From Geobacteraceae bacterium (GTDB lineage: Bacteria > Desulfobacterota > Desulfuromonadia > Geobacterales > Geobacteraceae), in NCBI GenBank assembly GCA_009773645.1, contig WSYB01000016.1, positions 1 through 64,000 of the forward strand: a stretch of 64,000 bases of DNA, given 5' to 3'. The position numbers and the translations under genes were made by a program. Shown piece by piece: positions 1 to 64,000 of this stretch; position 1 is the first letter of the stretch; each line of letters begins with the position of its first letter. Under the pieces are notes generated by a model. That model worked only from the letters and a program-made list of their open reading frames with translations, had not been told where the DNA came from and did not search any database.

Positions 1-143
1 GCGGGACGTTCTTGTCTATTTTTCTATTGCCGGCACTCCAAGGGACGGAGGGGCATTCTATTTTTCTATTGCTCCGCTTGCTTGGCTGAAACTGCCAAGA
101 GCCTTCCTGATTTCTTTTCGCTTTTCATCTGCTTATCTCCTGC

Positions 144-172
144 TTGACAACACACATCGACAAGTGTATCGT
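144..172 (+). promoter_or_regulatory. Predicted sigma-70 promoter of the vapBC-like pair
   Basis: A -35 hexamer TTGACA (144-149), a 17-base spacer and a -10-like TATCGT (167-172) lie about 30 bases upstream of the antitoxin start. The -35 is perfect and the -10 matches at the key T and A positions. The rest of 1-143 has no gene that I can see. It holds two copies of TCTATTTTTCTATTGC about 40 bases apart. Confidence 0.5.
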
Positions 173-204
173 TTTACGAAATCAAGATCGATCAGGGGTG
201 TGGT

Positions 205-411
205 ATGGAAGCAGTGAAAATTTCCCCGAAATTTCAGGTTGTCATTCCCCGTGAGGTACGGGAAAAGCTGCACCTGGTGGCCGGCCAGCGGATGCAGGTG
301 GTAGCCTACGGCAACCGGATAGAGCTTATCCCGGAGAGGGAGATCGCCGATATGCGCGGGTTTTTGAAGGGGATTGATACTACCGTCGAGCGGGAACCGG
401 ACCGCGTATGA
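205..411 (+). CDS. AbrB/MazE-type antitoxin (VapB-like)
   Basis: A 68-residue swapped-hairpin AbrB-family DNA-binding protein. The N-terminal part carries the typical pattern KISPKFQVVIPREVRE followed by L.L..GQ.M, and the C-terminal tail should wrap the toxin. In such modules the antitoxin blocks the PIN-domain RNase and represses its own operon. Its last codons overlap the start of the PIN gene at 408 by four bases (ATGA), so translation is coupled. The start follows an AGGGGTGTGGT stretch. The family is clear; the precise antitoxin name is inferred from the partner. Confidence 0.85.
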   Translation: MEAVKISPKFQVVIPREVREKLHLVAGQRMQVVAYGNRIELIPEREIADMRGFLKGIDTTVEREPDRV

Positions 412-782
412 ATGTAGTGGATTCTTCCGCCTGGCTGGAATTTTTCGCGGACGGACCGAATGCAGGGGAATTCGCCCCTCCCCTCGCTGACCGGGCTTCA
501 CTCATTGTCCCGACTATTACCGTCTATGAAGTGTTCAAGGTGGTCTGCCGCCAGCATGGAGAAGATGCCGCCTTGCAGGCGGCAGCCCTTATGCAGCAGG
601 GAAGGCTGGTGGAGCTGTCGCCGTCCCTGGCAATGATCGCTGCACGCATCAGCCTGGAGCTGACGCTTCCCATGGCCGACAGCATCATCCTTGCGACGAC
701 ACGACTTCATGATGCGATCCTGTGGACCCAGGATGAACATTTCCGAACCCTCCCCGGCGTGCAGTATTTCCCCAAACAGTAA
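408..782 (+). CDS. vapC: PIN-domain ribonuclease toxin (VapC-like)
   Basis: A 124-residue PIN-domain protein, the usual VapC length. The acidic residues expected to bind the catalytic metal are visible: D5 (VVDSSAW), E41 (VYEVFK), D91 (MADSII) and D109 (WTQDEHF). VapC toxins cleave RNA, often initiator tRNA or the 23S rRNA loop; which target applies here cannot be read from the sequence. It overlaps the upstream antitoxin by four bases. Its last 15 codons plus the downstream bases (738-790) recur at 1569-1621 with two mismatches, evidence of a second, decayed copy nearby. Confidence 0.88.
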   Translation: MNVVDSSAWLEFFADGPNAGEFAPPLADRASLIVPTITVYEVFKVVCRQHGEDAALQAAALMQQGRLVELSPSLAMIAARISLELTLPMADSIILATTRLHDAILWTQDEHFRTLPGVQYFPKQ

Positions 783-790
783 CCGCGCGA
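738..790 (+). repeat. Direct repeat, copy 1 (vapC 3' end)
   Basis: These 53 bases cover the end of vapC, its stop codon and about eight further bases. They match 1569-1621 with only two substitutions. The match continues past the stop codon, so it reflects DNA duplication rather than protein conservation. Confidence 0.85.
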
Positions 791-818
791 GCGTCGGCTT
801 TTTACGGGAATATCGATC

Positions 819-1346
819 CTACGGTTTGGTGCCCGCCATGCCGTTCTTGCCGGTCACAAAAGCCGGTTTGAATATGGAGATGAGGACGAGGAAGAGAAGT
901 ACCGCTGTCTGTACGAACCCGAACACGACTCCCAGGTGATAGGCGCGGAAATAGCCGTTGTCATCAAAAACCGCCAGACGGTCCATGCCGGTTATGGTGG
1001 AGAGTTCTTTGAGCCAGGGACCGAGGAACAGTGCACCGAAGGCTATGGCGGCAAGGGTCACCGCCCACTTGACGATGATCCAGCGATGCTTGGTCAGCCC
1101 CCAGTTGGTGAGCAGGCAGATCAGCGCGCCGCTTGTGAACGTCCCGATTGCCGCCGGCTTGATGAGGTAATCGTCGATGGATTTTATGGCGTGGTTGTAT
1201 GCAAACAATTCATCGCCGTTGCTGGTCTGCTTGTCGTTGTAAAGCAGGACGAGAACTGCCAGCCCTCCGCCTATCCACACGCACACGGAAAAAATGTGCA
1301 CACACTTTAGAAACATCCGCACCGACTGATTTGCCTGAATATGCAT
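819..1346 (-). CDS. Four-helix membrane protein, CopD/DUF2269-like
   Basis: A 175-residue integral membrane protein. Hydrophobic segments fall near residues 14-34, 63-82, 90-110 and 137-160. The spacing and the VHIFSVCVWIGGGL helix resemble the CopD/DUF2269 group, whose members are often linked to copper or haem handling; this assignment is tentative. I start at the ATG at 1346 because AGAGGGGGTT lies just upstream; a much longer open frame begins further out but crosses vapC-like debris. The gene ends 36 bases from the vapC stop and converges with it. There is no obvious partner. Confidence 0.65.
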   Translation of the reverse strand: MHIQANQSVRMFLKCVHIFSVCVWIGGGLAVLVLLYNDKQTSNGDELFAYNHAIKSIDDYLIKPAAIGTFTSGALICLLTNWGLTKHRWIIVKWAVTLAAIAFGALFLGPWLKELSTITGMDRLAVFDDNGYFRAYHLGVVFGFVQTAVLLFLVLISIFKPAFVTGKNGMAGTKP

Positions 1347-1547
1347 GGGAACCCCCTCTTTGGCGATTTTTTCTGTGCCATTCCAATCGGTGCAAGTGGC
1401 GTTCCTGTATACGGAGCTGTTTGTCATGCCTGTAATGCCGCTGATATAAGGCTTCCCGTTTTTAACGGCGATTGCGGGGGCGTGAAAATGTGCCAGCGGT
1501 GGCACTTGTGTGCCATTGGCGGCACAAGGCCTCGGGCTCTTCCTTGC

Positions 1548-1621
1548 CGATATCTGGTCAAGGGCCAGCATTTCCGAACCCTCCCCGGCGTGCGGTATTT
1601 CCCAAAACAGTAACCGCGCGA
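1548..1621 (+). pseudogene. Decayed vapC 3' fragment (direct repeat, copy 2)
   Basis: From 1569 to 1621 the sequence repeats the end of the vapC at 408-782 with two mismatches, reading QHFRTLPGVRYFPKQ and a stop. Just upstream, 1548-1568 reads ADIWS in the adjacent frame. That aligns with AILWTQD of the intact gene if one base has been lost. I therefore read it as a frameshifted, 5'-truncated remnant of a second vapC. It lies antisense to the last 20 or so codons of the CAP-domain gene. Confidence 0.6.
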
Positions 1622-2124
1622 TCTCGCCAAATGAATATCTGGGCTGCGTAGAAATAGCCGTCGCTCCCTTTGACTACCCCCACGCCGGTCGAGTCGAACT
1701 CCCTGCTCATGATGTTGGCGCGGTGGGTTTTACTCCTAAGCCATCCCTTGACCATTTCCTCGTCAATTCTCTCGTAGCCGAAGGCCCTGGCAACGTTTTC
1801 CCCGATTTCCCGCCATCCGGTGATTTTCGCATCTTTCAACCGCGCTTTCAGGTCCCGCCCACGGCTGTCCACATGGCCCATGTACCCGTTTTCGGCCATA
1901 TCACGGCTCTGGGCACGGGCCAGTTTCTGTAAATCGGCGCTTTGCTTTAATGGATTTAGTCCGTTTGTCTGCCGCACGCGGTTGATTCCTTCAAAGATTC
2001 CCTGTTCCAGTTCAGCTGTGGATTTGTTGTCCCTCTGCGATGCACTCTGCGCTACGGGAGCGGCGCATGTCTGCTGTATCGAGAGCAGAAGGAAGAGAAC
2101 GACGAATATATGTTTCTGGACCAT
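1558..2124 (-). CDS. Secreted CAP/SCP-domain protein
   Basis: A 188-residue protein with an N-terminal signal peptide (MVQKHIFVVLFLLLSIQQTCA) and one CAP (cysteine-rich secretory/SCP-PR1) domain. Hallmarks are INRVR.TNGL.PL, the His of GHVDSRG, the GENVA motif, and SKTHRANIM..EF..TGVG. Bacterial CAP proteins are exported and mostly of unknown function. The start at 2124 is preceded by AGAGGTGCTCC. The domain normally ends near YAAQIFIWRD; the final residues are encoded antisense to the vapC remnant at 1548-1621, so this tail is probably acquired and not functional. Confidence 0.85.
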   Translation of the reverse strand: MVQKHIFVVLFLLLSIQQTCAAPVAQSASQRDNKSTAELEQGIFEGINRVRQTNGLNPLKQSADLQKLARAQSRDMAENGYMGHVDSRGRDLKARLKDAKITGWREIGENVARAFGYERIDEEMVKGWLRSKTHRANIMSREFDSTGVGVVKGSDGYFYAAQIFIWRDRAVTVLGNTARRGGFGNAGP

Positions 2125-2233
2125 GGAGCACCTCTTGGGCGTGATTTTACCGGTTTCTGTCGAAAGTGTCACCAATTTTGCCGCGTTGCCGGACGTGTCA
2201 CTATGAGTCCGTAACTTATCGTGGTAATAACTG

Positions 2234-2262
2234 TTGACACTTTAGTCATAAAAGCGTTACAA
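2234..2262 (+). promoter_or_regulatory. Possible promoter in the 2125-2428 gap
   Basis: TTGACA (2234-2239), a 17-base spacer and TTACAA (2257-2262) could serve the gene at 2429. The remaining transcribed leader (about 160 bases, G-rich) has no motif I recognise as a riboswitch. Confidence 0.35.
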
Positions 2263-2428
2263 ACGTCGTTCACTCTGACGCCGGGTCCCCGGAGAGAGAA
2301 CGAAAGTTTCCTGCGGCTGGGGCAGTCAGAGGGGCGTAAGGCTCGCTCAGGTCAACTTGTGGGGGATGGCTGAGAAGCTGGTGGGAAGGGATGGTAATGG
2401 GAAGCAGTTCTATTGAGGGAGTATACGT

Positions 2429-2869
2429 ATGATCATCAGGAAGTTGTCGGCAGGAGATACTATCGAGGCACGTTGCACACGCTGCCGTAAAGTATTGAAT
2501 CATACCATTGTGGCCATGGTAGGGGAGCGGGTGGTACGGGTCGAGTGCAACACCTGCAGAGGGGTGCACAATTACCATGGTACAGGGGAAACCAAGGCGC
2601 CGGTTGCCGGCACCTCCATTCGGAAAACGGAGCTTGCTCCCCGCAAGTCCAAAAAGGAGCCGGGGGCCGCTGACCGGGAAGAGTGGGAGTCTCTCCGCCC
2701 GACTATGGAGAAAGAGCGGGCCATTGCATATGACATGAATGGGGTTTACCGGGCACATGATCTGGTGGAGCACCCCGTTTTCGGGCTCGGCGTGGTGACG
2801 CGCGTGGTCGGCCCGAGTAAGGTAGAGGTTCTCTTTCAGGGGGGGAAGAAACTGCTCCGTTGTCGTTAG
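2429..2869 (+). CDS. Zinc-ribbon protein with C-terminal beta-barrel-like motif
   Basis: 146 residues. The N-terminal part has two CxxC pairs (CTRC near 16-19, CNTC near 40-43) typical of a small zinc ribbon. The middle is charged and probably disordered. The C-terminal part carries H.VFGLGVVTRVVG.SKVEVLFQ.G.K.L, a motif seen in small beta-barrel modules that end several nucleic-acid-acting proteins. I do not recognise a named family. A GAGGGAGT ribosome site precedes the start. It heads a run of four short cysteine-rich genes. Confidence 0.7.
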   Translation: MIIRKLSAGDTIEARCTRCRKVLNHTIVAMVGERVVRVECNTCRGVHNYHGTGETKAPVAGTSIRKTELAPRKSKKEPGAADREEWESLRPTMEKERAIAYDMNGVYRAHDLVEHPVFGLGVVTRVVGPSKVEVLFQGGKKLLRCR

Positions 2870-2982
2870 CTCACGCTTCAGGCATGGAGGCTCGCGAGCA
2901 CTGGCGATTACGGCTATTGACGGGGCGAGCCACGACCCATGGCGGGAGAGTACGGTAGTTTCTGTGAGGGGATGGAGGGTAC

Positions 2983-3216
2983 ATGACCGAGGCTGACGGG
3001 AAGTGCATCTGCTGTGAAGGGAAGTCGGGGAAGGCCTGCCCGGTCTGCGGGGAGAGGGAGCTGCCTGGTTACTGGTGCGAGGTGTGCGGGCAGGCCGTGT
3101 CGGAGAAGCGCTGCCCGCTCTGCGGTCTCAAGGCGCGGAAGATGCGGGGGAAGGCGGGAGAGGGGAAAGCGCGTGAATGTGGCCGATGCGGTCGCCCACC
3201 AGTCGAATCGGAATGA
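2983..3216 (+). CDS. Small multi-zinc-ribbon protein
   Basis: 77 residues with twelve cysteines in paired form (CICC, CPVC, CEVC, CPLC, CGRC), so probably three rubredoxin-knuckle zinc sites. The C-terminal third is rich in Lys, Arg and Gly. GAGGGGATGGAGGG precedes the ATG. The function is unknown; such proteins often bind nucleic acid or act as assembly adaptors, but nothing in this gene decides. A second open frame overlapping it is a shadow without the cysteine pattern. Confidence 0.6.
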   Translation: MTEADGKCICCEGKSGKACPVCGERELPGYWCEVCGQAVSEKRCPLCGLKARKMRGKAGEGKARECGRCGRPPVESE

Positions 3217-3359
3217 GGGGATTTGAAGGGATTTGGGGTTCGGAAAAGTGCGGACTCATCCAGAGAAAAACGAGGGACGTAAGGCCCTGCGGAATTTTTG
3301 TCCGCCGCTGTCGTATCGCTTTTTGTGCTATAATAAAAGCAAGAAAGGGGGGTTTGGTC

Positions 3360-3572
3360 ATGACAACCTATGCGGGAAAAACGATCACGACGGAATCGCC
3401 GGAAGATCGCTGCGATACCAAGGTCTGGAGCGGCGAGTGCCAGCATGGCGACTACGCGACCAGCGGCGAGAAGTACCTTTGTACGTTGTGCGGGACGATC
3501 CGCAACCTCGATCACGAGGTACACCACGAGATTTTTCCTCACGTCAGCGGCGATACGGACAACCTCAGCTGA
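3360..3572 (+). CDS. Small cysteine/histidine protein, hypothetical
   Basis: A 70-residue protein beginning MTTYAGKTITTESPED, with GECQHGDY and a CTLCG knuckle followed by a His-rich segment (HEVHHEIFPH). Together these could form one metal site. I start at 3360 because GAAAGGGGGG lies seven bases before the ATG; the longer open frame upstream has no ribosome site. No family recognised. Confidence 0.6.
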   Translation: MTTYAGKTITTESPEDRCDTKVWSGECQHGDYATSGEKYLCTLCGTIRNLDHEVHHEIFPHVSGDTDNLS

Positions 3573-3637
3573 CGGCAGAAAGGGAACGTCGGGGGGAGTG
3601 GATTGCAACGTCAACAGAATAAACACCGGCACGAACG

Positions 3638-3671
3638 AAAAGGGGGATCGGTTATCCGACCCCCTTTGTTA
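3638..3671 (+). terminator. Rho-independent terminator-like hairpin
   Basis: AAAGGGGG and TCGG pair with CCGA and CCCCCTTT around a TTAT loop with one bulged A, ending in a short T-rich tail. It lies 65 bases after the stop of the gene at 3360-3572. Confidence 0.6.
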
Positions 3672-3773
3672 CTGAGGGAGGGGCGCAATAATTGAAATTG
3701 ACATTCATATTTACCGGTGATACTATTCAAATAGGAACGATAGAGAGAGTTTTCCCGAAGGGAGGGTTGAGTT

Positions 3774-3947
3774 ATGAGAGGCGGTAGTTTGAACGACAAG
3801 ATGTGTGCACTTGACGATGTTTCCAGAGCCCATAGTCTGGCTGAAAAGCCGAGTGTCGTCTGTGGCCGGTGCGGTGCGAAGGCCCATGAACCTGTGAACG
3901 TCTGCGACCCGGTTCAGATGCCGGAAGCCGGCTACATGGGCGATTAG
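3774..3947 (+). CDS. 57-residue CxxC protein, hypothetical
   Basis: A short frame starting MRGGSLNDKMCALDDV. It contains CGRCGAKAHEPVNVC, a CxxC pair plus one more Cys, and a His that could bind one zinc. GAAGGGAGGG lies about eight bases before the ATG at 3774, and the stop at 3945-3947 is followed at once by a strong hairpin terminator, so it forms a proper transcription unit. It is the fourth cysteine-rich mini-gene in the row. No function can be assigned. Confidence 0.6.
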   Translation: MRGGSLNDKMCALDDVSRAHSLAEKPSVVCGRCGAKAHEPVNVCDPVQMPEAGYMGD

Positions 3948-3973
3948 TTGAACGTCAAAGAAAAGGGGGAGAG

Positions 3974-3996
3974 AGGCCTGCATTTGCAGGCCTTTT
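3974..3996 (+). terminator. Rho-independent terminator
   Basis: AGGCCTGCA pairs with TGCAGGCCT around a minimal loop and is followed by TTTT. It closes the mini-gene at 3774-3947. Confidence 0.75.
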
Positions 3997-4030
3997 CCGT
4001 TGGGGAATATCTGCGACGGAAGGAGTTGTG

Positions 4031-4369
4031 TTAATAATCCGGTTCCTGTCCCCAGGTGTCCTTCATGGTGATACGATACAGGGCGTTTATGCCGTTCACT
4101 TCGTAAAGTATTTTGTCCACTTCTTCCGCTGTCAAGCCGATTTTCGGGCGTACTCCCATCCAGTGGGTAGTTTCTCCGGAAGGCGTTTCGATGGGGCGGG
4201 GAAGCGGAGGGCCGGGCAAATACTTCTTATTCATAAAAAGCGCTGCCTCATACTGACGCGGCCGCTTTACGATCCTGACTTCTATCTCTGCTCCCGTGCG
4301 CTGTAAAAGTTTCTCGACGATCAGGTCCTGGACTTCCATATCTTTCGGCACATCAATAAATTCAGACAT
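4031..4369 (-). CDS. Conserved hypothetical protein (112 aa)
   Basis: Begins MSEFIDVPKDMEVQDLI after a GAAGGGGGGG ribosome site (start 4369). It is soluble and mixed alpha/beta, with no signal peptide or metal-binding motif. Features include KRPRQYEAALFMNKKYLPGPPLP and a C-terminal helix (TAEEVDKILYEVNGI). It starts 11 bases after the stop of the response-regulator/TPR gene, so it is probably the last gene of the mltG operon. Family not recognised. Confidence 0.6.
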   Translation of the reverse strand: MSEFIDVPKDMEVQDLIVEKLLQRTGAEIEVRIVKRPRQYEAALFMNKKYLPGPPLPRPIETPSGETTHWMGVRPKIGLTAEEVDKILYEVNGINALYRITMKDTWGQEPDY

Positions 4370-4380
4370 TGCCCCCCCCT

Positions 4381-6324
4381 TCACCCGAATATCTTCCTGA
4401 AAAGCCCCTTCCTGTTCGACTCCCTTTTCTCCTGTATCTGATCGAGACCCTTGCGAGCGCTCATCTCTTTCGGGTTGATCCGCAATGCCTTCTGGAACTC
4501 CCCTTCCGCCAAGGCATCGCGCCCCTCGTCGAGGAGCATCCACCCCCTGAAAGCGAAGGCCTCGGCTGTTTTCTCGATCATGAGCGATTTGCCCAGCAGG
4601 GTTCTCGCCTTATCCTGGGCAGCCTTGGAATCCCTGTGCGCCGGGTTCTTGCAGATTGCCCACGCAAGGTATGCGCAATGCAATGCATTTTCCGGCTCCA
4701 GCGTATAGGCGTCCTGAAAGGCCTTCTCCGCATTCTCGAACTCCCCCATTTCGAGAAAAACGTTTCCCGACTGGAACTGGATCTTCGTTTGGAGCTTTTC
4801 GTCCTGTTTGCCGTCAAGCCCGACCGTGTCGGAGTGGAGCATTTCATCGTAGCGCTCTTTGGCCACCACGTTTGAGAGGGTGTTGTAGGCGTGGGCATAA
4901 ACGGAGAGGACCTCTTGGGCCGTTTCCTGGGCGGATCCGGAAAGCTCCATGAATTTCTCCGGAGAGTACTGCCGGCTTTTGGTGAAATATGCCTCTTTCA
5001 ATGCATTAAAATTGAACGCACCCTGAGTGAGGCCGAAGAGTTCATAATAGTTTTTATCCTTCACAAAGGCAAAGTCGCGCTGGACGGTTTGCTCAAAATC
5101 TATCTCGTCATTTGACAGCGGGGCTCCCAAACTCTTGTCACCGACCGCCATCTCAACGTTTAAGGAAACATCTGCCACCAGATCCTCAAAGCCCGGCGAC
5201 ATGTCTTCTCCGACTGCCGGTTCCTCCAGGGGGCGGTTAAAGAGGCATTTCTGCGGGAAGTCCGGCACGGCCTCAGCCGCCGGCTCGCCATGCAGGGCGA
5301 TCATGTCCAGGGAGAAGAGGAAATGGACGAATGCGGCGGCCCCCTTTTCCGAGGCGCAGGGGGCGATGATCTCGTTTACGGACCTCTCCCCGTTTATCCG
5401 CCCCATAAGCTCGATATCCTCGGTGCGCATGGCCGTCAGGTTGGCGCGCCGGAAAAACAGACCGGTGCGGGCAGGGTAATGGGCGCCGTACCGTGCAATG
5501 AATTCATGAGTGCGTGATTCGGTGGCATTGATGCCGGCCGCCTCATAGAGCAGGGACGGCAGCGAAAGCGGAATCAGCGGAACTTCCGCATCATCGGCCC
5601 CCTCGATAAATTCACCTCCGGCATTGAGCGCCAGCGCGTCCATGAGGAGCTTGGCAAGAAACAGGCGGGATTCCTCCATGAGTTCATGGTAGCCGAGCAG
5701 ACCGGCCTGGGTGATGAACAGGCGATCTTCGCCGTATTCGACGATGAGGTTCTTATCGACTGCCCTGATCTTGCTTCTGGCAACGAGAAACGAGGGGAAT
5801 TCCTCCCTTCCCCGCGAATGGAATGAAAAGGGCTCTCCTTTGAAGAAGGAGACGGGGGGGCCTTTAGCCAAATGGAGGAGTCCGCTTTTTCTGTTGTTGT
5901 ATATATCTGTAATCTGCTGCAGAAGAGGCGGCGGCCCTTTTCGGGCCGCCACTTCTTCAAGGATCGACTGGACGGCCTGGAGTAAGGCCTGCTGGGTGAA
6001 GGGTTTTTCCAGATAGTGTTTTACCCCCAGCCTGCGGACCGCTGAGGCGAACTTATCGCCTTTGTAGACGCCGGTCATGATGATTACCGGAAGAGCTGCC
6101 CATTTGGGGGATTGGCGGAGTTTTTGCAGAATTTCAATCCCGCTCATCCCGGGAAGCCTGAGGTCGAGAAGGAGCAGGTCTATATCCGTGGAGGCAAGAA
6201 TCTGCATCGCATCGGTGCCGGTTTTTGCCGCCAGAACGTCGAATCCCTTGGCGGCAAGAAACTTTTGCAGCATCTGCGAAAGCGGTTCGTTATCTTCTGC
6301 CAGTAAGAGCCGGACGATCATCAT
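4381..6324 (-). CDS. Response regulator-PATAN-J-like-TPR fusion protein
   Basis: About 647 residues with an unusual domain order. Residues 1-125 are a CheY-like receiver (acidic pocket AEDNE, phospho-acceptor in LLLLDLRLPGMSG, conserved T in IIMTG, K in YLEKPF). Residues about 130-230 look like a DUF4388/PATAN module (GLLHLAKG...FFKGEPFSF). A middle region is followed by a J-domain-like segment near 430-500 (YYELFGL...AYNTLSN...RYDEML). The HPD motif needed to stimulate DnaK is replaced by YSPEKF, so it is probably not a true co-chaperone. TPR helices fill the C terminus. The ATG overlaps the mltG 3' end by 35 bases. No DNA-binding or enzymatic output domain is visible, so protein-protein output is likely. 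Confidence 0.8.
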   Translation of the reverse strand: MMIVRLLLAEDNEPLSQMLQKFLAAKGFDVLAAKTGTDAMQILASTDIDLLLLDLRLPGMSGIEILQKLRQSPKWAALPVIIMTGVYKGDKFASAVRRLGVKHYLEKPFTQQALLQAVQSILEEVAARKGPPPLLQQITDIYNNRKSGLLHLAKGPPVSFFKGEPFSFHSRGREEFPSFLVARSKIRAVDKNLIVEYGEDRLFITQAGLLGYHELMEESRLFLAKLLMDALALNAGGEFIEGADDAEVPLIPLSLPSLLYEAAGINATESRTHEFIARYGAHYPARTGLFFRRANLTAMRTEDIELMGRINGERSVNEIIAPCASEKGAAAFVHFLFSLDMIALHGEPAAEAVPDFPQKCLFNRPLEEPAVGEDMSPGFEDLVADVSLNVEMAVGDKSLGAPLSNDEIDFEQTVQRDFAFVKDKNYYELFGLTQGAFNFNALKEAYFTKSRQYSPEKFMELSGSAQETAQEVLSVYAHAYNTLSNVVAKERYDEMLHSDTVGLDGKQDEKLQTKIQFQSGNVFLEMGEFENAEKAFQDAYTLEPENALHCAYLAWAICKNPAHRDSKAAQDKARTLLGKSLMIEKTAEAFAFRGWMLLDEGRDALAEGEFQKALRINPKEMSARKGLDQIQEKRESNRKGLFRKIFG

Positions 6325-7375
6325 GATACCCCGCGAGGGTTTCGGAGGTTTTGATACCTGAGGTCGCGGACGACCTGAGATATGTCTGAACCGCTTTATT
6401 GTGCTGTTCCAGGGTGGCGGAAAAATAATGGGTGCCGTCCCTTTTCGCCACAAAATAGAGGTAGTCGGTCTTGGCCGGGTTGAGGACCGCCTCGATTGCC
6501 TGGCTTCCAGGGTTGCCGATGGGACCGGGGGGAAGACCGCTGATCAGGTAAGTATTATAGGGGGTATGGCGCAAGATATCCTGCTTTGAAACGGTACCCG
6601 CAAACGCCCTGACGCCGTAAACGGCAGTCGGGTCGCTCTGGAGCCGCATCCCCTTTTTCAGTCGGTTGTGGAATACCGAGGCAATCAGCGGCCGTTCCGA
6701 AGGTTCTCTTGCCTCCTTTTCTATCATGGAGGCGAGAGTGATGACTACATGCCGGGACATGCCGGCGGCCTTCAGCCGGGGGGCAAATTTCTGTTCACAG
6801 ACTTTTTCAAACTGCTCAACCGTCTGCCGGATGAAGTCCGCCTCACTCATTTTCGGGGTTATGTCATAGGTGCACGGGTAGAGGTATCCTTCCACGCTTT
6901 TTGCGGTGATCGCCAGCTCTTTCAGGAGGGTGGGGTTTGTGCACTGCTTCAGGAAGGCCGCTTTTTTGAACAGTCCTCGCCCCTCCAGCAGGTCTCCGAT
7001 CTGAAAGACGGAATATCCCTCCGGGACCGCAAACCTCTGGGCATAGATCTCGCCTGCCACCATCCTGCGCAGTACCTCTCCCGGTTTCAAGCCGTCGTGG
7101 AACCGGTATGTTCCCGCCTTCAGTTTCCCGTCGTCGCCGTGGAGCCTGGCGTACAGCATGAAGAGTCCGGCACTGGAGATGATCCGCTTGTTTTCCAGTT
7201 CATCGGCGATCTTTTTCAGGGAATAACCATGCTCGAAGTCAAAGAGCTGTACGGTTTTGCCGGGGCCCGGAGCTATCGTCAGAAACCTGCTCAAGCGGAC
7301 CAGCGGCACAAGTATGAGGATAAAAACGACCGAGATCACCAGCCGCGTATGTTTGCTCCGGAAAGAGAATTTCAT
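6290..7375 (-). CDS. mltG: Endolytic murein transglycosylase MltG
   Basis: 361 residues: a short cytoplasmic start, one membrane helix (about 11-30), a LysM-like segment and the YceG catalytic domain. The signature ASMIEKEAREPSERPLIASV contains the catalytic Glu, and LQSDPTAVYG and the GLPPGPIGNPG loop also match the family. MltG cuts nascent glycan strands in the periplasm and so sets their length during peptidoglycan synthesis. plsY lies 77 bases upstream and the response-regulator/TPR gene overlaps its end, giving a likely plsY-mltG-regulator unit. Confidence 0.93.
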   Translation of the reverse strand: MKFSFRSKHTRLVISVVFILILVPLVRLSRFLTIAPGPGKTVQLFDFEHGYSLKKIADELENKRIISSAGLFMLYARLHGDDGKLKAGTYRFHDGLKPGEVLRRMVAGEIYAQRFAVPEGYSVFQIGDLLEGRGLFKKAAFLKQCTNPTLLKELAITAKSVEGYLYPCTYDITPKMSEADFIRQTVEQFEKVCEQKFAPRLKAAGMSRHVVITLASMIEKEAREPSERPLIASVFHNRLKKGMRLQSDPTAVYGVRAFAGTVSKQDILRHTPYNTYLISGLPPGPIGNPGSQAIEAVLNPAKTDYLYFVAKRDGTHYFSATLEQHNKAVQTYLRSSATSGIKTSETLAGYHDDRPALTGRR

Positions 7376-7452
7376 GGGAATTGTTGTGCCATACGTTTCA
7401 GAGAGTCCAAGATTAACCAGATACCCGTTAAAATGTATTTCGGCAAAATTTG

Positions 7453-8040
7453 TCAGGCCTTAAATTTGCTTTCCGTGCCGGCGCGCAACCGCTGGATATT
7501 CTCCCGGTGTTTATAGATGACGAACGCCGCTATCACCAGGGTCATGGCGATGATAAGCGGCTTTCCGTCCAGAGCGGCAACAATAAGCGGCATCGCCGCC
7601 GCAGCGGTTATGGAGGCAAGGGATACGTAGCGCCACTTCCACAGGACAAGCGCAAAGACCGCCAGCGCAACCAGTACCGACATTGGACAGGTCCCGAGAA
7701 ATACCCCCATCGCGGTGGCGACCCCTTTCCCCCCTTTAAATCCGAGAAAAACGGTGTAGACATGGCCGATAAAGGCTGCGATGCCGATAGCCGCTATCCA
7801 GGGAACGGTAAAACCGAGCCCTTTCGCCACGAGGACCGGCACGAGCCCTTTCAAGCAGTCACCCCCGAGGGTCATGACTCCCACCTTCCGTCCCAGGGTC
7901 CGGTAGACATTGGTCGCACCGATATTACCGCTGCCGGTCGTCCTGATATCGACCCCCCCGAAGGCCTTGGCCAGCAACAGGCCGGTAGGTATCGATCCGA
8001 ACAGATAGGCGAGCGGCAGCAAAATTATCTCTTTAAGCAA
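7453..8040 (-). CDS. plsY: Glycerol-3-phosphate acyltransferase PlsY
   Basis: A 195-residue inner-membrane enzyme with about five helices. It makes lysophosphatidate from acyl-phosphate and glycerol-3-phosphate, the first step of phospholipid synthesis. The three PlsY motifs are present: GSIPTG near the N terminus with GSGNIGATNVYR, then GHVYTVFLGFKGGKGVAT, and KHRENIQRL near the C terminus. Length matches the family. It precedes mltG in the same direction. Confidence 0.96.
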   Translation of the reverse strand: MLKEIILLPLAYLFGSIPTGLLLAKAFGGVDIRTTGSGNIGATNVYRTLGRKVGVMTLGGDCLKGLVPVLVAKGLGFTVPWIAAIGIAAFIGHVYTVFLGFKGGKGVATAMGVFLGTCPMSVLVALAVFALVLWKWRYVSLASITAAAAMPLIVAALDGKPLIIAMTLVIAAFVIYKHRENIQRLRAGTESKFKA

Positions 8041-8139
8041 TTCCTACTCCATGAGTGATTAATTAAAACCTCGCGAATCGTACACTATTTCGGCGCAAAC
8101 TGCAAGAATAGAGCCGCTGCCGGGGGTAAGAACCCTTGG

Positions 8140-8577
8140 TCAGAAGAATTTTTTTTCCTTCGTTTTAGTCCCCGTCATCACCACGACTGCCGTGATCAGA
8201 AACGCCACATCCCGTAGCAGTGCCGTCCAGGCCGAGGTCTTTTCCCCCCCCTGCCTGAAGCAACCGCAGTCGATGTCGAGCCCCCGGATAATAGTGGAGG
8301 CCAGGGCCGCCATGAAGACGATGTTGAGCGCAATTATCAGGGAAACCGCGGCCTTCACCCGATAGCCTGCGATCAGCAACAGGCCGCAGAGCGCCTCCAC
8401 CCACGGCAGGATCGACGCCACAAGGTAGTTGCCGAAGTAGGGGAGGATTTTGTACGCGGCCAAGCTTCCGGCGAATACGGTCGGCGCAGCAATCTTTGTG
8501 ATCCCCGCATAGAGGAAAACCCCGCCCAGCAAAAGTCGCAGGACAGTCGTCATCAGCTCTTTCGTGCCGTACCTCAC
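8140..8577 (-). CDS. MauE/DoxX-like redox-associated membrane protein
   Basis: 145 residues with four membrane helices and a DCGCF motif between helices three and four. This CxC pair is typical of the MauE-like branch of DoxX proteins, which assist cysteine oxidation or disulfide chemistry. I choose the GTG at 8577: it has GGAGGG five bases upstream and overlaps the stop of the rhodanese gene (GTGA), so the two are translated together. A later ATG at 8553 has a weaker site. The role in thiol or sulfur handling is inferred from the rhodanese partner. Confidence 0.78.
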   Translation of the reverse strand: MRYGTKELMTTVLRLLLGGVFLYAGITKIAAPTVFAGSLAAYKILPYFGNYLVASILPWVEALCGLLLIAGYRVKAAVSLIIALNIVFMAALASTIIRGLDIDCGCFRQGGEKTSAWTALLRDVAFLITAVVVMTGTKTKEKKFF

Positions 8578-9074
8578 GGCTTCCCTCCCTCCACCGGATA
8601 ACCTGCATCCTTCCATTCGGGATACCCTCCTTCAAAGACAAAGACGGTCCGGTAACCTGCCAGCAGCAGTTTTTTTCCCAAGTCCATGCTGTCGTGGCAG
8701 TCGTAGCCGTTGCAGTACACTACCAGGAGGGTTGTCTGCGGGACTTTGGCCTTGAATTGCGGAAGTTTCACCTCCGTCTCCCCCAGGGGAAGCGATAGTG
8801 CCCCTATAATATGGCTGGCGGCAAAGGCGGTCCCGTCCCTGGCATCAACGAAAACCGCCTCTTTTCTATCATAAAACTCCTTTACCTGCATGAGGCCGGC
8901 GGGGAGGGGAACTCCGCCCTGGGCAACCGGGGCGTTCCGGGTGGGAGAGGTAGCTGTCGCTTTTCCCGTCCAGGCGTTGTAGAGAAGCTGATGGTTCCAG
9001 GCAAATCCCAGAACGGCAGCCAGGAGGCAGATCAGGGCCATTTCGACGAGTAACGATTTGTTGAAGAGACGCAT
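8574..9074 (-). CDS. Membrane-anchored rhodanese-domain protein
   Basis: 166 residues. An N-terminal helix (about 8-26) anchors a single periplasm-facing rhodanese domain. The pattern VFVDARDGTAFAASHIIGALSLP is classic, and the active-site loop VVYCNGYDCHDS offers Cys as sulfur acceptor. Rhodaneses carry persulfide sulfur between donors and acceptors. It is translationally coupled to the MauE-like gene. Upstream lies copA, separated by about 100 bases with a GTAGGGGC-type palindrome. Confidence 0.85.
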   Translation of the reverse strand: MRLFNKSLLVEMALICLLAAVLGFAWNHQLLYNAWTGKATATSPTRNAPVAQGGVPLPAGLMQVKEFYDRKEAVFVDARDGTAFAASHIIGALSLPLGETEVKLPQFKAKVPQTTLLVVYCNGYDCHDSMDLGKKLLLAGYRTVFVFEGGYPEWKDAGYPVEGGKP

Positions 9075-9103
9075 GGCGCTTTCTCGCAGTTTTAAGGCTG
9101 TTT

Positions 9104-9162
9104 CCGTAGGGGCAGGTTCTGTGTCTGCCCCGTAAGGGCACCCGCAAGGGGTGCCCCTACGG
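9104..9162. repeat. GTAGGGGC-type interspersed palindrome
   Basis: CCGTAGGGGCA (9104-9114) and TGCCCCTACGG (9152-9162) form an outer inverted pair around a second GC-rich inverted pair. Related arms occur at 15033-15041, 29686-29744 and 32336-32409. Confidence 0.75.
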
Positions 9163-9174
9163 TTGTGCTTTATA

Positions 9175-11559
9175 TTACAACTTTTTCCCGATCTTTTTCA
9201 GCAGGAGCGAATTGGCCACCACCGACACCGATGAAAAAGCCATGGCCAGCCCGGCGAATTCGGGCTTGAGGGTGATGCCCAGCGGGTAGTAAAGGGCGCC
9301 GGCAGCGATGGGGATGCCGAGAACGTTGTAGAAGAGGGCCCAGAAGAGGTTCTGTTTGACCTTGGCCAGGGTGGCCTTCCCCAGTTTGATGGCACGCACC
9401 ACGTCCATCAGGTCGTCGCGCACCAGGACCACGTCGCCGGTCTCTTTGGCCACATCGGCGCCGCTGCCGATGGCGATGCCGACATCAGCCTGGGCCAGCG
9501 CCGGGGCATCGTTGATTCCGTCTCCCGCCATCCCGACATAGAGCCCTCTTTGCTGGTAATCCTTTACTACCTGCTGCTTCCGGTCGGGAAGAACTTCGGC
9601 CTCGAAGCCGTCCACCCCGGCCTGTCCGGCGATTACAGCCGCCACCTCCCGGTGGTCGCCGGTGATCATGAATACGGAGATCCCTACCTTCTTCAATTCT
9701 GCCACGGCCCGCGCCGAGTTCTCCTTGAGAAGGTCGGCAAGGGCGGCTATGCCCATGAGCCGCTCTCCTGCGGCGACGTAGATGAGTGATTTCCCCTCAC
9801 CGGCCAGTCGCGACGCTTCTTTTGCCAGGGAGGCGATGGATATCCCCGCCTCCTCCATGAGTCGGGCGTTCCCCGCCAGGACCCGCGCACCGTTGTAAGT
9901 ACAGGATATGCCGAATCCCCCTTTTTCCCGGTAATCGGTGACAGGTCCGGGCCTGATCCCTTTTGCCACGGCGCCGTGGACTGCAGCCTCGGCCAGAGGG
10001 TGTGAAGAGTGGGATTCGGCGGAGGCCAGGAGTTCGAGAAACCGTCCTTCATCGACTCCCGGAGCGGCGACCGTGTCGGTCAGCACCGGCTCCCCCTTCG
10101 TCAGGGTGCCGGTCTTGTCGAGGAGGAGCGCCTGGATCCGGGAGATGTTTTCCAGCACCGAACCGCGCTTGATGAGGATGCCGCGGCTTAGCCCCACCCC
10201 GCTTCCCACCATGATGGCGGTAGGTGTCGCAAGCCCCATGGCGCAGGGGCAGGCGATGACCACCACGGCAATGGCGAGCTTGAAGGCGAAGAGAAACTCC
10301 TGGTGCATCCCGAAATACCAGAGGGCGAAGGTGGCGGCCGAAAGAGCGACCACCACCGGCACGAATACGCCGGAAACCCGGTCGGCGAAGCGCTGGATCG
10401 GCGCCTTGTCCGCCTGGGCCTCCTGCACCATCCGGACGATCTGGGCCAGTAGGGATTCTTCTCCAATCCGGCTCGCCCGCACCGTGAGGAGGCCGCTCCT
10501 GTTGATGGTGGCGCCGGTAACGTCGTCCCCCACCCCCTTTTCCACCGGGAGCGACTCACCGGTCACCATGGACTCATCGACGCTTGAGCTCCCCGCTACC
10601 ACCTCGCCGTCCATGGGAACGGTCTCGCCGGGACGGACCAGCACCAGGTCCCCGACCTTGACCTGCGAGGCGGGGACCTCTTTTTCTTTCCCCTCAACGA
10701 GGAGCCGCGCCTTGTCCGCCTGGAGCCGGAGGAGCTTTTTCAGCGCCTCTCCCGCCCTGCCCCGAGCCCGCGCCTCCAGATACTTGCCGAGGCGGATGAA
10801 GGCGATGAGCATTGCCGAGGTTTCGAAGAAGACTTCGGCATGCCCGCCAAGGAGGCCGAAAAAGGCGAAGAGGGAATAGAAGTAGGCGGCCGAGGTGCCT
10901 AAGGCCACCAGCACGTCCATGTTGGCGCTCTTGTTTTTGAGGGCGTGATACGAGCCGGAGTAGAAGGTGAGCCCGGCCGAAAACTGTACTGCGGTGGCCA
11001 GCACGAGATTCATCCACCCGACCGCCGGGTTATGGTGCAGGGTCATTGTGGCCATGATCGGCAGGGAGGCGGCGAGGCTGAATATGAACCAGGTGCGCTG
11101 GGTCTTGAGCCGCGCCGAGTCCTCCTCGGTTTCCTCTTCCATCGGCTGGTAACCGGCATCGTTCACCAACGTGAAGATGTCGGCCTTGCCGATCCGGGCC
11201 GGGTCATACTTGACATAGACCGACTCCTGGGCCAGGTTGACCACCGCTACGGAAACGGCAGGGGAGGAGAGGAGTTTCTTCTCCAGGGTGGTTACGCAGG
11301 AGGCGCAATGGAGCCCTCGTACGCCGAAGCGGAGCTCGCCGGCGGAGGACAGGGCACGGATGCCGTAGCCGAGTTCCCTGACCCGCGCCTCAATCCGTGC
11401 ATGATCGATGCGCGATTCGTCGTACCTGACCGACAGTTCTTCCGTGGCAAAGTTGACCGAGGCCTTCTCTATCCCGTCGGCTTCCCCGACCCCCTTTTCG
11501 ATGCGGGCGGCGCAGTTTGCGCACGACATGCCGGTTATTTTAAAGCTCGTCTGCTTCAT
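9175..11559 (-). CDS. copA: Copper-translocating P1B-type ATPase
   Basis: 794 residues. Two N-terminal heavy-metal-binding domains carry GMSCANC (C13/C16) and GLHCASC (C85/C88). Then come eight membrane helices with the CPC metal site ([11 protein letters not shown]), an actuator domain (TGES), the phosphorylation motif DKTGTLT, the SSHPLAEA nucleotide loop and the [10 protein letters not shown] hinge. Together these define a Cu(I) exporter of the CopA class. It overlaps the 3' end of an AI-2E-family gene by 20 bases and is probably co-transcribed with it. No CopY- or CueR-like regulator is adjacent. Confidence 0.95.
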
Positions 11560-12607
11560 TCCCTTCCCTTTGGGTCAGAGCCTCCCGTATTTCGTCGGCG
11601 CAGAGCTTCACGACCGCGGCAAAGGGAACCGCCAGAACGATCCCCCAGAACCCCATGAACTCCCCAAGGGCCATGACCGAAAATATCACCGCAAGGGGGT
11701 TGAGCCTCAGAGTTCCCCTCATGACGAGCGGTTTGATCAGGTTTCCTTCGATGACTATGTTGATCAGAAAATATACGGCGCAGACCTTGGGAATTATCAG
11801 GAGATCGCCGCTCTTGGCGTAACCGATAAATGCGGGAGGGATAACCGAGAAGACCGCTCCCGCAAAGGGGACTATCGTCGCGAAGCCGGCAAACATGCCG
11901 TTCAGGATCGGGAATTCGATGTCAAGGAGGGCAAGGGCTGCCGAGCAGAGAATCCCGACGATGGTGCAGTCGAGGATCATCGCGAGGATGAACCGCTCAA
12001 GGGTCCTGTTGATCCGCCATCCCAGTTCCTTCAGGGCGTCTCTGAGGGGGGCGGGGGAGATTTTCATGAGGATATCCTTGAATTCCTCTTTGTAATAGAG
12101 CATGAAAAAGACGAGGATCGGGGCGAGTGTCAGGTCGAAGAGGGCGAACAGCATCCCCTTTATCCGTTCGTACCCCTTGCCGGAGACCTCGGCGACGAGT
12201 TTGTTCATGGATTCCTGGGTCTTCGCCATGATCCATGCCAGGTCTTCGGCGCTGTAGTAAGGGAGAAGTTCCTGTTTCCAGGCATCGAGGGCTCCCTTTA
12301 TGCTCTGGACGTAGTGGGGGAGTGACGAGACGAGGGCGTCCATCTGGTGCCCCACATAGGGGATCAGGACAAACGACGCGATCATGGCGCCTAAGGCGAG
12401 TATGCCGTAGAGGAAGGTGATGGAAAGTGCCCGGGAGAACCCTCTCTTTTCAAGGTATTTGAGGGGGGGATTGAGAAGGTAAGCCAGGGCCAGGGAGGTG
12501 AGGAGGGCAGAGAAGGTATGGCGCAGGAAGTAGCTGGAAAATATTGCGACGGCAAATAACGCCATCAGAAAGTGGTACATCCTCGCCCTGGAATGTCCGG
12601 GTTCCAT
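11540..12607 (-). CDS. AI-2E family (PerM-like) permease, copy 1
   Basis: 355 residues with the AI-2E/PerM layout: an N-terminal pair of helices, a soluble stretch, then five C-terminal helices including [19 protein letters not shown] and [21 protein letters not shown]. Members export signals or small solutes or act as cation antiporters; the substrate here is unknown. The start at 12607 overlaps the stop of the upstream paralogue as TAATG, and its own end overlaps copA by 20 bases. The pair probably arose by tandem duplication. Confidence 0.88.
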
Positions 12608-13656
12608 TATCGGGCCTTCCCGGCAAAGTCGCCGCGGTGGAGATGCTCCAGGAATATCATGACTGCGGCAGCTATGGGGATGGCGAGGAGAATGCCCCAA
12701 AAACCCATCAGTTCGCCAAAAGCCATGACAAAGATGATGGTAATGAGGGGGTTTAAGTCCATCGCCTCTTTAAACACGAGTGGTTTGATAACGTATCCTT
12801 CGACGAAATAGATAACCGAGAAGGCGGCGATGACCTTGATCAATGCGATGCCGCTCTGGAACTTGACATAGGCGAAGAAGAGCGCCGGCAGCATGGCCAG
12901 GATGACGCCTATGAAGGGGAGAATCGAAGCAAGTCCGGCAAAAATGCCGTTTAAGACAGCATAGTCGATGTCCAGATAAAAAAGGGCGCCCGTGGAGAGA
13001 ACCGCCACTATGGCCGAAACGATGAGCTGCCCCCGGATGTAACCGCCGACGCTTTTGTTTATCTCCCGCCCCAGTTCCACAATCCTTTCCCGGCGCCCTT
13101 CGGGAAGCCAGGCCGCGATACCGTCCTTTATATCCTTTTTGTAGAAGAGCATGAAAAATACCAGAATGGGAGCAAGAATAAGGTTGAACAGGTTGAAGAC
13201 CACGCTGGCGGCTGCCGCGTAAACCCCGGCGCCGACCCTGCCCAAGAGCTTGTCCATCTGACCGGTAATCGTCTCGAACAACCAGCGCCATTCATCGTTG
13301 ACATAGGCCGGCGCCGTGCGCAGTTTCCACGACAGGGCCAGATCTTTCCCCTTTTGCAGATAGACCGGCAGCCCATGAATAAACGCTTCCCAGCGGAGAT
13401 TCAGAAAGGGGACGAAGAAGGCCAGGAAAAAGAACGCAAAGACGGCGAGGAATGAGTAGAGAATGATTAGGCCGTAGATGCGGCGGATCTTGCGCCTCTC
13501 CAGAAAGACCAGGAAGGGGTCCAGGAGATAGGCGAGCACAAAGGAGAGAAGAAAGCAGGAAACCGTGTGCTGCAAGGCGTAACCGGCGGCCAAAACGGCG
13601 GCCGTCAACAGCAGGGCTGGAACGAGTCTGTTTGAAGCCGGTTGATGTGGTGCCAT
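12607..13656 (-). CDS. AI-2E family (PerM-like) permease, copy 2
   Basis: A 349-residue paralogue of the next gene downstream, sharing the motifs YLLDPFL.FLERR, ILVFFMLFYKKDIKD, GIFAGLASILPFIGV and LNPLITIIFVMAFGELMGFWG. I start at 13656, where AGAGGAACTC precedes ATG; an in-frame start 13 codons earlier lacks a good site. It heads the paralogue-paralogue-copA string, in which every junction overlaps. The function of the pair beside a copper pump is unknown. Confidence 0.88.
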   Translation of the reverse strand: MAPHQPASNRLVPALLLTAAVLAAGYALQHTVSCFLLSFVLAYLLDPFLVFLERRKIRRIYGLIILYSFLAVFAFFFLAFFVPFLNLRWEAFIHGLPVYLQKGKDLALSWKLRTAPAYVNDEWRWLFETITGQMDKLLGRVGAGVYAAAASVVFNLFNLILAPILVFFMLFYKKDIKDGIAAWLPEGRRERIVELGREINKSVGGYIRGQLIVSAIVAVLSTGALFYLDIDYAVLNGIFAGLASILPFIGVILAMLPALFFAYVKFQSGIALIKVIAAFSVIYFVEGYVIKPLVFKEAMDLNPLITIIFVMAFGELMGFWGILLAIPIAAAVMIFLEHLHRGDFAGKAR

Positions 13657-13737
13657 GAGTTCCTCTAGGGCCGGGCCTGCACGGTGCGTGTCCAAAGTGG
13701 TCTATCGTTAAGTGGTTGAATAGTTGACTCGACAGGT

Positions 13738-14175
13738 TTAATACGTTTCGCCTGCAGGGAAAATGTCATGCTCTTCCAGCCAGCGCCGTATCCGGTCGGC
13801 GGTCATATCTTCCTTCAGGGCCGTCAGTCTCTCCATTTCATCCGGATAGAACGACAGAATTTCATCCAGCCGGCCGTACGGGCGCTTCCCCGTAAAAGAC
13901 TTTTCGAGCATGTTTTTCAGTTTGCTGTTCGTCACCCCTTTGATAAACTCGTGGAGCAGAAGCCTTTCCTGCTCATAATCAAATCCGGGGATCTGAATAA
14001 ACTGGTCGCTGTTGGCATTCACCTCTTCCCAGAACTCTTCGTCCTCGTAGTCGTCCGGGACAAAAAAAATCTCGCCCGTTAACCTGTCCAGAAAGTAAAC
14101 AATATCCGGGTCGGCGTTCTCAAAGGCATCTATGAGGTCGTCCCAGACTATCTCCATGTCCCGCATTACACCCAT
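13738..14175 (-). CDS. UPF0158 family protein
   Basis: A 145-residue acidic, soluble protein. It has the UPF0158 pattern: an N-terminal DIVYFLDRLTGEIFFVPDD strand pair, a central Y.....LL.EFI...T...LKN.L..S..G..PYGR.DE.L, and a C-terminal WLEEHDI. Members are widespread and uncharacterised. The ATG at 14175 has AAGGGG upstream. It is divergent from lpxH across a gap rich in TTTACC repeats. Confidence 0.75.
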   Translation of the reverse strand: MGVMRDMEIVWDDLIDAFENADPDIVYFLDRLTGEIFFVPDDYEDEEFWEEVNANSDQFIQIPGFDYEQERLLLHEFIKGVTNSKLKNMLEKSFTGKRPYGRLDEILSFYPDEMERLTALKEDMTADRIRRWLEEHDIFPAGETY

Positions 14176-14190
14176 CAAAAACCCCTTAAG

Positions 14191-14274
14191 ACAGGTTAGA
14201 GGTAGAGAAAAAGCGGATTATCTTTACCTTTACCTCTACCTTTACCTGTTTCTCATTGCCTTTACCTTTACCTG
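14191..14274. repeat. TTTACC hexamer array
   Basis: In the gap between the UPF0158 gene and lpxH, the 6-base unit TTTACC recurs six times or so in two blocks, with variants CTCTACC and ATTGCC. GGTTAGAGGTAGAG at the left end is complementary to part of the array, so a hairpin is possible. It lies where the lpxH promoter and leader should be. Confidence 0.75.
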
Positions 14275-14295
14275 ATTTTCATATATAGTGCCGCT

Positions 14296-15018
14296 ATGCG
14301 CAAGGTATTTATCGCCGATGCCCACCTGAGAAACCCAGGGGATGAGAACTACCGTATCCTGCTCGACTTTCTGGCCGGCTTGGAAGGGAGCACGGACACC
14401 CTCTTCATCCTGGGGGACCTTTTCGAATTCTGGATAGGGTATCGCAACGTCCCCTTTCACCACTATATCCCCGTGCTGGACCAGCTCCGGCGTCTCCGGG
14501 AACATGGTGTGGATATCGTTTATTTTGAAGGAAACCACGACTTTCACATGGGCCCTTTTTTTGAAGAGACCCTGCAGGCGCGGGTGTTTAGCGGGCCGGC
14601 AATTTTCAGCCTGGATGGGAAGCAGGTTTATCTCTGCCATGGCGACCAGATGAACCGCAAAGATCACACTTACCGGCTGCTGCGGTTCATGCTGCACAGC
14701 CCGCTCACCAGAGCTCTTACTCTCATCGTACCTCCCGCGGTCGCCTCGTTGATTGCAGTCTGGATGGGGGGGAAGAGCAGGAAGAGCCACAAGGAACGGC
14801 GGGTCAAGTGGGATTATATGAAAATCGTGAAAGATTTCGCCGCCGCCCGGTTTGCAGCCGGATGTGATGTGGTCGTTACCGGCCATTTCCATATCCCGTT
14901 TATCGAGAGGTCGGGCGAAGGCCCGAAGCGGGTCCTCCTCTCACTCGGGGACTGGATCACCCATTTCTCTTACGGAGAGTGGGTTGACGGGGAAATCTCG
15001 TTAAAAACGTACCGGTAA
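14296..15018 (+). CDS. lpxH: UDP-2,3-diacylglucosamine diphosphatase (LpxH-type)
   Basis: A 240-residue calcineurin-like metallophosphoesterase. All five metal-site blocks are visible: DAH (8-10), GDLFEFW (D41), GNHDFH, CHGDQMN and GHFHIP. Length and the W..I in GDLFEFWIG fit LpxH, which hydrolyses UDP-2,3-diacylglucosamine to lipid X and UMP in lipid A synthesis. A C-terminal amphipathic insert (LTLIVPPAVASLIAVWMGGK) could dock on the membrane. No clear ribosome site is seen before the ATG, and the leader is full of repeats. Confidence 0.88.
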   Translation: MRKVFIADAHLRNPGDENYRILLDFLAGLEGSTDTLFILGDLFEFWIGYRNVPFHHYIPVLDQLRRLREHGVDIVYFEGNHDFHMGPFFEETLQARVFSGPAIFSLDGKQVYLCHGDQMNRKDHTYRLLRFMLHSPLTRALTLIVPPAVASLIAVWMGGKSRKSHKERRVKWDYMKIVKDFAAARFAAGCDVVVTGHFHIPFIERSGEGPKRVLLSLGDWITHFSYGEWVDGEISLKTYR

Positions 15019-15042
15019 AACGGCAGACACACGGGTTTGCCC

Positions 15043-15270
15043 CTACATATCGAACAAGCGTAAATACTTCTCCACCCGTTCCCCCATGGTCGGCGCGGCT
15101 ATGCTCAGGCATATTTCATCCGGGCGGTAGCCCCGGCAGACGGCAGGTCTCTCATCATAGATGGCGCACTGCATGGTGTCCGTAAGATGGGCGCATCGAA
15201 CCCCCAGCGGCTTTCCCATGGCCGTAATGTCCGGCGCCGTGCAGCATGTGCCGCATCTCAGGCATTCCAT
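15043..15270 (-). CDS. YkgJ-type cysteine-cluster protein
   Basis: A 75-residue protein with the CxBP/YkgJ pattern CLRCGTCCTAPDI...C.HL......C.IYDERPAVCRGY. Family members are thought to bind a metal or Fe-S centre through these cysteines; the reaction is unknown. At 75 residues it is shorter than typical members and looks complete, with a conserved start. GGAAAGG precedes the GTG-ATG pair, and upstream lies a CCCGATC heptamer array. Confidence 0.75.
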   Translation of the reverse strand: MECLRCGTCCTAPDITAMGKPLGVRCAHLTDTMQCAIYDERPAVCRGYRPDEICLSIAAPTMGERVEKYLRLFDM

Positions 15271-15282
15271 CACAATGCCTTT

Positions 15283-15306
15283 CCCGATCCCCGATCCCCG
15301 ATCCCG
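15283..15306. repeat. CCCGATC heptamer array
   Basis: Three perfect tandem copies of CCCGATC plus CCG fill most of the 38-base gap between the cysteine-cluster gene and the transpeptidase gene. It belongs to the class of locus-specific heptamer arrays found throughout the window. Confidence 0.8.
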
Positions 15307-15308
15307 CC

Positions 15309-16655
15309 TTATTTAAAGAACGCCTCCAGCGCCTGTTCTCCCACCAAAGTCGCTTTGATGCGCCATTTGTCCTGATTGATTACCAGGGCTGCCAGGGCTA
15401 TCTGTGGATCATTTGCCGGGGCGTAAGCGGCAAACCAGCTGTAGTGGCCGGCCGGGTCCTTCCCGTCTATGGAGCCGGTTTTGGCGGCGATGCTTATCGA
15501 AGCCAGCTTGGGTCTGCCGCGGCGGTCATGAAACACCTTCCTGGAAGTGCCCGAGCTTACGGTGGTTGTCAACATCCTGGCTAGCTGGCCGGCGGTTTCC
15601 GGAGAAACCAGGCGTCGCACCGGTTGGGGATTATCCGTAAACACCGTTTCACCCTTGACGTTTATTATCTCCTGAGCCAGCACCGGCTGCATCATGACGC
15701 CGCTATTGGCGATGGCCGCCATGATGGAGGCGGCATGAAGGGGAGATATTTTTACTTCGCGGCAAAGACCGGCTCCCATCAACTTCAACTCGGTGTCGTT
15801 CTGGGGCGTTACAGCCCTGCTCGGTGTTGTTGGGGAACCGGGAAAAAGGATTTGGTTGAAGCCGAACCGTTCCACACAGGAGACGATGGGATCTCTGCCG
15901 ACCACGTCACTGGCAAGCCGGCCGAAAACAGGATTTACCGATTTTCCCATGGCGGTGGAAAGCGCCATCTGCTGGTTACGGCCTCGCGGATTTACGTCCC
16001 AGTATCGCGGATTTTCCGAAGTGAGTCTTCCCCTGAAGGCAAATACCGTGTCGGGGGTAACCTTGTTCTGTTCAAGGGCTGCTGCCGCCGTGATAATCTT
16101 GAAGAGCGAAGCCATGGGATACAGATTATAAAAAGAGCGCTGCTCCCAGGACGGATCCATGGAAGAGTGTCCGGCCATGGCCAGTATTCTGCCGGTTTTC
16201 GGCTCAATGGCAATGAAGACTCCATACGGAACCTTGTAATCCTCCATGACCTTTGTTACCCGCTGCTGCAGTTCCTTGTCAATTGCATAGACGATGGTTC
16301 CCCCGTCCGGCAGGGGAGCCGTGAGGCGGTTTCCGTCAAATCGGGATGCATGCAGGGACTGGGCCGCCAATTGGAAAGACTGGCCGGTATCGAGCTCACT
16401 GTAAGGTTTTATCTCTTTTGCCGGCTGCGAAGCGTTCTTGTTGACACTGGATATGGCATTTTTGGCGGATATGAGGAGGTTGAAAATCGGGTACAGGGCC
16501 AATACCGTGGCCAGAATGGGGAGGATGAGCCGCAAGCGGCTTCGGGTCGGTTTTGACTCGATGAGGTCTTTGTAGGCATTCAGGGAGGAATGCCTACGCC
16601 CCGTCAAGAATTTAAAACGCTGCTTTTTAGTTGTGATGTGTTTGATATCCCGCAT
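15309..16655 (-). CDS. Penicillin-binding transpeptidase domain protein
   Basis: 448 residues. A basic cytoplasmic tail and one membrane helix (about 42-62) lead to a single transpeptidase domain. The active-site SxxK is SLFK (S183, K186), followed by the SxN motif in GKSVNP and the KTG triad in AAKTGS. It lacks the long PBP dimer or transglycosylase region of class A and most class B enzymes, so it is a short, membrane-anchored D,D-transpeptidase-like protein. The start at 16655 has only a weak ribosome site. It stands alone between unrelated genes; whether it cross-links wall or acts as a sensor is open. Confidence 0.82.
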   Translation of the reverse strand: MRDIKHITTKKQRFKFLTGRRHSSLNAYKDLIESKPTRSRLRLILPILATVLALYPIFNLLISAKNAISSVNKNASQPAKEIKPYSELDTGQSFQLAAQSLHASRFDGNRLTAPLPDGGTIVYAIDKELQQRVTKVMEDYKVPYGVFIAIEPKTGRILAMAGHSSMDPSWEQRSFYNLYPMASLFKIITAAAALEQNKVTPDTVFAFRGRLTSENPRYWDVNPRGRNQQMALSTAMGKSVNPVFGRLASDVVGRDPIVSCVERFGFNQILFPGSPTTPSRAVTPQNDTELKLMGAGLCREVKISPLHAASIMAAIANSGVMMQPVLAQEIINVKGETVFTDNPQPVRRLVSPETAGQLARMLTTTVSSGTSRKVFHDRRGRPKLASISIAAKTGSIDGKDPAGHYSWFAAYAPANDPQIALAALVINQDKWRIKATLVGEQALEAFFK

Positions 16656-16831
16656 GGCCTGTTATCTTTATGATCCCGGTTCGCCTGTGAATATACATCC
16701 CTGTGAACCTCATCGTCGCATGTTGGTTCAAGCTTGAATGCAAGCCGGAATAGGAAGCATTTTTCGGCCAATATATGCTAATCGCCGCTCTTTGTCAACG
16801 CCGGGACCGGCGGGAAAAGGATAAAGCGAAA

Positions 16832-18193
16832 CTAATTGCCGCTGTCGCCGGAGCCGGCCTCGGCGGGGGAGGATTTGACCACAAGGTCTTTCAACGTCAT
16901 GCCGCCCAGGGCCGATGCTCCACAGTCATCAAGCCGTCCCAGCAGTTCCTGCAACACCTCCTCCCCCCTGGTGATCTTTGTGATCTTGCAGCTGCCGCCG
17001 TAATTTTTCAAGGTTGCAAGCACATCCTTAATGAAAACATGCTCCAGCTCACGGGCCGGCTGATACGTCGGGTTTTCTCCGGCGGTTTCCACCACGTAGC
17101 CGGCATCGGCCAGTTGCTCAAGGAGTTCCCGCACCATGCGTACCGGGACATCCAGTTCAGCGGCCAGCCGTTCCGAATCCCATGCCGGTCGTTCATAAAA
17201 AAAGGCTTCGCCTATTTCCAGCAGAATGGCCAGCGTCAGCAGCTCTTTTGCGCCATGGCTGATGGAAGGGCTGCGCACTTCGCGCCGAAAGGTCCTTATA
17301 TTCTGGTGGGCGTAGACCACTTCCACACCGAACAGCACAACGAGCCAGCTGGTATAGATCCAGACCATGAAGATGGGGAGTACCGACAGGGTTCCATAGA
17401 TGGCGTTATATTTGCTGACCCCCACCTGGAAATGGATATAGCCCCACTGGGCGGCCTGCCAGGCGGTTCCGGCCAGAATGCCGCCGATCAGCGCCGATTT
17501 GAACCTGACCTTGGTGTTGGGGATGAAAATGTAGAGAAAAACCAGGGCCACCCAGATACTCAGATAGGGAACCAACCGGAACAGGAACAGCAGCAGATCA
17601 CCGAGATAGGAAGTTTTCATGATCCATTGCGTCAGGGCCTGGCTTTGCAGGCTGGTGGTTATGCTGATGGCGGCCAGGATAAGAATGGGGGCGCTGACCG
17701 CGACACTGAGGTAATCGCTGAACTTGCGGTAGAGTGAGCGGGTCTCTCTTACCCCCCAGATGGCGTTGAAGGCTTCCTCGATATTGTCGAGAAGGGTTAT
17801 GACCGTGACAATGAGGGCGACCAGGCCGATGGCCCCCAACGAAGCCATGTTGGTGTTGTTTATGTAGGAAATTACATTGTCGACGATCTCCTGGGAGCCG
17901 GCCGCCATCTGCTCCAGAATGAGCGGCTCGATCCTGTTGTGCACTCCCAGCCCTTTCAGCACGGCAAAGGTGATGGCAAAAAAGGGCACAAGCGACAGGA
18001 TTGAGGTGAAGGAGAGGGCAGAGGCGCGCAGCAGGCACTGGTCATCCCAGAAATCCTTCACGACCAGCGCCATGATCTGGAGATACTTAACCCCGTAGCG
18101 CCTGACGCCGCGGTAAGACTCCGGTTCCATCTCCCAGAGGGTGGTGGAGAAGAATTCGACAAGGCTCCTTTTTTTGATGTCCCCGTTGGTCAT
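16832..18193 (-). CDS. YihY/BrkB-family membrane protein with winged-helix tail
   Basis: 453 residues. Six membrane helices follow the YihY (BrkB-like, UPF0761) order, with A.ALSFTSILSLVPFFA, N..WGV, and GGILAGTAWQAAQWGYIHFQ...YNAIYGTLSVLPIFMVWIY. After residue 300 comes a soluble tail (REVRSPSISHGAKELLTLAILLEI...) that looks like a winged-helix domain. These proteins were once named RNase BN, an error; the true role is unknown. A clean start MTNGDIKKR is preceded by a gap containing a GGCGCAT hairpin. Confidence 0.85.
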   Translation of the reverse strand: MTNGDIKKRSLVEFFSTTLWEMEPESYRGVRRYGVKYLQIMALVVKDFWDDQCLLRASALSFTSILSLVPFFAITFAVLKGLGVHNRIEPLILEQMAAGSQEIVDNVISYINNTNMASLGAIGLVALIVTVITLLDNIEEAFNAIWGVRETRSLYRKFSDYLSVAVSAPILILAAISITTSLQSQALTQWIMKTSYLGDLLLFLFRLVPYLSIWVALVFLYIFIPNTKVRFKSALIGGILAGTAWQAAQWGYIHFQVGVSKYNAIYGTLSVLPIFMVWIYTSWLVVLFGVEVVYAHQNIRTFRREVRSPSISHGAKELLTLAILLEIGEAFFYERPAWDSERLAAELDVPVRMVRELLEQLADAGYVVETAGENPTYQPARELEHVFIKDVLATLKNYGGSCKITKITRGEEVLQELLGRLDDCGASALGGMTLKDLVVKSSPAEAGSGDSGN

Positions 18194-18273
18194 GGTTTTC
18201 GTAAGGGCGAACGGCGTTCGCCCTGTCCCTAACCTGTGCTATAATTCGCTGTTCTTTTGGCCATGATTACCAG

Positions 18274-18290
18274 GGCGCATGCCATGCGCC
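18274..18290. repeat. Short perfect inverted repeat
   Basis: GGCGCAT and ATGCGCC flank a 3-base loop in the leader region of the YihY-like gene. There is no T-run on either side, so an operator-like or RNA-hairpin role is as likely as termination. Confidence 0.45.
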
Positions 18291-18294
18291 ATTA

Positions 18295-18325
18295 CAAAAA
18301 AGGGGCGCACGACGGTGCACCCCTT
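18295..18325 (-). terminator. Rho-independent terminator of the DUF948-YtxH unit
   Basis: On the minus strand AAGGGG.GCAC pairs with GTGC.CCCCTT around a four-base loop (one mismatch), followed by TTTTTTG. It starts about 25 bases after the YtxH gene. Confidence 0.8.
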
Positions 18326-18349
18326 CTGTTTTCGTGAGCGATCAATCGC

Positions 18350-18664
18350 CTACATTTCCTTGTATTTCTCTTTTTCGCGATCCATGGCTTCTTTGCCGGC
18401 TTCTATGGCCGAGGTGATAATGGATTTTTTCTCCATGACCAGCTCCTTGCCGTCTTCAATGGTGGATTTGATCTTGTCCTGGGCCTCGCTGGCATATTCC
18501 TTGATTTTGTCCACCGCGTCATCAGTCAGGTCCTTTATCTTTGCCCGCAGCTCCGGCCCCGTTTTCGGCGCATAGAGAAGGGCCAGACCCGCACCGACCG
18601 CCGCACCCGCCAGGAATGACAGAAACACCGTCCCTGCGCTTACTCCTCTTTCGTCATCTGCCAT
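18350..18664 (-). CDS. YtxH-domain membrane protein
   Basis: A 104-residue protein starting MADDERGVSAG. One glycine-rich helix (FLSFLAGAAVGAGLALLYAPKTG) is followed by a long charged amphipathic helix (DKIKEYASEAQDKIKS...), the YtxH pattern. I start at 18664 because GGGGG lies eight bases upstream; the ATG at 18670 is too close to it. Its gene follows the DUF948 gene directly, a common pairing in which both proteins are thought to shape an envelope stress complex; this role is inferred. Confidence 0.8.
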   Translation of the reverse strand: MADDERGVSAGTVFLSFLAGAAVGAGLALLYAPKTGPELRAKIKDLTDDAVDKIKEYASEAQDKIKSTIEDGKELVMEKKSIITSAIEAGKEAMDREKEKYKEM

Positions 18665-18669
18665 AACCA

Positions 18670-19062
18670 TTACCCCCTTTTCTTTGATAATCTCTCGAGA
18701 ACAAATTTGCCGGCAACCTTTGCGCCGGTCATCCAGATGGAAGACTGGGCCAGAACGCCGGCCACGGCTCCCACAATGTTGTTTATGGTCCGCAGGTTCC
18801 GTCCCGTGTCACCCAGGGCCTCCATAAAGGAGTGGACCTCTTCCACTTTGTCGGCCGCCCCCCCGGCCAGTACCTTCAGGTCGGTCAGCGTTTCGTGCAG
18901 ATCACGCAACACCGGTTTCAGTTCCGTTTCCGTCTGGTCAATGAACTCCCTTAGCGCAGTCGCAGTCTTTTTGACCTCCGTGATGGCGGGTATCATGACT
19001 AAGGCCAGTACCACCAGGGTGATCGCCGCTACGGCAGCGGAAATGCCAACTATCATAACCAT
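18670..19062 (-). CDS. DUF948 family membrane protein
   Basis: 130 residues with a single N-terminal helix (about 3-27). A predicted coiled-coil follows (EVKKTATALREFIDQTETELKPVLRDLHETLTDLK, split by polar residues), and then a second, weaker hydrophobic segment near the C terminus. This matches DUF948, usually encoded beside YtxH. GGGAGCT precedes the start. Its stop overlaps the first possible YtxH ATG (TAATG). Confidence 0.8.
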   Translation of the reverse strand: MVMIVGISAAVAAITLVVLALVMIPAITEVKKTATALREFIDQTETELKPVLRDLHETLTDLKVLAGGAADKVEEVHSFMEALGDTGRNLRTINNIVGAVAGVLAQSSIWMTGAKVAGKFVLERLSKKRG

Positions 19063-19616
19063 CCGAGAGCTCCCTTCAAAGTTGCAAAGTAGGAAAAGTA
19101 TAAAATAAATTAAAAATATTGCAACTTAATGTTGTTCTGCTTCTTAAAAAGTTGTCAGGTTGCAGTCTGGCGGCCGGTCGTTGCCGGGAACTGCACGGAT
19201 GAGAATAGCATGGGTTGACGGCCCTTGCGCCTCAGGCCATCGCGATGCGACAGGCAATTTGCGGAATAATATGGATCCGAAACAGACAAAGCAGCATCGG
19301 GAAGCTCACTGCCGACGGGCGGTTCCCCGTTTGAAAGGTTGGGGCACCCTTCGCGGGTCAGGTACCTAATTTGAAAAAGGATTTGACATCATTAAATAAA
19401 TATATTAAACAAATACGCAAAATTAAAGACCATGTTCGGAATACCACCTGCCCCTTCTGTTTATTCATTCCCGAAGTTTTGCATGGACTCTTATTTTAAA
19501 TTAAGTCCTGTTTTTTCTTCCACGCACTTAATTAAATAACTCCTGGATTCCCCCCAAGTTGGATGAGTATATAAACTGGTTTTGGTAGCCCGGCTATAAT
19601 CCAAGGAGGATCAGTG
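19063..19616. other. 554-base gap without a convincing gene
   Basis: The left half (about 19150-19370) is GC-rich with several self-complementary stretches (for example around 19310-19360). It could encode a structured RNA, but I match it to no known class. The right half is AT-rich and holds a promoter-like site and the leader of the exported-protein operon. A 69-codon frame at 19160 lacks a ribosome site and looks accidental. Confidence 0.5.
19383..19411 (+). promoter_or_regulatory. Possible promoter of the five-gene exported-protein operon
   Basis: A perfect TTGACA (19383-19388) is followed by a very AT-rich spacer and several overlapping -10 candidates (TATATT, TTAAAC). It would give a leader of about 200 bases before the first gene. 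Confidence 0.45.
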
Positions 19617-20717
19617 ATGCTGCATTTTTGGTCGTGCCTTCCTAACCGTAGGTCCCCGGCGATGACTGTTTGTCCCAGGCCGTCAATTGCCCGGCTAATA
19701 CTGATGCTTTTTGCACGGTTCGCCAAAGATTTCCATCCTTTCCCCATTAGATGTCTTTTCCTGTTGTTGGCTTTCCTGCAGGTTCAACCCCTTTTCGCCG
19801 GCGAATTCGACTACCTGCACGAACATCCCGGCAAGATGTCCGCAACCGTAACCGGCTCGCACATCCAACTGAAAAAGGGGGAAGCTGCCCCCTACAAGCG
19901 CAATTTCGAGAGGCTACGCGACCTGCTGGCAAAACAGCCGGTATTCAAGGCGCCCCGGGGGGTGGACATTGTCGGCTACTTCCGGCCGAACGATTATCAG
20001 CCGAAAACAAATAAAGTACCGATCCCAGGATTTGGCTACCTGCGGTTCCATTTCTTCTTCAACGACCACAAGACCGGCAAGCCGGTCCATTTCTGCTGCC
20101 CCACCGATGAAATGTCCGTTTACATCAACGATCCGGAAAAGGGGCTCGAAGCCTGCACGGTGCCAGGTTCGCCGACCAGGGTGTTTTGTGCGCCGACACA
20201 GCTGGAGGAACTTGCCGGTTTTCCGGTCTACCGGTTCAACGGCATGGATGCCATCGTGCTGAGCCGGAGCAAGGTGCCGGTCTGGATCCCGCTGACCCGT
20301 GAGGAATATGTCAAGGCGTGGCTTGCCACCTGGCAGAAGCAGGCTGCTGACAGCCCGGCCATGGACACCATAACGCCGCAGATCCTGCGGAACCATCAGG
20401 CGGCGCTGGACGCCATGACGCCGGAAGAGCGGCGGATGCAGGCGCGCCAGCTGGACTGGGACCCGTTCCAGCCGACCCTGGCGCCGGTGGGGAGCAGCGA
20501 GGGCCGGGCGCTGATGAAAGTCAACCCGGCGTGGTTCGACCCCAAACTTCCCCGCTCTGCGTTTCAGCTGATCACCATCACCTTCAGCTATTCCGGCACC
20601 GTGAAAGATGACGCCCCGGGGCCGACCGAGTTCGGCGATATCGCCCCGTTCCGGGTCTGGCAGGCGTTGCGCGAGTCGGACTGGCAAACGATCAGAGGGG
20701 CGTTGACGGATAAGTAA
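19617..20717 (+). CDS. Exported protein of unknown function, operon gene 1
   Basis: 366 residues from the ATG at 19617, which has AAGGAGGA seven bases before it. A hydrophobic export segment (IRCLFLLLAFLQVQPLFAGEFD) sits unusually deep, near residues 45-65. Either the signal has a long n-region or the true start is internal. The mature part has four cysteines (HFCC, EAC, VFC) and an extended, proline-rich C terminus. No known domain seen. The next gene starts 31 bases downstream. Confidence is high that this is a gene; its function is unknown. Confidence 0.75.
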   Translation: MLHFWSCLPNRRSPAMTVCPRPSIARLILMLFARFAKDFHPFPIRCLFLLLAFLQVQPLFAGEFDYLHEHPGKMSATVTGSHIQLKKGEAAPYKRNFERLRDLLAKQPVFKAPRGVDIVGYFRPNDYQPKTNKVPIPGFGYLRFHFFFNDHKTGKPVHFCCPTDEMSVYINDPEKGLEACTVPGSPTRVFCAPTQLEELAGFPVYRFNGMDAIVLSRSKVPVWIPLTREEYVKAWLATWQKQAADSPAMDTITPQILRNHQAALDAMTPEERRMQARQLDWDPFQPTLAPVGSSEGRALMKVNPAWFDPKLPRSAFQLITITFSYSGTVKDDAPGPTEFGDIAPFRVWQALRESDWQTIRGALTDK

Positions 20718-20748
20718 CTTGAAAAAAACGTTCTACCGGAGGGTACCC

Positions 20749-21987
20749 ATGAAAAAAATTCTGGTGGTAACCGTCAGCCTCATCTGGGCAGCAACGAGCT
20801 ATGGCAGCGATCTGGGGGACGGGGCCGCAGGGCAAAGCTCCTGGGTAGGCAAGTCCCCGGACTATTTCCTCAGTATGCTCCCCGCTCCTCCCGGCAACGG
20901 TTGCCCGGGCAAGGATGACGAAATCAAGTCGTTTACTGAAAAATTCTTGCCAGCCCGGAAGGAACTGTCGGCTGAGATCGGCAAACGGCAACGGGCACTG
21001 AAAAAGTGGAATGAGCAGAACAGCAGGAAGATGATGGAGAACGCGGTGGACATGCCCGGTTTTGACGGGAAGAGCCAGGCCGAGATGAAGAAGATGTCCA
21101 AGGCCGAGCGGAAGAAGATGGCTGAAAAGATGATGCAGGACAAGTTCGGGGTTTCCATGGATGATCTGAAGGCCCAGAAAAAGGCAAACAAGGAAAAGAA
21201 GACCATGGCCAACGTGGACTTCGCCAAGACCATGGCCGGCGAGCTGCAGGCGAACGACCTGATGAAGTCGAAGGGGGAGCGGGAGGCCGACAAGCAGAAG
21301 ATTGCCGATGTCGGGAAGCTGGCGAAGGCGCAGAACGAACTGGCGCCGCAGCTTTATCGCGCCGCTACCGGCAAAGCGGTAACCAAACTCGAGGAACTGG
21401 ACAAGGATCAATTCGCGAAGAATATGCGGGAGATGATCTACAACGAACAGGACGCACTGGCGGCTATGCTGGGTCAGCCCTATAAACGCCCCAAGGATGT
21501 GGACTACAGCAAGATCATAGACGTGCTCAAAAGCCAGGGAAAGCTCGAGATTGGCTACGAGAGTGTGTCTGACAGCACAAATCTGGCGGAGGAGCTGGAC
21601 GCGCTGCCACAAACGACACCGCATGAAACCGCTGACAAGTCGTCCTGTCAGGAGAAGGAAGACCAATGCAGCAGGATTCACGTCGCGAAGATGAGCTACT
21701 GCAATTACATGGCCCCAAAACTGCAGAAGATCCTCACTGAGTGGCGGAGCACGCTGTTAACCTCCCAGAGCCGCTACCTGGAGCTCGACCGGATTGTCAG
21801 CGAACTGCAGCAGGCCCAGACCGGCATCGGGCTCCCCGATGCCATGCGCGGTCTCTCCGGCCTGGACGCAATCCAGAGGTATGCGGCTGTTCTGGGGTCT
21901 GCCTATGGGTACAATCCGGGTGAAGACCACTGTAAGGACCTCTTCTGCGGCGGCGAGCAGCCCGGGGCAGGGAGTCAGTCCAATTGA
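20749..21987 (+). CDS. Exported helical protein of unknown function, operon gene 2
   Basis: 412 residues. The start MKKILVVTVSLIWAATSYGS is a clear signal peptide preceded by CGGAGGG. The mature region is strongly helical and charged, with Lys/Met-rich coiled-coil-like stretches between about 60 and 190 (QAEMKKMSKAERKKMAEKMM). A C-terminal block carries six cysteines (SSCQEKEDQC, SYCNY, DHCKDLFC), suggesting periplasmic disulfides. Its TGA overlaps the next gene's TTG start. No family recognised. Confidence 0.75.
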   Translation: MKKILVVTVSLIWAATSYGSDLGDGAAGQSSWVGKSPDYFLSMLPAPPGNGCPGKDDEIKSFTEKFLPARKELSAEIGKRQRALKKWNEQNSRKMMENAVDMPGFDGKSQAEMKKMSKAERKKMAEKMMQDKFGVSMDDLKAQKKANKEKKTMANVDFAKTMAGELQANDLMKSKGEREADKQKIADVGKLAKAQNELAPQLYRAATGKAVTKLEELDKDQFAKNMREMIYNEQDALAAMLGQPYKRPKDVDYSKIIDVLKSQGKLEIGYESVSDSTNLAEELDALPQTTPHETADKSSCQEKEDQCSRIHVAKMSYCNYMAPKLQKILTEWRSTLLTSQSRYLELDRIVSELQQAQTGIGLPDAMRGLSGLDAIQRYAAVLGSAYGYNPGEDHCKDLFCGGEQPGAGSQSN

Positions 21988-22907
21988 CATGGACAGCTGC
22001 CCGCATAGGCCGGCTCCCCTGCATCGGAACGCTGCTCCTCATGGTCGCGCTCCTGCTCCCAGCGTTCGTCGCGGCAGCCGACCCGCCGCTTCCCACCGAC
22101 CCGATTGCCATCCGCAATAAGTTGCGGAAGCTGCGGAAAAAATCCGCTGACAACAACCCCACGGTGCGCGCCCGCATTGACGCCCTCATGAAGCAGTTGC
22201 AGAAACTGCAGGCACAGCGGGATGCCGCCGAATCCCAGGCCCGGGGCGAGGCACGGCCTGACGAGGAAGAAGACAAGGCTGTATCAACTCGTGAGAAGAT
22301 GTGGGAGAAGGTGGGGGATGCGGCTACCCAGGGGAAAGGAGCGAAACTCGACCTGGCGGAGCCGGTTCGCAAGAAAGTTGCACAGGAGTATGAGGAGGAT
22401 AGGGACAAGAGCATCAAAAACCCGGCGTTCTACCGGGAAGTCACCGTTCTGGTCATCGATCTTTCGCGTAAAGAGTCTCAGGCTCTGATCGAAGTGATGG
22501 ACAAGTTCACCGGCATCAAAACGCTGATTATAACCGGGGGAATGTACGGCGCGCCGGTTAATTTGCCGCATATTCTGGACAAAGCGAAGAAGATGCCCTT
22601 GACCGAGCTGTGCATTTTCAACTTCCGAGGATTCCTCACGGCTCTGCCTGAATCGATCGGTACCTTCTCCGGTCTGACCAGGCTTTCGGTGTTCAATAAC
22701 AACATCAAAAAACTCCCGTCATCCGTCGGCAAGATGCGGCAGTTGAAGATTCTCCATATCGATATGAACCCAATAGCCTCACTCCTGCCGACTGTTGAGG
22801 GATTGGTTTTGCTTGAGGAACTCGGAGTGGGAAAAACCGATATCAGCGCGGGGGAGCAGCAACAGCTAGCGAGGCTGCTGCCGAACTGCAGGATTGTGAC
22901 CCAATGA
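21984..22907 (+). CDS. Exported leucine-rich-repeat protein, operon gene 3
   Basis: 307 residues from a TTG at 21984 that overlaps the previous stop (TTGA). A signal peptide (LLLMVALLLPAFVAAADPP) is followed by a charged helical region. Residues about 170-300 then carry short leucine-rich repeats: LTELCIFNFRGFLTALPESI, GLTRLSVFNNNIKKLPSSV, QLKILHIDMNPI, LLEELGVGKTDI. LRR surfaces bind proteins or ligands, so an envelope binding or scaffold role is likely but unproved. It is coupled to its neighbours on both sides (TTGA, ATGA). Confidence 0.78.
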   Translation: MTWTAARIGRLPCIGTLLLMVALLLPAFVAAADPPLPTDPIAIRNKLRKLRKKSADNNPTVRARIDALMKQLQKLQAQRDAAESQARGEARPDEEEDKAVSTREKMWEKVGDAATQGKGAKLDLAEPVRKKVAQEYEEDRDKSIKNPAFYREVTVLVIDLSRKESQALIEVMDKFTGIKTLIITGGMYGAPVNLPHILDKAKKMPLTELCIFNFRGFLTALPESIGTFSGLTRLSVFNNNIKKLPSSVGKMRQLKILHIDMNPIASLLPTVEGLVLLEELGVGKTDISAGEQQQLARLLPNCRIVTQ

Positions 22908-24100
22908 AAAGACTACTCTGTCAATTGATCATGACGTTTGTCCTGGTGCCGAATGTTGGAGCCTATCAAAGCGACGCGGTATTTATTCAGGAATTGCCTA
23001 AAAGAAATAATTCCGAGGCAGTAACCCTGGGGTGGATGGCCTCCGGCTCTCTCTCGAAAAAGCTGGTCAAGAATTTCCCCTGTCTGCATATAACAACCAC
23101 CAGTGATAAGACCGCATTGGTTGAATTTATGAGGAAGCAGCAGTTGGTCGGTTCCGGTACGGACCAGGAACTGGCAGCCGCAATGGATACATTCGGGAAG
23201 AGTACCGATGCTAAATATCTGGTCAACCTGTCTACCTACTATGACCCGATGGTGGGGTATCGCCTTGATGCCTTGGCCTGGATGAGTGGCGAGAAAAGCG
23301 CGGAACCGTTTTTTTCTGACGGAGAGACCTCGCTTACCTATGAAGGCATTTTGAAGGGAGCGGAGAGTCTTGCTGAACAGTTGGTTGTTGCATTTGTGAA
23401 AAAATCATCCAAACAACGGCCAAATAATGAAGTATGCCCGTTCAAGGGGCGGGTCGATGTGATGGCAATTACCAGTCGCAAAGAACCAAAGGACCCTGTC
23501 GAGAACAAATTCATAAGCTACTGCAACGGTCAGGATGTGCCAGGGAAGACATTTGACAGCTTTACGGTTGAAGGGAAGCAATTCTGGAAACTGAATCGCC
23601 TCGGGAACCCGGATACTGAGGGGACCATGGAATACACATTGACGGAAACAACCCTGAAGGAAGAGGTTGACGGGTGCCATACCTGCAAATCGGGGCGCAA
23701 TGGTCATTGGGAGTACAAGGATGAATTGATAAAAAGGAGCGTTGCTGAAGGTTTGGATACCAGCACAGTTAAAGACGGGAAGTCTGACAACAAAGATGCG
23801 ACCATAAATCTTCATTTTTCGAATAACGGAACCTATTCCATAAATGTGAAGGCGGTTTCAAAGGAAGGGTATACCAAGACCACTCATACCAAAACCGCTG
23901 TGGGCACGTGCGATTTGATCAATGAAAAACCTAAATTTGATCCTGAAAAATTCACCATTGCCTTGGAGCAAAGATTCGAGGGGTTTGCGGGGACTCCGTT
24001 CGACAAGAAACTTACCGGGAAAAGGACAATTAAGCTGCCTAGGAAGGATAACGATGAAGAGTGGGAATTAACCATCGATTTCGATCTCGAACGGCCATAA
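22904..24100 (+). CDS. Exported protein of unknown function, operon gene 4
   Basis: 398 residues with a signal peptide (MKRLLCQLIMTFVLVPNVGA). The start overlaps the LRR gene stop as ATGA. An N-terminal part (about 25-165) has alternating strands and helices; its Q..LVGSGTDQELAAAMDTFGKSTDAKYLV stretch resembles periplasmic CsgG- or curli-like nucleotide-free folds only loosely. The C-terminal half is beta-rich, with a CHTC pair and polar repeats. Family not recognised. The base composition is slightly lower in GC than its neighbours. Confidence 0.72.
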   Translation: MKRLLCQLIMTFVLVPNVGAYQSDAVFIQELPKRNNSEAVTLGWMASGSLSKKLVKNFPCLHITTTSDKTALVEFMRKQQLVGSGTDQELAAAMDTFGKSTDAKYLVNLSTYYDPMVGYRLDALAWMSGEKSAEPFFSDGETSLTYEGILKGAESLAEQLVVAFVKKSSKQRPNNEVCPFKGRVDVMAITSRKEPKDPVENKFISYCNGQDVPGKTFDSFTVEGKQFWKLNRLGNPDTEGTMEYTLTETTLKEEVDGCHTCKSGRNGHWEYKDELIKRSVAEGLDTSTVKDGKSDNKDATINLHFSNNGTYSINVKAVSKEGYTKTTHTKTAVGTCDLINEKPKFDPEKFTIALEQRFEGFAGTPFDKKLTGKRTIKLPRKDNDEEWELTIDFDLERP

Positions 24101-24127
24101 AACCTATTTGTGTACAAGGAGGAAACT

Positions 24128-25438
24128 ATGAGGACAACACTGATTTTCGGGGGGATATTGCTGTTTACGGCAACAACCATCTGCCAGGCCGGCTGGCTGG
24201 AGAATACCCTGGATAATGCGGGCAAACGGCTCGGCAACCGGGCGGTGAACGATGCCGGCAACAGCGCCTATGACGCTGCTAAGGGAGGACTAAAAGGCAC
24301 TGCCAAGGGTGATAAGGACAAATCACCGAAACAATCTCCCGAATCCAGACAATCGGGGCAAAAGGAGTCAAACCCTCAAGAGGTCAAGGCTGACATAGCC
24401 TCACCACCAACCGGCAACCTTTCCATCGAAGAGGCGGAAACCGTATTGACCAAGTTCGACTTCATACCTGGAAACAAGATGATCTTCTTTGACGACTTCA
24501 GCGACACCGAGGTGGGGGAATTCCCGCGCAAATGGACCCTGGAGGGGCCAAAGGTCGGCAACAATAATACTGTGGATGTGGTTGAGTTCCAGGGTAAGCG
24601 TTTTCTCCGCTCTGTGCCGGGGGCAAAGAATCAGGCCCCGGCCACCCAGTATATCCGGCTGGATCAGAAGGGCGATTTCCCGGAGAAATTCACCATCGAG
24701 TTCGACGCGGTATTTTCGTCCATCAACAACTCCCCGGTGTACTTCGTTGGCTATAAAGTCCTGCTGGTCCCGGCCGACAAGAAGATCGACATCTTCAAGA
24801 AGAACAGCCCGAACGCCCTGCTCATCTCGGGACAGGACAACATGTCCGCCAATACCACGACAAAAGTGCAGCTGAACGACGGCAAGGTTCACCATGTGGC
24901 CATCAGCGTCAACGGTACCTTTGTCAAGGCCTATATCGACAACCAGCGGGTCATCAACGATCCGGACGGGATCAAGCGGCCGATCAAGCAGATCGGCCTG
25001 CAGATGCTTACCCCGAACAACTTCAAGTCGGACAAGCTGCTGTTCACCAACTTCCGCCTGGCTGACGGCGGGAAGGATATCAAGTCCGCCCTCGACACCG
25101 ACGGGAAGATCATCACCCATGGCATCCTCTTCGACACCGGCAAGGACAAGCTGAAGGCAGAGTCGCTACCGACACTGAAGATGATCCTCGGGCTTTTGAA
25201 CGACGATCCGGAGTTGAAGTTTTCCATCGAGGGGCACACCGACAATCAGGGGAACAAGGGGATCAATCAGCCGCTGTCGGAATACCGGGCCGCGGCGGTC
25301 AAGGGCTGGCTGGAGGGAAAAGGGATCGAATCAGCCCGGCTGAAAACGGCGGGATTTGGCGATTCCAAACCGATAGACAGCAACAAAACCCTGGAAGGGC
25401 GGGCCAACAACCGGCGGGTGGAGTTCGTCAAGTTCTGA
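24128..25438 (+). CDS. OmpA-domain envelope protein with jelly-roll-like middle, operon gene 5
   Basis: 436 residues. After the AAGGAGG site it starts MRTTLIFGGILLFTATTICQAG, a signal peptide. Then comes a low-complexity linker and a domain at about 110-310 (FFDDFSDTEVGEFPRKW.LEG ... GKVHHVAISVNGTFVKAYIDNQRV) that looks like a concanavalin/LamG-type sandwich. A C-terminal OmpA peptidoglycan-binding domain (about 320-436) shows ILFDTGKDKLK, IEGHTDNQG, LSEYRAAAVKGWL and NNRRVEF. It should tether the operon's products to the wall. Confidence is good for the domains, low for the role. Confidence 0.85.
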   Translation: MRTTLIFGGILLFTATTICQAGWLENTLDNAGKRLGNRAVNDAGNSAYDAAKGGLKGTAKGDKDKSPKQSPESRQSGQKESNPQEVKADIASPPTGNLSIEEAETVLTKFDFIPGNKMIFFDDFSDTEVGEFPRKWTLEGPKVGNNNTVDVVEFQGKRFLRSVPGAKNQAPATQYIRLDQKGDFPEKFTIEFDAVFSSINNSPVYFVGYKVLLVPADKKIDIFKKNSPNALLISGQDNMSANTTTKVQLNDGKVHHVAISVNGTFVKAYIDNQRVINDPDGIKRPIKQIGLQMLTPNNFKSDKLLFTNFRLADGGKDIKSALDTDGKIITHGILFDTGKDKLKAESLPTLKMILGLLNDDPELKFSIEGHTDNQGNKGINQPLSEYRAAAVKGWLEGKGIESARLKTAGFGDSKPIDSNKTLEGRANNRRVEFVKF

Positions 25439-25468
25439 TCAGGGGGTACTGTTCTCCAATAACATAAA

Positions 25469-25500
25469 AAGAGCCGCTCCCTGCGTGGGGAGCGGCTCTT
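25469..25500 (-). terminator. Strong hairpin terminator, facing convergent genes
   Basis: AAGAGCCGCTCCC pairs perfectly with GGGAGCGGCTCTT. On the minus strand it is followed by TTTTTAT, so it terminates the Lys-rich gene at 25528. The exported-protein operon ends 30 bases to the left and may use it too. Confidence 0.85.
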
Positions 25501-25527
25501 GCTGACAGTTACGTTGGTGTTTGTCGG

Positions 25528-25794
25528 TTACTTCTTTTCGTCGGCTTTCTTTTGCTCCTCTTTCTTCTCTATCTTTTTCCCCTTCTTCGCATCTTTGGAT
25601 GGTTCTTTTTTTTCCTCTTTCTGTTCCGCCGGTTCCGTTGTCGTGCTGTCATCGGCTTTTACGTGCGGGGCCTTGGGGGCGTTGCTCGACTTCTTGGGCG
25701 GGGCCTTGGGCACCTTCGGCTCAGCCGCCAGGGCGACACCTGCAAACGCTACCACCACAAACAACGAACAGAGCACGGCATACAATCTTTTCAT
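25528..25794 (-). CDS. Small exported lysine-rich protein
   Basis: 88 residues. A clear signal peptide (MKRLYAVLCSLFVVVAFAGVALA) is followed by a low-complexity tail made almost only of Lys, Glu, Pro, Ala and Ser. AAGGAGGGAG precedes the start. It is probably a disordered periplasmic or surface peptide. No family recognised. It is convergent with the exported-protein operon and ends at the shared terminator. Confidence 0.65.
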   Translation of the reverse strand: MKRLYAVLCSLFVVVAFAGVALAAEPKVPKAPPKKSSNAPKAPHVKADDSTTTEPAEQKEEKKEPSKDAKKGKKIEKKEEQKKADEKK

Positions 25795-26169
25795 AAATCT
25801 CCCTCCTTAAACATGAAATAATACTGCAAATTATCGCATTCTAAGACTAGCTACTCCCTAAGTCAAGACAACAAAACACAATATGTTAAGTATCTCAATG
25901 ATTAAAGAGGGTGCCCTCCAAATTTCAAAGGGGCGAGACTGCTTTCCCCAGGATTATAGTTTCTTCCTTATTTTCTTTGCCGGTTTTTTCCCATCCTGTT
26001 TCAGGTGCATCATCATCTTCATTTTCTGAAACTGTTCGTACAGAGGGCGCCGCAAGGGGCGTCCGGAGAAGGGTTTTGAGGATTGATAACCTTCCTCATC
26101 ATGATCTGACGCAAAAAAACCCGCAAATGGCGGGCTTTTTTGTCTCTTGCTGATACGAACGGGCTCCTC
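25795..26169. other. 375-base gap, no convincing gene
   Basis: AT-rich left part that probably holds the promoter of the Lys-rich gene. Short minus-strand frames near 26019-26100 have no ribosome site; a basic peptide end (KKPAKKIRKKL) can be read there but lacks a start. The bidirectional terminator of cysN lies at 26113-26141. Confidence 0.45.
26113..26141 (-). terminator. Bidirectional terminator after cysN
   Basis: CCCGC and GCGGG around a five-base loop, flanked by A-run and T-run on both strands, with one mismatch between them. It lies 28 bases beyond the cysN stop on the minus strand. Confidence 0.8.
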
Positions 26170-27846
26170 TTAGAGTCCCCCACCGTGCAACTCCGCGTGA
26201 AGCGCAACGGAACTCTGTTGATCCTGGTAGAGTATCACGTTGACCCGGTCCTGGTCCCGGCCGAACTCGAAGTTGAGGTTGTGCTCATAGGCCATCCGGG
26301 CCACCGGCTCCAGTTGCCCCACATCCCGAAGCCTGAAGAGAATCCGGTTCCCCTTTCCAAGATAGTCGAGGAAGCTGGTCGATACCTCGAATTCAATCGG
26401 GCCCCATTCCCGGGTCAGATCAGCCACGCCCATTTCCGTACCGCTTATGGAAAATTCACTCAGGATGAAACGCCGGGGGAGAAAGCGCCCTGCTTCCGAC
26501 GAACTGGGCGGTTCCGTCAGTTGAGCCTCCGCCGACTCGAGAGGCGCAGCCGAGATCACCATGCCTGCCGCGACGGTGGCATTGCTGAACCGGTCGATGA
26601 GGATGAAGCTGCCGGTTTCCCGGTTCTGCAGGTATGGGTCAAAGGCAACCGGGCGGTCCAGTTCCAGACGGACCACGCCGATTTCGTTGAGCCCCAGGGC
26701 CGGCACCTGTTTCTGTTCCAGGGTATTGACGTCCACCGCATACTGTACACGAGTGACCCGGCCGGGGGTCACGGCAGTGGCAGTCTTTACCAGGTAGATC
26801 TTTCCCGGCTGCAGGGCTTCGTCTTGAAGCCAGACCAGGTGCGCTTCCGGGTGCCGGGAAAGACGCGGCGGAGCATCGGTCGCTGCCAGCATATCACCCC
26901 GGCTGATATCGATCTCGTCGGTCAGGGTCAGGGTCACCGCCTGGCCGGCCACCGCCTCCGGCAGATCGCCGTTCATGGTCACGATCCGGGCCACCCGGCT
27001 GGTGCGGCCGGACGAGGCGACCTGCAGTTCGTCGCCCGGCCGGATGGTGCCCGCGGCGATGGTGCCGCAGAAACCGCGGAAATCGAGATGGGGGCGGTTG
27101 ACCCACTGGACCGGAAACCGGAACGGCTGTTTTCTGGTGTCATCCTCCACCCGAACGGTCTCCAGATAGTTCAACAGGGCGGGGCCATGATACCAGGGGG
27201 TGTTGTCGCTTGCTTCGATGATGTTGTCGCCATTCAGGGCCGAGATCGGGATGGCGGTAATAGAGGCGAACCCCAGCGGGGCGGCGAACTGTTCGTAATC
27301 GCGCAGGATGGACTCGAACCGTTGTTGGTCAAAGTCGACCAGGTCCATCTTGTTGATCGCCAGCACTACATGACGGATACCCACCAGGGAGACCAGATAG
27401 CTGTGGCGGCGGGTCTGGGTCAAGAGCCCCTTGCGGGCGTCAACCAGGATCACGGCCACCTGGGCTGTAGAGGCGCCGGTGACCATGTTGCGGGTGTACT
27501 GCTCGTGACCGGGGGTATCGGCGACGATGAACTTGCGCCGGTCGGTGGAGAAGAAGCGGTAGGCCACGTCGATGGTGATCCCCTGTTCCCGCTCCGCCTG
27601 TAGACCATCCAGAAGAAGGGCATAGTCTATGGCGCCCCCCTGGGTGCCGACTTTCTTAGAGTCCACCTCCAGTGCCGCCAGCTGATCCTCGAAGATCATC
27701 TTGGAATCCCAGAGGAGTCGGCCAATCAGGGTGCTCTTGCCGTCATCGACGCTGCCGCAGGTGATGAAACGGAGCAGCGACTTCTCTTCCTGGCTCTTGA
27801 GGTAGGCGAGGATATCTTTTTCTATCAGTTCGGATTGGTGTGCCAT
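26170..27846 (-). CDS. cysN: Sulfate adenylyltransferase, GTPase subunit CysN
   Basis: 558 residues. The EF-Tu-like G domain shows G1 GSVDDGKST (31-39), the GITIDVAYR switch, G3 DTPGHEQ (from 110) and G4 NKMDLVD; two beta-barrel domains follow. With CysD it couples GTP hydrolysis to making APS from ATP and sulfate. E. coli CysN is about 475 residues. Here about 100 extra C-terminal residues ([20 protein letters not shown]... and beyond) are present, yet they are not the APS kinase of CysNC fusions, as no second P-loop is visible. Last gene of the block, before a terminator. Confidence 0.93.
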
Positions 27847-27857
27847 AATAAAACCTC

Positions 27858-27942
27858 GGCTAAGGGCAAAAGGCTAAAGGCTGAGGGGAGAAGATCAAAG
27901 GCTTTTGAAGTTCCTTTAGCCTTTAGCCCTTCGCCTTCAGCC
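27858..27942. repeat. GGCTAAA-type heptamer array, inverted arms
   Basis: Between cysD and cysN, the left arm runs GGCTAAG GGCAAAA GGCTAAA GGCTGAG and the right arm holds the complements CTTTAGC CTTTAGC CCTTCGC CTTCAGC. The arms can form a long imperfect hairpin in the mRNA between the two cistrons. Confidence 0.85.
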
Positions 27943-27947
27943 TGCCG

Positions 27948-28853
27948 TTAAAAATATCCTTCCTGCTTCTTCTTCTCCATCGACCCGGCCTGGTCGTGGT
28001 CGATCAGCCGCCCCTGGCGCTCAGAGGTACGGGTCAGCAGCATCTCCTGGATGATCTTGGGGAGGGTGTCGGCCGTCGATTCCACGGCGCCGGTGAGAGG
28101 GTAGCACCCCAGGGTGCGGAACCGGACCGATTTGTGCTGCACCTGCTCGCCCGGTTCGAGTACCAGGCGCTCGTCGTCCACCATGATAAGCATGCCGTCC
28201 CGCTCCACCACCGGCCGGACAGCGGCATAGTAAAGCGGCACGATCGGGATCTGCTGCAGGTGAATGTACTGCCAGACGTCCAACTCGGTCCAGTTGGAGA
28301 GCGGGAAGACCCGGATGCTCTCCCCCGGTTTGATCCGGGTATTGTAGAGGTTCCACAACTCAGGGCGCTGGTTCTTGGGGTCCCAGCGGTGGTGGGCACT
28401 GCGAAAGGAAAAGATCCGCTCCTTGGCCCTGGATTTCTCCTCGTCCCGGCGTGCTCCGCCAAAAGCGGCGTCGAACTTGTATTTATCCAGCGCCTGCTTC
28501 AGCCCCTCGGTCTTCATGATGTCGGTGTAGAGCGCCGAGCCGTGGGTAAAGGGGGAAACACCCCGGCTCACTCCCTCCACGTTGACGTGCACGATCAGGT
28601 CGAGACCGCATTCGGCTGCCATCCGGTCACGGAACTGGATCATCTCGCGGAATTTCCAGGTAGTGTCGACGTGCAGCAGGGGAAATGGCGGCGGTGCCGG
28701 ATAGAAGGCCTTGCGTGCCAGGTGCAGCATGACCGCCGAGTCCTTGCCGATGGAATAGAGCATCACCGGGTTGGCGAATTCAGCCACCACTTCGCGGATG
28801 ATGTGGATGCTTTCGGCTTCAAGCTGTTGTAAATGGGTCAAGTTGGGTGACAC
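27948..28853 (-). CDS. cysD: Sulfate adenylyltransferase, catalytic subunit CysD
   Basis: 301 residues of the ATP-PPi-synthetase (PP-loop) fold: [20 protein letters not shown] is the pyrophosphate loop. [30 protein letters not shown] and [14 protein letters not shown] also fit CysD. It forms APS with CysN. I choose the GTG at 28853 because AAGGAG lies six bases before it and the protein then begins like E. coli CysD ([18 protein letters not shown]); a GTG six codons earlier is possible. Unlike plant-type Sat, this two-subunit enzyme serves assimilation. Confidence 0.95.
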
Positions 28854-28901
28854 ACGTTTCTCCTTGGGCACTCGTTGAGACTGCGGTACTTCGTTGGAAT
28901 T

Positions 28902-28972
28902 GGCAAAGGGCGAAGGGCTAAGGGCGAAAGGAAAGGCTTAAACCTTTAGCCTTTTGCCCTTTGCCTTTTGCC
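28902..28972. repeat. GGCGAAG/GGCTAAG heptamer array, inverted arms
   Basis: Fills the cysH-cysD gap: GGCAAAG GGCGAAG GGCTAAG GGCGAAA on the left, complemented on the right by CTTTAGC CTTTTGC CCTTTGC CTTTTGC. Its units are related to, but not the same as, the array between cysD and cysN. Confidence 0.85.
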
Positions 28973-28979
28973 GCGGGCT

Positions 28980-29672
28980 TCACCGACGGTGCAGCCCGCA
29001 TTCCTTGTGCTCCGGGTTCTCCCACCACCATCTCCCCGTCCGGGGATGCTCGCCGGGAGCGACGGGGCGCGTGCAGGGGGCGCAGCCGATGGAGGGGTAG
29101 CCCTCCTTGTGGAGGCGGTTGGTGGGAATCCGTCTCGCCTTCGCATAGTCCCACACCTGCTCCTCCGTCCACTCCAGCAGCGGGTTGATCTTGAGGATGC
29201 CGCCGTTCACCTCGTCCAGTTCGATGGGGGTAAGGTCGGTTCTCGTGACGCTCTGTTCCCGCCTGAGGCCGGTTATCCAGCCAGCCAGCCCTTTCAGCGC
29301 CCGTCCGAGCGGCTCCACCTTGCGGATATGGCAGCATTCGTGGCGGTTTTTCAGAGATTCGCGGAAGGAGAAGAGCCCCTTTTCCCGCTCCAGCTTCTCC
29401 ACCGCCTCGCGCTGCGGAAAGTACCAGTCGATTTTTACCCGGTAGCGATCAGCGACGGCGTCCGCCACCTCGTACGTCTCCTCGTTGAGTCTTCCGGTGT
29501 CCAGGGCGAAGACACCGATTTCAAGGCCAAGCGTGCGGGCCATGTCGATGATCACCACGTCCTCAACGGAGAAGGAACAGGCGAGCGCTACCTTCCCCTG
29601 CGCCGATTCAACCCCCCTTTTCAGGATATCCTGGGGGGTGGCGTTGTCGGAGATTGCGGGAATGTGTACCAT
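28980..29672 (-). CDS. cysH: Adenylyl-sulfate (APS) reductase CysH, [4Fe-4S] type
   Basis: 230 residues. The PP-loop-like ACSFSVEDVVI binds the nucleotide. The Cys pairs HECCHIRK (C113, C114) and IGCAPCTRP mark the iron-sulfur APS/PAPS reductase class, and the catalytic Cys is in the tail motif ECGLH. It reduces APS to sulfite with thioredoxin. The absence of an APS kinase next to cysDN agrees with direct use of APS. The upstream gap to the transporter gene carries a GTAGGGGC palindrome. Confidence 0.94.
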   Translation of the reverse strand: MVHIPAISDNATPQDILKRGVESAQGKVALACSFSVEDVVIIDMARTLGLEIGVFALDTGRLNEETYEVADAVADRYRVKIDWYFPQREAVEKLEREKGLFSFRESLKNRHECCHIRKVEPLGRALKGLAGWITGLRREQSVTRTDLTPIELDEVNGGILKINPLLEWTEEQVWDYAKARRIPTNRLHKEGYPSIGCAPCTRPVAPGEHPRTGRWWWENPEHKECGLHRR

Positions 29673-29685
29673 GAAATATTCTCCT

Positions 29686-29744
29686 GTAGGGGCAACCCTA
29701 TGTGGTTGCCCTGTCTTCGGGCGGCCACATGGGGCCGCCCCTAC
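29686..29744. repeat. GTAGGGGC-type interspersed palindrome
   Basis: GTAGGGGC (29686-29693) and GCCCCTAC (29737-29744) enclose inner inverted pairs (GGGCAACC with GGTTGCCC; GCGGCCACAT with ATGGGGCCGC). It fills the gap between the transporter gene and cysH. Confidence 0.85.
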
Positions 29745-29750
29745 ATATCA

Positions 29751-31202
29751 TTAGATATTCAATCCCAAAAGCGGCCAGACGAACACCACCGACCCCAGAA
29801 ACAGCACCCACGAAATGGTCATTATTACAACGCCCGATATGATGATGTCCCGGCTCCTTAAGTAGCCGGAGGCGTAGGCGATGGCGGTGGCCGGAGTCCC
29901 CATGGGGAGACAGTACGCCAGACCCGCCGGGAGGGCTATGGAAAGGGTCATCACCTTGGGGTCCATGCCGATGCTCGTCGCCAACCCCATGCCGATGGGC
30001 ATGAGGATTGCCACCACCGCCGCGTGGCTGATGCACTCGGTGAGGAGAATCGATACAAGTGAAATAACGGCGATGGCAGCGAGGGGAGAGTGTGAAAAAA
30101 CGCCCAGTCCCTTCTTCACCAGCCAGAGAGCGGCACCGGTCTTTTCCAGGGCGCTGGCCAAGGCTATCGACCCTCCGTACATGAGGATGATCCCCCAGTT
30201 GACATACTCTTCTATCTTCTGCCAGGAGACGACCCGGAACGTGAAGAGGACTGCCGTTCCCAATACGGCGATGGCGGCCAGTCCCGCCTTTTCCCCGAAG
30301 ATGATCCAGCAGCCGATGGTGACAATCATCACCGCCGCCGTGATCAACTCGTCATACCCGATCTTGCCGGTCTCCAGGCGCTTCCGGTTGAGGAATTTCA
30401 GCCCCTCGTCCACGTTCTCCAGATCGGGTGGGAAGAACCGCACAAGAAGGAGAAAGCCGATTACCAGGAGCGGCAGGACGATCATACAGGAGGCTGTGGT
30501 CCATTCCAGGAAGCCGAAGGTGAGACCGGTGTTCTCCCGGAGCATCCCCGCCGCCAGGGGAGCCCTTGCACCTCCCAGGAAGGTGGCAATTCCTCCGATG
30601 ATGCACCCCCAGGCGATAGCCATGAAGAGGAGCTGGCCGTAGCGGCTGGTCCCCTTCTCCAGCCGCAATGCCGCGGCAATTTCCGCCACCACGGGGAACA
30701 TCATGGCGGCGACGGCATGCTCGCTCATGACGAAGGAGAGGAACGCCGAGAGGAGGAACACCGTCAGTGCCAGCCGCGTCGGAGTCTTGCCGAAGCGCGC
30801 CAGCATCGCCCGCGCCAACCGCGCCGACAGGCCGGTTCCGGTCATTGCGGCCGCCAGGATGAAGGCGCCGAGGATGAAAAACACCGCCTCGTTGCCGAAC
30901 AGTGAATAGGTCTTCTTGGCGTCCATGATTCCCAGGAGCGGCAGCATTACCATGGAGAGCAGGGCGGTGACCGCGATCGGGAGAAGCCCCGATACCCAGA
31001 GAAAGATGGTGGCGCCGAACAGGACTAAGGCATGATACCCGGCGGCGGAGAGCCCCGCCGGCGGTGCAAGCCTGAAAAGAACCAGCAGCAGGATCAGAAA
31101 GCCGGCAATCACCTGGTAGCGGGCGGTGCGGTCCACTACTATCAGCCACAACGGCCGGGTGTCAATCTTGAGCGGCTTGTCGAACTGAGCCTGCTCCATC
31201 AT
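29751..31202 (-). CDS. DASS-family anion symporter, probable sulfate transporter
   Basis: A 483-residue membrane protein with about 11-12 helices and the two inward-hairpin motifs of the divalent anion:Na+ symporter (SLC13) family: SEHAVAAMMFPV in the first half and ECISHAAVVAILMPIG with GLAYCLPMGTPATAIAY in the second. Family members carry sulfate or dicarboxylates. Position inside the sulfate-assimilation operon makes sulfate the likely substrate. The ATG at 31202 overlaps the upstream stop (ATGA). Confidence 0.88.
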   Translation of the reverse strand: MMEQAQFDKPLKIDTRPLWLIVVDRTARYQVIAGFLILLLVLFRLAPPAGLSAAGYHALVLFGATIFLWVSGLLPIAVTALLSMVMLPLLGIMDAKKTYSLFGNEAVFFILGAFILAAAMTGTGLSARLARAMLARFGKTPTRLALTVFLLSAFLSFVMSEHAVAAMMFPVVAEIAAALRLEKGTSRYGQLLFMAIAWGCIIGGIATFLGGARAPLAAGMLRENTGLTFGFLEWTTASCMIVLPLLVIGFLLLVRFFPPDLENVDEGLKFLNRKRLETGKIGYDELITAAVMIVTIGCWIIFGEKAGLAAIAVLGTAVLFTFRVVSWQKIEEYVNWGIILMYGGSIALASALEKTGAALWLVKKGLGVFSHSPLAAIAVISLVSILLTECISHAAVVAILMPIGMGLATSIGMDPKVMTLSIALPAGLAYCLPMGTPATAIAYASGYLRSRDIIISGVVIMTISWVLFLGSVVFVWPLLGLNI

Positions 31203-32005
31203 AACCCCGCCGACTCGAATGATTCCTCGATCTGCCGAACCCGCAGGTTCCTCCTGAGATCTGAGGCTGCCAGCAGTTTCCGGTCGTACACCTTTTCAAT
31301 AAAGCCCCTCAGTACCCCTTTCCTGGCGTGCGCTGCCAGCGGCGTGATAAGGTCAAGCAACGGCAGAAGCGGTTTGATGGACACTTTACGTTTGCGCCAC
31401 CCTTCCGCCAGATGTTCGAAGATTGCTCCCATTTCATCGGCCGGGTAGTGGACGGCTCTGGCCGATACCTCCACCAGCGGGACTATGCCGGCCGCCAGAA
31501 GTGTATCTATCCCGCTGACTGTCGAACAGGAAGGTTCTTCGCCGGCCGCCAGGGTTGAAGTCACCGACCACCTGGGGAAGACGGTGCGGGCATATTCAAG
31601 GGCCTTGAGCCGTTCTTCCTTTTCCAGCCCCCGCTCCCTTGCAAGCCCCTGATCGAAGACCCTGAGGGGAATGTCGAGGATGTCGACCCCGGCGGCGTAA
31701 GCGCGCTCGATGATGTAGGGGGGCGCAGGATAATCGATCCTTCCGAAGATGTGTGCGTTGAAGTTCTTCTTGACCAGCCTGGCAAGCTCTTCTCCGCAAT
31801 GGAAGTTGTTCAGGTCGGAGAAACTAAGGCAAAACAGCTCGGCCGGCGCCTGACAATAGCTGTCAAAGAGCGATTCGAGGGTCTCCTTTGCCGGGAGCTC
31901 CCCTCCGATAAAAAAGATTTTGTCTGCACGGCGGAGTTCGGTCAAGGTCCCGTGTTTTACTGGTGAGGCAATCAGGTTACGGAGTTTTTGCTTGTCTACG
32001 GTCAT
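31199..32005 (-). CDS. Unknown protein in the sulfate-assimilation operon
   Basis: A 268-residue soluble protein starting MTVDKQKLRNLIASPVKHG. Alternating strands and helices (IFFIGGELP, ELFCLSF, AHIFGRIDYPAPPYIIERAYAAGVDILDIPLRVFD, IVPLVEVSARAVHY) suggest a TIM-barrel like that of radical SAM or aldolase proteins, but no CxxxCxxC cluster is present. The start at 32005 is used because the longer frame runs into a heptamer array. It is coupled to the transporter gene (ATGA) and follows tusA. Its role in sulfur uptake or cofactor supply is unknown. Confidence 0.7.
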   Translation of the reverse strand: MTVDKQKLRNLIASPVKHGTLTELRRADKIFFIGGELPAKETLESLFDSYCQAPAELFCLSFSDLNNFHCGEELARLVKKNFNAHIFGRIDYPAPPYIIERAYAAGVDILDIPLRVFDQGLARERGLEKEERLKALEYARTVFPRWSVTSTLAAGEEPSCSTVSGIDTLLAAGIVPLVEVSARAVHYPADEMGAIFEHLAEGWRKRKVSIKPLLPLLDLITPLAAHARKGVLRGFIEKVYDRKLLAASDLRRNLRVRQIEESFESAGL

Positions 32006-32014
32006 GGGTGATTC

Positions 32015-32090
32015 AGGATCGAGGTTCGAGGTACGAGGACCGAGGTTCATAACCCCCATTCCTCGCTCCTTGCTCCTCGCGCCTCGCTCC
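32015..32090. repeat. CGAGGTT-type heptamer array, inverted arms
   Basis: Between tusA and the unknown gene: left arm GGATCGA GGTTCGA GGTACGA GGACCGA, right arm CCTCGCT CCTTGCT CCTCGCG CCTCGCT. The unit differs from that of the other arrays, while the two arms complement each other. Confidence 0.85.
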
Positions 32091-32092
32091 TT

Positions 32093-32317
32093 TCAGTCCT
32101 CCACCTTCTCAATGGTGAGGACGTAATATCCGTCGCTCTCTTTGAGCCCCAACAGCTTGTGCCCTTCACCCTTGAGGCTTTTCGGCACGTTTTTGACCGC
32201 CTCGCCGTCATCGAGGAGGAACTCCACCACCTCGCCGGCATCGACCATCTCCAGTGCCAGTTTGGCCTTTACAAAATTTGTCGGGCAGCAGACGCCGCGC
32301 AGATCTACAGTTTGCAT
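32093..32317 (-). CDS. TusA-family sulfur carrier
   Basis: A 74-residue protein with the TusA/SirA pattern: VDLRGVCCPTNFVKAKLALEMVDAGEVVEFLLDDG. The sulfur-accepting Cys is in the CP dipeptide (C10 or C11; the pair CC is unusual). TusA proteins hand persulfide sulfur to other factors. Next to sulfite reductase it could take reduced sulfur and pass it to the ThiS-like carrier; that link is inference. The gap to the sulfite reductase holds a palindromic repeat. Confidence 0.85.
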   Translation of the reverse strand: MQTVDLRGVCCPTNFVKAKLALEMVDAGEVVEFLLDDGEAVKNVPKSLKGEGHKLLGLKESDGYYVLTIEKVED

Positions 32318-32335
32318 GATTACCTCGGATGTCTT

Positions 32336-32409
32336 GTAGGGGCGAATCTTGTATTCGCCCGAATTTTGTTCCCGCCTGGGAATTGGGCGATCACGAGGAT
32401 CGCCCCTAC
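32336..32409. repeat. GTAGGGGC-type interspersed palindrome
   Basis: GTAGGGGCGA (32336-32345) and TCGCCCCTAC (32400-32409) form the outer pair, and CGAAT and ATTCG arms lie inside. It fills the gap between the sulfite reductase gene and tusA. Confidence 0.85.
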
Positions 32410-33353
32410 TTCCCCACCTGCGTCGCGATCACCTGCGGGGGAATGGTTTTTCCCACCACATATTCGGGGAATCCCCCCCGCAGTCGGGAGAGGAGGGAAT
32501 CGGGTCCTTCCTTGATGATGATGTCGCCGATCCTGACCCGGCCCGCTCCTTCGGCCTTCTCCTTGTACCAGGCGAGGACGCAGGCGATGAAATCAACCAC
32601 CCGTTCTTCCGGGAGGAAGGTGGCGAAGAGGGTGCCGACGAGGGGGTGCCTTCCCCATTTCCCGCCGATTCGGACCGTGTACCCCTTCTTGACGGTCTTC
32701 CAGGCTTCGGAGGGGCAGACCTTGACGCAGTCACCACAGTAATTGCAGTTGTCCGGGGAAAAGACGAGTTTTCCGTCCTCTCCCATTTTGATGGCCCCCT
32801 CGGTGCACGACTTGGCGCAGAGACCGCAGCTGATGCATGCATCGCCGTCAAGTTCCGGCCAGATCGCCCCCTGGAAACCGACGTCGTTAGTGGCAGATTT
32901 GGGGCAGTCGAAGGGGCAGCCGGCAAAGCCGACTTTGAACTTGTGGTGGCCGGTCTCGGTACCGAACAGCTTCCGGTCCACTTCAAGGGCTGACCTCTGA
33001 GTGTCCACCAGGCCATTGGGATTGTACTCGCAGCCGCCGCAGGCGGTCGGAACCCTGACCCGTGCGCCGCAGGAAGCGACCTTCTGGTCTCCTTCCCCCA
33101 ACTCCGCGACCACGGCATCAAAGCTCTTAAAGTTGATGTTGATCAACTCGATGGATTGCCGCACAGAAAGATGGACAAATTCCCCTCCGTATTTTTCTGC
33201 AACCTCGGCTATTTTCTTCAGGCGAGATACCGGCATTCGGCCGCCGGGCACTCGCAGCCGGACTGTGAAGAGGTCTTTGCCGCGTTCCTTGATGAAACCG
33301 CCTGCCTTAAGGTTGTTGAAATCTATGCTGGTTTTTTTTACATCCTCGGACAT
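32406..33353 (-). CDS. Sulfite reductase-like siroheme/ferredoxin protein (AsrC-like)
   Basis: 315 residues. The N-terminal half is a nitrite/sulfite-reductase fold (LRVPGGRMPVSRLKKIAEVAEKYG, LSVRQSIELINI). The siroheme-[4Fe-4S] region has TACGGCEYN and AGCPFDCPKS. An inserted ferredoxin has two clusters, CISCGLCAKSCTEG and CNYCGDCVKVCPSE. It should reduce sulfite to sulfide at the end of the assimilation route fed by CysH. A GGAGAGCC site precedes the ATG at 33353. As a single-gene enzyme it is closer to AsrC and short dissimilatory types than to CysI. Confidence 0.88.
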   Translation of the reverse strand: MSEDVKKTSIDFNNLKAGGFIKERGKDLFTVRLRVPGGRMPVSRLKKIAEVAEKYGGEFVHLSVRQSIELININFKSFDAVVAELGEGDQKVASCGARVRVPTACGGCEYNPNGLVDTQRSALEVDRKLFGTETGHHKFKVGFAGCPFDCPKSATNDVGFQGAIWPELDGDACISCGLCAKSCTEGAIKMGEDGKLVFSPDNCNYCGDCVKVCPSEAWKTVKKGYTVRIGGKWGRHPLVGTLFATFLPEERVVDFIACVLAWYKEKAEGAGRVRIGDIIIKEGPDSLLSRLRGGFPEYVVGKTIPPQVIATQVGK

Positions 33354-33391
33354 TTTTGGCTCTCCGTTATGTGGCAATTCCTGATAAAGCA

Positions 33392-33420
33392 AGTATATTT
33401 AATGCAACCAATTAAGTCAA
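33392..33420 (-). promoter_or_regulatory. Strong predicted promoter of the sulfite reductase-cys operon
   Basis: On the minus strand TTGACT (33415-33420), 17 bases, then TATACT (33392-33397). It lies 39 bases before the sulfite reductase start and should drive tusA, the unknown gene, the transporter and cysHDN. Confidence 0.75.
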
Positions 33421-33473
33421 GAAATATGTGTTAGAAATAGTCCAGTAATTAAGTAGAGAATAGGGGTATCCCT

Positions 33474-33872
33474 TTATAGTATCTCTACTGCTTCCGGCTC
33501 AACCTGATTGCCGCTGATTTTAAACGACCTCAGCACGGGATTGTTCGGTTCAGCCAGTGAAACGATGATATAGGAGACATTGGGGGTAAGCGCCAGACGG
33601 ATATCCTCTTCAGAGGGACGTGCCGGCGTTTCCGGGTGGGAATGGTAGATGACCGACATCTCCAGGCCTTTTGCCCGGAGGTCCTTCACTACGGTGAACT
33701 GCTCGCGGGGGTCCATCATGAAGTGCTCGTTGCTCGCATCGGTGTTGGTCATGGGGTAGATCTCCGACACGACGCCGTCCAGGCCGCCGAGGATTCCGCA
33801 CACCTCCAGGGGAAAACCTTTTTTGGCGTGGGCGATGATGTCGTCATAGATGTTTTGGGGTATTTTAATCAT
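33474..33872 (-). CDS. hcyD: JAMM/MPN+ metalloprotease (HcyD/Mec+-like)
   Basis: A 132-residue JAMM protease. The zinc site is complete: E23 (PLEVCGILGG) and H77/H79 with S87 and D90 (YHSHPETPARPSEED). Family members next to ThiS-like carriers trim residues after the Gly-Gly so that the carrier can be activated. The carrier here ends GGGN, so trimming is needed. I start at 33872, with AAGGAAA upstream; an upstream extension is repeat-derived. The name follows the Wolinella homocysteine pathway as I recall it. Confidence 0.87.
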   Translation of the reverse strand: MIKIPQNIYDDIIAHAKKGFPLEVCGILGGLDGVVSEIYPMTNTDASNEHFMMDPREQFTVVKDLRAKGLEMSVIYHSHPETPARPSEEDIRLALTPNVSYIIVSLAEPNNPVLRSFKISGNQVEPEAVEIL

Positions 33873-33908
33873 CGAGATTTTTCCTTTTAACCGGCGAAAG
33901 GAGCGGCG

Positions 33909-33980
33909 GGCTAAGGGCAAATGGCTCAAGGCTAAGGGTAACTGAAAAAACCCTTTGCCTTTCGCCCTTAACCTTTTGCC
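33909..33980. repeat. GGCTAAG-type heptamer array overlapping a gene end
   Basis: GGCTAAG GGCAAAT GGCTCAA GGCTAAG on the left; CCTTTGC CTTTCGC CCTTAAC CTTTTGC on the right. It lies between the JAMM gene and the ThiF-like gene and includes the last four codons and stop of the latter (EAKG). Confidence 0.85.
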
Positions 33981-34786
33981 TCGCCTATTTCGCAGACGTT
34001 CAGCGCTTCCAGTTCATCCTTGAGCTCGGTTATGGTTGGGTTATCCCCGCAGATGGGGCATTTGGGTTTTTTCCTGATGGGGACTTCCCGGAACTTCATG
34101 CGCAGCGCATTGTAGGTGAGAAGCCTGTCGATCAGCAGGTCGCCGGCTCCAAGAAGGAATTTTATCGCCTCCGTGGCCTGGATGGTGCCGATGACTCCCG
34201 GCAGGACCCCGATCACCCCGGCCCGTGAGCAGGTGGGGATGGCGTCCTTGGGGGGTGGGGTAGGGAAGATGCAACGGTAGCAGGCCGACTCACCGGGCTT
34301 GACGGTAATGGTCTGGCCGTCGAACTGGAGGATGCCGCCGTGGGAATACGGTTTTCCGGTCAGGACGCAGGCGTCGTTGATCAGGAACTTGGCGGCAAAG
34401 TTGTCGGTGCCGTCGATGACAAAGTCGTAATCCTTGATGATATCGGTTATGTTGTCGGCGTTTACCCAGGTCTCGTAGGTGTTTATCCGCACTTCCGGGT
34501 TCATGGCCGTCATCTTTTCCTTGGCTGAAAATACCTTCGGCACCCCGATATCCTTGGTGTGATGCGCTATCTGGCGCTGAAGGTTTGACAGGTCCACGCA
34601 GTCGGCATCGGCAATGCCGATCGTGCCGATCCCTGCTGCCGCCAGGTAGAGGGCAATGGGGGAGCCGAGGCCGCCTGCGCCGATGATCATCACCTTGCCG
34701 TCAAAAAGCTTCTTCTGCCCCTTGCCGCCCACTTCCTTCAGCATAATGTGACGGGAATAGCGCTCGATCTGTTCCTCACTGAACAT
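33968..34786 (-). CDS. hcyF: ThiF/MoeB-family E1-like activator (HcyF-like)
   Basis: 272 residues. The adenylating fold is intact: the ATP loop MIIGAGGLGSPIALYLA, the Asp of ADADCVDLSNLQRQ, the conserved VIDGTDNFAAKFLINDAC and the zinc pairs CYRC and CPICG. It should adenylate the carboxy-terminal Gly of the ThiS-like carrier. The start overlaps the carrier's stop (TAATG). The last four codons lie within a heptamer repeat, so the C-terminal tail may be recent. Alternatives (MoeB, ThiF) are less likely given metY upstream. Confidence 0.9.
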   Translation of the reverse strand: MFSEEQIERYSRHIMLKEVGGKGQKKLFDGKVMIIGAGGLGSPIALYLAAAGIGTIGIADADCVDLSNLQRQIAHHTKDIGVPKVFSAKEKMTAMNPEVRINTYETWVNADNITDIIKDYDFVIDGTDNFAAKFLINDACVLTGKPYSHGGILQFDGQTITVKPGESACYRCIFPTPPPKDAIPTCSRAGVIGVLPGVIGTIQATEAIKFLLGAGDLLIDRLLTYNALRMKFREVPIRKKPKCPICGDNPTITELKDELEALNVCEIGEAKG

Positions 34787-34998
34787 TAGTTACCTCCGCC
34801 CATGAAATACAGAAACTCCACAGTGTCGCCGTTCCTGACCACGGTTGATTCAAAGTTGTCCCGTTCCAGTATCTCGCCGTTCAGTTCCACCGTGACATAT
34901 TCGGGTTGCGCTACCTTCAGCTCGTCTAAGAGAGCGGTGATGTTCAGCGTCTCTTTCCTGTCAATTGTCGCGGGTTTGCCGTTCACTGTCAAATTCAT
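34786..34998 (-). CDS. hcyS: ThiS-like sulfur carrier protein (HcyS-like)
   Basis: A 70-residue ubiquitin-fold protein (MNLTVNGKPATI...LNITALLDEL...YVTVELNGEIL...GDTVEFLYFMGGGN). The C-terminal Gly-Gly needed for adenylation is followed by extra residues (GGGN), a precursor form that must be trimmed by the JAMM enzyme two genes downstream. The thiocarboxylate formed on it should supply sulfur to MetY. It lies between metY and the ThiF-like gene and overlaps the latter. Confidence 0.9.
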   Translation of the reverse strand: MNLTVNGKPATIDRKETLNITALLDELKVAQPEYVTVELNGEILERDNFESTVVRNGDTVEFLYFMGGGN

Positions 34999-35071
34999 TT
35001 TGGGGTTCTCCTTTTACGATTTGTTTCGAGCACGATGGTTATGAAGCCGGCAGGGTCTCAACCCGTCGGGT

Positions 35072-36325
35072 CTAAATATTATCCAGGGCTTCTGCAAAGT
35101 CGTCAATAATATCGTCAATATCCTCGATACCGACAGAGACGCGGACCAGTTCTTCGGTAACCCCCATGAGGGCCTTCTCTTCCGGACCGAAGTCGCTGCA
35201 GATGGTGCTGGCGGGGTGGATAACCAGAGTCTTGGCGTCTCCGATATTGGCCAGATTCTTGGCCAGCTTGACGCCGTTGATGAACCGGAAGGCGGCACTT
35301 TTGTCCGCTAGGCCGAAAGTAAGAAGGCCGCTATATTTCCCCTTGTAAAGCCTTTTTGCCACTCCATGGTGGGGAGAATCCTCCAGGCCCGGGTAGTTTA
35401 CCCATTTCACCTTGTCATGCCCTTTGAGAAAACGGGCAAGCTGCATGGCGTTTTCGCAGTGGCGGTCCATGCGAAGCGCCAGGGTTTCGATTCCCTCGGT
35501 GAGGAGAAAAGAGTTCATGGGGGCGGGGCAGGCGCCGAAGTCCTTATGTATCAGCTTTCGGGCACGGGCGGTGAAGGCGAAGTTGCGGTATTTCTTGGCA
35601 AACGGCTCGAAATGGGGGAATTTTCCGCTCCCCCAATCGAAACTCCCCATGTCGATGATAGCCCCGCCTATGGCGCTTCCGGTGCCGTTGATGAACTTGC
35701 TTGTGGAGTGGATTACGATGTCTGCACCGAGCTCCGTCCCCCTGGCCAGATAGGGGGTGGTGACGGTGGCGTCCACCATGAGGGGGACTCCTGCCTCTTG
35801 TGCCGCGGCAGCAATCGCCGGGATGTCGGGAACATCCAGCTTCGGGTTGCCGATGGTTTCCACGAAGATGAGTCGGGTCTGTTCGGTTATGCCGTTTCTC
35901 ACGGCAGTAATATCTGTCGGGTCGACAAACTTTGCCCTTATCCCGTAATTGGCCAGGGTGTCGCGAAACAGGGAAAAGGTGCCGCCAAAAAGGGATGAAG
36001 AGGCGAGGATTTCGTCGCCACTCCTGACGATTGTCATGACGGCTGTGGTGATGGCAGCCATACCGGATGCTGTAGCGATTGCGGCAATTCCTCCCTCCAG
36101 GAGCGCCAGTCGTTTCTCCAGGCTCTCCGTGGTGGGGTTGCCGATCCGGGTGTATACCTGCCCAACCTTTCTCCCCCGGAAGATGTCTTCCAGGTCTTCC
36201 GCGGTGTGGTGGGCAAAGGAAGATGATTGTACAACAGGGACTGTCGTGGCCCCGGCCGGCCCCGCTTCCAGTCCGCCGTGAATCAACAATGTGTCGAACC
36301 TTAATTTACGTGCCTTGATAGTCAT
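35072..36325 (-). CDS. metY: O-acetylhomoserine sulfhydrylase MetY
   Basis: A 417-residue Cys/Met-metabolism PLP enzyme. The lysine that binds PLP is K210 in HSTSKFINGTGSAIGG. YTRIGNPTT near the N terminus, FVETIGNPKLDV and the FGACPAPMNSFLLTEGIETL block fit the O-acetylhomoserine branch. It makes homocysteine, here probably with sulfur from a protein thiocarboxylate because the carrier, activator and protease genes follow in order. A SAM-I riboswitch with terminator lies in its leader, so methionine supply represses it. Confidence 0.95.
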   Translation of the reverse strand: MTIKARKLRFDTLLIHGGLEAGPAGATTVPVVQSSSFAHHTAEDLEDIFRGRKVGQVYTRIGNPTTESLEKRLALLEGGIAAIATASGMAAITTAVMTIVRSGDEILASSSLFGGTFSLFRDTLANYGIRAKFVDPTDITAVRNGITEQTRLIFVETIGNPKLDVPDIPAIAAAAQEAGVPLMVDATVTTPYLARGTELGADIVIHSTSKFINGTGSAIGGAIIDMGSFDWGSGKFPHFEPFAKKYRNFAFTARARKLIHKDFGACPAPMNSFLLTEGIETLALRMDRHCENAMQLARFLKGHDKVKWVNYPGLEDSPHHGVAKRLYKGKYSGLLTFGLADKSAAFRFINGVKLAKNLANIGDAKTLVIHPASTICSDFGPEEKALMGVTEELVRVSVGIEDIDDIIDDFAEALDNI

Positions 36326-36346
36326 GCGGTTTTTTCTCCTCTCGGT

Positions 36347-36380
36347 AAACAGAAAACCCCATCTCGTTTGAGATGGGGCT
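36347..36380 (-). terminator. Riboswitch-controlled terminator before metY
   Basis: CCCCATCTC pairs with GAGATGGGG around GTTT or AAAC, followed on the minus strand by TTTTCTGTTT. The 5' arm can instead pair with the GATGGGG of the riboswitch P1 strand (36427-36433), which gives a plausible antiterminator. Confidence 0.85.
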
Positions 36381-36420
36381 TCTATACTTCAAAGGAGACT
36401 GCATCCTTTTTTTCTGTCGG

Positions 36421-36540
36421 CACCCACCCCATCTTTGCCTGGTAAGTTGGCAGGATTTAGCACCTGGCATTCGCTTCCGCGAATCGGTTGCTGTGGTTTC
36501 GCAGGGCCTTTCCCTCCACCACTCTCGATAAAGCAGGACT
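36421..36540 (-). promoter_or_regulatory. SAM-I (S-box) riboswitch
   Basis: On the minus strand the S-box core is easy to read: TTATCGAGAG, GGTGGAGGGA, the kink-turn and internal loop GGCCCTGCGAAACC, GCAACC, a GC hairpin, then AGGTGCTAAATCC. A weak P1 can form between TTTATC and GATGGGG. With SAM bound the downstream hairpin at 36347-36380 would form and stop transcription before metY. The class is established; only the fit is judged by eye. Confidence 0.93.
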
Positions 36541-36675
36541 TTCTGTGTATTTAATTGTTGAGTTAATCTATACAATATTTGTCAAAATTATGTCAAGTAA
36601 TAAAATGGATAAGTTTAGTAAAATTGTCAGAAATCCTGGCCGCAAAAAAAAGGCCAATATGGAAGTTTACCGGTA

Positions 36676-36712
36676 CAAAAAAAGGACCCAAAACATATGG
36701 GTCCCTTTTTTC
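36676..36712 (-). terminator. Terminator after rpoH
   Basis: AAAAAAGGGACCCA and TGGGTCCTTTTTTT form a symmetric hairpin that can act on both strands. It starts 24 bases past the rpoH stop. Confidence 0.8.
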
Positions 36713-36735
36713 AATCACCGTCGAAATGTGCGGGT

Positions 36736-37590
36736 TCAGGCAGCGGATGCCTGGGCTATGAGGGGGGTCAACGCGGCCTTCAACTTTTTCAGCGCACCTT
36801 CCTCGATCTGGCGCACCCTTTCCCTGGAAATGGAGAAATGGTCTGCAATTTCCTGCAGGGTCTCGGGCTCGTCGGCGGTCACCCGCTGCTCAATTACATA
36901 CCGTTCCTTTTCATTGAGTCCTATGAGCGCCTGGGCGATTTCCCGACGCAGAATGGCGTTTTCCTGGACCTCGGCCAGCATCTCTTCCTGGTTTTGCCGA
37001 TCATCGGCCAAGTTGTCCAAGAGGGTAAAACCTTCACCGTCAACCACTTCTGCATCAAGGGAGAAGTCGCCGCGCATGCGCTGCCCCATTTCTTCGACTT
37101 CAGCCTCTTTAACGTCAAGATGTGTTGCGGTAATCTGAACATCATCATCGCCAAGCATGTTTCTGATGGCGTTTTTCGCCTGGTTCAACTTGAAAAAGAG
37201 CTTTCTCTGGGCCTGGGTGGTCCCTATTTTCAGCAGACTCCAGGCCGAGATGATATGATTCTGGATGTACGCGCGAATCCACCAGACGGCGTACGAGATG
37301 AGACGGAATCCCTTGTAAGGGTTGAATTTGCGCACCGCCATCATGAGCCCCACGTTCCCTTCCTGGATGAGGTCGAGCATCTTCATGCCGTAAGCCCGGT
37401 ATTCCGCGGCAACCTTCACCACGAAGCGGAGGTTTGAGGTAATAAGCGCATGGGCGGCCTCCAGATCCTTCTTCTCGTAAAACTTTACGGCAAGACGATA
37501 TTCCTCTTCCGCGGAGAGGGTGGGAAAGCGTCGTATTTCGGCAAGATAAACGTTAAGGCTGTCTGCAACGACGGGCAGAGTCATGGCCAT
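36736..37590 (-). CDS. rpoH: Heat-shock sigma factor RpoH (sigma-32)
   Basis: 284 residues with regions 2.1-2.4 (NLRFVVKVAAEYRAYGMKMLDLIQEGNVGLM...FRLISYAVWWIRAYIQ, which includes the -10 reading segment) and region 4 (ISRERVRQIEEGALKKLK). The RpoH box QRKLFFKLNQ (from 128) sets it apart from RpoD. It directs transcription of chaperone and protease genes. A CIRCE operator lies 35 bases before the start, so HrcA should repress it. The initiator could also be the second Met (residue 3). Confidence 0.95.
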   Translation of the reverse strand: MAMTLPVVADSLNVYLAEIRRFPTLSAEEEYRLAVKFYEKKDLEAAHALITSNLRFVVKVAAEYRAYGMKMLDLIQEGNVGLMMAVRKFNPYKGFRLISYAVWWIRAYIQNHIISAWSLLKIGTTQAQRKLFFKLNQAKNAIRNMLGDDDVQITATHLDVKEAEVEEMGQRMRGDFSLDAEVVDGEGFTLLDNLADDRQNQEEMLAEVQENAILRREIAQALIGLNEKERYVIEQRVTADEPETLQEIADHFSISRERVRQIEEGALKKLKAALTPLIAQASAA

Positions 37591-37624
37591 CTGAAACTTC
37601 CTCCTTGACCGGCGTCTAAAAAAA

Positions 37625-37651
37625 TTAGCACTCGGGGGTCCCGAGTGCTAG
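37625..37651 (-). promoter_or_regulatory. CIRCE operator (HrcA site) upstream of rpoH
   Basis: TTAGCACTC, nine bases, GAGTGCTAG. This matches the consensus TTAGCACTC-N9-GAGTGCTAA in 17 of 18 arm positions. The HrcA repressor binds such sites upstream of groESL and dnaK. Here it makes the heat-shock sigma factor subject to HrcA, as described before for Geobacter to my knowledge. Confidence 0.93.
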
Positions 37652-37695
37652 TAATTTAACAACGGATAAAAAAAAATTCAAGTGGGTAAAACAAA

Positions 37696-38157
37696 TTATT
37701 TTTGCTGGTACATCAGGACGGTCATTTCAGGCCGCCTGGGGGAATAGGCAAATGTTATTCTGGAGTTTCCGTCTTCCCATACATAGGTGATCATATGGGG
37801 AGCGGCCGACCGGTCCATGACTCCCTCGCCGTAAGACTTTTTGTGCTTGGCCAGGAGGTTTTCAATGCCGGTCTTTTTCACATAGGCAGCGTTGAAGGTG
37901 ACGGAAACCGCATTCAGCCCGCTCTCTTTAAATCCAAAGGTGCGCTGACTCATCTCTCTGTTTGGTTTGACCTGCTTGTAAATGACCTGGTCGCCAAGTT
38001 TTCCCAGATTTCCATTGCGATATTTATTCATCACCTTGTGCAGGTCCGTTCCCCACTTCATGCCGGCATAGCCCGCAAAAAGCCCGGCGGGGAATGCTGC
38101 AGTGGCGCTTACCAGAAGCGTTGCAAGGATTATGGAAATGGCAAAAGACTTTTTCAT
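37696..38157 (-). CDS. Exported hypothetical protein
   Basis: 153 residues. A signal peptide (MKKSFAISIILATLLVSATAAFPAG) precedes a small alpha/beta domain with the repeated motif pattern GYAGMKWGTDLHKVMNKYRNG, FGFKESGLNAVSVTFNAAYVK, YGEGVMDRSA and VWEDGNSRITFAY. The G.KWG...V pattern occurs in many exported bacterial proteins of unknown function. It is divergent from ilvE. Gene status is secure; the role is not known. Confidence 0.75.
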   Translation of the reverse strand: MKKSFAISIILATLLVSATAAFPAGLFAGYAGMKWGTDLHKVMNKYRNGNLGKLGDQVIYKQVKPNREMSQRTFGFKESGLNAVSVTFNAAYVKKTGIENLLAKHKKSYGEGVMDRSAAPHMITYVWEDGNSRITFAYSPRRPEMTVLMYQQK

Positions 38158-38334
38158 GCCGGCTCCTTTGGCAATTTATATGCATATCCCGAAAGATACG
38201 CGGTAATAGGGAAGAAGTCAAGGCATACCGATGTGGCTGCGAAGCGGAAAAATCCTTGCCCGCTGCATGGTTATGTGATAAATGATTATACTATTCATCC
38301 CGGCGCCCTGCACCGAAAACGGAGGTTTCAGCAG

Positions 38335-39414
38335 ATGGAAATGGAAATCAAAGTGGTTCCTCTTCCGGAGGAAAAAAAGAAGGCCAAATACACCGATGAG
38401 TCCAAACTCGGTTTTGGCAGGATATTTACCGACCGGATGCTCCTGGCCGATTGGAAGGCGGGTCAGGGATGGGGGGATGCCCGCATTGAGCCCTATGCTC
38501 CTTTTGTCCTCGATCCCGCATGCCTGGTGTTTCACTATGCCCAGGAGATATTCGAGGGACTCAAGGCCTATAAATGGAAAGACGGAACCATTGCCCTGTT
38601 CCGGCCGGAGATGAACGCTCGGCGCTTCAATCATTCCGCAGTAAGGATGTGTATGCCGGAGGTGCCTGAAGAGCTCTTTCTCAAGGGGATAGAAGAGTTG
38701 GTACGACTTGAGATGGATTGGGTTCCCGGCTCAGAGGGGACGTCCATGTACATCCGTCCCACCATGATCGCGGTTGAGCCGGTGCTGGGTGTTAAGCCTT
38801 CAGACTGCTTCTGTTTCTATGTCATTCTTTCGCCAGTCGGCGCTTATTACCCCGCAGGGTTTAATCCGATAAACATACTGGTCGAGGACCAGTATGTCCG
38901 GGCAGTTGCCGGAGGCACCGGTGAAGCCAAGACCGGTGCCAATTATGCCGCTTCTTTGAAAGCCGCCCTGGAAGCTAAAAAGAAGGGATTCGACCAGGTA
39001 CTCTGGCTGGACGGGGTCCATAAACGCTTCGTCGAAGAAGTAGGGGCCATGAACATGCTGTTCGCCTATGGAGACAGGGTAGTGACCGCCCCGTTAACCG
39101 GTTCCATCCTGAACGGCATTACCCGTGATTCCGTCATCAAACTCGCCGATTCTCTCGGCTTCAAGGTGGAAGAGCGCCAGATCGATGTTAATGAGCTTCT
39201 GCTCGACATAAATGCAGGTAAGGTGACGGAAGCCTTCGGCAGCGGCACAGCTGCTGTTATCACCCCTGTTGGATCTCTCAGTTACAAGGGGGAAACCATC
39301 CCCGTGGGTAATGGCGGCGTGGGCAGATTGACCCGGAAGCTCTACGATACCCTGACCGGTATCCAGTACGGGAAAATCGCGGATACCTTCGGCTGGATGC
39401 GAAAAATCGCCTAG
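38335..39414 (+). CDS. ilvE: Branched-chain amino-acid aminotransferase
   Basis: A 359-residue fold-type IV PLP aminotransferase of the longer (BCAT2/eukaryote-like) type: VFHYAQEIFEGLKAYK, MNARRFNHSA.RM.MP, the PLP lysine in GTGEAKTGANYAAS, LWLDG...VEEVGAMN and the C-terminal GTAAVITPVGSL. It interconverts Ile, Leu and Val with their 2-oxo acids using 2-oxoglutarate. The ATG at 38335 has GGAGG nine bases upstream; the next ATG is too far. It ends just before a small Cys-rich gene. Confidence 0.95.
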   Translation: MEMEIKVVPLPEEKKKAKYTDESKLGFGRIFTDRMLLADWKAGQGWGDARIEPYAPFVLDPACLVFHYAQEIFEGLKAYKWKDGTIALFRPEMNARRFNHSAVRMCMPEVPEELFLKGIEELVRLEMDWVPGSEGTSMYIRPTMIAVEPVLGVKPSDCFCFYVILSPVGAYYPAGFNPINILVEDQYVRAVAGGTGEAKTGANYAASLKAALEAKKKGFDQVLWLDGVHKRFVEEVGAMNMLFAYGDRVVTAPLTGSILNGITRDSVIKLADSLGFKVEERQIDVNELLLDINAGKVTEAFGSGTAAVITPVGSLSYKGETIPVGNGGVGRLTRKLYDTLTGIQYGKIADTFGWMRKIA

Positions 39415-39452
39415 GAGTCATAAATAGTTTCCATCCGGAAACTCCGGATGCG

Positions 39453-39614
39453 ATGGGTGACATGAAGCAGCAAGCCAATATCAACAAACTCTGCATTTCC
39501 TGCCGCAGGCCCTGCAAACAGCCGTCAACCGTGGTTGTCGCCTCCTGCCCCCGTTACTACCTGGGTCCTAAAATTAAGAGATCCCAGTGGAAACAGATGG
39601 AACTTCCCTGGTAG
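39453..39614 (+). CDS. 53-residue cysteine-rich protein, hypothetical
   Basis: A short frame following ilvE by 38 bases: MGDMKQQANINKLCISCRRP, then a further Cys (CKQP) and ASCPRYYLGP. Four cysteines fit one zinc site. The ribosome site is weak; the ATG at 39462 is an alternative start. It could be co-transcribed with ilvE. Real gene status is likely but not certain. Confidence 0.5.
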   Translation: MGDMKQQANINKLCISCRRPCKQPSTVVVASCPRYYLGPKIKRSQWKQMELPW

Positions 39615-39624
39615 ACCGCTTCCT

Positions 39625-39888
39625 TCACCGCCTTTCCCAAAGCCCTTTTTGCTGCTTGTCCTGCTGGACTTTCTTCTGTTCCGAAGCGGAGGATGGGTTT
39701 ACGACCGCTTTCGCCACTATCGTTTTATTCTGCTGCGTTGCCAGCTCTTCCTGCTGTTGATACGCCGTCCATTCGACATTTATCGCCTCAACCTGCAGTT
39801 CTTTGACCGCTGCCCTGCCGATAATTTGCAGCTCGCTGCACCCGGTGAGACTCAAAATTGCCAGAGACATAAGAAGTATCCTTGTCAT
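39625..39888 (-). CDS. Small lipoprotein, hypothetical
   Basis: 87 residues. A lipoprotein signal with lipobox LTGC (Cys 17) is followed by a polar helical region rich in Gln and Glu and a basic tail (KKVQQDKQQKGLWERR). GGGAGGCG precedes the ATG. It converges on the Cys-rich gene, with a ten-base gap. No family recognised. Confidence 0.65.
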   Translation of the reverse strand: MTRILLMSLAILSLTGCSELQIIGRAAVKELQVEAINVEWTAYQQQEELATQQNKTIVAKAVVNPSSASEQKKVQQDKQQKGLWERR

Positions 39889-40158
39889 GACGCGCCTCCC
39901 GTAAATTTGTCATTGTTGCCTTCATTAAGTACGATTTCCGTGCCAAGTAACTTTAATATGTAAAGCATTGGAATGACTGGGATATTCCATTGCAAGGCTT
40001 TCCCGTGCTGGCCTAATAATGAACAACCGGCAACCGCAGTCGCTGCCAAACTGCTAATTTAATTGAGCTTGTTAGGGATTGCACAGGGGACGTCAAGCGT
40101 GAACAGCAGGGAGAGTGGCTGGGTCGACTCAGCATATTTTTTGATTTCCGGCTGAGCC
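39889..40158. other. 270-base gap before the clpB promoter
   Basis: No gene or recognisable operator is seen here. In particular I find no CIRCE copy, and no good sigma-32 site beyond the mixed promoter listed next. Confidence 0.4.
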
Positions 40159-40187
40159 TTGACACGGGTTATGAGCGTGTCTATTCT
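40159..40187 (+). promoter_or_regulatory. Predicted promoter of clpB
   Basis: TTGACA (40159-40164), 17 bases, TATTCT (40182-40187), ending 32 bases before the clpB start. The upstream CCTTGACAC context overlaps part of a sigma-32-like -35 box (CTTGAAA), but the matching -10 (CCCCAT-like) is not evident. Confidence 0.55.
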
Positions 40188-40219
40188 TTGGTTAAGAACC
40201 TGAAAAAGGAGCGCTTTCC

Positions 40220-42814
40220 ATGATAAGACCGGAAAAAATGACGATAAAAACCCAGGAGGCCTTGGCGGCGGCCCAGGAAGCCGCATCAAGGCTGGGAAAT
40301 GCGGCTGTGGAACCTGAACATCTCCTTCTGGCCTTGTTGGAGCAGGAAGGTGGTCTGGCAGCCCCGCTTTTACAGAAGATAGGGGCAAATCCGGATTTCA
40401 TCAGGAGCAAGGTGGAATCCGCCCTGAAGAAGCTGCCTCAGGCGAGCGGTGCCGCTATGCAGCCCACCCTTTCCCGCTCCCTCTACCAGCTCCTGGAGAA
40501 TGCCCAGAAAGAGGCAGACGCCATGAAGGATGAGTTTGTCTCAACCGAGCACCTCCTTTTGGTCATGGCGGCGGATAAGGGGAGTGGAGCGGCCGGTATC
40601 CTGGCTGACAACGGGGTGACCCGTGGGGCGATTCTTGCGGCTTTAAAGGAGGTGAGAGGCGATGAGCGGATCACCGACCAGGCCCCTGAGGATAAGTACC
40701 AGGCCCTGGCCAAATATGCCCGCGACCTCACCGATCTGGCCCGCCAGGGGAAGCTTGACCCGGTGATAGGTCGGGACGAGGAGATCCGCCGGGTAATCCA
40801 GGTTCTCTCCCGCCGTACCAAGAACAATCCGGTGCTGATAGGGGAGCCGGGGGTGGGGAAAACCGCCATCGTGGAGGGGCTGGCCCAGCGGATCATTTCC
40901 GGGGATGTTCCGGAAACCCTTAAGGAAAAGCGGCTGGTGGCCCTGGACATGGGGGCGCTCATCGCCGGGGCCAAGTACCGAGGCGAGTTCGAGGACCGGC
41001 TCAAAGCGGTGATCAAGGAGGTTACCAAGTCCGAGGGGAAGATCATCCTCTTCATCGACGAACTCCATACCCTGGTGGGGGCCGGGGCCGCGGAGGGGGC
41101 CATGGACGCCTCCAACATGCTGAAACCCGCATTGGCACGGGGGGAGCTCCACTGCATCGGTGCAACCACTCTTAATGAGTACCGTAAGTATATCGAGAAG
41201 GACGCGGCCCTGGAGCGCCGTTTCCAGCAGGTTTATACCGGGGAACCGTCAGTGGAGGACACCATAGCCATCCTGCGTGGTCTCAAGGAAAAATATGAAA
41301 CCTTTCACGGCACCCGTATCAAGGACAGCGCCATCATTGCCGCGGCGACCCTGTCCGACCGTTACATCACCGACCGTTTTCTTCCTGACAAGGCCATTGA
41401 CCTGATTGACGAGGCGGCTTCCCGGCTTCGGATCGAGATCGACTCCATGCCGACGGAGATCGACGAGGTGGAGAGAAAGATCATCCAACTGGAGATCGAG
41501 AAACAGGCGCTCTTGCGGGAGCAGGACCCCCATGCTCAGGAGCGGCTGAAAAAGCTCTCCGACGAGCTGGAAGGGCTAAAGGCAGAATCCGCTGAACTAA
41601 AAGCCCACTGGCTGAAAGAAAAGGAGATTATTGGGGCGCTCAGGGATTTGAAACAGCGGTTGGAGGAGAAAAAAGAGGAGGCCAGGCGCACCGAACGGGA
41701 GGGGAATCTGGCCCGTACGGCCGAAATCCGCTACGGTGATATTCCTGCCATTGAGAAGGAGATGGCAGAGAAAAACCGGCAGCTCGTGGAGATACAGAAA
41801 GAGGGGAAGATGCTTCCCGAAGAGGTGGACGGTGACATGATCGCCGAAATAGTCGCCAAGTGGACCGGCATTCCCGTCTCTCGCATGCTGGAGGGTGAGT
41901 CGGAAAAGCTGATCAGGATGGAGGAACGGCTCAAGACACGGGTGGTGGGACAGGACGACGCGCTGGTGCTGGTGGCCAATGCGGTCCGTCGGGCGAGGTC
42001 GGGGCTTTCCGACCCGAACCGTCCCATTGGCTCCTTTATCTTCCTGGGTCCCACCGGGGTCGGAAAGACCGAGACCGCCCGTGCCCTGGCAGAGTTCCTG
42101 TTTGATGACGACCAGGCCATTGTCCGGATCGACATGAGCGAGTATCAGGAAAAGCACACCGTGGCCAGGCTCATCGGCGCTCCTCCCGGCTATGTGGGGT
42201 ACGAAGAGGGGGGGCAGCTAACCGAGGCGATCAGACGTCGCCCGTACAGCATCGTTCTTTTCGACGAGATCGAGAAGGCCCACCCCGAGGTGTTCAACGT
42301 TCTTCTGCAGGTGCTGGACGATGGCCGGCTCACCGACGGCCAGGGACGGACCGTGGATTTTCGCAACACGGTGATCATCATGACAAGCAACCTCGGCTCC
42401 CAGTGGATCCAGCAGTACGGCGTCAGCGACTACGCCAGGATGCGGACCATGGTTATGGAAACCCTCAAAGAGAATTTCAAGCCTGAGTTTCTGAACCGGG
42501 TGGACGAGATCGTCATCTACCACGCCCTGCCGCTGGAACAGATCAAGAAGATCGTCGATATTCAGGTGAAAGGTCTGCAGGCACGTCTGGCCGACCGTCA
42601 CATTAATCTTGAGGTCAGCGACAAGGCCCGTGAGTTTCTGGCCAGGGAAGGGTATGATCCCGCCTACGGCGCAAGGCCTTTGAAACGGACCTTACAGCGT
42701 AAGGTGCAGGATCCCCTGGCGCTCATGCTTTTGGAAGGAAAATTTGCGGAAGGGGATACGGTGCTGGTGGACCTTGCCATGAGCGGCGATACACTGGTGA
42801 TAAAAAAGAAGTAA
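40220..42814 (+). CDS. clpB: ATP-dependent disaggregase ClpB
   Basis: 864 residues, the usual length. An N-terminal Clp repeat domain ([19 protein letters not shown]...) leads to NBD1 with Walker [16 protein letters not shown] and Walker [19 protein letters not shown]. Then come the long coiled-coil middle domain (about 410-530), and NBD2 with [15 protein letters not shown] and [13 protein letters not shown]. The ClpP-binding IGF loop is absent, as expected for ClpB. With DnaK it dissolves protein aggregates in the cytoplasm. AAAAAGGAGCG precedes the start. It stands alone and ends at a strong terminator. Confidence 0.97.
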
Positions 42815-42832
42815 CCAGGTAAGGCCATAAGT

Positions 42833-42867
42833 AAAGGGGCATACTCCACAGGCATGCCCCTTTATTT
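42833..42867 (+). terminator. Terminator of clpB
   Basis: AAAGGGGCAT and ATGCCCCTTT form a perfect 10-bp stem with an 11-base loop, followed by ATTTG. Confidence 0.8.
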
Positions 42868-42901
42868 GATTGTTTATGCGGCGAAAGAGCGTTGTGCCGC
42901 C

Positions 42902-43267
42902 TTATTTCGCTTGCTCTTTGGACTGCAGCACAAAGGCAAACAGCTCTCTGCACATTTGCAGCCGTTTCCGGTAAACCTTTCTCGGAGTTTCTTCCAGCGA
43001 TTCAATGACCGGCTTCAACTTGTCACATCTCTCAATAAGCGATTGCAGTTCCGCTTTTGACAGGGACATGGAGTCATCAGTCCTTGAGCAGATATCCGCT
43101 ATCTCTTTTCTCCATGGCTCTTCCGCACAGGCCGGCTGCACGATATTGAACCCGGCGGTGCGCTCCCATTTGGCGGCAGGACCTGTCCCATATGGTGAAG
43201 TGGAGGGTGTCGCAACTACCGTAAATAGTCCCGTCAGTAATGTGAATAAGATTCTTATGAACGCCAT
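42902..43267 (-). CDS. Exported hypothetical protein
   Basis: 121 residues. An N-terminal hydrophobic segment (IRILFTLLTGLFTVVATPS) is followed by a helical domain with four cysteines (PACAEE, DICSRT, ERCDKL, QMCREL) spaced for two helix-joining disulfides. It lies 15 bases after the cytochrome gene and might be its partner. No ribosome site stands out beyond GGGTGATC. Family unknown. Confidence 0.55.
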   Translation of the reverse strand: MAFIRILFTLLTGLFTVVATPSTSPYGTGPAAKWERTAGFNIVQPACAEEPWRKEIADICSRTDDSMSLSKAELQSLIERCDKLKPVIESLEETPRKVYRKRLQMCRELFAFVLQSKEQAK

Positions 43268-43282
43268 ATGATCACCCTTCGG

Positions 43283-44057
43283 CTATGGATGACATCTTTT
43301 GCAGTCATTCATGGGAAATGCCACATTTAAATGGCAGGTACCGCAAAAGTCACCCCGTAGAATATACGACATCGAAAAATGCTTGGTGGTTTTCTTTTTT
43401 ATATTAAAAATATCCGGATGGCAACTGTTGCAGTCCAGCCACTCGGTGTGGGCCTTGTGGGGAAAGATCGCGGGAGAGATCATCGCCATTTCCGCTTCAA
43501 GCATCAGAGTTTTGTCAAAAGGAATGTCCTGAGGCTTCGATTTGAGGTGATTTGCCGGGGAGATCAATTTTCTTCTCAACGCTTCTACCCAGTCTATGCC
43601 GTTGCCGAATTCCGTTCTCGGAAAAGGAGCTTTTGAAAACAGGGAATAGTTATCCCGCCCGGAACCTATGTCGCCGGTGTGGCACTTGTCACAGTTGCCG
43701 TTGGGTCTGAAAGCGATCTTTCCGTTGTGGCAGGAGCCGCAAAATTTCCCCCGTCTGTTGGTTGCTTCCGATATCTCGGTAGTATTCACCTTCATGTACC
43801 TTCATGTTAAATTCAAGTTCGGAATGGCATACCCGGCATGTGTATTTCATTCTGTGCTGCCAATGGGAAAATGAAACCGGTTTTACACCATTTCTCGTCG
43901 ATGTCCGGTCGATGAGGATGTTTCCATACTCTTCAAACGGTGCGACGGGGGGCAGATTAAAGTAAGCGACCCCCCGCGACGGCGAAGAGAAGAGCACTAC
44001 CGGCAACAGCAACGCAATCTTTAATATTAAAGGGGCTTTGTATGGCATCTTTGGCAA
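43283..44057 (-). pseudogene. Hexaheme c-type cytochrome gene split by a frameshift
   Basis: Read as one, this gene would encode an exported c-type cytochrome of about 250 residues with six haem sites: CRVCH, CGSCH, CDKCH, CNSCH, CGTCH and CKRCH. The 5' part (44057 to about 43790) and the 3' part (from about 43800) lie in different frames. A perfect tandem duplication of ten bases, ACCTTCATGT, at 43788-43807 causes the shift: deleting one copy joins ELEFNMKV directly to NTTEISEATNRRGKFC. The 5' signal peptide (KAPLILKIALLLPVVLFSS) and all haem sites are otherwise intact, so the mutation is recent or a sequencing artefact. Its paralogue is the next gene upstream. Confidence 0.9.
43788..43807. 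repeat. 10-bp perfect tandem duplication that breaks the cytochrome gene
   Basis: Two adjacent copies of ACCTTCATGT. Ten is not a multiple of three, so the frame shifts. Loss of one copy restores a single long frame. Confidence 0.95.
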
Positions 44058-44824
44058 TCGATCTGAGGGAACGCAACAGTGTCATGGCATACACCGCAAT
44101 ATTTCCTGTCGAACAGTTCTATCATTGAGTATTTGGTCGCCCCTTTTTTGACTCCGACGAATATTTCCGGATGACACAATTCGCAACCGTTCCAGACGGT
44201 ATGCTTTTTGTGGGAAAAGATGATGTCCGGCATCCCCTCAATTTTCGAGCCTATGTAAAAGTCCTTTTGCGCGGCCATGGGAGCCCGTTTTATGGACACT
44301 CCCTCAAGAAAATCGACAGGTTTTATCAACCCCGTTTCTTCGGCCTTTTCCCAGTCTATACCATTGCCAAACCGCTCTTTTGGGAGTCTTTCGGCAAATT
44401 TGTAAAAATCAGTCTCTTTCGTTGGATTCGGGGCGGCAGCGTGACATCGCTCACATCTTTTGACGTCACCCTTGGTAAATTCCTTGGAGCAGGCCGCAAA
44501 CACCCTTCTCCCTTCAAATGACATTTTATCGTTATGGCATGTACCACAGAAATAACCCCTCATATTGTCGGCGGCCTTTATCTGGGTTTCTCCGGTTTTC
44601 ATGGAAAAACCGATATCCACATGGCAGAGGCGGCAGGTGAATTTTCCCCTGTGCGTCCAATGGTCAAACTCAACCGGGGCGATTCCGACTTTTGTGGCAT
44701 AATTATTTAGCGTAACCTTGCCGTATTCATGAGGTTTCGGCCGCTTTTTTTTCACCCCCCCTTGGGCAAAGCACAAACCTGCCAGAGAAACAATCAGTAA
44801 AATTATAAATAGTAATTTTTTCAT
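44027..44824 (-). CDS. Hexaheme c-type cytochrome
   Basis: A 265-residue exported protein (signal MKKLLFIILLIVSLAGLCFA) with six CxxCH haem-binding sites: CRLCH (from 64), CGTCH (93), CERCH (124), CELCH, CGVCH and CQRCH. Additional His residues before them (EFDHWTHRGKFTC, FSHKKHTVWNGC) are suited as distal ligands. It looks like two c7-type triheme domains in tandem. Such proteins carry electrons through the periplasm in Geobacter-like organisms. It overlaps the broken paralogue by 31 bases, so the two form one operon after a likely duplication. Confidence 0.92.
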   Translation of the reverse strand: MKKLLFIILLIVSLAGLCFAQGGVKKKRPKPHEYGKVTLNNYATKVGIAPVEFDHWTHRGKFTCRLCHVDIGFSMKTGETQIKAADNMRGYFCGTCHNDKMSFEGRRVFAACSKEFTKGDVKRCERCHAAAPNPTKETDFYKFAERLPKERFGNGIDWEKAEETGLIKPVDFLEGVSIKRAPMAAQKDFYIGSKIEGMPDIIFSHKKHTVWNGCELCHPEIFVGVKKGATKYSMIELFDRKYCGVCHDTVAFPQIDCQRCHTKPL

Positions 44825-45131
44825 ATCCCCCTCCTATTGAATAACTCGGTAGTGAGATATAGTAAGATAGATGAATTCTATGTGTCAATGTTAATAATTA
44901 AGCTTGAACAAATTAATTTTTATCCATGTATGTTAACTGTTGGTCCACTTTCGTGGAATAACTGAATGCATCGATCTGTACGTTGACAGTGACGCTCTTC
45001 TGTCAGACGGCTATATGTGGTGGCCCTCTTTGCTGTCGTATGGGATGAAAAGGATTTTTTCACTTGATTTATCCGCCGATTTGTTTTAGATAAAAAACCC
45101 CCTCCATATCAAGACGGTCTTCGGGAAATCC
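44825..45131. other. 307-base AT-rich divergent promoter region
   Basis: Separates the cytochrome genes from ispE. AT-rich around 44840-44940, consistent with the cytochrome promoter; no clear operator or hairpin was found. Confidence 0.4.
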
Positions 45132-45977
45132 ATGATGAAAATGTTGAAACTCAAAGCCCCCGCCAAGGTTAACTACCGGCTCGACGTCCTGCGCAGGCGG
45201 CCGGACGGCTACCATGAGCTGCGCATGGTTATGCAGCGCATCGATCTGTGTGATGATATCGATATTGCCATTTCAGACCGGCCCGGCATCCGGGTGACAT
45301 GCGGCCGGGCCGGGGTTCCGGACGGGCCCGGAAATATTGCCTGGCGGGCGGCCGATGCTCTGCTGAAGCTTTCCGGGCAAACAGTGGGGATCGATATCGC
45401 CATTGCCAAGAATATTCCTGTAGCTGCCGGACTTGGCGGCGGAAGCAGCGACAGTGCCACGGTCCTGATGGGGGTCAATGAACTGCTCGATCTTGGACTT
45501 TCCCAGGAGCGGCTGATGGAGGTCGGCGTAACGCTGGGAGCAGACGTACCCTTCTTCATTTTCAAAAAAACAGCCTTGGCAGAAGGGATCGGAGAGAAGC
45601 TTGCCGCCATTGGCGAAATCCCGGCGGTCTGGTTGGTGCTGGTCAATCCCAATATCCACGTTTCCACCGCATGGGTCTATCAAAATTTGCAATTGACAGC
45701 CGGGAAAGATGACTATATAATGCCCTGCTTCTACAGGAGTGCTGCAGATATATGCGCCATCCTCTCCAATGACCTTGAAGCTGTCACTATCCGGCGTTTT
45801 CCGGTGATCCAGGAAATCAAGGAGCGGCTCCTTTTCGCGGGAGCCGGCGGAGCTCTCATGTCCGGCAGCGGCCCTACGGTTTTCGGGGTTTTTGCTGAAG
45901 AGTCGCAGGCGAGACGAGCCGCAGCGGAACTTTCCCGTGAAAACGAATGGTTCGTGACGGCAGTTAAGACATTGTAA
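45132..45977 (+). CDS. ispE: 4-diphosphocytidyl-2-C-methyl-D-erythritol kinase IspE
   Basis: A 281-residue GHMP kinase. [23 protein letters not shown] at the N terminus, the glycine-rich ATP loop [14 protein letters not shown] and the C-terminal [10 protein letters not shown] are all diagnostic. It phosphorylates the methylerythritol intermediate in the non-mevalonate isoprenoid pathway. The start could also be the second or fourth codon (MMKMLKLK); the last fits the family best. It is followed by tRNA-Gln and prs, a common bacterial order. Confidence 0.95.
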
Positions 45978-45980
45978 AAC

Positions 45981-46049
45981 CGGGAAGCGGGAACCGGGAA
46001 GCGGGAACCGGCTTGTGAAAAATACGGTTCCCGCTTCCCGGTTCCCGGA
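45981..46049. repeat. GGGAAGC/GGGAACC heptamer array with inverted arm
   Basis: After the ispE stop: GGGAAGC GGGAACC GGGAAGC GGGAACC, then 18 bases, then GGTTCCC GCTTCCC GGTTCCC. The arms pair almost perfectly and end just before tRNA-Gln. Confidence 0.9.
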
Positions 46050-46054
46050 TTTAT

Positions 46055-46129
46055 TGGGGCGTCGCCAAGCGGTAAGGCACCGGATTTTGATTCCGGCATT
46101 CCCAGGTTCGATCCCTGGCGCCCCAGCCA
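46055..46129 (+). tRNA. tRNA-Gln (anticodon TTG)
   Basis: A complete cloverleaf. The acceptor stem is TGGGGCG with CGCCCCA, and there is a D arm. The anticodon stem CCGGA/TCCGG carries the loop TTTTGAT (anticodon TTG), and the T arm contains GGTTCGATCC. The genome encodes the CCA end (46127-46129 after the discriminator G). It lies between ispE and prs. Confidence 0.97.
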
Positions 46130-46204
46130 AATTCCCAGCTTCGTTTATTCAGTATCGAATTAAGTGGCCGACTATTAAAAATGTTAAAAAGGTAATTTGC
46201 ATCT

Positions 46205-47149
46205 ATGGAAAACAAGATCAGGGTGTTCAGCGGTAATTCCAACGAGAATCTGGCCGAAAGAATCTGTGCCAGCCTTGGCGTTCCGCTGGGTAATGCCAAG
46301 GTTAAAAACTTTTCCGACGGCGAAATCATGGTGGAAATCGGGGAGAACGTCCGTGGCCGTGACACTTACGTGGTGCAGTCAACCTGTTTCCCCACCAATA
46401 ACAACCTGATGGAACTCCTGATCATGATGGACGCGCTGAAGAGGGCATCCGCCGCCACGATTACCGCAGTGATCCCCTATTACGGCTATGCCCGGCAGGA
46501 CCGCAAGGTTGCGCCGCGCACCCCGATAACCTCGAAACTGGTGGCCGACCTGATCACCACCGCGGGGGCCGACCGGGTGGTTACGATAGACCTTCATGCG
46601 GGACAGATCCAGGGCTTTTTCAATATCCCGGTGGACAACCTGTACGCGGCGCCGGTCATCCTGGAGCACCTGAAAAAGCGTTTCCCCCATAACAATATTG
46701 TCATGGTTTCTCCCGATGCAGGAGGTACCGAGCGTGCCAGGGCATTTGCCAAGCGTCTGGGGTGCACCCTGGCCATTATCGACAAGCGCCGCACCGGTCC
46801 GAATGTGGCCGAAGTAATGCACCTGGTCGGCGATGTCAGAGACAAGACGGCGATCATTCTCGATGATATGATCGATACCGCGGGAACCCTGACCCAGGCG
46901 GCCAATGCACTCAAGGAGTTCGGCGCCAAGTCCATTTATGCCTGCGCCACCCATGGTGTCCTTTCGGGGCCGGCCATCGACCGGATCAACGAATCAGCCA
47001 TCGAAGAGGTGGTCATTACCGACACTATTCCCATCGGAGAAAAAATCGGCAGAACCGCGAAAATCAAGGTGCTTTCCGTTGCGGAACTCCTTGCTGAAGC
47101 CATCAGGCGCATTCACGAGGATGAATCGGTCAGTTCGCTGTTTGTATAG
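46205..47149 (+). CDS. prs: Ribose-phosphate pyrophosphokinase
   Basis: 314 residues of the class I PRPP synthase: [13 protein letters not shown] near the start, [15 protein letters not shown] in the ATP flap, [14 protein letters not shown] and the PRPP loop [10 protein letters not shown]. It makes PRPP from ribose-5-phosphate and ATP for nucleotide, His and Trp synthesis. It begins 75 bases after tRNA-Gln; no strong ribosome site is seen (TTTGCATCT). Confidence 0.96.
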
Positions 47150-47181
47150 ATCGCCAGAATATAGTTGACATCGGAGGATGT

Positions 47182-47778
47182 ATGGAACAGAAAGTATTAA
47201 GCGTTGAGACCAGGGATAAGACCGGTAAGGGCATCTGCAGGCAGCTCAGGAGGGATGGATTCATCCCGGCCGTTGTTTACGGTAAGGGGATGGATCCTGT
47301 TCCCGTAACGATCAAACCCAAAGAGCTCGCCGCAGCCATTGCGGGCGAGGGGGGGCAGAATAACCTCATCACCCTGAAAGGGGGAGGTGCTCTGGACGGC
47401 AATACGGTGATTGTCGCGGATGTCAACAGAGACCCGCTAAAAGGAAGCTTACGCCACGTTGATCTCCATAAGATCAGTCTCACCGATAAGGTCCGGGTCG
47501 ATGTGTCGCTCAATCTTGTCGGCATTGCTGCAGGGGTGAAGGAAGGGGGACTGCTCGACGTTGCCATGCACACCGTTGAAGTGGAGTGCCTTCCCACCCA
47601 GATTCCCGAACATATTGACGTGGATATTGCCGGCCTCACCATCGGTCATTCCATCCATGTTGGCGACCTGCAACTGCCTGCCGGGATCAAGGTGCTGGAT
47701 GACCCGCGGGCTTCCGTGGTCAGCGTGCTCGGGAAGGCCAGGGAAGAGGAAGCTTCTGCTGCAGCGCAACCGGCCTAG
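47182..47778 (+). CDS. rplY: Ribosomal protein bL25 (Ctc-type)
   Basis: 198 residues. An N-terminal L25 domain ([26 protein letters not shown]) binds 5S rRNA, and a C-terminal TL5/Ctc beta domain ([25 protein letters not shown]) follows. This is the long, general-stress form rather than the short E. coli L25. The Ala-rich tail is typical. GGAGG precedes the start. Between prs and pth, the classic order. Confidence 0.95.
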
Positions 47779-47801
47779 CCGTTGTAAAGGCCGGGTGATT
47801 T

Positions 47802-48386
47802 ATGGCCACAAAATTGTTTGTGGGGCTGGGGAATCCCGGCTCGAAATACCTATGGACCCGCCACAACGCGGGTTTCATGGTTTTGGACAGGCTGTCGCAT
47901 CTTGCCGGGATTCCTATTACCAGAAAGAGCTTTTCAGGTTTATCCGGTGAAGGGCGTTTTCAGGGGGAGCGCCTGCTCCTCCTCAAACCCCAGACCTTCA
48001 TGAATCTCTCCGGTCGTTCCGTCAGCGAAGCGCTTCATTTCCACAAACTTTCACTTTCAGACCTCATTGTTATCCATGATGACCTGGATATCCCTTTTGG
48101 CCGGGTAAAATTGAAGGAAGGGGGCGGCGGGCATGGGGGCCACAACGGGCTCCGCTCCCTGGTTCAAGAGCTCGGCAGCGGCCAGTTTTTAAGGGTGCGT
48201 GTGGGAATAGGCCGGCCATTGCATGGCGATGCCGCCAACTATGTGCTGAGCAACTTCACCCAGGAAGAGATAAACGAACTCCCCCGTCTGCTTGACGGGA
48301 TCGTTGATGCTCTGGAACTCCTTGTCCGGGAAGGTCTCCCCAAGGCCATGAGCCTTTACAACAACAGGGCGCTCCTGGCTGAGTAG
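47802..48386 (+). CDS. pth: Peptidyl-tRNA hydrolase
   Basis: 194 residues. LFVGLGNPGSKYLWTRHNAGFMVLD contains the catalytic His; LLKPQTFMNLSG, VIHDDLDIPFGRVKLKEGGG and GHGGHNGLRSL give the rest of the active site. It releases peptides from peptidyl-tRNA that has fallen off ribosomes. The start is 24 bases after rplY, with only a poor ribosome site (GGGTGATTT). Confidence 0.96.
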   Translation: MATKLFVGLGNPGSKYLWTRHNAGFMVLDRLSHLAGIPITRKSFSGLSGEGRFQGERLLLLKPQTFMNLSGRSVSEALHFHKLSLSDLIVIHDDLDIPFGRVKLKEGGGGHGGHNGLRSLVQELGSGQFLRVRVGIGRPLHGDAANYVLSNFTQEEINELPRLLDGIVDALELLVREGLPKAMSLYNNRALLAE

Positions 48387-48392
48387 CAAATC

Positions 48393-48420
48393 CGTGAAGG
48401 GTGAAGGGTGAAAGGTTCAC
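48393..48420. repeat. GTGAAGG heptamer array
   Basis: GTGAAGG GTGAAGG GTGAAAG GTTCAC in the pth-ychF gap. The last unit is the inverted arm, giving a small hairpin. Confidence 0.8.
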
Positions 48421-48491
48421 ACCCCCGGTTGTCACAGGGTGATTCGCTGAGACACACCGCCGGGAGTCAATTTAAGAAGGAAGAATATAAT

Positions 48492-49586
48492 ATGGGTTTC
48501 AACTGCGGTATTGTCGGGCTTCCCAATGTGGGGAAGTCCACCATCTTTAATGCACTCACCTCTGCCGGGGCAGAGTCGGCCAACTATCCGTTCTGCACCA
48601 TCGACCCCAACGTGGGGATCGTCCAGGTGCCTGACGGACGGATGAATAAGCTGGCGGAACTGGTCAAACCCGAGAGAATAATCCCGACCACCATCGAGTT
48701 TCTCGATATTGCCGGACTGGTCAAGGGGGCGAGCCAGGGGGAGGGATTGGGAAATCAATTCCTGGGACATATCCGTTCGGTTGACGCCATTGTCCACGTG
48801 GTGCGCTGTTTTGACGACGAAAACGTCGTGCATGTCAGCGGCAGCATCGATCCGGTTCGGGATGTGGAAATAATCCAGACGGAGCTTGCCCTGGCCGACC
48901 TGGACAGTGTGGAGAAAAAGCTGCTGCGGGTGGGAAAGCTCCTCAAAACCGGCGAGAAAACGCTGAAGGAAGAGGCCGACTTTTATGCCCGGCTGAAGAG
49001 CGCTTTGGAACAGGGAAAGCCGGCACGGTGCCTCGCGGAGAATGACGATGAGCGTCTCATGTTGCGCGATCTCAACCTGTTGACCGACAAGCCGGTCCTC
49101 TATGTGGCCAATGTGGCAGAGGACGACCTGAACGGGGAGCATCCCTTTGTGGCGCAGGTGCGGGAACTGGCGGAGAGGGAAGGGTCGAAGCTCGTTATCA
49201 TCTGCGGCCGGATTGAAGCGGAGATCGCCGAACTGGAGGGGGAAGAGAAACAGGCCTTCCTGTCCGAGATGGGGCTGGCCGAATCGGGGCTGGACCAGTT
49301 GATCAGGTGCGGTTACGAGCTTTTGGGGCTCATCACCTATTGTACCGCCGGTAAAAAGGAAGTCCGTGCCTGGACCATCACCAAAGGGACCAAGGCGCCG
49401 CAGGCGGCCGGCGTCATCCATTCCGATTTTGAAAAGGGGTTCATCCGTGCCGAGGTGATCGCCTATGGGGATTACACTACCGCAGGGGGAGAGGCGGGTG
49501 CCCGGGAGAAGGGGCTTATGCGGCTCGAGGGGAAGGAGTATGTGGTGCAAGACGGGGATGTCATACACTTCCGCTTCAACGTGTAA
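48492..49586 (+). CDS. ychF: Ribosome-associated ATPase YchF
   Basis: A 364-residue OBG-family protein with G1 GLPNVGKST, DIAGLVKGASQGEGLGN, and the non-canonical NVAED in place of NKxD that makes YchF/OLA1 prefer ATP over GTP. A central coiled coil and a C-terminal TGS domain (AGKKEVRAWTI...ADVIHFRFNV-like end) are present. The ATG at 48492 has AAGAAGGAAG upstream; a longer frame starts inside the heptamer array. It has a role in translation under stress. Confidence 0.95.
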   Translation: MGFNCGIVGLPNVGKSTIFNALTSAGAESANYPFCTIDPNVGIVQVPDGRMNKLAELVKPERIIPTTIEFLDIAGLVKGASQGEGLGNQFLGHIRSVDAIVHVVRCFDDENVVHVSGSIDPVRDVEIIQTELALADLDSVEKKLLRVGKLLKTGEKTLKEEADFYARLKSALEQGKPARCLAENDDERLMLRDLNLLTDKPVLYVANVAEDDLNGEHPFVAQVRELAEREGSKLVIICGRIEAEIAELEGEEKQAFLSEMGLAESGLDQLIRCGYELLGLITYCTAGKKEVRAWTITKGTKAPQAAGVIHSDFEKGFIRAEVIAYGDYTTAGGEAGAREKGLMRLEGKEYVVQDGDVIHFRFNV

Positions 49587-49587
49587 A

Positions 49588-49712
49588 AGAAGCGCGGCTT
49601 TTTCCCAATCTCTGCGTTGATCTTCGGGATTCCTTGTGCGACGTACTTATCAGTACGCCTCCGCGTCATCCCTCGATCGCCTTGACCTTGAAAAAAAATC
49701 CACGCTTCTATA
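49588..49712. repeat. Interspersed hairpin element, copy A
   Basis: Outer arms AGAAGCG.GG.TTTTT (from 49588) and the complement ending at 49711 enclose a core (49609-49690). The core contains AACGCAG (antisense), a CGTACT...AGTACG inverted pair, and CAAGGC (antisense). The core's layout matches the element at 59122-59240 in reverse orientation, though the outer arms differ. It fills the ychF-rpsF gap. Confidence 0.7.
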
Positions 49713-49898
49713 AAAAGCTTGATGTTTTTTGCTTGCTTATGGAGCTTTTTGCTGTGCCGTAGTGATAACATCATAAAAAACCTTGAAAAATAAAGAAAAA
49801 TATAGTATTAGTTCCAGTTCCCAAAGAGCGGCCATTTTGGCCGTATCTCCTTGCTCCGGGTTGGACCGGGGCTAAATAACCGTGAGGAGGAAGTAATT

Positions 49899-50273
49899 AT
49901 GAGGATGTATGAGACGATTTTCATCGTCCAGCCCGACCTTGGAGATGAGGACCTCAAAGGGCTCTCAGCCAAGGTACAGGAAGTCATTGCCGGAGGAAAA
50001 GGCAACTTCAAAAAGCTGGAAGACTGGGGGGTGAGAAAACTTGCCTACCCGATCAGCAAATTTACCCGTGGCCGTTATTATTACCTTCGCTTCGATGCCG
50101 ACGCTGCCCTGATTGCGGAGCTGGAGAGGCGCTTCAGGCTGGACGACAGGGTGGTCAGGTACCAGAGCGTCAAGCTTGAGAAAGAGACTGCACCCTCTGC
50201 TGCTGCGCCGGTTGTGGAAGTCGAAGAAACGGTGGCAGCTGAGACTGAAGAGTCAGCGGCCGAAAGCGAATAA
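49899..50273 (+). CDS. rpsF: Ribosomal protein bS6
   Basis: 124 residues. The S6 fold is clear: MYETIFIVQPDL, KLEDWGVRKLAYPI and GRYYYLRFDAD, with the VRYQSVKLEKE strand. An Ala/Glu-rich tail of about 25 residues follows, as in many species. GAGGAGG precedes the ATG at 49899. First gene of the rpsF-rpsR-DUF2232-rplI operon. Confidence 0.95.
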   Translation: MRMYETIFIVQPDLGDEDLKGLSAKVQEVIAGGKGNFKKLEDWGVRKLAYPISKFTRGRYYYLRFDADAALIAELERRFRLDDRVVRYQSVKLEKETAPSAAAPVVEVEETVAAETEESAAESE

Positions 50274-50294
50274 ATTAACGGAGGATTCAGATAC

Positions 50295-50570
50295 ATGAGT
50301 GACGAAAGAACACCACAGAGAAGCACTGCTCCCAGAAAAAAGAGGCCCTTCCAGCGCAGGAAAGTATGCCGTTTCTGCGCCGATAAGCAGGTATCCATTG
50401 ATTATAAAGATCCCCGCACCTTGCGCTACTTTATCAGCGAGAGGGGGAAAATCATCCCGAGAAGGATCTCCGGCAATTGTTCGAAGCATCAGCGGGAGAT
50501 AACCGAGGCCATCAAGCGGGCCAGAAACATTGCGCTGCTGCCGATTGCCAGCGCGCATGTCATGCCGTAA
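50295..50570 (+). CDS. rpsR: Ribosomal protein bS18
   Basis: 91 residues: [59 protein letters not shown]. The CxxC pair (CRFC) marks the zinc-binding form. The N-terminal basic tail is longer than in E. coli. It binds next to S6 on the 30S subunit. Confidence 0.95.
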
Positions 50571-50585
50571 CGGGTAAGAGTGCCG

Positions 50586-51530
50586 ATGAATTTTCCCGGC
50601 AAAGGGATCCCGCTCGACATCATCAAGGGTAGCATTGCAACGCTGACGCTTTTTCTCGCCTACATCTCATTCCCGCTGGTGGGATTGCTCCCCGGTGTTT
50701 TTGCACCGCTGCCGTGCATGTACTACACCCTGAAAAGCGGGAAACTCGTCGGCTCCGCCATTGTGGCAATTGTCGCGGTGGTTCTGGCGATCGTTGTGGA
50801 CCCTGAGACCACGGCCCTTTATCTGTTACAATGCGGCATAATTTCGTTGTCGCTGCCGCTGTTTCTGGCAAAGGGGAGGGGTGCGGCACGAGCCATTGCA
50901 TATGCCGTTACGCTGAACATCGCCGTTATCCTTGTTCTGGCCGCAGTCTACGGGTTATCCCAAGGGGTGGACCTGGACAGGCAGGTGCTGAAAGGGGTTG
51001 AGACCAGCATCTCTCAGACGACGCTCCTCTACGAAAAAAAGGGGCTCAAGGGAGATGAACTGAAACTTCTGCAGCAGGGGATGAAGCAGGCCGGAGTCGT
51101 GATCGCCCGCATTTATCCGGCTCTTCTGGTCGTAAGCTTCGGCATTATTGCCGGTTTCAACCTGCTGGTGCTGAAGAGGGTTTCCGCACGGCTCCCCGAA
51201 CCTCTGCCGGTCGGTGACTTCAAGCTGTTCAAGAACCCGGAGCAGCTGGTCTGGGTGGTGATAGCTGCCGGCTTTGCCATGCTGATCGATAACACGGGGG
51301 TTGCCAGGGCGGCCCTGAATGTCCTGGTTGTGACCCTTTTCATGTACTTCTTGCAGGGAATGGCCGTCGTTATTCACTTTTTCACCAGACTTGCGGTACC
51401 GACCTTTGTCCGGGTAATATTTTACATCCTTCTCATTGCGCAGCCATATATGACGGTAGCGGTGGCGGCGCTGGGAATATTCGACTTATGGGGGAATTTC
51501 CGCACCCCAAAACAACGTGAAAACCTGTAA
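50586..51530 (+). CDS. DUF2232/YybS-like membrane protein
   Basis: 314 residues with about eight membrane helices and the YybS/DUF2232 pattern (LPCMYYTLKSGKLVGSAIV; GMAVVIHFFTRLAVPTFVRVIFYILL near the C terminus). The protein is often encoded between rpsR and rplI, as here. Its job is unknown; a transporter or assembly function has been suggested. I use the ATG at 50586; a GTG two codons earlier is possible. Confidence 0.85.
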   Translation: MNFPGKGIPLDIIKGSIATLTLFLAYISFPLVGLLPGVFAPLPCMYYTLKSGKLVGSAIVAIVAVVLAIVVDPETTALYLLQCGIISLSLPLFLAKGRGAARAIAYAVTLNIAVILVLAAVYGLSQGVDLDRQVLKGVETSISQTTLLYEKKGLKGDELKLLQQGMKQAGVVIARIYPALLVVSFGIIAGFNLLVLKRVSARLPEPLPVGDFKLFKNPEQLVWVVIAAGFAMLIDNTGVARAALNVLVVTLFMYFLQGMAVVIHFFTRLAVPTFVRVIFYILLIAQPYMTVAVAALGIFDLWGNFRTPKQRENL

Positions 51531-51552
51531 ATCAGGCTAGGAGGAGAGACAC

Positions 51553-51999
51553 ATGAAGGTAATTCTCAAAGAAAACATCGACACCCTCGGCCATATCGGC
51601 GACATCGTCAAGGTGGCTCCCGGTTATGCCAGGAATTATCTGCTCCCCAAGGGGCTGGCCATCGAGGCGACCACCAAGAACGCCAAGGCCCTTGAACATG
51701 CCAAGCGCCAGATGGAGTACAAGAAGAACAAGGTGCTGGAGCAGGCCAAACAGCTGGCCGCCAGGATCGAAGGGCTTACCTTTGCTCTGGCCCGTCAGGC
51801 AGGCGAGGAAGGGAAGCTGTTCGGTTCCGTAACCAACATGGAGCTGGCCGAGCATTTGAAGGCGCAGGGAATCGAGATCGACCGGAAGAAGATCATGTTG
51901 GCCGAACCGATCAAGCACGTCGGGGAGTTCACCGCTGCAATCAAACTCCACCCCGAGGTAAGCGCCACCCTGAAGGTGAGCGTCACCAAGTCGGAGTAA
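51553..51999 (+). CDS. rplI: Ribosomal protein bL9
   Basis: 148 residues: the N-terminal rRNA-binding domain MKVILKENIDTLGHIGDIVKV.PGYARNYLLPKGLA, a long connecting helix and the C-terminal domain ending VSVTKSE. AGGAGGAG precedes the ATG. Its terminator lies 40 bases downstream. Confidence 0.96.
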   Translation: MKVILKENIDTLGHIGDIVKVAPGYARNYLLPKGLAIEATTKNAKALEHAKRQMEYKKNKVLEQAKQLAARIEGLTFALARQAGEEGKLFGSVTNMELAEHLKAQGIEIDRKKIMLAEPIKHVGEFTAAIKLHPEVSATLKVSVTKSE

Positions 52000-52039
52000 T
52001 CTCTGTAAAATGTTGTTCATCAAGGCTTGATGCGAATAG

Positions 52040-52079
52040 AAAAGGCGGCGCGGGTAATTGACCCTGCCGCCTTTTTTGT
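52040..52079 (+). terminator. Terminator of the rpsF-rplI operon
   Basis: AAAAGGCGGC.GCGGGT pairs with ACCC.TGCCGCCTTTT around AATTG, then TTTTTTG. Confidence 0.88.
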
Positions 52080-52133
52080 TTTACTGTTTACTTGGGCGCC
52101 CTATGCGGTAAGATTGCAGTGGAGGGAAAGCAG

Positions 52134-53108
52134 ATGCGCAACAAAACGGACTGGCTGGGGATGATCATCGTGGCGCTCCTTTTGAACGGCTGCGCCTTCA
52201 TCAACGTGGAAATGATGCGGCCGGTGAGCCCCCTTCAGGAGCGGGTCGTTGAGGGTGAAGGGCGGCCGAAGGTGCTGATGCTGGACATTTCCGGGTTTAT
52301 TTCTGAGAAAGAAAAGTCCGGCGGGCCTTTCCAGGTTACCCCTTCGATAGTGTCCACCTTAAAGGAAGCCCTGCAGAAGGCGGAGAAGGATGAAGACATT
52401 GCCGGCGTCATCGTCAGGATCAATTCCCCCGGCGGGACGGTGACCGCAAGCGACATCATTCATCACGAGCTCCTCAACTTCAAGTCCCGTAAAAAAGTTC
52501 CGGTGTATGCCTGCATTGTGGGGATTGGCGCTTCCGGCGGCTACTACGTGGCGACGGCGGCCGATGAGATTATCGTCCATCCGACCGCGATCACCGGCAG
52601 CATCGGGGTGCTGGTGATGCGGTTCAATGTGGAAGGGCTTCTGGCAAAGGTCGGCGTGTCCGAGCAGACCATCAAGTCGGGCGACAAAAAGGATATCATG
52701 TCGCCGTTCAGGCCTGCCACCCCCGAAGAGCAGCAGATCATGCAGACGATCATCAACAGGCTGTACGGCAGGTTTGTGGACGTGGTCCAGGCCCGGAGCA
52801 AAAATACGCTCGACCGGAAACAGATTGAATTATTGGCCGACGGCCGCATCTATACGGCGGATCAGGCCCTGGATGCAAAACTCATCGACCGGATCGGCTA
52901 TCTGGACGATGCCGTCGCCACCATGAAGAAGGCGCTCGGCATCGAGCAGGCGAGGGTCGTCAGCTATTATCGGCCGGGGGGATACAAGGGGACCATCTAT
53001 TCCGGCGCGCCCGTCGACGGGCCGCAGATTGTCAATCTCGTGAACATCAACGCCGACGGCCTGGAGCTCCTGTCGGGGATGGAATTCATGTACCTGTGGA
53101 GGCAGTAA
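52134..53108 (+). CDS. sppA: Signal peptide peptidase SppA-type lipoprotein
   Basis: A 324-residue protein with a lipoprotein signal (IIVALLLNGC, Cys 20) followed by an S49 serine protease domain. VIVRINSPGGTVTASDIIHHE, the catalytic Ser in GIGASGGYYVA and the Lys in SGDKKDIMSPFRP form the Ser-Lys dyad. It cleaves signal peptides left in the membrane. I start at 52134, where GGAGGGAAAG precedes ATG. The single-domain form is shorter than the E. coli enzyme. Confidence 0.93.
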   Translation: MRNKTDWLGMIIVALLLNGCAFINVEMMRPVSPLQERVVEGEGRPKVLMLDISGFISEKEKSGGPFQVTPSIVSTLKEALQKAEKDEDIAGVIVRINSPGGTVTASDIIHHELLNFKSRKKVPVYACIVGIGASGGYYVATAADEIIVHPTAITGSIGVLVMRFNVEGLLAKVGVSEQTIKSGDKKDIMSPFRPATPEEQQIMQTIINRLYGRFVDVVQARSKNTLDRKQIELLADGRIYTADQALDAKLIDRIGYLDDAVATMKKALGIEQARVVSYYRPGGYKGTIYSGAPVDGPQIVNLVNINADGLELLSGMEFMYLWRQ

Positions 53109-53164
53109 ATTCCGGAACCAGTATTTATCACTGACATAAAACACCACAACAAACAAAAGCGTTT

Positions 53165-53231
53165 AACAGGATAGACAGGATGGACAGGATTTGAAATCTT
53201 TTGGTTTTATCCTGTATATCCTGTACATCCA
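53165..53231. repeat. ACAGGATNG nonamer array with inverted arm
   Basis: AACAGGATAG ACAGGATGG ACAGGATTT on the left; ATCCTGTAT ATCCTGTAC ATCC on the right. Period nine rather than seven, but the same design as the heptamer arrays. It lies between sppA and the convergent mutM. Confidence 0.8.
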
Positions 53232-53261
53232 TGTTAATTCTGTTTTTTTGATTTAATCGTA

Positions 53262-54077
53262 CTATTTCTGGCATTGCCTGCAGAAATAGGTTGCCCTTCC
53301 CCCCTGGCGCGCCTGCTGAATAGGGGCGCCGCAGGACGGGCACGGTTCGCCGCTCCGGCCGTAGACATTGAGCCGCAGTGCGAAATAGCCTGGCTTTTCC
53401 TCCCCCAAGCTGAAATCGCGTATGGAGGTCCCTCCTTCGGCGATGGATGCAAGAAGGACCTCCCTGACGGCGTCGGCCAAGAGTTCGCACTGGGGACGGG
53501 ACAGCCGTCCGGCGGCCTTTGCCGGATGTATGCCGGCGCGGAACAGGGCCTCGTTCGCGTAAATATTTCCCACTCCGGCCACGATACGGCTGTTCATGAT
53601 GAACTGCTTGGCCGCAACCAGCCTGCTGCGGCTTTTCCGGTAGAGGCAAGCCCCGTCGAAACCCTTTTCCAAAGGCTCCGGTCCGAGCCCGGCAAGCAGA
53701 GGGTGCTGCATGGGGTCGCTGTCGGTCCAGAGCGCCAGTCCGAAACGGCGGGGGTCGTTGAAGCGCAGGGAGAGCCCGCCTGAGAGGACGATATCCAGGT
53801 GGTCGTGTTTTTCCGGCGGTGTGTCGGCCGGAACGATGCGCAGATGGCCGGACATCCCCAGGTGGAGGATGACCGTTCCCTTGTCGCAGCGCAAGAGGAG
53901 GTATTTGCCGCGCCGCTCCACGGCACGGACGGTCCGGCCGGGGAGTTTGGCGGTGAGTTCGGGGGGGATCGGTCGGCGCAGAGAGGCCGCGCGCACGATG
54001 ACTCGCTCCACGCGTTTCCCCGTTACATAAGGCGCAATATAGCGCCGGGTTGTCTCGACTTCCGGCAGTTCGGGCAT
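53262..54077 (-). CDS. mutM: Formamidopyrimidine-DNA glycosylase
   Basis: 271 residues. PELPEVE carries the catalytic Pro and Glu, with K/R residues in LLLRCDKGTVILHLGMSGHL. SRIVAGVGNIYANEALF is the H2TH region, and the C-terminal zinc finger is CPSCG...CRQC. It removes 8-oxoguanine and other oxidised bases. I start at 54077 because the catalytic Pro must follow the initiator Met; a longer frame is irrelevant. Confidence 0.97.
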   Translation of the reverse strand: MPELPEVETTRRYIAPYVTGKRVERVIVRAASLRRPIPPELTAKLPGRTVRAVERRGKYLLLRCDKGTVILHLGMSGHLRIVPADTPPEKHDHLDIVLSGGLSLRFNDPRRFGLALWTDSDPMQHPLLAGLGPEPLEKGFDGACLYRKSRSRLVAAKQFIMNSRIVAGVGNIYANEALFRAGIHPAKAAGRLSRPQCELLADAVREVLLASIAEGGTSIRDFSLGEEKPGYFALRLNVYGRSGEPCPSCGAPIQQARQGGRATYFCRQCQK

Positions 54078-54107
54078 CTCAGAGTCAAATCCTTTTTGTG
54101 AATCCCC

Positions 54108-54139
54108 CAATAATAAGGGGACAAGTTTCAATTGCCGAA
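54108..54139. repeat. 32-bp direct repeat, left copy
   Basis: CAATAATAAGGGG followed by ACAAGTTTCAATTGCCGAA. It is identical to 55778-55809, with another two of three bases matching beyond. The two copies frame the toxin-antitoxin islet. Confidence 0.9.
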
Positions 54140-54434
54140 AATATGTCCGTCCCCTTTTTCTGTCTTTAACTGACTTTGGGGGGCATTGACAGTGGTTTTT
54201 CCATGTTCACCGTTCACAGTTCACATTCACCGTATTTAAGGCCATTTTGGGTTTGGGCAAGGGCCGCTCGGGTCAGCTTTGGGCTGATGGTAAAAGACCG
54301 CATTTACACATCTAACGTCTCACTTCATACGAACGTTGCGATGCCTTCCGTTTTATGATACTAGATACCCATGGGCAAACAAGGAGATCTCTTGCAATTC
54401 TGACCCCCCCACGGCCCTAGAAGGAGATAGATTT
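54140..54434. other. 295-base gap, no gene seen
   Basis: Contains a heptamer array at 54205-54232 and probably the vapBC promoter. No open frame with a ribosome site. The AAGGAGAT immediately before the antitoxin start is strong. Confidence 0.45.
54205..54232. repeat. GTTCACC heptamer array
   Basis: GTTCACC GTTCACA GTTCACA TTCACCG. It lies inside the 32-bp-repeat islet. Its unit is the complement of the GTGAAGG type array after pth. Confidence 0.8.
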
Positions 54435-54644
54435 ATGGCAATTGCACTTGAAAAACGGCTGGAAACGCTGATCAGCGACGTCCATGCGATCCAGAAGGAG
54501 CTGATTCTTGCGAAAACGCAACGGCTGAAACGCTCCAAGCGGCGCGTGGAAACATGGACGGTCCTTGCCGAGAAGGTCTCGTCGCAATGGGATTCCGTTT
54601 CTGCCGTTGACGAGATCAGGGCGCAAAGGGAAAAGACATGGTGA
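54435..54644 (+). CDS. Antitoxin, VapB-type partner of a PIN toxin
   Basis: 69 residues starting MAIALEKRLETLISDVHAIQKELILAK. It is all helical, with a coiled-coil-like start and a basic stretch (RLKRSKRR), but no AbrB or ribbon-helix-helix motif that I recognise. It overlaps the PIN gene by seven bases, and the AAGGAGAT site is strong. The antitoxin role is inferred from position and size. Confidence 0.7.
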   Translation: MAIALEKRLETLISDVHAIQKELILAKTQRLKRSKRRVETWTVLAEKVSSQWDSVSAVDEIRAQREKTW

Positions 54645-55036
54645 AAGCGGTTACGGTGGACAGTTCCATTATCATTTCCTCGCTTCTGCCCGCCGAAAAG
54701 CGCCATGAGGAGGCCCGATCAATCTGGGACAAGGTGCTGGCTGGCGATTACGCTGCTGTCATGCCCTATTCCGTGTTGGTAGAGGTGGTCGCTGCCATCA
54801 GGCGCAGAACCGGCTCGGAACTCCTTGCGAATGAAATGCAGAAGACCCTGGAAGGGATGGAGACCGTTTCCTTTGTCATGCTGGACGGCCGTTCGGCAGC
54901 CGGGGCATGCCGTATTGCCGCCAAAACCGGGCTTCGGGGGATGGACGCCCTTGTTGTACAGGTTGCAAAGGAGTACAAAGCTGAGTTGCTGACATTTGAT
55001 GAAGAGATGCGGCAAAAGGCCACCGTAGTTCTGTAG
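54638..55036 (+). CDS. PIN-domain toxin (VapC-like)
   Basis: 132 residues. The acidic residues of a PIN nuclease are present: D8 (VTVDSSI), E49 (VLVEVVAA), D103 (GMDALVVQVA) and D121 (LTFDEEM). It is unrelated in detail to the VapC at 408-782. It lies inside the islet framed by 32-bp direct repeats, a sign of transfer. GAAAAGAC precedes the ATG, which overlaps the antitoxin. Confidence 0.85.
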   Translation: MVKAVTVDSSIIISSLLPAEKRHEEARSIWDKVLAGDYAAVMPYSVLVEVVAAIRRRTGSELLANEMQKTLEGMETVSFVMLDGRSAAGACRIAAKTGLRGMDALVVQVAKEYKAELLTFDEEMRQKATVVL

Positions 55037-55071
55037 GGTAGGGATAAAAAGGGTTTTGTAAACTGTCAATG

Positions 55072-55125
55072 TGTAGACGCGACACCGAAAGAAAGACATG
55101 TAGACGCGACACCGAAAGAAAGACA
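55072..55125. repeat. 27-bp perfect tandem duplication before the MqsA-like gene
   Basis: Two copies of a 27-base unit (TGTAGACGCGACACCGAAAG and seven more bases), at 55072-55098 and 55099-55125. Because 27 is nine codons, it leaves the upstream frame open (CRRDTERKT twice). Confidence 0.92.
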
Positions 55126-55539
55126 ATGACTAATCCCGTCTGTCCGGAAACGGGTACACCGATGTATCGCGGGGTGCGCCCCATGACTCTTTCCTACAAA
55201 GGGAAGAGCATTACTTTCGATATGCCTGGTTGGTATTGTGACCAATCAGAGGAGAGTATGCACACCGGTGAAGATATGAAGGTTTCCGACCGGATGTTGA
55301 ATCTCCTCAAGGCCCGAAGCGAAGGGCTGCTTGAGCCGGAGGAAATTCGTCGTATCCGCAAAAAACTTCGTCTCTCACAGGAAGCGGCAGGTCGCTTGAT
55401 CGGCGGTGGCCCGCGGGCTTTCCAGAAATACGAAAGCGGCGACCTGTCGCCTAGCCGTGCTGTCAGCAGCGCTCTTGTCTTGCTGGATCATGACCCGGAG
55501 GCGTTGTCAGTGCTCAAGGCACACAGTAAAGCTGCTTAA
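55126..55539 (+). CDS. MqsA-like zinc-finger/HTH antitoxin, toxin partner not seen
   Basis: 137 residues. An N-terminal zinc-finger-like part (PVCPETGTPMYRGVRPM, PGWYCDQSEES) and a C-terminal helix-turn-helix (LRLSQEAAGRLIGGGPRAFQKYESGDLSPSRA) match the MqsA antitoxin family. The two CxxC pairs of E. coli MqsA are each reduced to one Cys here, so metal binding may be lost. No MqsR-like toxin is beside it. The start follows GAAAGAAAGACA; a 27-bp duplication extends the frame upstream. Confidence 0.8.
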   Translation: MTNPVCPETGTPMYRGVRPMTLSYKGKSITFDMPGWYCDQSEESMHTGEDMKVSDRMLNLLKARSEGLLEPEEIRRIRKKLRLSQEAAGRLIGGGPRAFQKYESGDLSPSRAVSSALVLLDHDPEALSVLKAHSKAA

Positions 55540-55853
55540 GCGTCTAAAAGTGGCCGCTGGTTGCTTGGGAAGGTACGGTAGACCGCCATCTACCAATCGC
55601 TTTCCGCAGCATAAACGCGGCTCCATAAGGGAAACCGGCGACTTCGATAATTCCTTCGCTCCGTAGGCGTAGCCTGCGATGGCGGTTGTTCGAGCGAACC
55701 TGGACACTTGTTTCCATTGCCGGAGTCCTTCGTTTCTTCAAAGTGGCGGTTCAGGAGGGGTGAGGAGTGGGGTCAGACAATAATAAGGGGACAAGTTTCA
55801 ATTGCCGAAGATGCCCATTGCGGCATCCCCGCAATTTTCCTGGCCAAAAATCC
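55540..55853. other. 314-base gap with repeat copy and possible IS debris
   Basis: Minus-strand frames here (about 55544-55741) read like a broken protein end (MKKRRTPAMETSVQVRSNN, IEVAGFPYGAAFM) that may stem from an insertion sequence; I cannot name the family. The right 32-bp direct repeat lies at 55778-55809. Confidence 0.4.
55778..55809. repeat. 32-bp direct repeat, right copy
   Basis: Identical to 54108-54139. Together they bound 1.6 kb that holds the vapBC and MqsA-like genes. Confidence 0.9.
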
Positions 55854-55882
55854 TTGACACGGATGGTGAGAAACTGTAAGCT
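55854..55882 (+). promoter_or_regulatory. Predicted promoter of glyQS
   Basis: TTGACA (55854-55859), 17 bases, TAAGCT (55877-55882). The glyQ start is about 105 bases downstream. Confidence 0.6.
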
Positions 55883-55986
55883 TACGCGTCTAACTCATTG
55901 TATCTAGTATGTTTTTTCAGTCTCGTCAAACTCGTTTTATACTAAGTAAAAAGTGCGATGTTAATTCAATCAACGGAGGTACCGTC

Positions 55987-56856
55987 TTGACCTTCCAGGA
56001 TTTGATCCTCTCACTCCAGGGGTACTGGGCGAAACAGGGGTGCGTGATACAGCAGCCCTACGATGTGGAAAAGGGGGCCGGCACCTTCAATCCCGCCACG
56101 TTTCTGCGCGTATTGGGGCCTGAGCCATGGAACGTGGCCTATGTGGAGCCTTCCCGCAGACCCACGGACGGCCGCTACGGGGAAAACCCCAACCGCCTCC
56201 AGCACTACTACCAGTTTCAGGTCATCATGAAGCCCTCCCCCATGGAGATACTCGATCTCTATCTCGACTCCCTCAGGGCGTTCGGCATAAATCCCAACCA
56301 GCACGATATCCGCTTCGTGGAAGACGACTGGGAATCCCCGACCCTTGGCGCCTGGGGATTGGGATGGGAGGTCTGGCTGGACGGCATGGAGGTCACCCAG
56401 TTCACCTATTTCCAGCAGGCCGGCGGCATCGATCTCAAGCCGGTTTCCGCCGAGATCACCTATGGCTGCGAGCGGATCGCCCAATACCTCCAGGGGGTGG
56501 ATAGTATCTATGACCTGGAATGGGTAAAAGGGATTAAGTACGGCGACATCCATCACGAGAGCGAGGTGGAGTTTTCCACGTACAACTTCGAAGAGGCGGA
56601 TGTGGAGATGCTGTTGCAGCTGTTCACCATGTACGAGAAGGAATGCGTGAGGCTGGCGGAGAAGGGGCTGGTCCTCCCCGCCTATGATTACGTGATGAAG
56701 TGCTCCCATGCATTCAACCTTCTGGACGCGCGGGGCGCCATTTCCGTAACCGAACGCGCCTCCTACATCGGCCGGGTGAGGAACGTGGCCCGGCTCTGTG
56801 CCGAGGGGTATTTGCAGCTTCGCGAGCGGCTCGGCTTTCCATTGTTAAAGCCGTGA
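55987..56856 (+). CDS. glyQ: Glycyl-tRNA synthetase alpha subunit
   Basis: A 289-residue class II catalytic subunit with [74 protein letters not shown]. It forms the alpha2beta2 enzyme with GlyS. The start is a TTG at 55987 with GGAGGT six bases upstream. The long upstream frame has no ribosome site. Followed by glyS after a heptamer-filled gap. Confidence 0.96.
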
Positions 56857-56871
56857 TTCGGAAACTTAAAT

Positions 56872-56938
56872 CCGGGACTCGGGATCCGGGATCCGGGATC
56901 CGGAAAGGCCTTTACGCTTCCCGCTTCCCGCTTCCCGA
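56872..56938. repeat. GGGATCC/GCTTCCC heptamer array
   Basis: GGGACTC GGGATCC GGGATCC GGGATCC in one arm and GCTTCCC GCTTCCC GCTTCCC in the other. This time the arms are related but not fully complementary. It fills the glyQ-glyS gap. Confidence 0.85.
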
Positions 56939-56950
56939 AAGGATTTTACC

Positions 56951-59014
56951 ATGAGCAAGGAATTATTTCTCGAAATAGGGACCGAGGAGATCCCCGCCGG
57001 TTTTCTCCCCAGGGCGATGGCCGACATGGAAGCGCTGATCACGAAGGAGCTGGAGAATGCCCGGCTTGCCTGCGGCGGAGTGAGGACCCTCGCCACGCCG
57101 CGCCGCCTGGCGCTGGTGGTGAAAGATATACCCGCCGTCCAGCCCGACGCGGAGATCACCGCCATGGGACCGGCGAAAAATATCGCCTTTGATGGTGACG
57201 GCAGGCCGACCAGGGCCGCCGAAGGTTTTGCCCGGGGACAGGGAGTGGACGTCTCCGCTCTGCAGGTGGTCAGTACGGAAAAGGGGGAGTACGTAGCGGC
57301 TGTTAAAAGAGAGACCGGCAGGCCGACCCATGAGCTCCTTGCCGAAATCCTTCCCAGGCTCATCAGCAATATCCCGTTTAAAAAATCGATGCGCTGGGGC
57401 GATCTGGAGGCCCGGTTTGCCCGCCCGGTGCATTGGCTCGTGGCGCTGTTCGACGGCGTCGTGGTGCCGTTTGCCTTCGGCAATATAGAGAGCGGTTCAG
57501 TCTCCCGCGGCCACCGCTTCATGGCCGACCAGCCGTTTCCCGTACGCGACTTCGCCCACTATCTCGACGAGTGCGAGCGCCATTTCGTGATTCCCGACCC
57601 GGAAAGGCGCAAGGAGATCATACGCCGCGAGATCCACAGGGTGGCCAAAACCGCCGGGGGGCACCTTCTCCCCGACGAAGAGCTCCTCGAACAGGTCTCC
57701 TTCCTCGTCGAGTACCCGAGCGCGGTCCACGGCACCTTCTCCCCGGAGTTCCTCAAGGTGCCGCGGGAGGTGCTCATTACGTCCATGCGCAGCCACCAGC
57801 GGTACTTCTCCATCGTCGATGAGAACGGCAAGCTTCTCCCCGGCTTCATCACCATCAACAACACCCTGACGGAGGACCCCTCCGTGGTGGTGAAGGGGAA
57901 CGAGCGGGTGCTCCGCGCCCGCCTCTCCGATGCGCGCTTCTTCTTCGAGGAAGACCGGAAAGTGCCGCTGGACAAGCGGGTGGAAGCCCTGAAAAGCGTG
58001 GTCTACCAAGCGAAGCTAGGCACCTCCCATGAAAAGATGGGGCGCTTCAAGGCGTTGGCGGAGTCGCTGGCCGGAGAACTCAACCCCTCTGTCAAGGAGA
58101 AGGTTTCCCGCGCGGCCTGGCTCTGCAAGGCGGACCTAGTAACCGGCATGGTCGGCGAGTTTCCCGAGGTTCAGGGGATCATGGGGCGCGAATACGCCCT
58201 GCTGCAAGGAGAGGACCCGGAGGTGGCGTCGGCCATTGCCGAGCACTACCTCCCCACCCAGGCGGGGGGGGAACTTCCCACCTCCGACATCGGCGCCTTT
58301 GTCTCTATTGCCGACAAACTCGACACCATCTGCGGCTGCTTCGGGGTGGGGCTCATCCCGACCGGCACCGCCGACCCCTATGCTCTGCGCCGCTGTGCCC
58401 TGGGGATCATCAATATCATTCTCCATAAGGGATATCCCGTCTCCCTCAAGGCCGTCATCAACCACGCCCTCGAACTGCTGGCAAACAAGCTGACCCGGAA
58501 GCGGGAAGACGTGTTTGCCGATGTCATGGGTTTCTTCGAGGGACGCTTTGTCAACCTCATGGCCGGGCGTTTCCCTTCTGACGTGGTGGATGCCGTCGTG
58601 GCTGTTTCCTTTGATAACCTGAATGGCACGGCAACAAAGATCGCTGCCCTGGCCGAGTTCAAGAACAGACCCGATTTTGAGCCGCTTGCTGTGGCCTTCA
58701 AGCGGGTCTGCAACATCGTCAAGGAGCCCGTGGTGACACCGGTCGATGCCGATCTTTTTCAGGACAGTGCGGAAAAGGAACTGGCTGATGCCTACCAAGC
58801 CGTTAACAGCACCGTGGAGAGCAAGGTTGCCGAAGGGAATTACCTGGCGGCCCTCACGGAGATCGCCACACTAAAAGGAGCGATAGACACCTTCTTCGAT
58901 AAGGTCATGGTCATGGCGGAAGACGAACGGGTGAAAAACAACCGGCTGGCCCTGTTACAACAGATACGGGGCCTCTTCAGAGACATCGCGGACTTTGCCA
59001 AAATAGCCGCCTAG
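56951..59014 (+). CDS. glyS: Glycyl-tRNA synthetase beta subunit
   Basis: 687 residues: LFLEIGTEEIPAGFLPRAM at the start, GRPTHELLAEILPRLISNIPFKKSMRWGD, FLVEYPSAVHGTFSPEFL and a C-terminal anticodon-binding DALR-like domain. GlyS recognises tRNA-Gly for the alpha2beta2 enzyme. Length is typical (about 690). Its stop lies inside the stem of the terminator hairpin. Confidence 0.96.
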   Translation: MSKELFLEIGTEEIPAGFLPRAMADMEALITKELENARLACGGVRTLATPRRLALVVKDIPAVQPDAEITAMGPAKNIAFDGDGRPTRAAEGFARGQGVDVSALQVVSTEKGEYVAAVKRETGRPTHELLAEILPRLISNIPFKKSMRWGDLEARFARPVHWLVALFDGVVVPFAFGNIESGSVSRGHRFMADQPFPVRDFAHYLDECERHFVIPDPERRKEIIRREIHRVAKTAGGHLLPDEELLEQVSFLVEYPSAVHGTFSPEFLKVPREVLITSMRSHQRYFSIVDENGKLLPGFITINNTLTEDPSVVVKGNERVLRARLSDARFFFEEDRKVPLDKRVEALKSVVYQAKLGTSHEKMGRFKALAESLAGELNPSVKEKVSRAAWLCKADLVTGMVGEFPEVQGIMGREYALLQGEDPEVASAIAEHYLPTQAGGELPTSDIGAFVSIADKLDTICGCFGVGLIPTGTADPYALRRCALGIINIILHKGYPVSLKAVINHALELLANKLTRKREDVFADVMGFFEGRFVNLMAGRFPSDVVDAVVAVSFDNLNGTATKIAALAEFKNRPDFEPLAVAFKRVCNIVKEPVVTPVDADLFQDSAEKELADAYQAVNSTVESKVAEGNYLAALTEIATLKGAIDTFFDKVMVMAEDERVKNNRLALLQQIRGLFRDIADFAKIAA

Positions 59015-59036
59015 CCGAAAGGCAGGCGGCTATTTT
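59000..59036 (+). terminator. Terminator overlapping the glyS stop
   Basis: AAAATAGCCGCC.AGCC pairs with GGC.GGCGGCTATTTT around GAAA; followed by CTTGTTTT. The 5' arm includes the last codons of glyS. Confidence 0.85.
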
Positions 59037-59121
59037 CTTGTTTTAATCTGACTAAAACGGCCTTGAGCAAGACTAAACGACTTTTAATCCGGCTTAACAG
59101 TTTTTGACCTAAAATAAAAAA

Positions 59122-59240
59122 CGGGATCGAGAAAAGATCCAGCTGCAAGGCTTGCGAATTCCGAGGAGTGAGACGTAGCTGAAAGCTACGTTGCAGCGAC
59201 GAGGGATGAGTGTAACGCAGCAGATGGACTTTTATCGATT
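59122..59240. repeat. Interspersed hairpin element, copy B
   Basis: Outer arms GATCGAGAAAAGATCCAGCTGC (from about 59124, in part) and the complement ending near 59240 enclose a core. The core has CAAGGC, GAGGAGTGA, the inverted pair GTAGCTGAAAGCTAC, GTTGCAG and GAGGGATGAGTG, then AACGCAG. The core matches the element after ychF in reverse; the arms are different. It lies in the glyS-ppdK gap. Confidence 0.7.
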
Positions 59241-59265
59241 CCGACAATAAAAGAGGAGGAGTGCC

Positions 59266-61929
59266 ATGGCTGCAAAGTATGTCTACTTCTTCGGCGCCGG
59301 CAAGGCCGAAGGGAACGCGGAAATGAAAAACCTGCTGGGGGGAAAGGGGGCCAACCTGGCTGAAATGACCAGTATCGGACTCCCCGTACCTGCCGGATTT
59401 ACGATTACCACCGAGGTTTGTACCGAGTTTTACAAGAACGAACGTAACTATCCGGCCGGCCTCAAGGAAGAGGTGGAAGCGAACCTCCGGAAGGTCGAGG
59501 AACTCATGGGGAAAAAATTCGGCGACCCCGAGAATCCGCTCCTCGTGTCGGTCCGCTCCGGCGCCAGGGCCTCCATGCCCGGCATGATGGATACCATCCT
59601 GAACCTGGGATTGAATGACACCACCGTTCAGGGGATCATCAGGCAGAGCAAGGACGAGCGCTTTGCCTACGACGCCTACCGCCGCTTTGTGCAGATGTAT
59701 TCCGATGTGGTGATGGGGATGCACAAGGATGTTCTCGAACATCTCCTGGAGAACAAGAAGGAGGAGAAGGGGGTTCATCTCGACACCGACCTGACCGCGG
59801 CGGACTGGAAGGAACTGGTGGGGCAATTCAAGGCGAATATTCGGGAAACCCTGGGGAAGGATTTCCCGGAAGACCCTCATGAACAGCTGTGGGGGGCCAT
59901 CGGGGCGGTCTTCGGCTCCTGGATGAATCCGCGCGCCATTACCTACCGCAAGCTCACCAATATCCCGGCCGAATGGGGGACTGCGGTCAACGTCCAGTCC
60001 ATGGTCTTCGGCAACATGGGTAATGACTGCGCCACCGGCGTTGCCTTTACCCGCGACCCGTCCACCGGTGAGAACTATTTCTACGGCGAGTACCTGGTGA
60101 ATGCCCAGGGGGAGGACGTGGTGGCAGGCATCCGCACCCCCCAGCCGATCAACAAGTCGCAGAAAAACGAATGCTCCCTCCCTTCCATGGAGGAAGTGCT
60201 TCCCGAGTGCTACCAGCAGCTCGTTCAGATCCGCGGCATCCTGGAAAGGCATTACAAGGACATGCAGGATATCGAGTTCACCATCGAGAAGGGCAAGCTC
60301 TACATGCTCCAGACGAGAAACGGCAAGCGGACCGCCAATGCGGCCATAAAGGTCGCCGTGGACATGGTGAAAGAGGGGTTGATCGACGAGAAGACCGCAG
60401 TGTTGCGCGTGGCTCCGTCCCAGTTGGACCAGCTGCTCCACCCTTCCCTCGACCCGAAGGCCAAGAAGAAGGTGATTGCCAAGGGGCTTCCTGCCTCTCC
60501 CGGCGCGGCCAGCGGGGAGGTGGTGTTTACCGCGGACGAGGCGGAGGCCGCCGCCAAGATAGGCCTCAAGGTGATCCTGGTCCGGGTGGAGACCTCCCCC
60601 GAGGATATCCACGGCATGCATGCGGCCCAGGGAATTTTGACCGCCCGTGGCGGGATGACTTCCCATGCGGCGGTCGTTGAGCGCGGCATGGGGAAATGCT
60701 GCGTGGCCGGGTGCGGCGATGTCAAGGTTAACTATGCCGCAGAGCAGTTTGCCGCCAACAACGGCGTGGTGGTGAAGAAGGGGGACGTGATCACCCTGGA
60801 CGGCTCCACCGGCGAGGTGATGCTCGGAGAGGTGGCGACGGTGCCGCCGCAGCTCACCGGTGATTTCGGCATCCTCATGGGGTGGGTGGACACGTTCAGG
60901 AAGCTCAAGGTCCGGACCAACGCCGATACCCCCAATGACTCCCGCGTGGCACGGGAATTCGGCGCCGAAGGGATCGGACTGTGCCGCACCGAGCACATGT
61001 TCTTCGAGGCCGACCGGATCGCCGCTGTTCGGGAGATGATCCTGGCCGAGGACCTGGAAGGGCGCCAAAAGGCGCTGGCCAAGATTCTCCCCATGCAGAA
61101 GGGTGATTTTATCGGCATTTTCCGCGAGATGAAGGGTCTTCCCGTCACCATCAGGCTCCTCGACCCGCCGCTTCACGAATTCCTCCCCCAGGAGGAGAAG
61201 GATATAGAGGCGCTGGCCAAGACCATGGGGGTTTCTCCGCAGGCACTGAGAAACAAGGTGGAGTTCCTCCACGAATTCAACCCGATGCTCGGCCACCGCG
61301 GCTGCCGCCTCGGGCTGACGTACCCGGAAATTTACGAGATGCAGGTGCGGGCCATCATGGAAGCGGCCTGTGAACTGATCAAAAACGAGGGCTTCACCAT
61401 TGTGCCGGAAATCATGATCCCGCTCGTGGCGGTTGTTGAAGAGCTGAAAAAGTTGCGGGAAAACACCGTCAAAGTCTGCGAAGAAGTGATAGCCGGCTAC
61501 GGGGTGAAGATAGAGTACCTGATCGGCACCATGATCGAACTCCCCCGTGCCGCCCTCACTGCCGACGCGATTGCCACGGAGGCGGATTTCTTCTCCTTCG
61601 GCACCAACGACCTGACCCAGACCACCTTCGGCCTCTCCCGCGACGATTCGGGCAAGTTCCTCCCCTTCTACGTGGAGAGCGGTCTTTTGCCCGAAGACCC
61701 GTTTGTCTCCCTGGACCAGGATGGGGTCGGCCTCCTTGTCAGGATGGGATGCGAAAAAGGACGTTCCACCCGTCCCGACATCAAGCTCGGCATCTGTGGC
61801 GAACACGGCGGCGACCCCTCGTCGGTCATCTTCTGCCACAAAGTGGGGCTCGACTATGTTTCCTGTTCGCCGTTCCGTGTTCCCATAGCCCGTTTGGCCG
61901 CGGCCCATGCGGCGCTGGGGGAGAAGTAA
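59266..61929 (+). CDS. ppdK: Pyruvate phosphate dikinase
   Basis: 887 residues. The N-terminal ATP-grasp part starts [23 protein letters not shown]. The swivelling phospho-His domain has [21 protein letters not shown], and the C-terminal PEP/pyruvate barrel holds [22 protein letters not shown] and [11 protein letters not shown]. It interconverts ATP, Pi and pyruvate with AMP, PPi and PEP. In an acetate-grown anaerobe it serves gluconeogenesis. GAGGAGGAG precedes the ATG. Confidence 0.97.
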
Positions 61930-62087
61930 AAATGTTTTGCGCCACTCACCTGCTTAACCGTTTCTAAAATTATCGGCTTGACACGCTCCGGGGAAAGGTG
62001 TAAATACGGGACAAAGTTTGTATACGGATTTACAGCGGGCTCCGGAGTCGGCCCTTCATATGGACACGTTACAGGAGGGAGCAGGAA

Positions 62088-62288
62088 ATGGCGCAAGGTG
62101 TGGTGAAATGGTTTAACGACAGCAAGGGATTCGGGTTCATCGAGCAGGAAAACGGCGCGGATGTGTTCGTGCACTTTTCCTCCATAACCGGGGATGGGTT
62201 TAAATCCCTTGCGGAGGGACAGGCGGTAACGTTTGATGTGGTTCAGGGCGCCAAAGGGTTGCAGGCGGCCAATGTAACGAAACTGTAA
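62088..62288 (+). CDS. Cold-shock domain protein
   Basis: 66 residues: [16 protein letters not shown] (RNP1 KGFGFI), DVFVHFSSI (RNP2) and [18 protein letters not shown] standard CspA-type single-stranded nucleic-acid-binding barrel. A leader of more than 80 bases and the GGAGGGAG site are in keeping with regulation by RNA structure. Closely followed by a strong terminator. Confidence 0.95.
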
Positions 62289-62305
62289 AGATGATGGGAA
62301 GAGAC

Positions 62306-62336
62306 GAAGCCCCGGTAACCCCGGGGCTTTTTTATT
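62306..62336 (+). terminator. Terminator of the cold-shock gene
   Basis: AGCCCCGG pairs with CCGGGGCT around a short loop, followed by TTTTTTATTTT. Confidence 0.88.
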
Positions 62337-62352
62337 TTGCAGGAGGGGAGCC

Positions 62353-62580
62353 ATGAGGAAGACTGTAGCGATAATGCTGGTACTGGCGGCGCTTATTACG
62401 GGGGGGTGCGCCGGGGACAAGGGGAAGGAGCTGTTTGAGACGGCCCAGTTCGAGGAGAAGCAGGGGAACCGCCCCCACGCAGTCCAACTCTACGCGGAGA
62501 TCGTGAAGAAGTATCCCGGCAGCGAGCTCGCCAAAAAGGCGGAGGAACGGCTTTCCGTCTTGAAAGGCGGTGAGAAGTGA
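62353..62580 (+). CDS. Small TPR-like lipoprotein
   Basis: 75 residues. Lipoprotein signal with ITGGC (Cys 19), then one TPR-like helix pair (AQFEEKQGNRPHAVQLYAEIVKKYPGSELAKKAEERL) as in the end of YfgC- or CpoB-type repeats. AGGAGGGGAG precedes the ATG. It is only 21 bases before the radical SAM gene, so co-transcription is likely. Function unknown. Confidence 0.75.
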   Translation: MRKTVAIMLVLAALITGGCAGDKGKELFETAQFEEKQGNRPHAVQLYAEIVKKYPGSELAKKAEERLSVLKGGEK

Positions 62581-62601
62581 GAAGCAAGTAGAGGATGCCC
62601 C

Positions 62602-63483
62602 ATGCTGAACTATGTTGAACCGGTCTTCCGTCCCCCCAGTGAGGCGCGCAGCCTCATTTTCCAGATCACCATCGGCTGTTCCCAGAACCACTGCGCCTTC
62701 TGCGGCATGTACAAGGGGAAGCGGTTCCGCATCAGGCCGGTGGCGGAGGTTATTGCCGAGATCGACTCCATTGCGGCCCGCTTCCGTCACCATGTGGACC
62801 GGGTCTTCCTGGCGGACGGCGATGCCCTCGTCTACCCCTTTGAAGGTCTCGTGCAGATACTTGACCGGCTGGCCGCGGCCTTTCCCAACCTCACACGGGT
62901 CGGCTCCTATGCCTCACCCAAAAGCCTCACCACCAAAAGCCTAGACGATCTGGGGGTTCTTAGGGATAAAAAGCTGCGGATAGTGTACTTCGGCCTGGAA
63001 TCGGGGGACGATGTAACTTTGAAAGCCGTGAATAAAGGATTCACTGCTGCGGAGATGGCGACAGAGGCTGCCAAGGCGCGCAAGGCGGGGATGAAGCTCT
63101 CGGTCACCGCCATCCTGGGGCTTGCCGGAAGGGAGCGCACTCTTGAGCATGCCCGTGAGACCGCCTCCTGGGTAAACGGGGTGAACCCGGAATACTTCTC
63201 CCTGTTAACCCTTTTCCATCGCCACAATGACGGCTTTATCCGCACCTTGAGCCAGTGCACGCGGGGGGAGCTCCTCCTCGAAGCGCGGGAGATGGTGGTC
63301 CATCTACACCCAGGCAGGACCATCCTCCGCAGCAACCACGTTTCCAACTTTTTGAACCTTGCCGGGAGCTATCCCAAGGACCGGGAGCGGCTCGTTGCCG
63401 ATGTTGATGCGGCGATTGCCCATGCGCGGCGGATTCCCGGTTACTGGGACGATGTGCCGGTCTATGAGGAGGAGTATTATTGA
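62602..63483 (+). CDS. Radical SAM protein
   Basis: 293 residues. TIGCSQNHCAFCGMYKGKRFRIR holds a C-x4-C-x2-C cluster, one residue longer than the classic CxxxCxxC; this spacing occurs in a branch of HemN-like radical SAM proteins. FLADGDALVYP and YFGLESGDDVTL fit the SAM-binding barrel. No HemN C-terminal domain. The reaction is not known. Confidence 0.85.
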   Translation: MLNYVEPVFRPPSEARSLIFQITIGCSQNHCAFCGMYKGKRFRIRPVAEVIAEIDSIAARFRHHVDRVFLADGDALVYPFEGLVQILDRLAAAFPNLTRVGSYASPKSLTTKSLDDLGVLRDKKLRIVYFGLESGDDVTLKAVNKGFTAAEMATEAAKARKAGMKLSVTAILGLAGRERTLEHARETASWVNGVNPEYFSLLTLFHRHNDGFIRTLSQCTRGELLLEAREMVVHLHPGRTILRSNHVSNFLNLAGSYPKDRERLVADVDAAIAHARRIPGYWDDVPVYEEEYY

Positions 63484-63510
63484 ATAACGCCCTAAGGGGA
63501 AGTCTACGGG

Positions 63511-63526
63511 GTCATGTTTGACATTT
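63511..63526. repeat. Left arm of an inverted repeat downstream of the radical SAM gene
   Basis: GTCATGTTTGACATTT, whose exact complement occurs at 63624-63639 and again at 63675-63690. It therefore could pair with either copy of the 51-bp duplication. Confidence 0.9.
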
Positions 63527-63603
63527 AAACATTAAGACAGCCAAGCGGCGCGAAGGTTGGAAAAAACGGCGAAGGAGATGAAACCGGTGGCGGAAAAGGC
63601 CCG

Positions 63604-63705
63604 CATGCTTCTGACGAATCTTCAAATGTCAAACATGACCCTCTGTAGTTCTTCCATGCTTCTGACGAATCTTCAAATGTCAAACATGACCCTCTGTAGT
63701 TCTTC
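63604..63705. repeat. 51-bp perfect tandem duplication
   Basis: 63604-63654 and 63655-63705 are identical. Each holds CATGCTTCTGACGAATC, the inverted-repeat arm AAATGTCAAACATGAC and CCTCTGTAGTTCTTC. No gene is encoded here. The frame on the minus strand only repeats the duplicated peptide. Confidence 0.95.
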
Positions 63706-63726
63706 AAGAGTGGTGATAACGTTTTG

Positions 63727-64000
63727 TTAAGCAGCGCGTACACGTTTTCTGCTTTGCGGTAGCAGTTTAATGAGTCCCCGCAGGGCAGAGTTGACGGTCT
63801 TCGAGTCTGGGAAATAGTTCCTGACATCTTCGTCAAGTAAAATGGCTCCCTTTTCGGGAATGAACTTATGAATTATAGTCGTTCCATCTTCATGATGCAC
63901 CTTGACAGTGTATCCTTTATTGCTGGCAACATGGTGTTTGCCGCGGATCCCTCCGGAGAAGTCGACCGGTTTGATTTCATCGGTATTAATTGCCTTCTTC
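63727..64000 (-). CDS. Partial antitoxin-like protein, runs off the right edge
   Basis: On the minus strand the frame is open from the window edge (codons from 63999) to a TAA at 63727-63729, giving at least 90 residues. It reads KKAINTDEIKPVDFSGGIRG, then a strand-rich KHHVASNKGYTVKVHHEDGT and the end LLDEDVRNYFPDSKTVNSAL RGLIKLLP with a basic tail. The DEDV...FPDSK.VN.ALR pattern is common in small antitoxin-like proteins. The start lies beyond the window. Confidence 0.65.
   Translation of the reverse strand, partial: KKAINTDEIKPVDFSGGIRGKHHVASNKGYTVKVHHEDGTTIIHKFIPEKGAILLDEDVRNYFPDSKTVNSALRGLIKLLPQSRKRVRAA

Follow-up and report, generated by a model that had tools for sequence, protein, structure and literature searches.

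A 10-bp tandem duplication breaks the reading frame of gene B, a putative hexaheme cytochrome gene of a conserved three-gene cassette (A-B-C) in a Geobacteraceae draft genome. Our preferred reading, to which we give a probability of roughly 0.6, is that the duplication is a single derived event, very recent in the sequenced strain. Most likely, it is an ordinary fresh loss-of-function mutation, or else a slip in the assembly, rather than a purpose-built on/off switch. The window, i.e., the whole 64-kb stretch of DNA that was analysed, covers contig positions 1-64000 of a 4.74-Mb draft assembly consisting of 78 contigs, with a contamination estimate of 4.12%.

The duplication and the gene it splits

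In the window sequence, ACCTTCATGT is present twice, head to tail, at 43788-43807, exactly where the preliminary description had placed it. In the gene sense, on the minus strand, the unit reads ACATGAAGGT in two exact copies, and the flanks of the duplication add zero extra matching bases on either side. The 20-mer ACCTTCATGTACCTTCATGT formed in this way occurs once in the window, and a search of the 4.74-Mb assembly allowing up to two mismatches revealed no second array of it. A first-order model predicts ~0.3 exact 10-bp tandems by chance in 64 kb, and an exact 10-bp tandem was contained in 12 of 20,000 codon shuffles of gene B; by itself, the repeat exceeds chance expectation by little. 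The non-chance element is that the one-copy form matches, ungapped, a residue stretch conserved across phyla. The features considered here, all on the minus strand, are as follows:

43788..43807, minus strand: frame-shifting 10-bp tandem duplication (exact repeat, by sequence inspection)
43283..44048, minus strand: gene B, putative hexaheme c7-type cytochrome, frame-broken (from ORFs, profiles, and relatives)
43689..44048, minus strand: 5' frame of gene B as assembled, 119 aa, one CXXCH, signal peptide recognized by eye (from the ORF list)
43283..43795, minus strand: 3' frame of gene B as assembled, 170 aa, five CXXCH, no signal peptide (from the ORF list)
44027..44824, minus strand: gene A, intact hexaheme paralogue, 265 aa (from ORF, profile, and comparison)
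42902..43267, minus strand: gene C, 121 aa, hydrophobic N-terminal stretch (from ORF and relatives)

With one copy of the unit, gene B runs from ATG 44048 to the stop at 43283 and encodes 251 aa with six CXXCH motifs (CRVCH, CGSCH, CDKCH, CNSCH, CGTCH, and CKRCH), three for each of two c7-type domains; the start at ATG 44048 is more likely than that at TTG 44057. The one-copy protein is matched in two stretches both by TIGR04257 (nanowire_3heme; 124.7 bits, cut-off 40) and by PF14522 (Cytochrome_C7; score 87, cut-off 24.8), and its best solved relatives are 3ov0, 3oue, 3ouq, and 1rwj. The one-copy product is predicted to be an exported two-domain c7-type triheme cytochrome, in agreement with the earlier proposal that removal of one copy fuses the two frames into an exported protein with six CxxCH sites. 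The parallel drawn there with an intact paralogue upstream holds as well, gene A likewise having six CXXCH. Domains of the c7 type are found in many other places in the genome. They also make up the dodecaheme GSU1996 of Geobacter sulfurreducens, in which four triheme domains stand in series (PMC10138318); one-copy gene B resembles it in being built of c7-type triheme domains (TIGR04257/PF14522) and differs in having two domains, not four, a longer linker, and a broken reading frame.

In the assembled sequence, the frame is interrupted after the first haem motif and before the second. The 5' frame ends with 35 wrong-frame residues before its stop at 43689, and the 3' frame opens at an ATG within the duplication. 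It is proposed that the 10-bp duplication arose once, very recently, and shifted the frame of gene B, so that the cell would make only a short exported fragment with at most one haem, which would probably be degraded. Attachment of c-type haem occurs outside the cytoplasmic membrane. A product started from the internal ATG would presumably stay in the cytoplasm and receive no c-type haem, because it has no signal peptide. The two-copy allele would then be a null for cytochrome B, with A and C intact, and the loss would presumably be tolerated because the genome has paralogue A and many further cytochromes of the c7 type. Loss by frameshift at the level of a strain was reported for katG of Geobacter strain KN400 (PMC3495685). 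There, as proposed here, a single indel inactivates one gene in one Geobacteraceae strain, although a single-base deletion is involved in KN400 and a ten-base duplication in gene B.

Ancestral state and age of the duplication

Gene B loci of relatives were gathered by tblastn. This gave 83 loci, with 78 distinct sequences, in which gene B stays open in one frame through the break site; they belong to Geobacteraceae, Nitrospirota, Betaproteobacteria, and other groups. The residues at this site, typically EFNMKVNTTEITE, are highly conserved without insertion, and one locus (L045) shows one or two additional residues slightly downstream. Six CXXCH motifs are present in 63 of the 83 loci and five, within the matched stretch, in the remaining 20. 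None of the 78 distinct sequences has a tandem repeat at the break site, and the 8-9 bp tandems seen in gene B of three relatives are isolated and different from the 10-bp unit. Since the frame of the relatives is unbroken and the EFNMKVNTTEITE residues are conserved without an insert, one copy is the ancestral state and two copies the derived one. The two-copy state is known from one assembly, which is the only genome of its genus compared. The only other frame-broken gene B belongs to Geotalea toluenoxydans (L062 3360-3410) and is broken at a different site, where, compared with genome G030 of the same genus, each of two G runs lacks one G; this break is probably a sequencing error.

The rest of gene B is preserved, as the preliminary description had stated in concluding that the change is either very recent or an error. 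Within its 251 codons, there is no other stop or frame break and all six CXXCH are kept. A decaying pseudogene would be expected to carry several disabling changes, and only the duplication was found. General decay of the cassette is ruled out, with A, C, and the rest of B intact. Amino-acid divergence from relatives differs little between the two sides of the break and intact gene A; against the gap-free genome G034, dN is 0.115 and 0.192 on the two sides and 0.161 in gene A. Because there is no other damage and the nonsynonymous divergence of gene B matches that of intact A, selection seems to have been at work on gene B up to the very recent past. Synonymous divergence from every relative is saturated, which defeats dating of the duplication by this measure, so its age is not measurable in this way. 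The term "recent", as applied here, rests on the absence of further damage.

Mutation, assembly error, or switch

The main rival of a true mutation is a sequencing or assembly error, in which case the real gene B would be one-copy and intact. This is a serious possibility, although clearly less probable than the preferred reading, and the functional look of the remainder of the gene is in line with it, as are the 78 contigs of the draft and its contamination estimate. Other broken genes are present in the assembly. The murF gene (L133, contig C13, ~12960-13000), identified by TIGR01143, is present only once in the genome and loses its frame next to a run of G. Bacteria with a normal cell wall cannot do without MurF, so a living cell could hardly tolerate this break, which most probably is an error in the assembled sequence. 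The gene of the NiFe-hydrogenase large subunit (L183, contig C43, ~10480-10500) is likewise disrupted, near its 3' end, with ~14 codons seemingly missing together with a frame change. The seeming sequencing error in gene B of Geotalea toluenoxydans, consisting of two missing G's in G runs, also speaks for an error. However, a single base at a homopolymer is affected in murF, and an exact 10-bp duplication is an event of a different kind; on this ground, a true mutation is favoured over an error by about two to one.

The frequency of similar tandems also argues against the error reading. Exact tandems of 10-15 bp number 29 per Mb here, compared with 26 in G034 and 17.5 in G030, both gap-free. 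Repeats of this type are thus not clearly over-represented, and on these rates a systematic tandem-duplication artefact of the assembly was rejected. In a frame-break survey, ~265 matched places in 1.07 Mb of the assembly were inspected, and some frameshift calls that resembled spurious ORFs (e.g., L133 near 5785) were excluded from the broken genes. The reverse survey on gap-free genomes called 7 of 304 places broken, many of them doubtful. No claim of a higher overall frame-break rate in this assembly is made, because the gap-free genomes also give several calls. The case is mostly a cautionary one: when a draft genome shows a single frame-breaking microduplication, this is either a fresh mutation or an error, and the absence of gene B from the species should not be declared on the present evidence. 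Should the duplication prove real, the strain would be a natural cytochrome B knock-out that retains intact A and C, and could serve to study the role of the conserved A-B-C cassette.

The preliminary description had also raised the idea of a reversible off state, and this part was not borne out: the array has two copies only, the repeat is absent at the site in all relatives, neither kept nor recurring among the 78 distinct sequences, and there is no mark of a contingency locus. In such a phase switch, expansion and contraction of the 10-bp unit would turn cytochrome B on and off. Copy number does alter the frame here, with two exact 10-bp copies, and loss of one would restore it exactly. Phase variation through two-copy tandem duplications within the ORF is described for the pneumococcal capsule genes cap3A, cap8E, and tts (Waite et al., 2001, 2003, as cited in PMC4022640). 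The likeness is that a gene is inactivated by a spontaneous short tandem duplication and can regain function when one copy is lost. The difference is that here no variation between cells or strains is seen (one assembly) and no phenotype is known. The expected reversion is also limited, being no more than ~1e-5 for insertions of up to 9 bp in the pneumococcal study (PMC4022640), and no second array of the 10-bp sequence was found in the genome. It is therefore improbable that the duplication toggles in natural populations and thereby reversibly switches one of the cytochromes in a conserved electron-transfer cassette. Even then, phase variation by a two-copy duplication would be of a known kind, because such duplications already phase-vary the pneumococcal capsule genes; no paper on phase variation of a Geobacter cytochrome was found among the openly available papers searched. 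The revertibility of gene B is the ordinary revertibility of any short tandem duplication: one copy may be dropped and the frame regained, but only at the low frequency typical of such repeats.

Two further explanations have even less in their favour. The break might be bridged by the ribosome or RNA polymerase through a -1 slip near GGGGGAAATTTTG, so that the six-haem protein would still be made, and runs of G5, A3, and T4 do lie within the frame overlap, just before CGSCH, the second CXXCH. However, no canonical slippery heptamer was read by eye in the zero frame, a -1 slip would replace ~16 conserved residues, and the relatives need no slip event; bridging is very unlikely. The least probable explanation is the footprint of an excised insertion sequence that left a 10-bp target duplication behind. 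Exactly two copies without microhomology would fit such a footprint, and the DDE_Tnp_1 group holds IS4-like elements with target duplications near 10 bp. In the search for this one profile family, however, no DDE_Tnp_1 transposase was found anywhere in the genome.

The A-B-C cassette and other repeats in the window

The conserved three-gene cassette around the duplication is the more useful by-product of the analysis. Gene A lies directly upstream of gene B, shares 41% identity with it, and overlaps its start by 22 nt. A strong Shine-Dalgarno sequence precedes gene A and none precedes gene B. Given this overlap and the distribution of the Shine-Dalgarno sequences, gene B is probably translated by coupling to gene A. 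Gene C, which comes after gene B, gave zero matches in searches of Pfam and NCBIfam profiles; its homologues adjoin the A/B pair in most loci examined, and in several Geobacteraceae C stands between A and B. The cassette (window 42902-44824) is kept throughout Geobacteraceae and Nitrospirota and, in part, in further phyla, and the neighbourhood beyond it is not conserved in the relatives.

The window also contains other repeats. Arrays of 7-bp repeats are located at 28902-28972, 32015-32091, 45978-46048, and 56870-56937, with the repeats standing in pairs separated by a few tens of bases. Inverted repeats are formed by three of the four arrays, e.g., with perfect 23-nt arms at 45988-46047. Two exact two-copy tandems have units that are multiples of three: one of 27 bp at 55072-55125, right at the beginning of a 156-aa ORF (55069-55539), and one of 51 bp at 63604-63705, in a doubtful 103-aa ORF.
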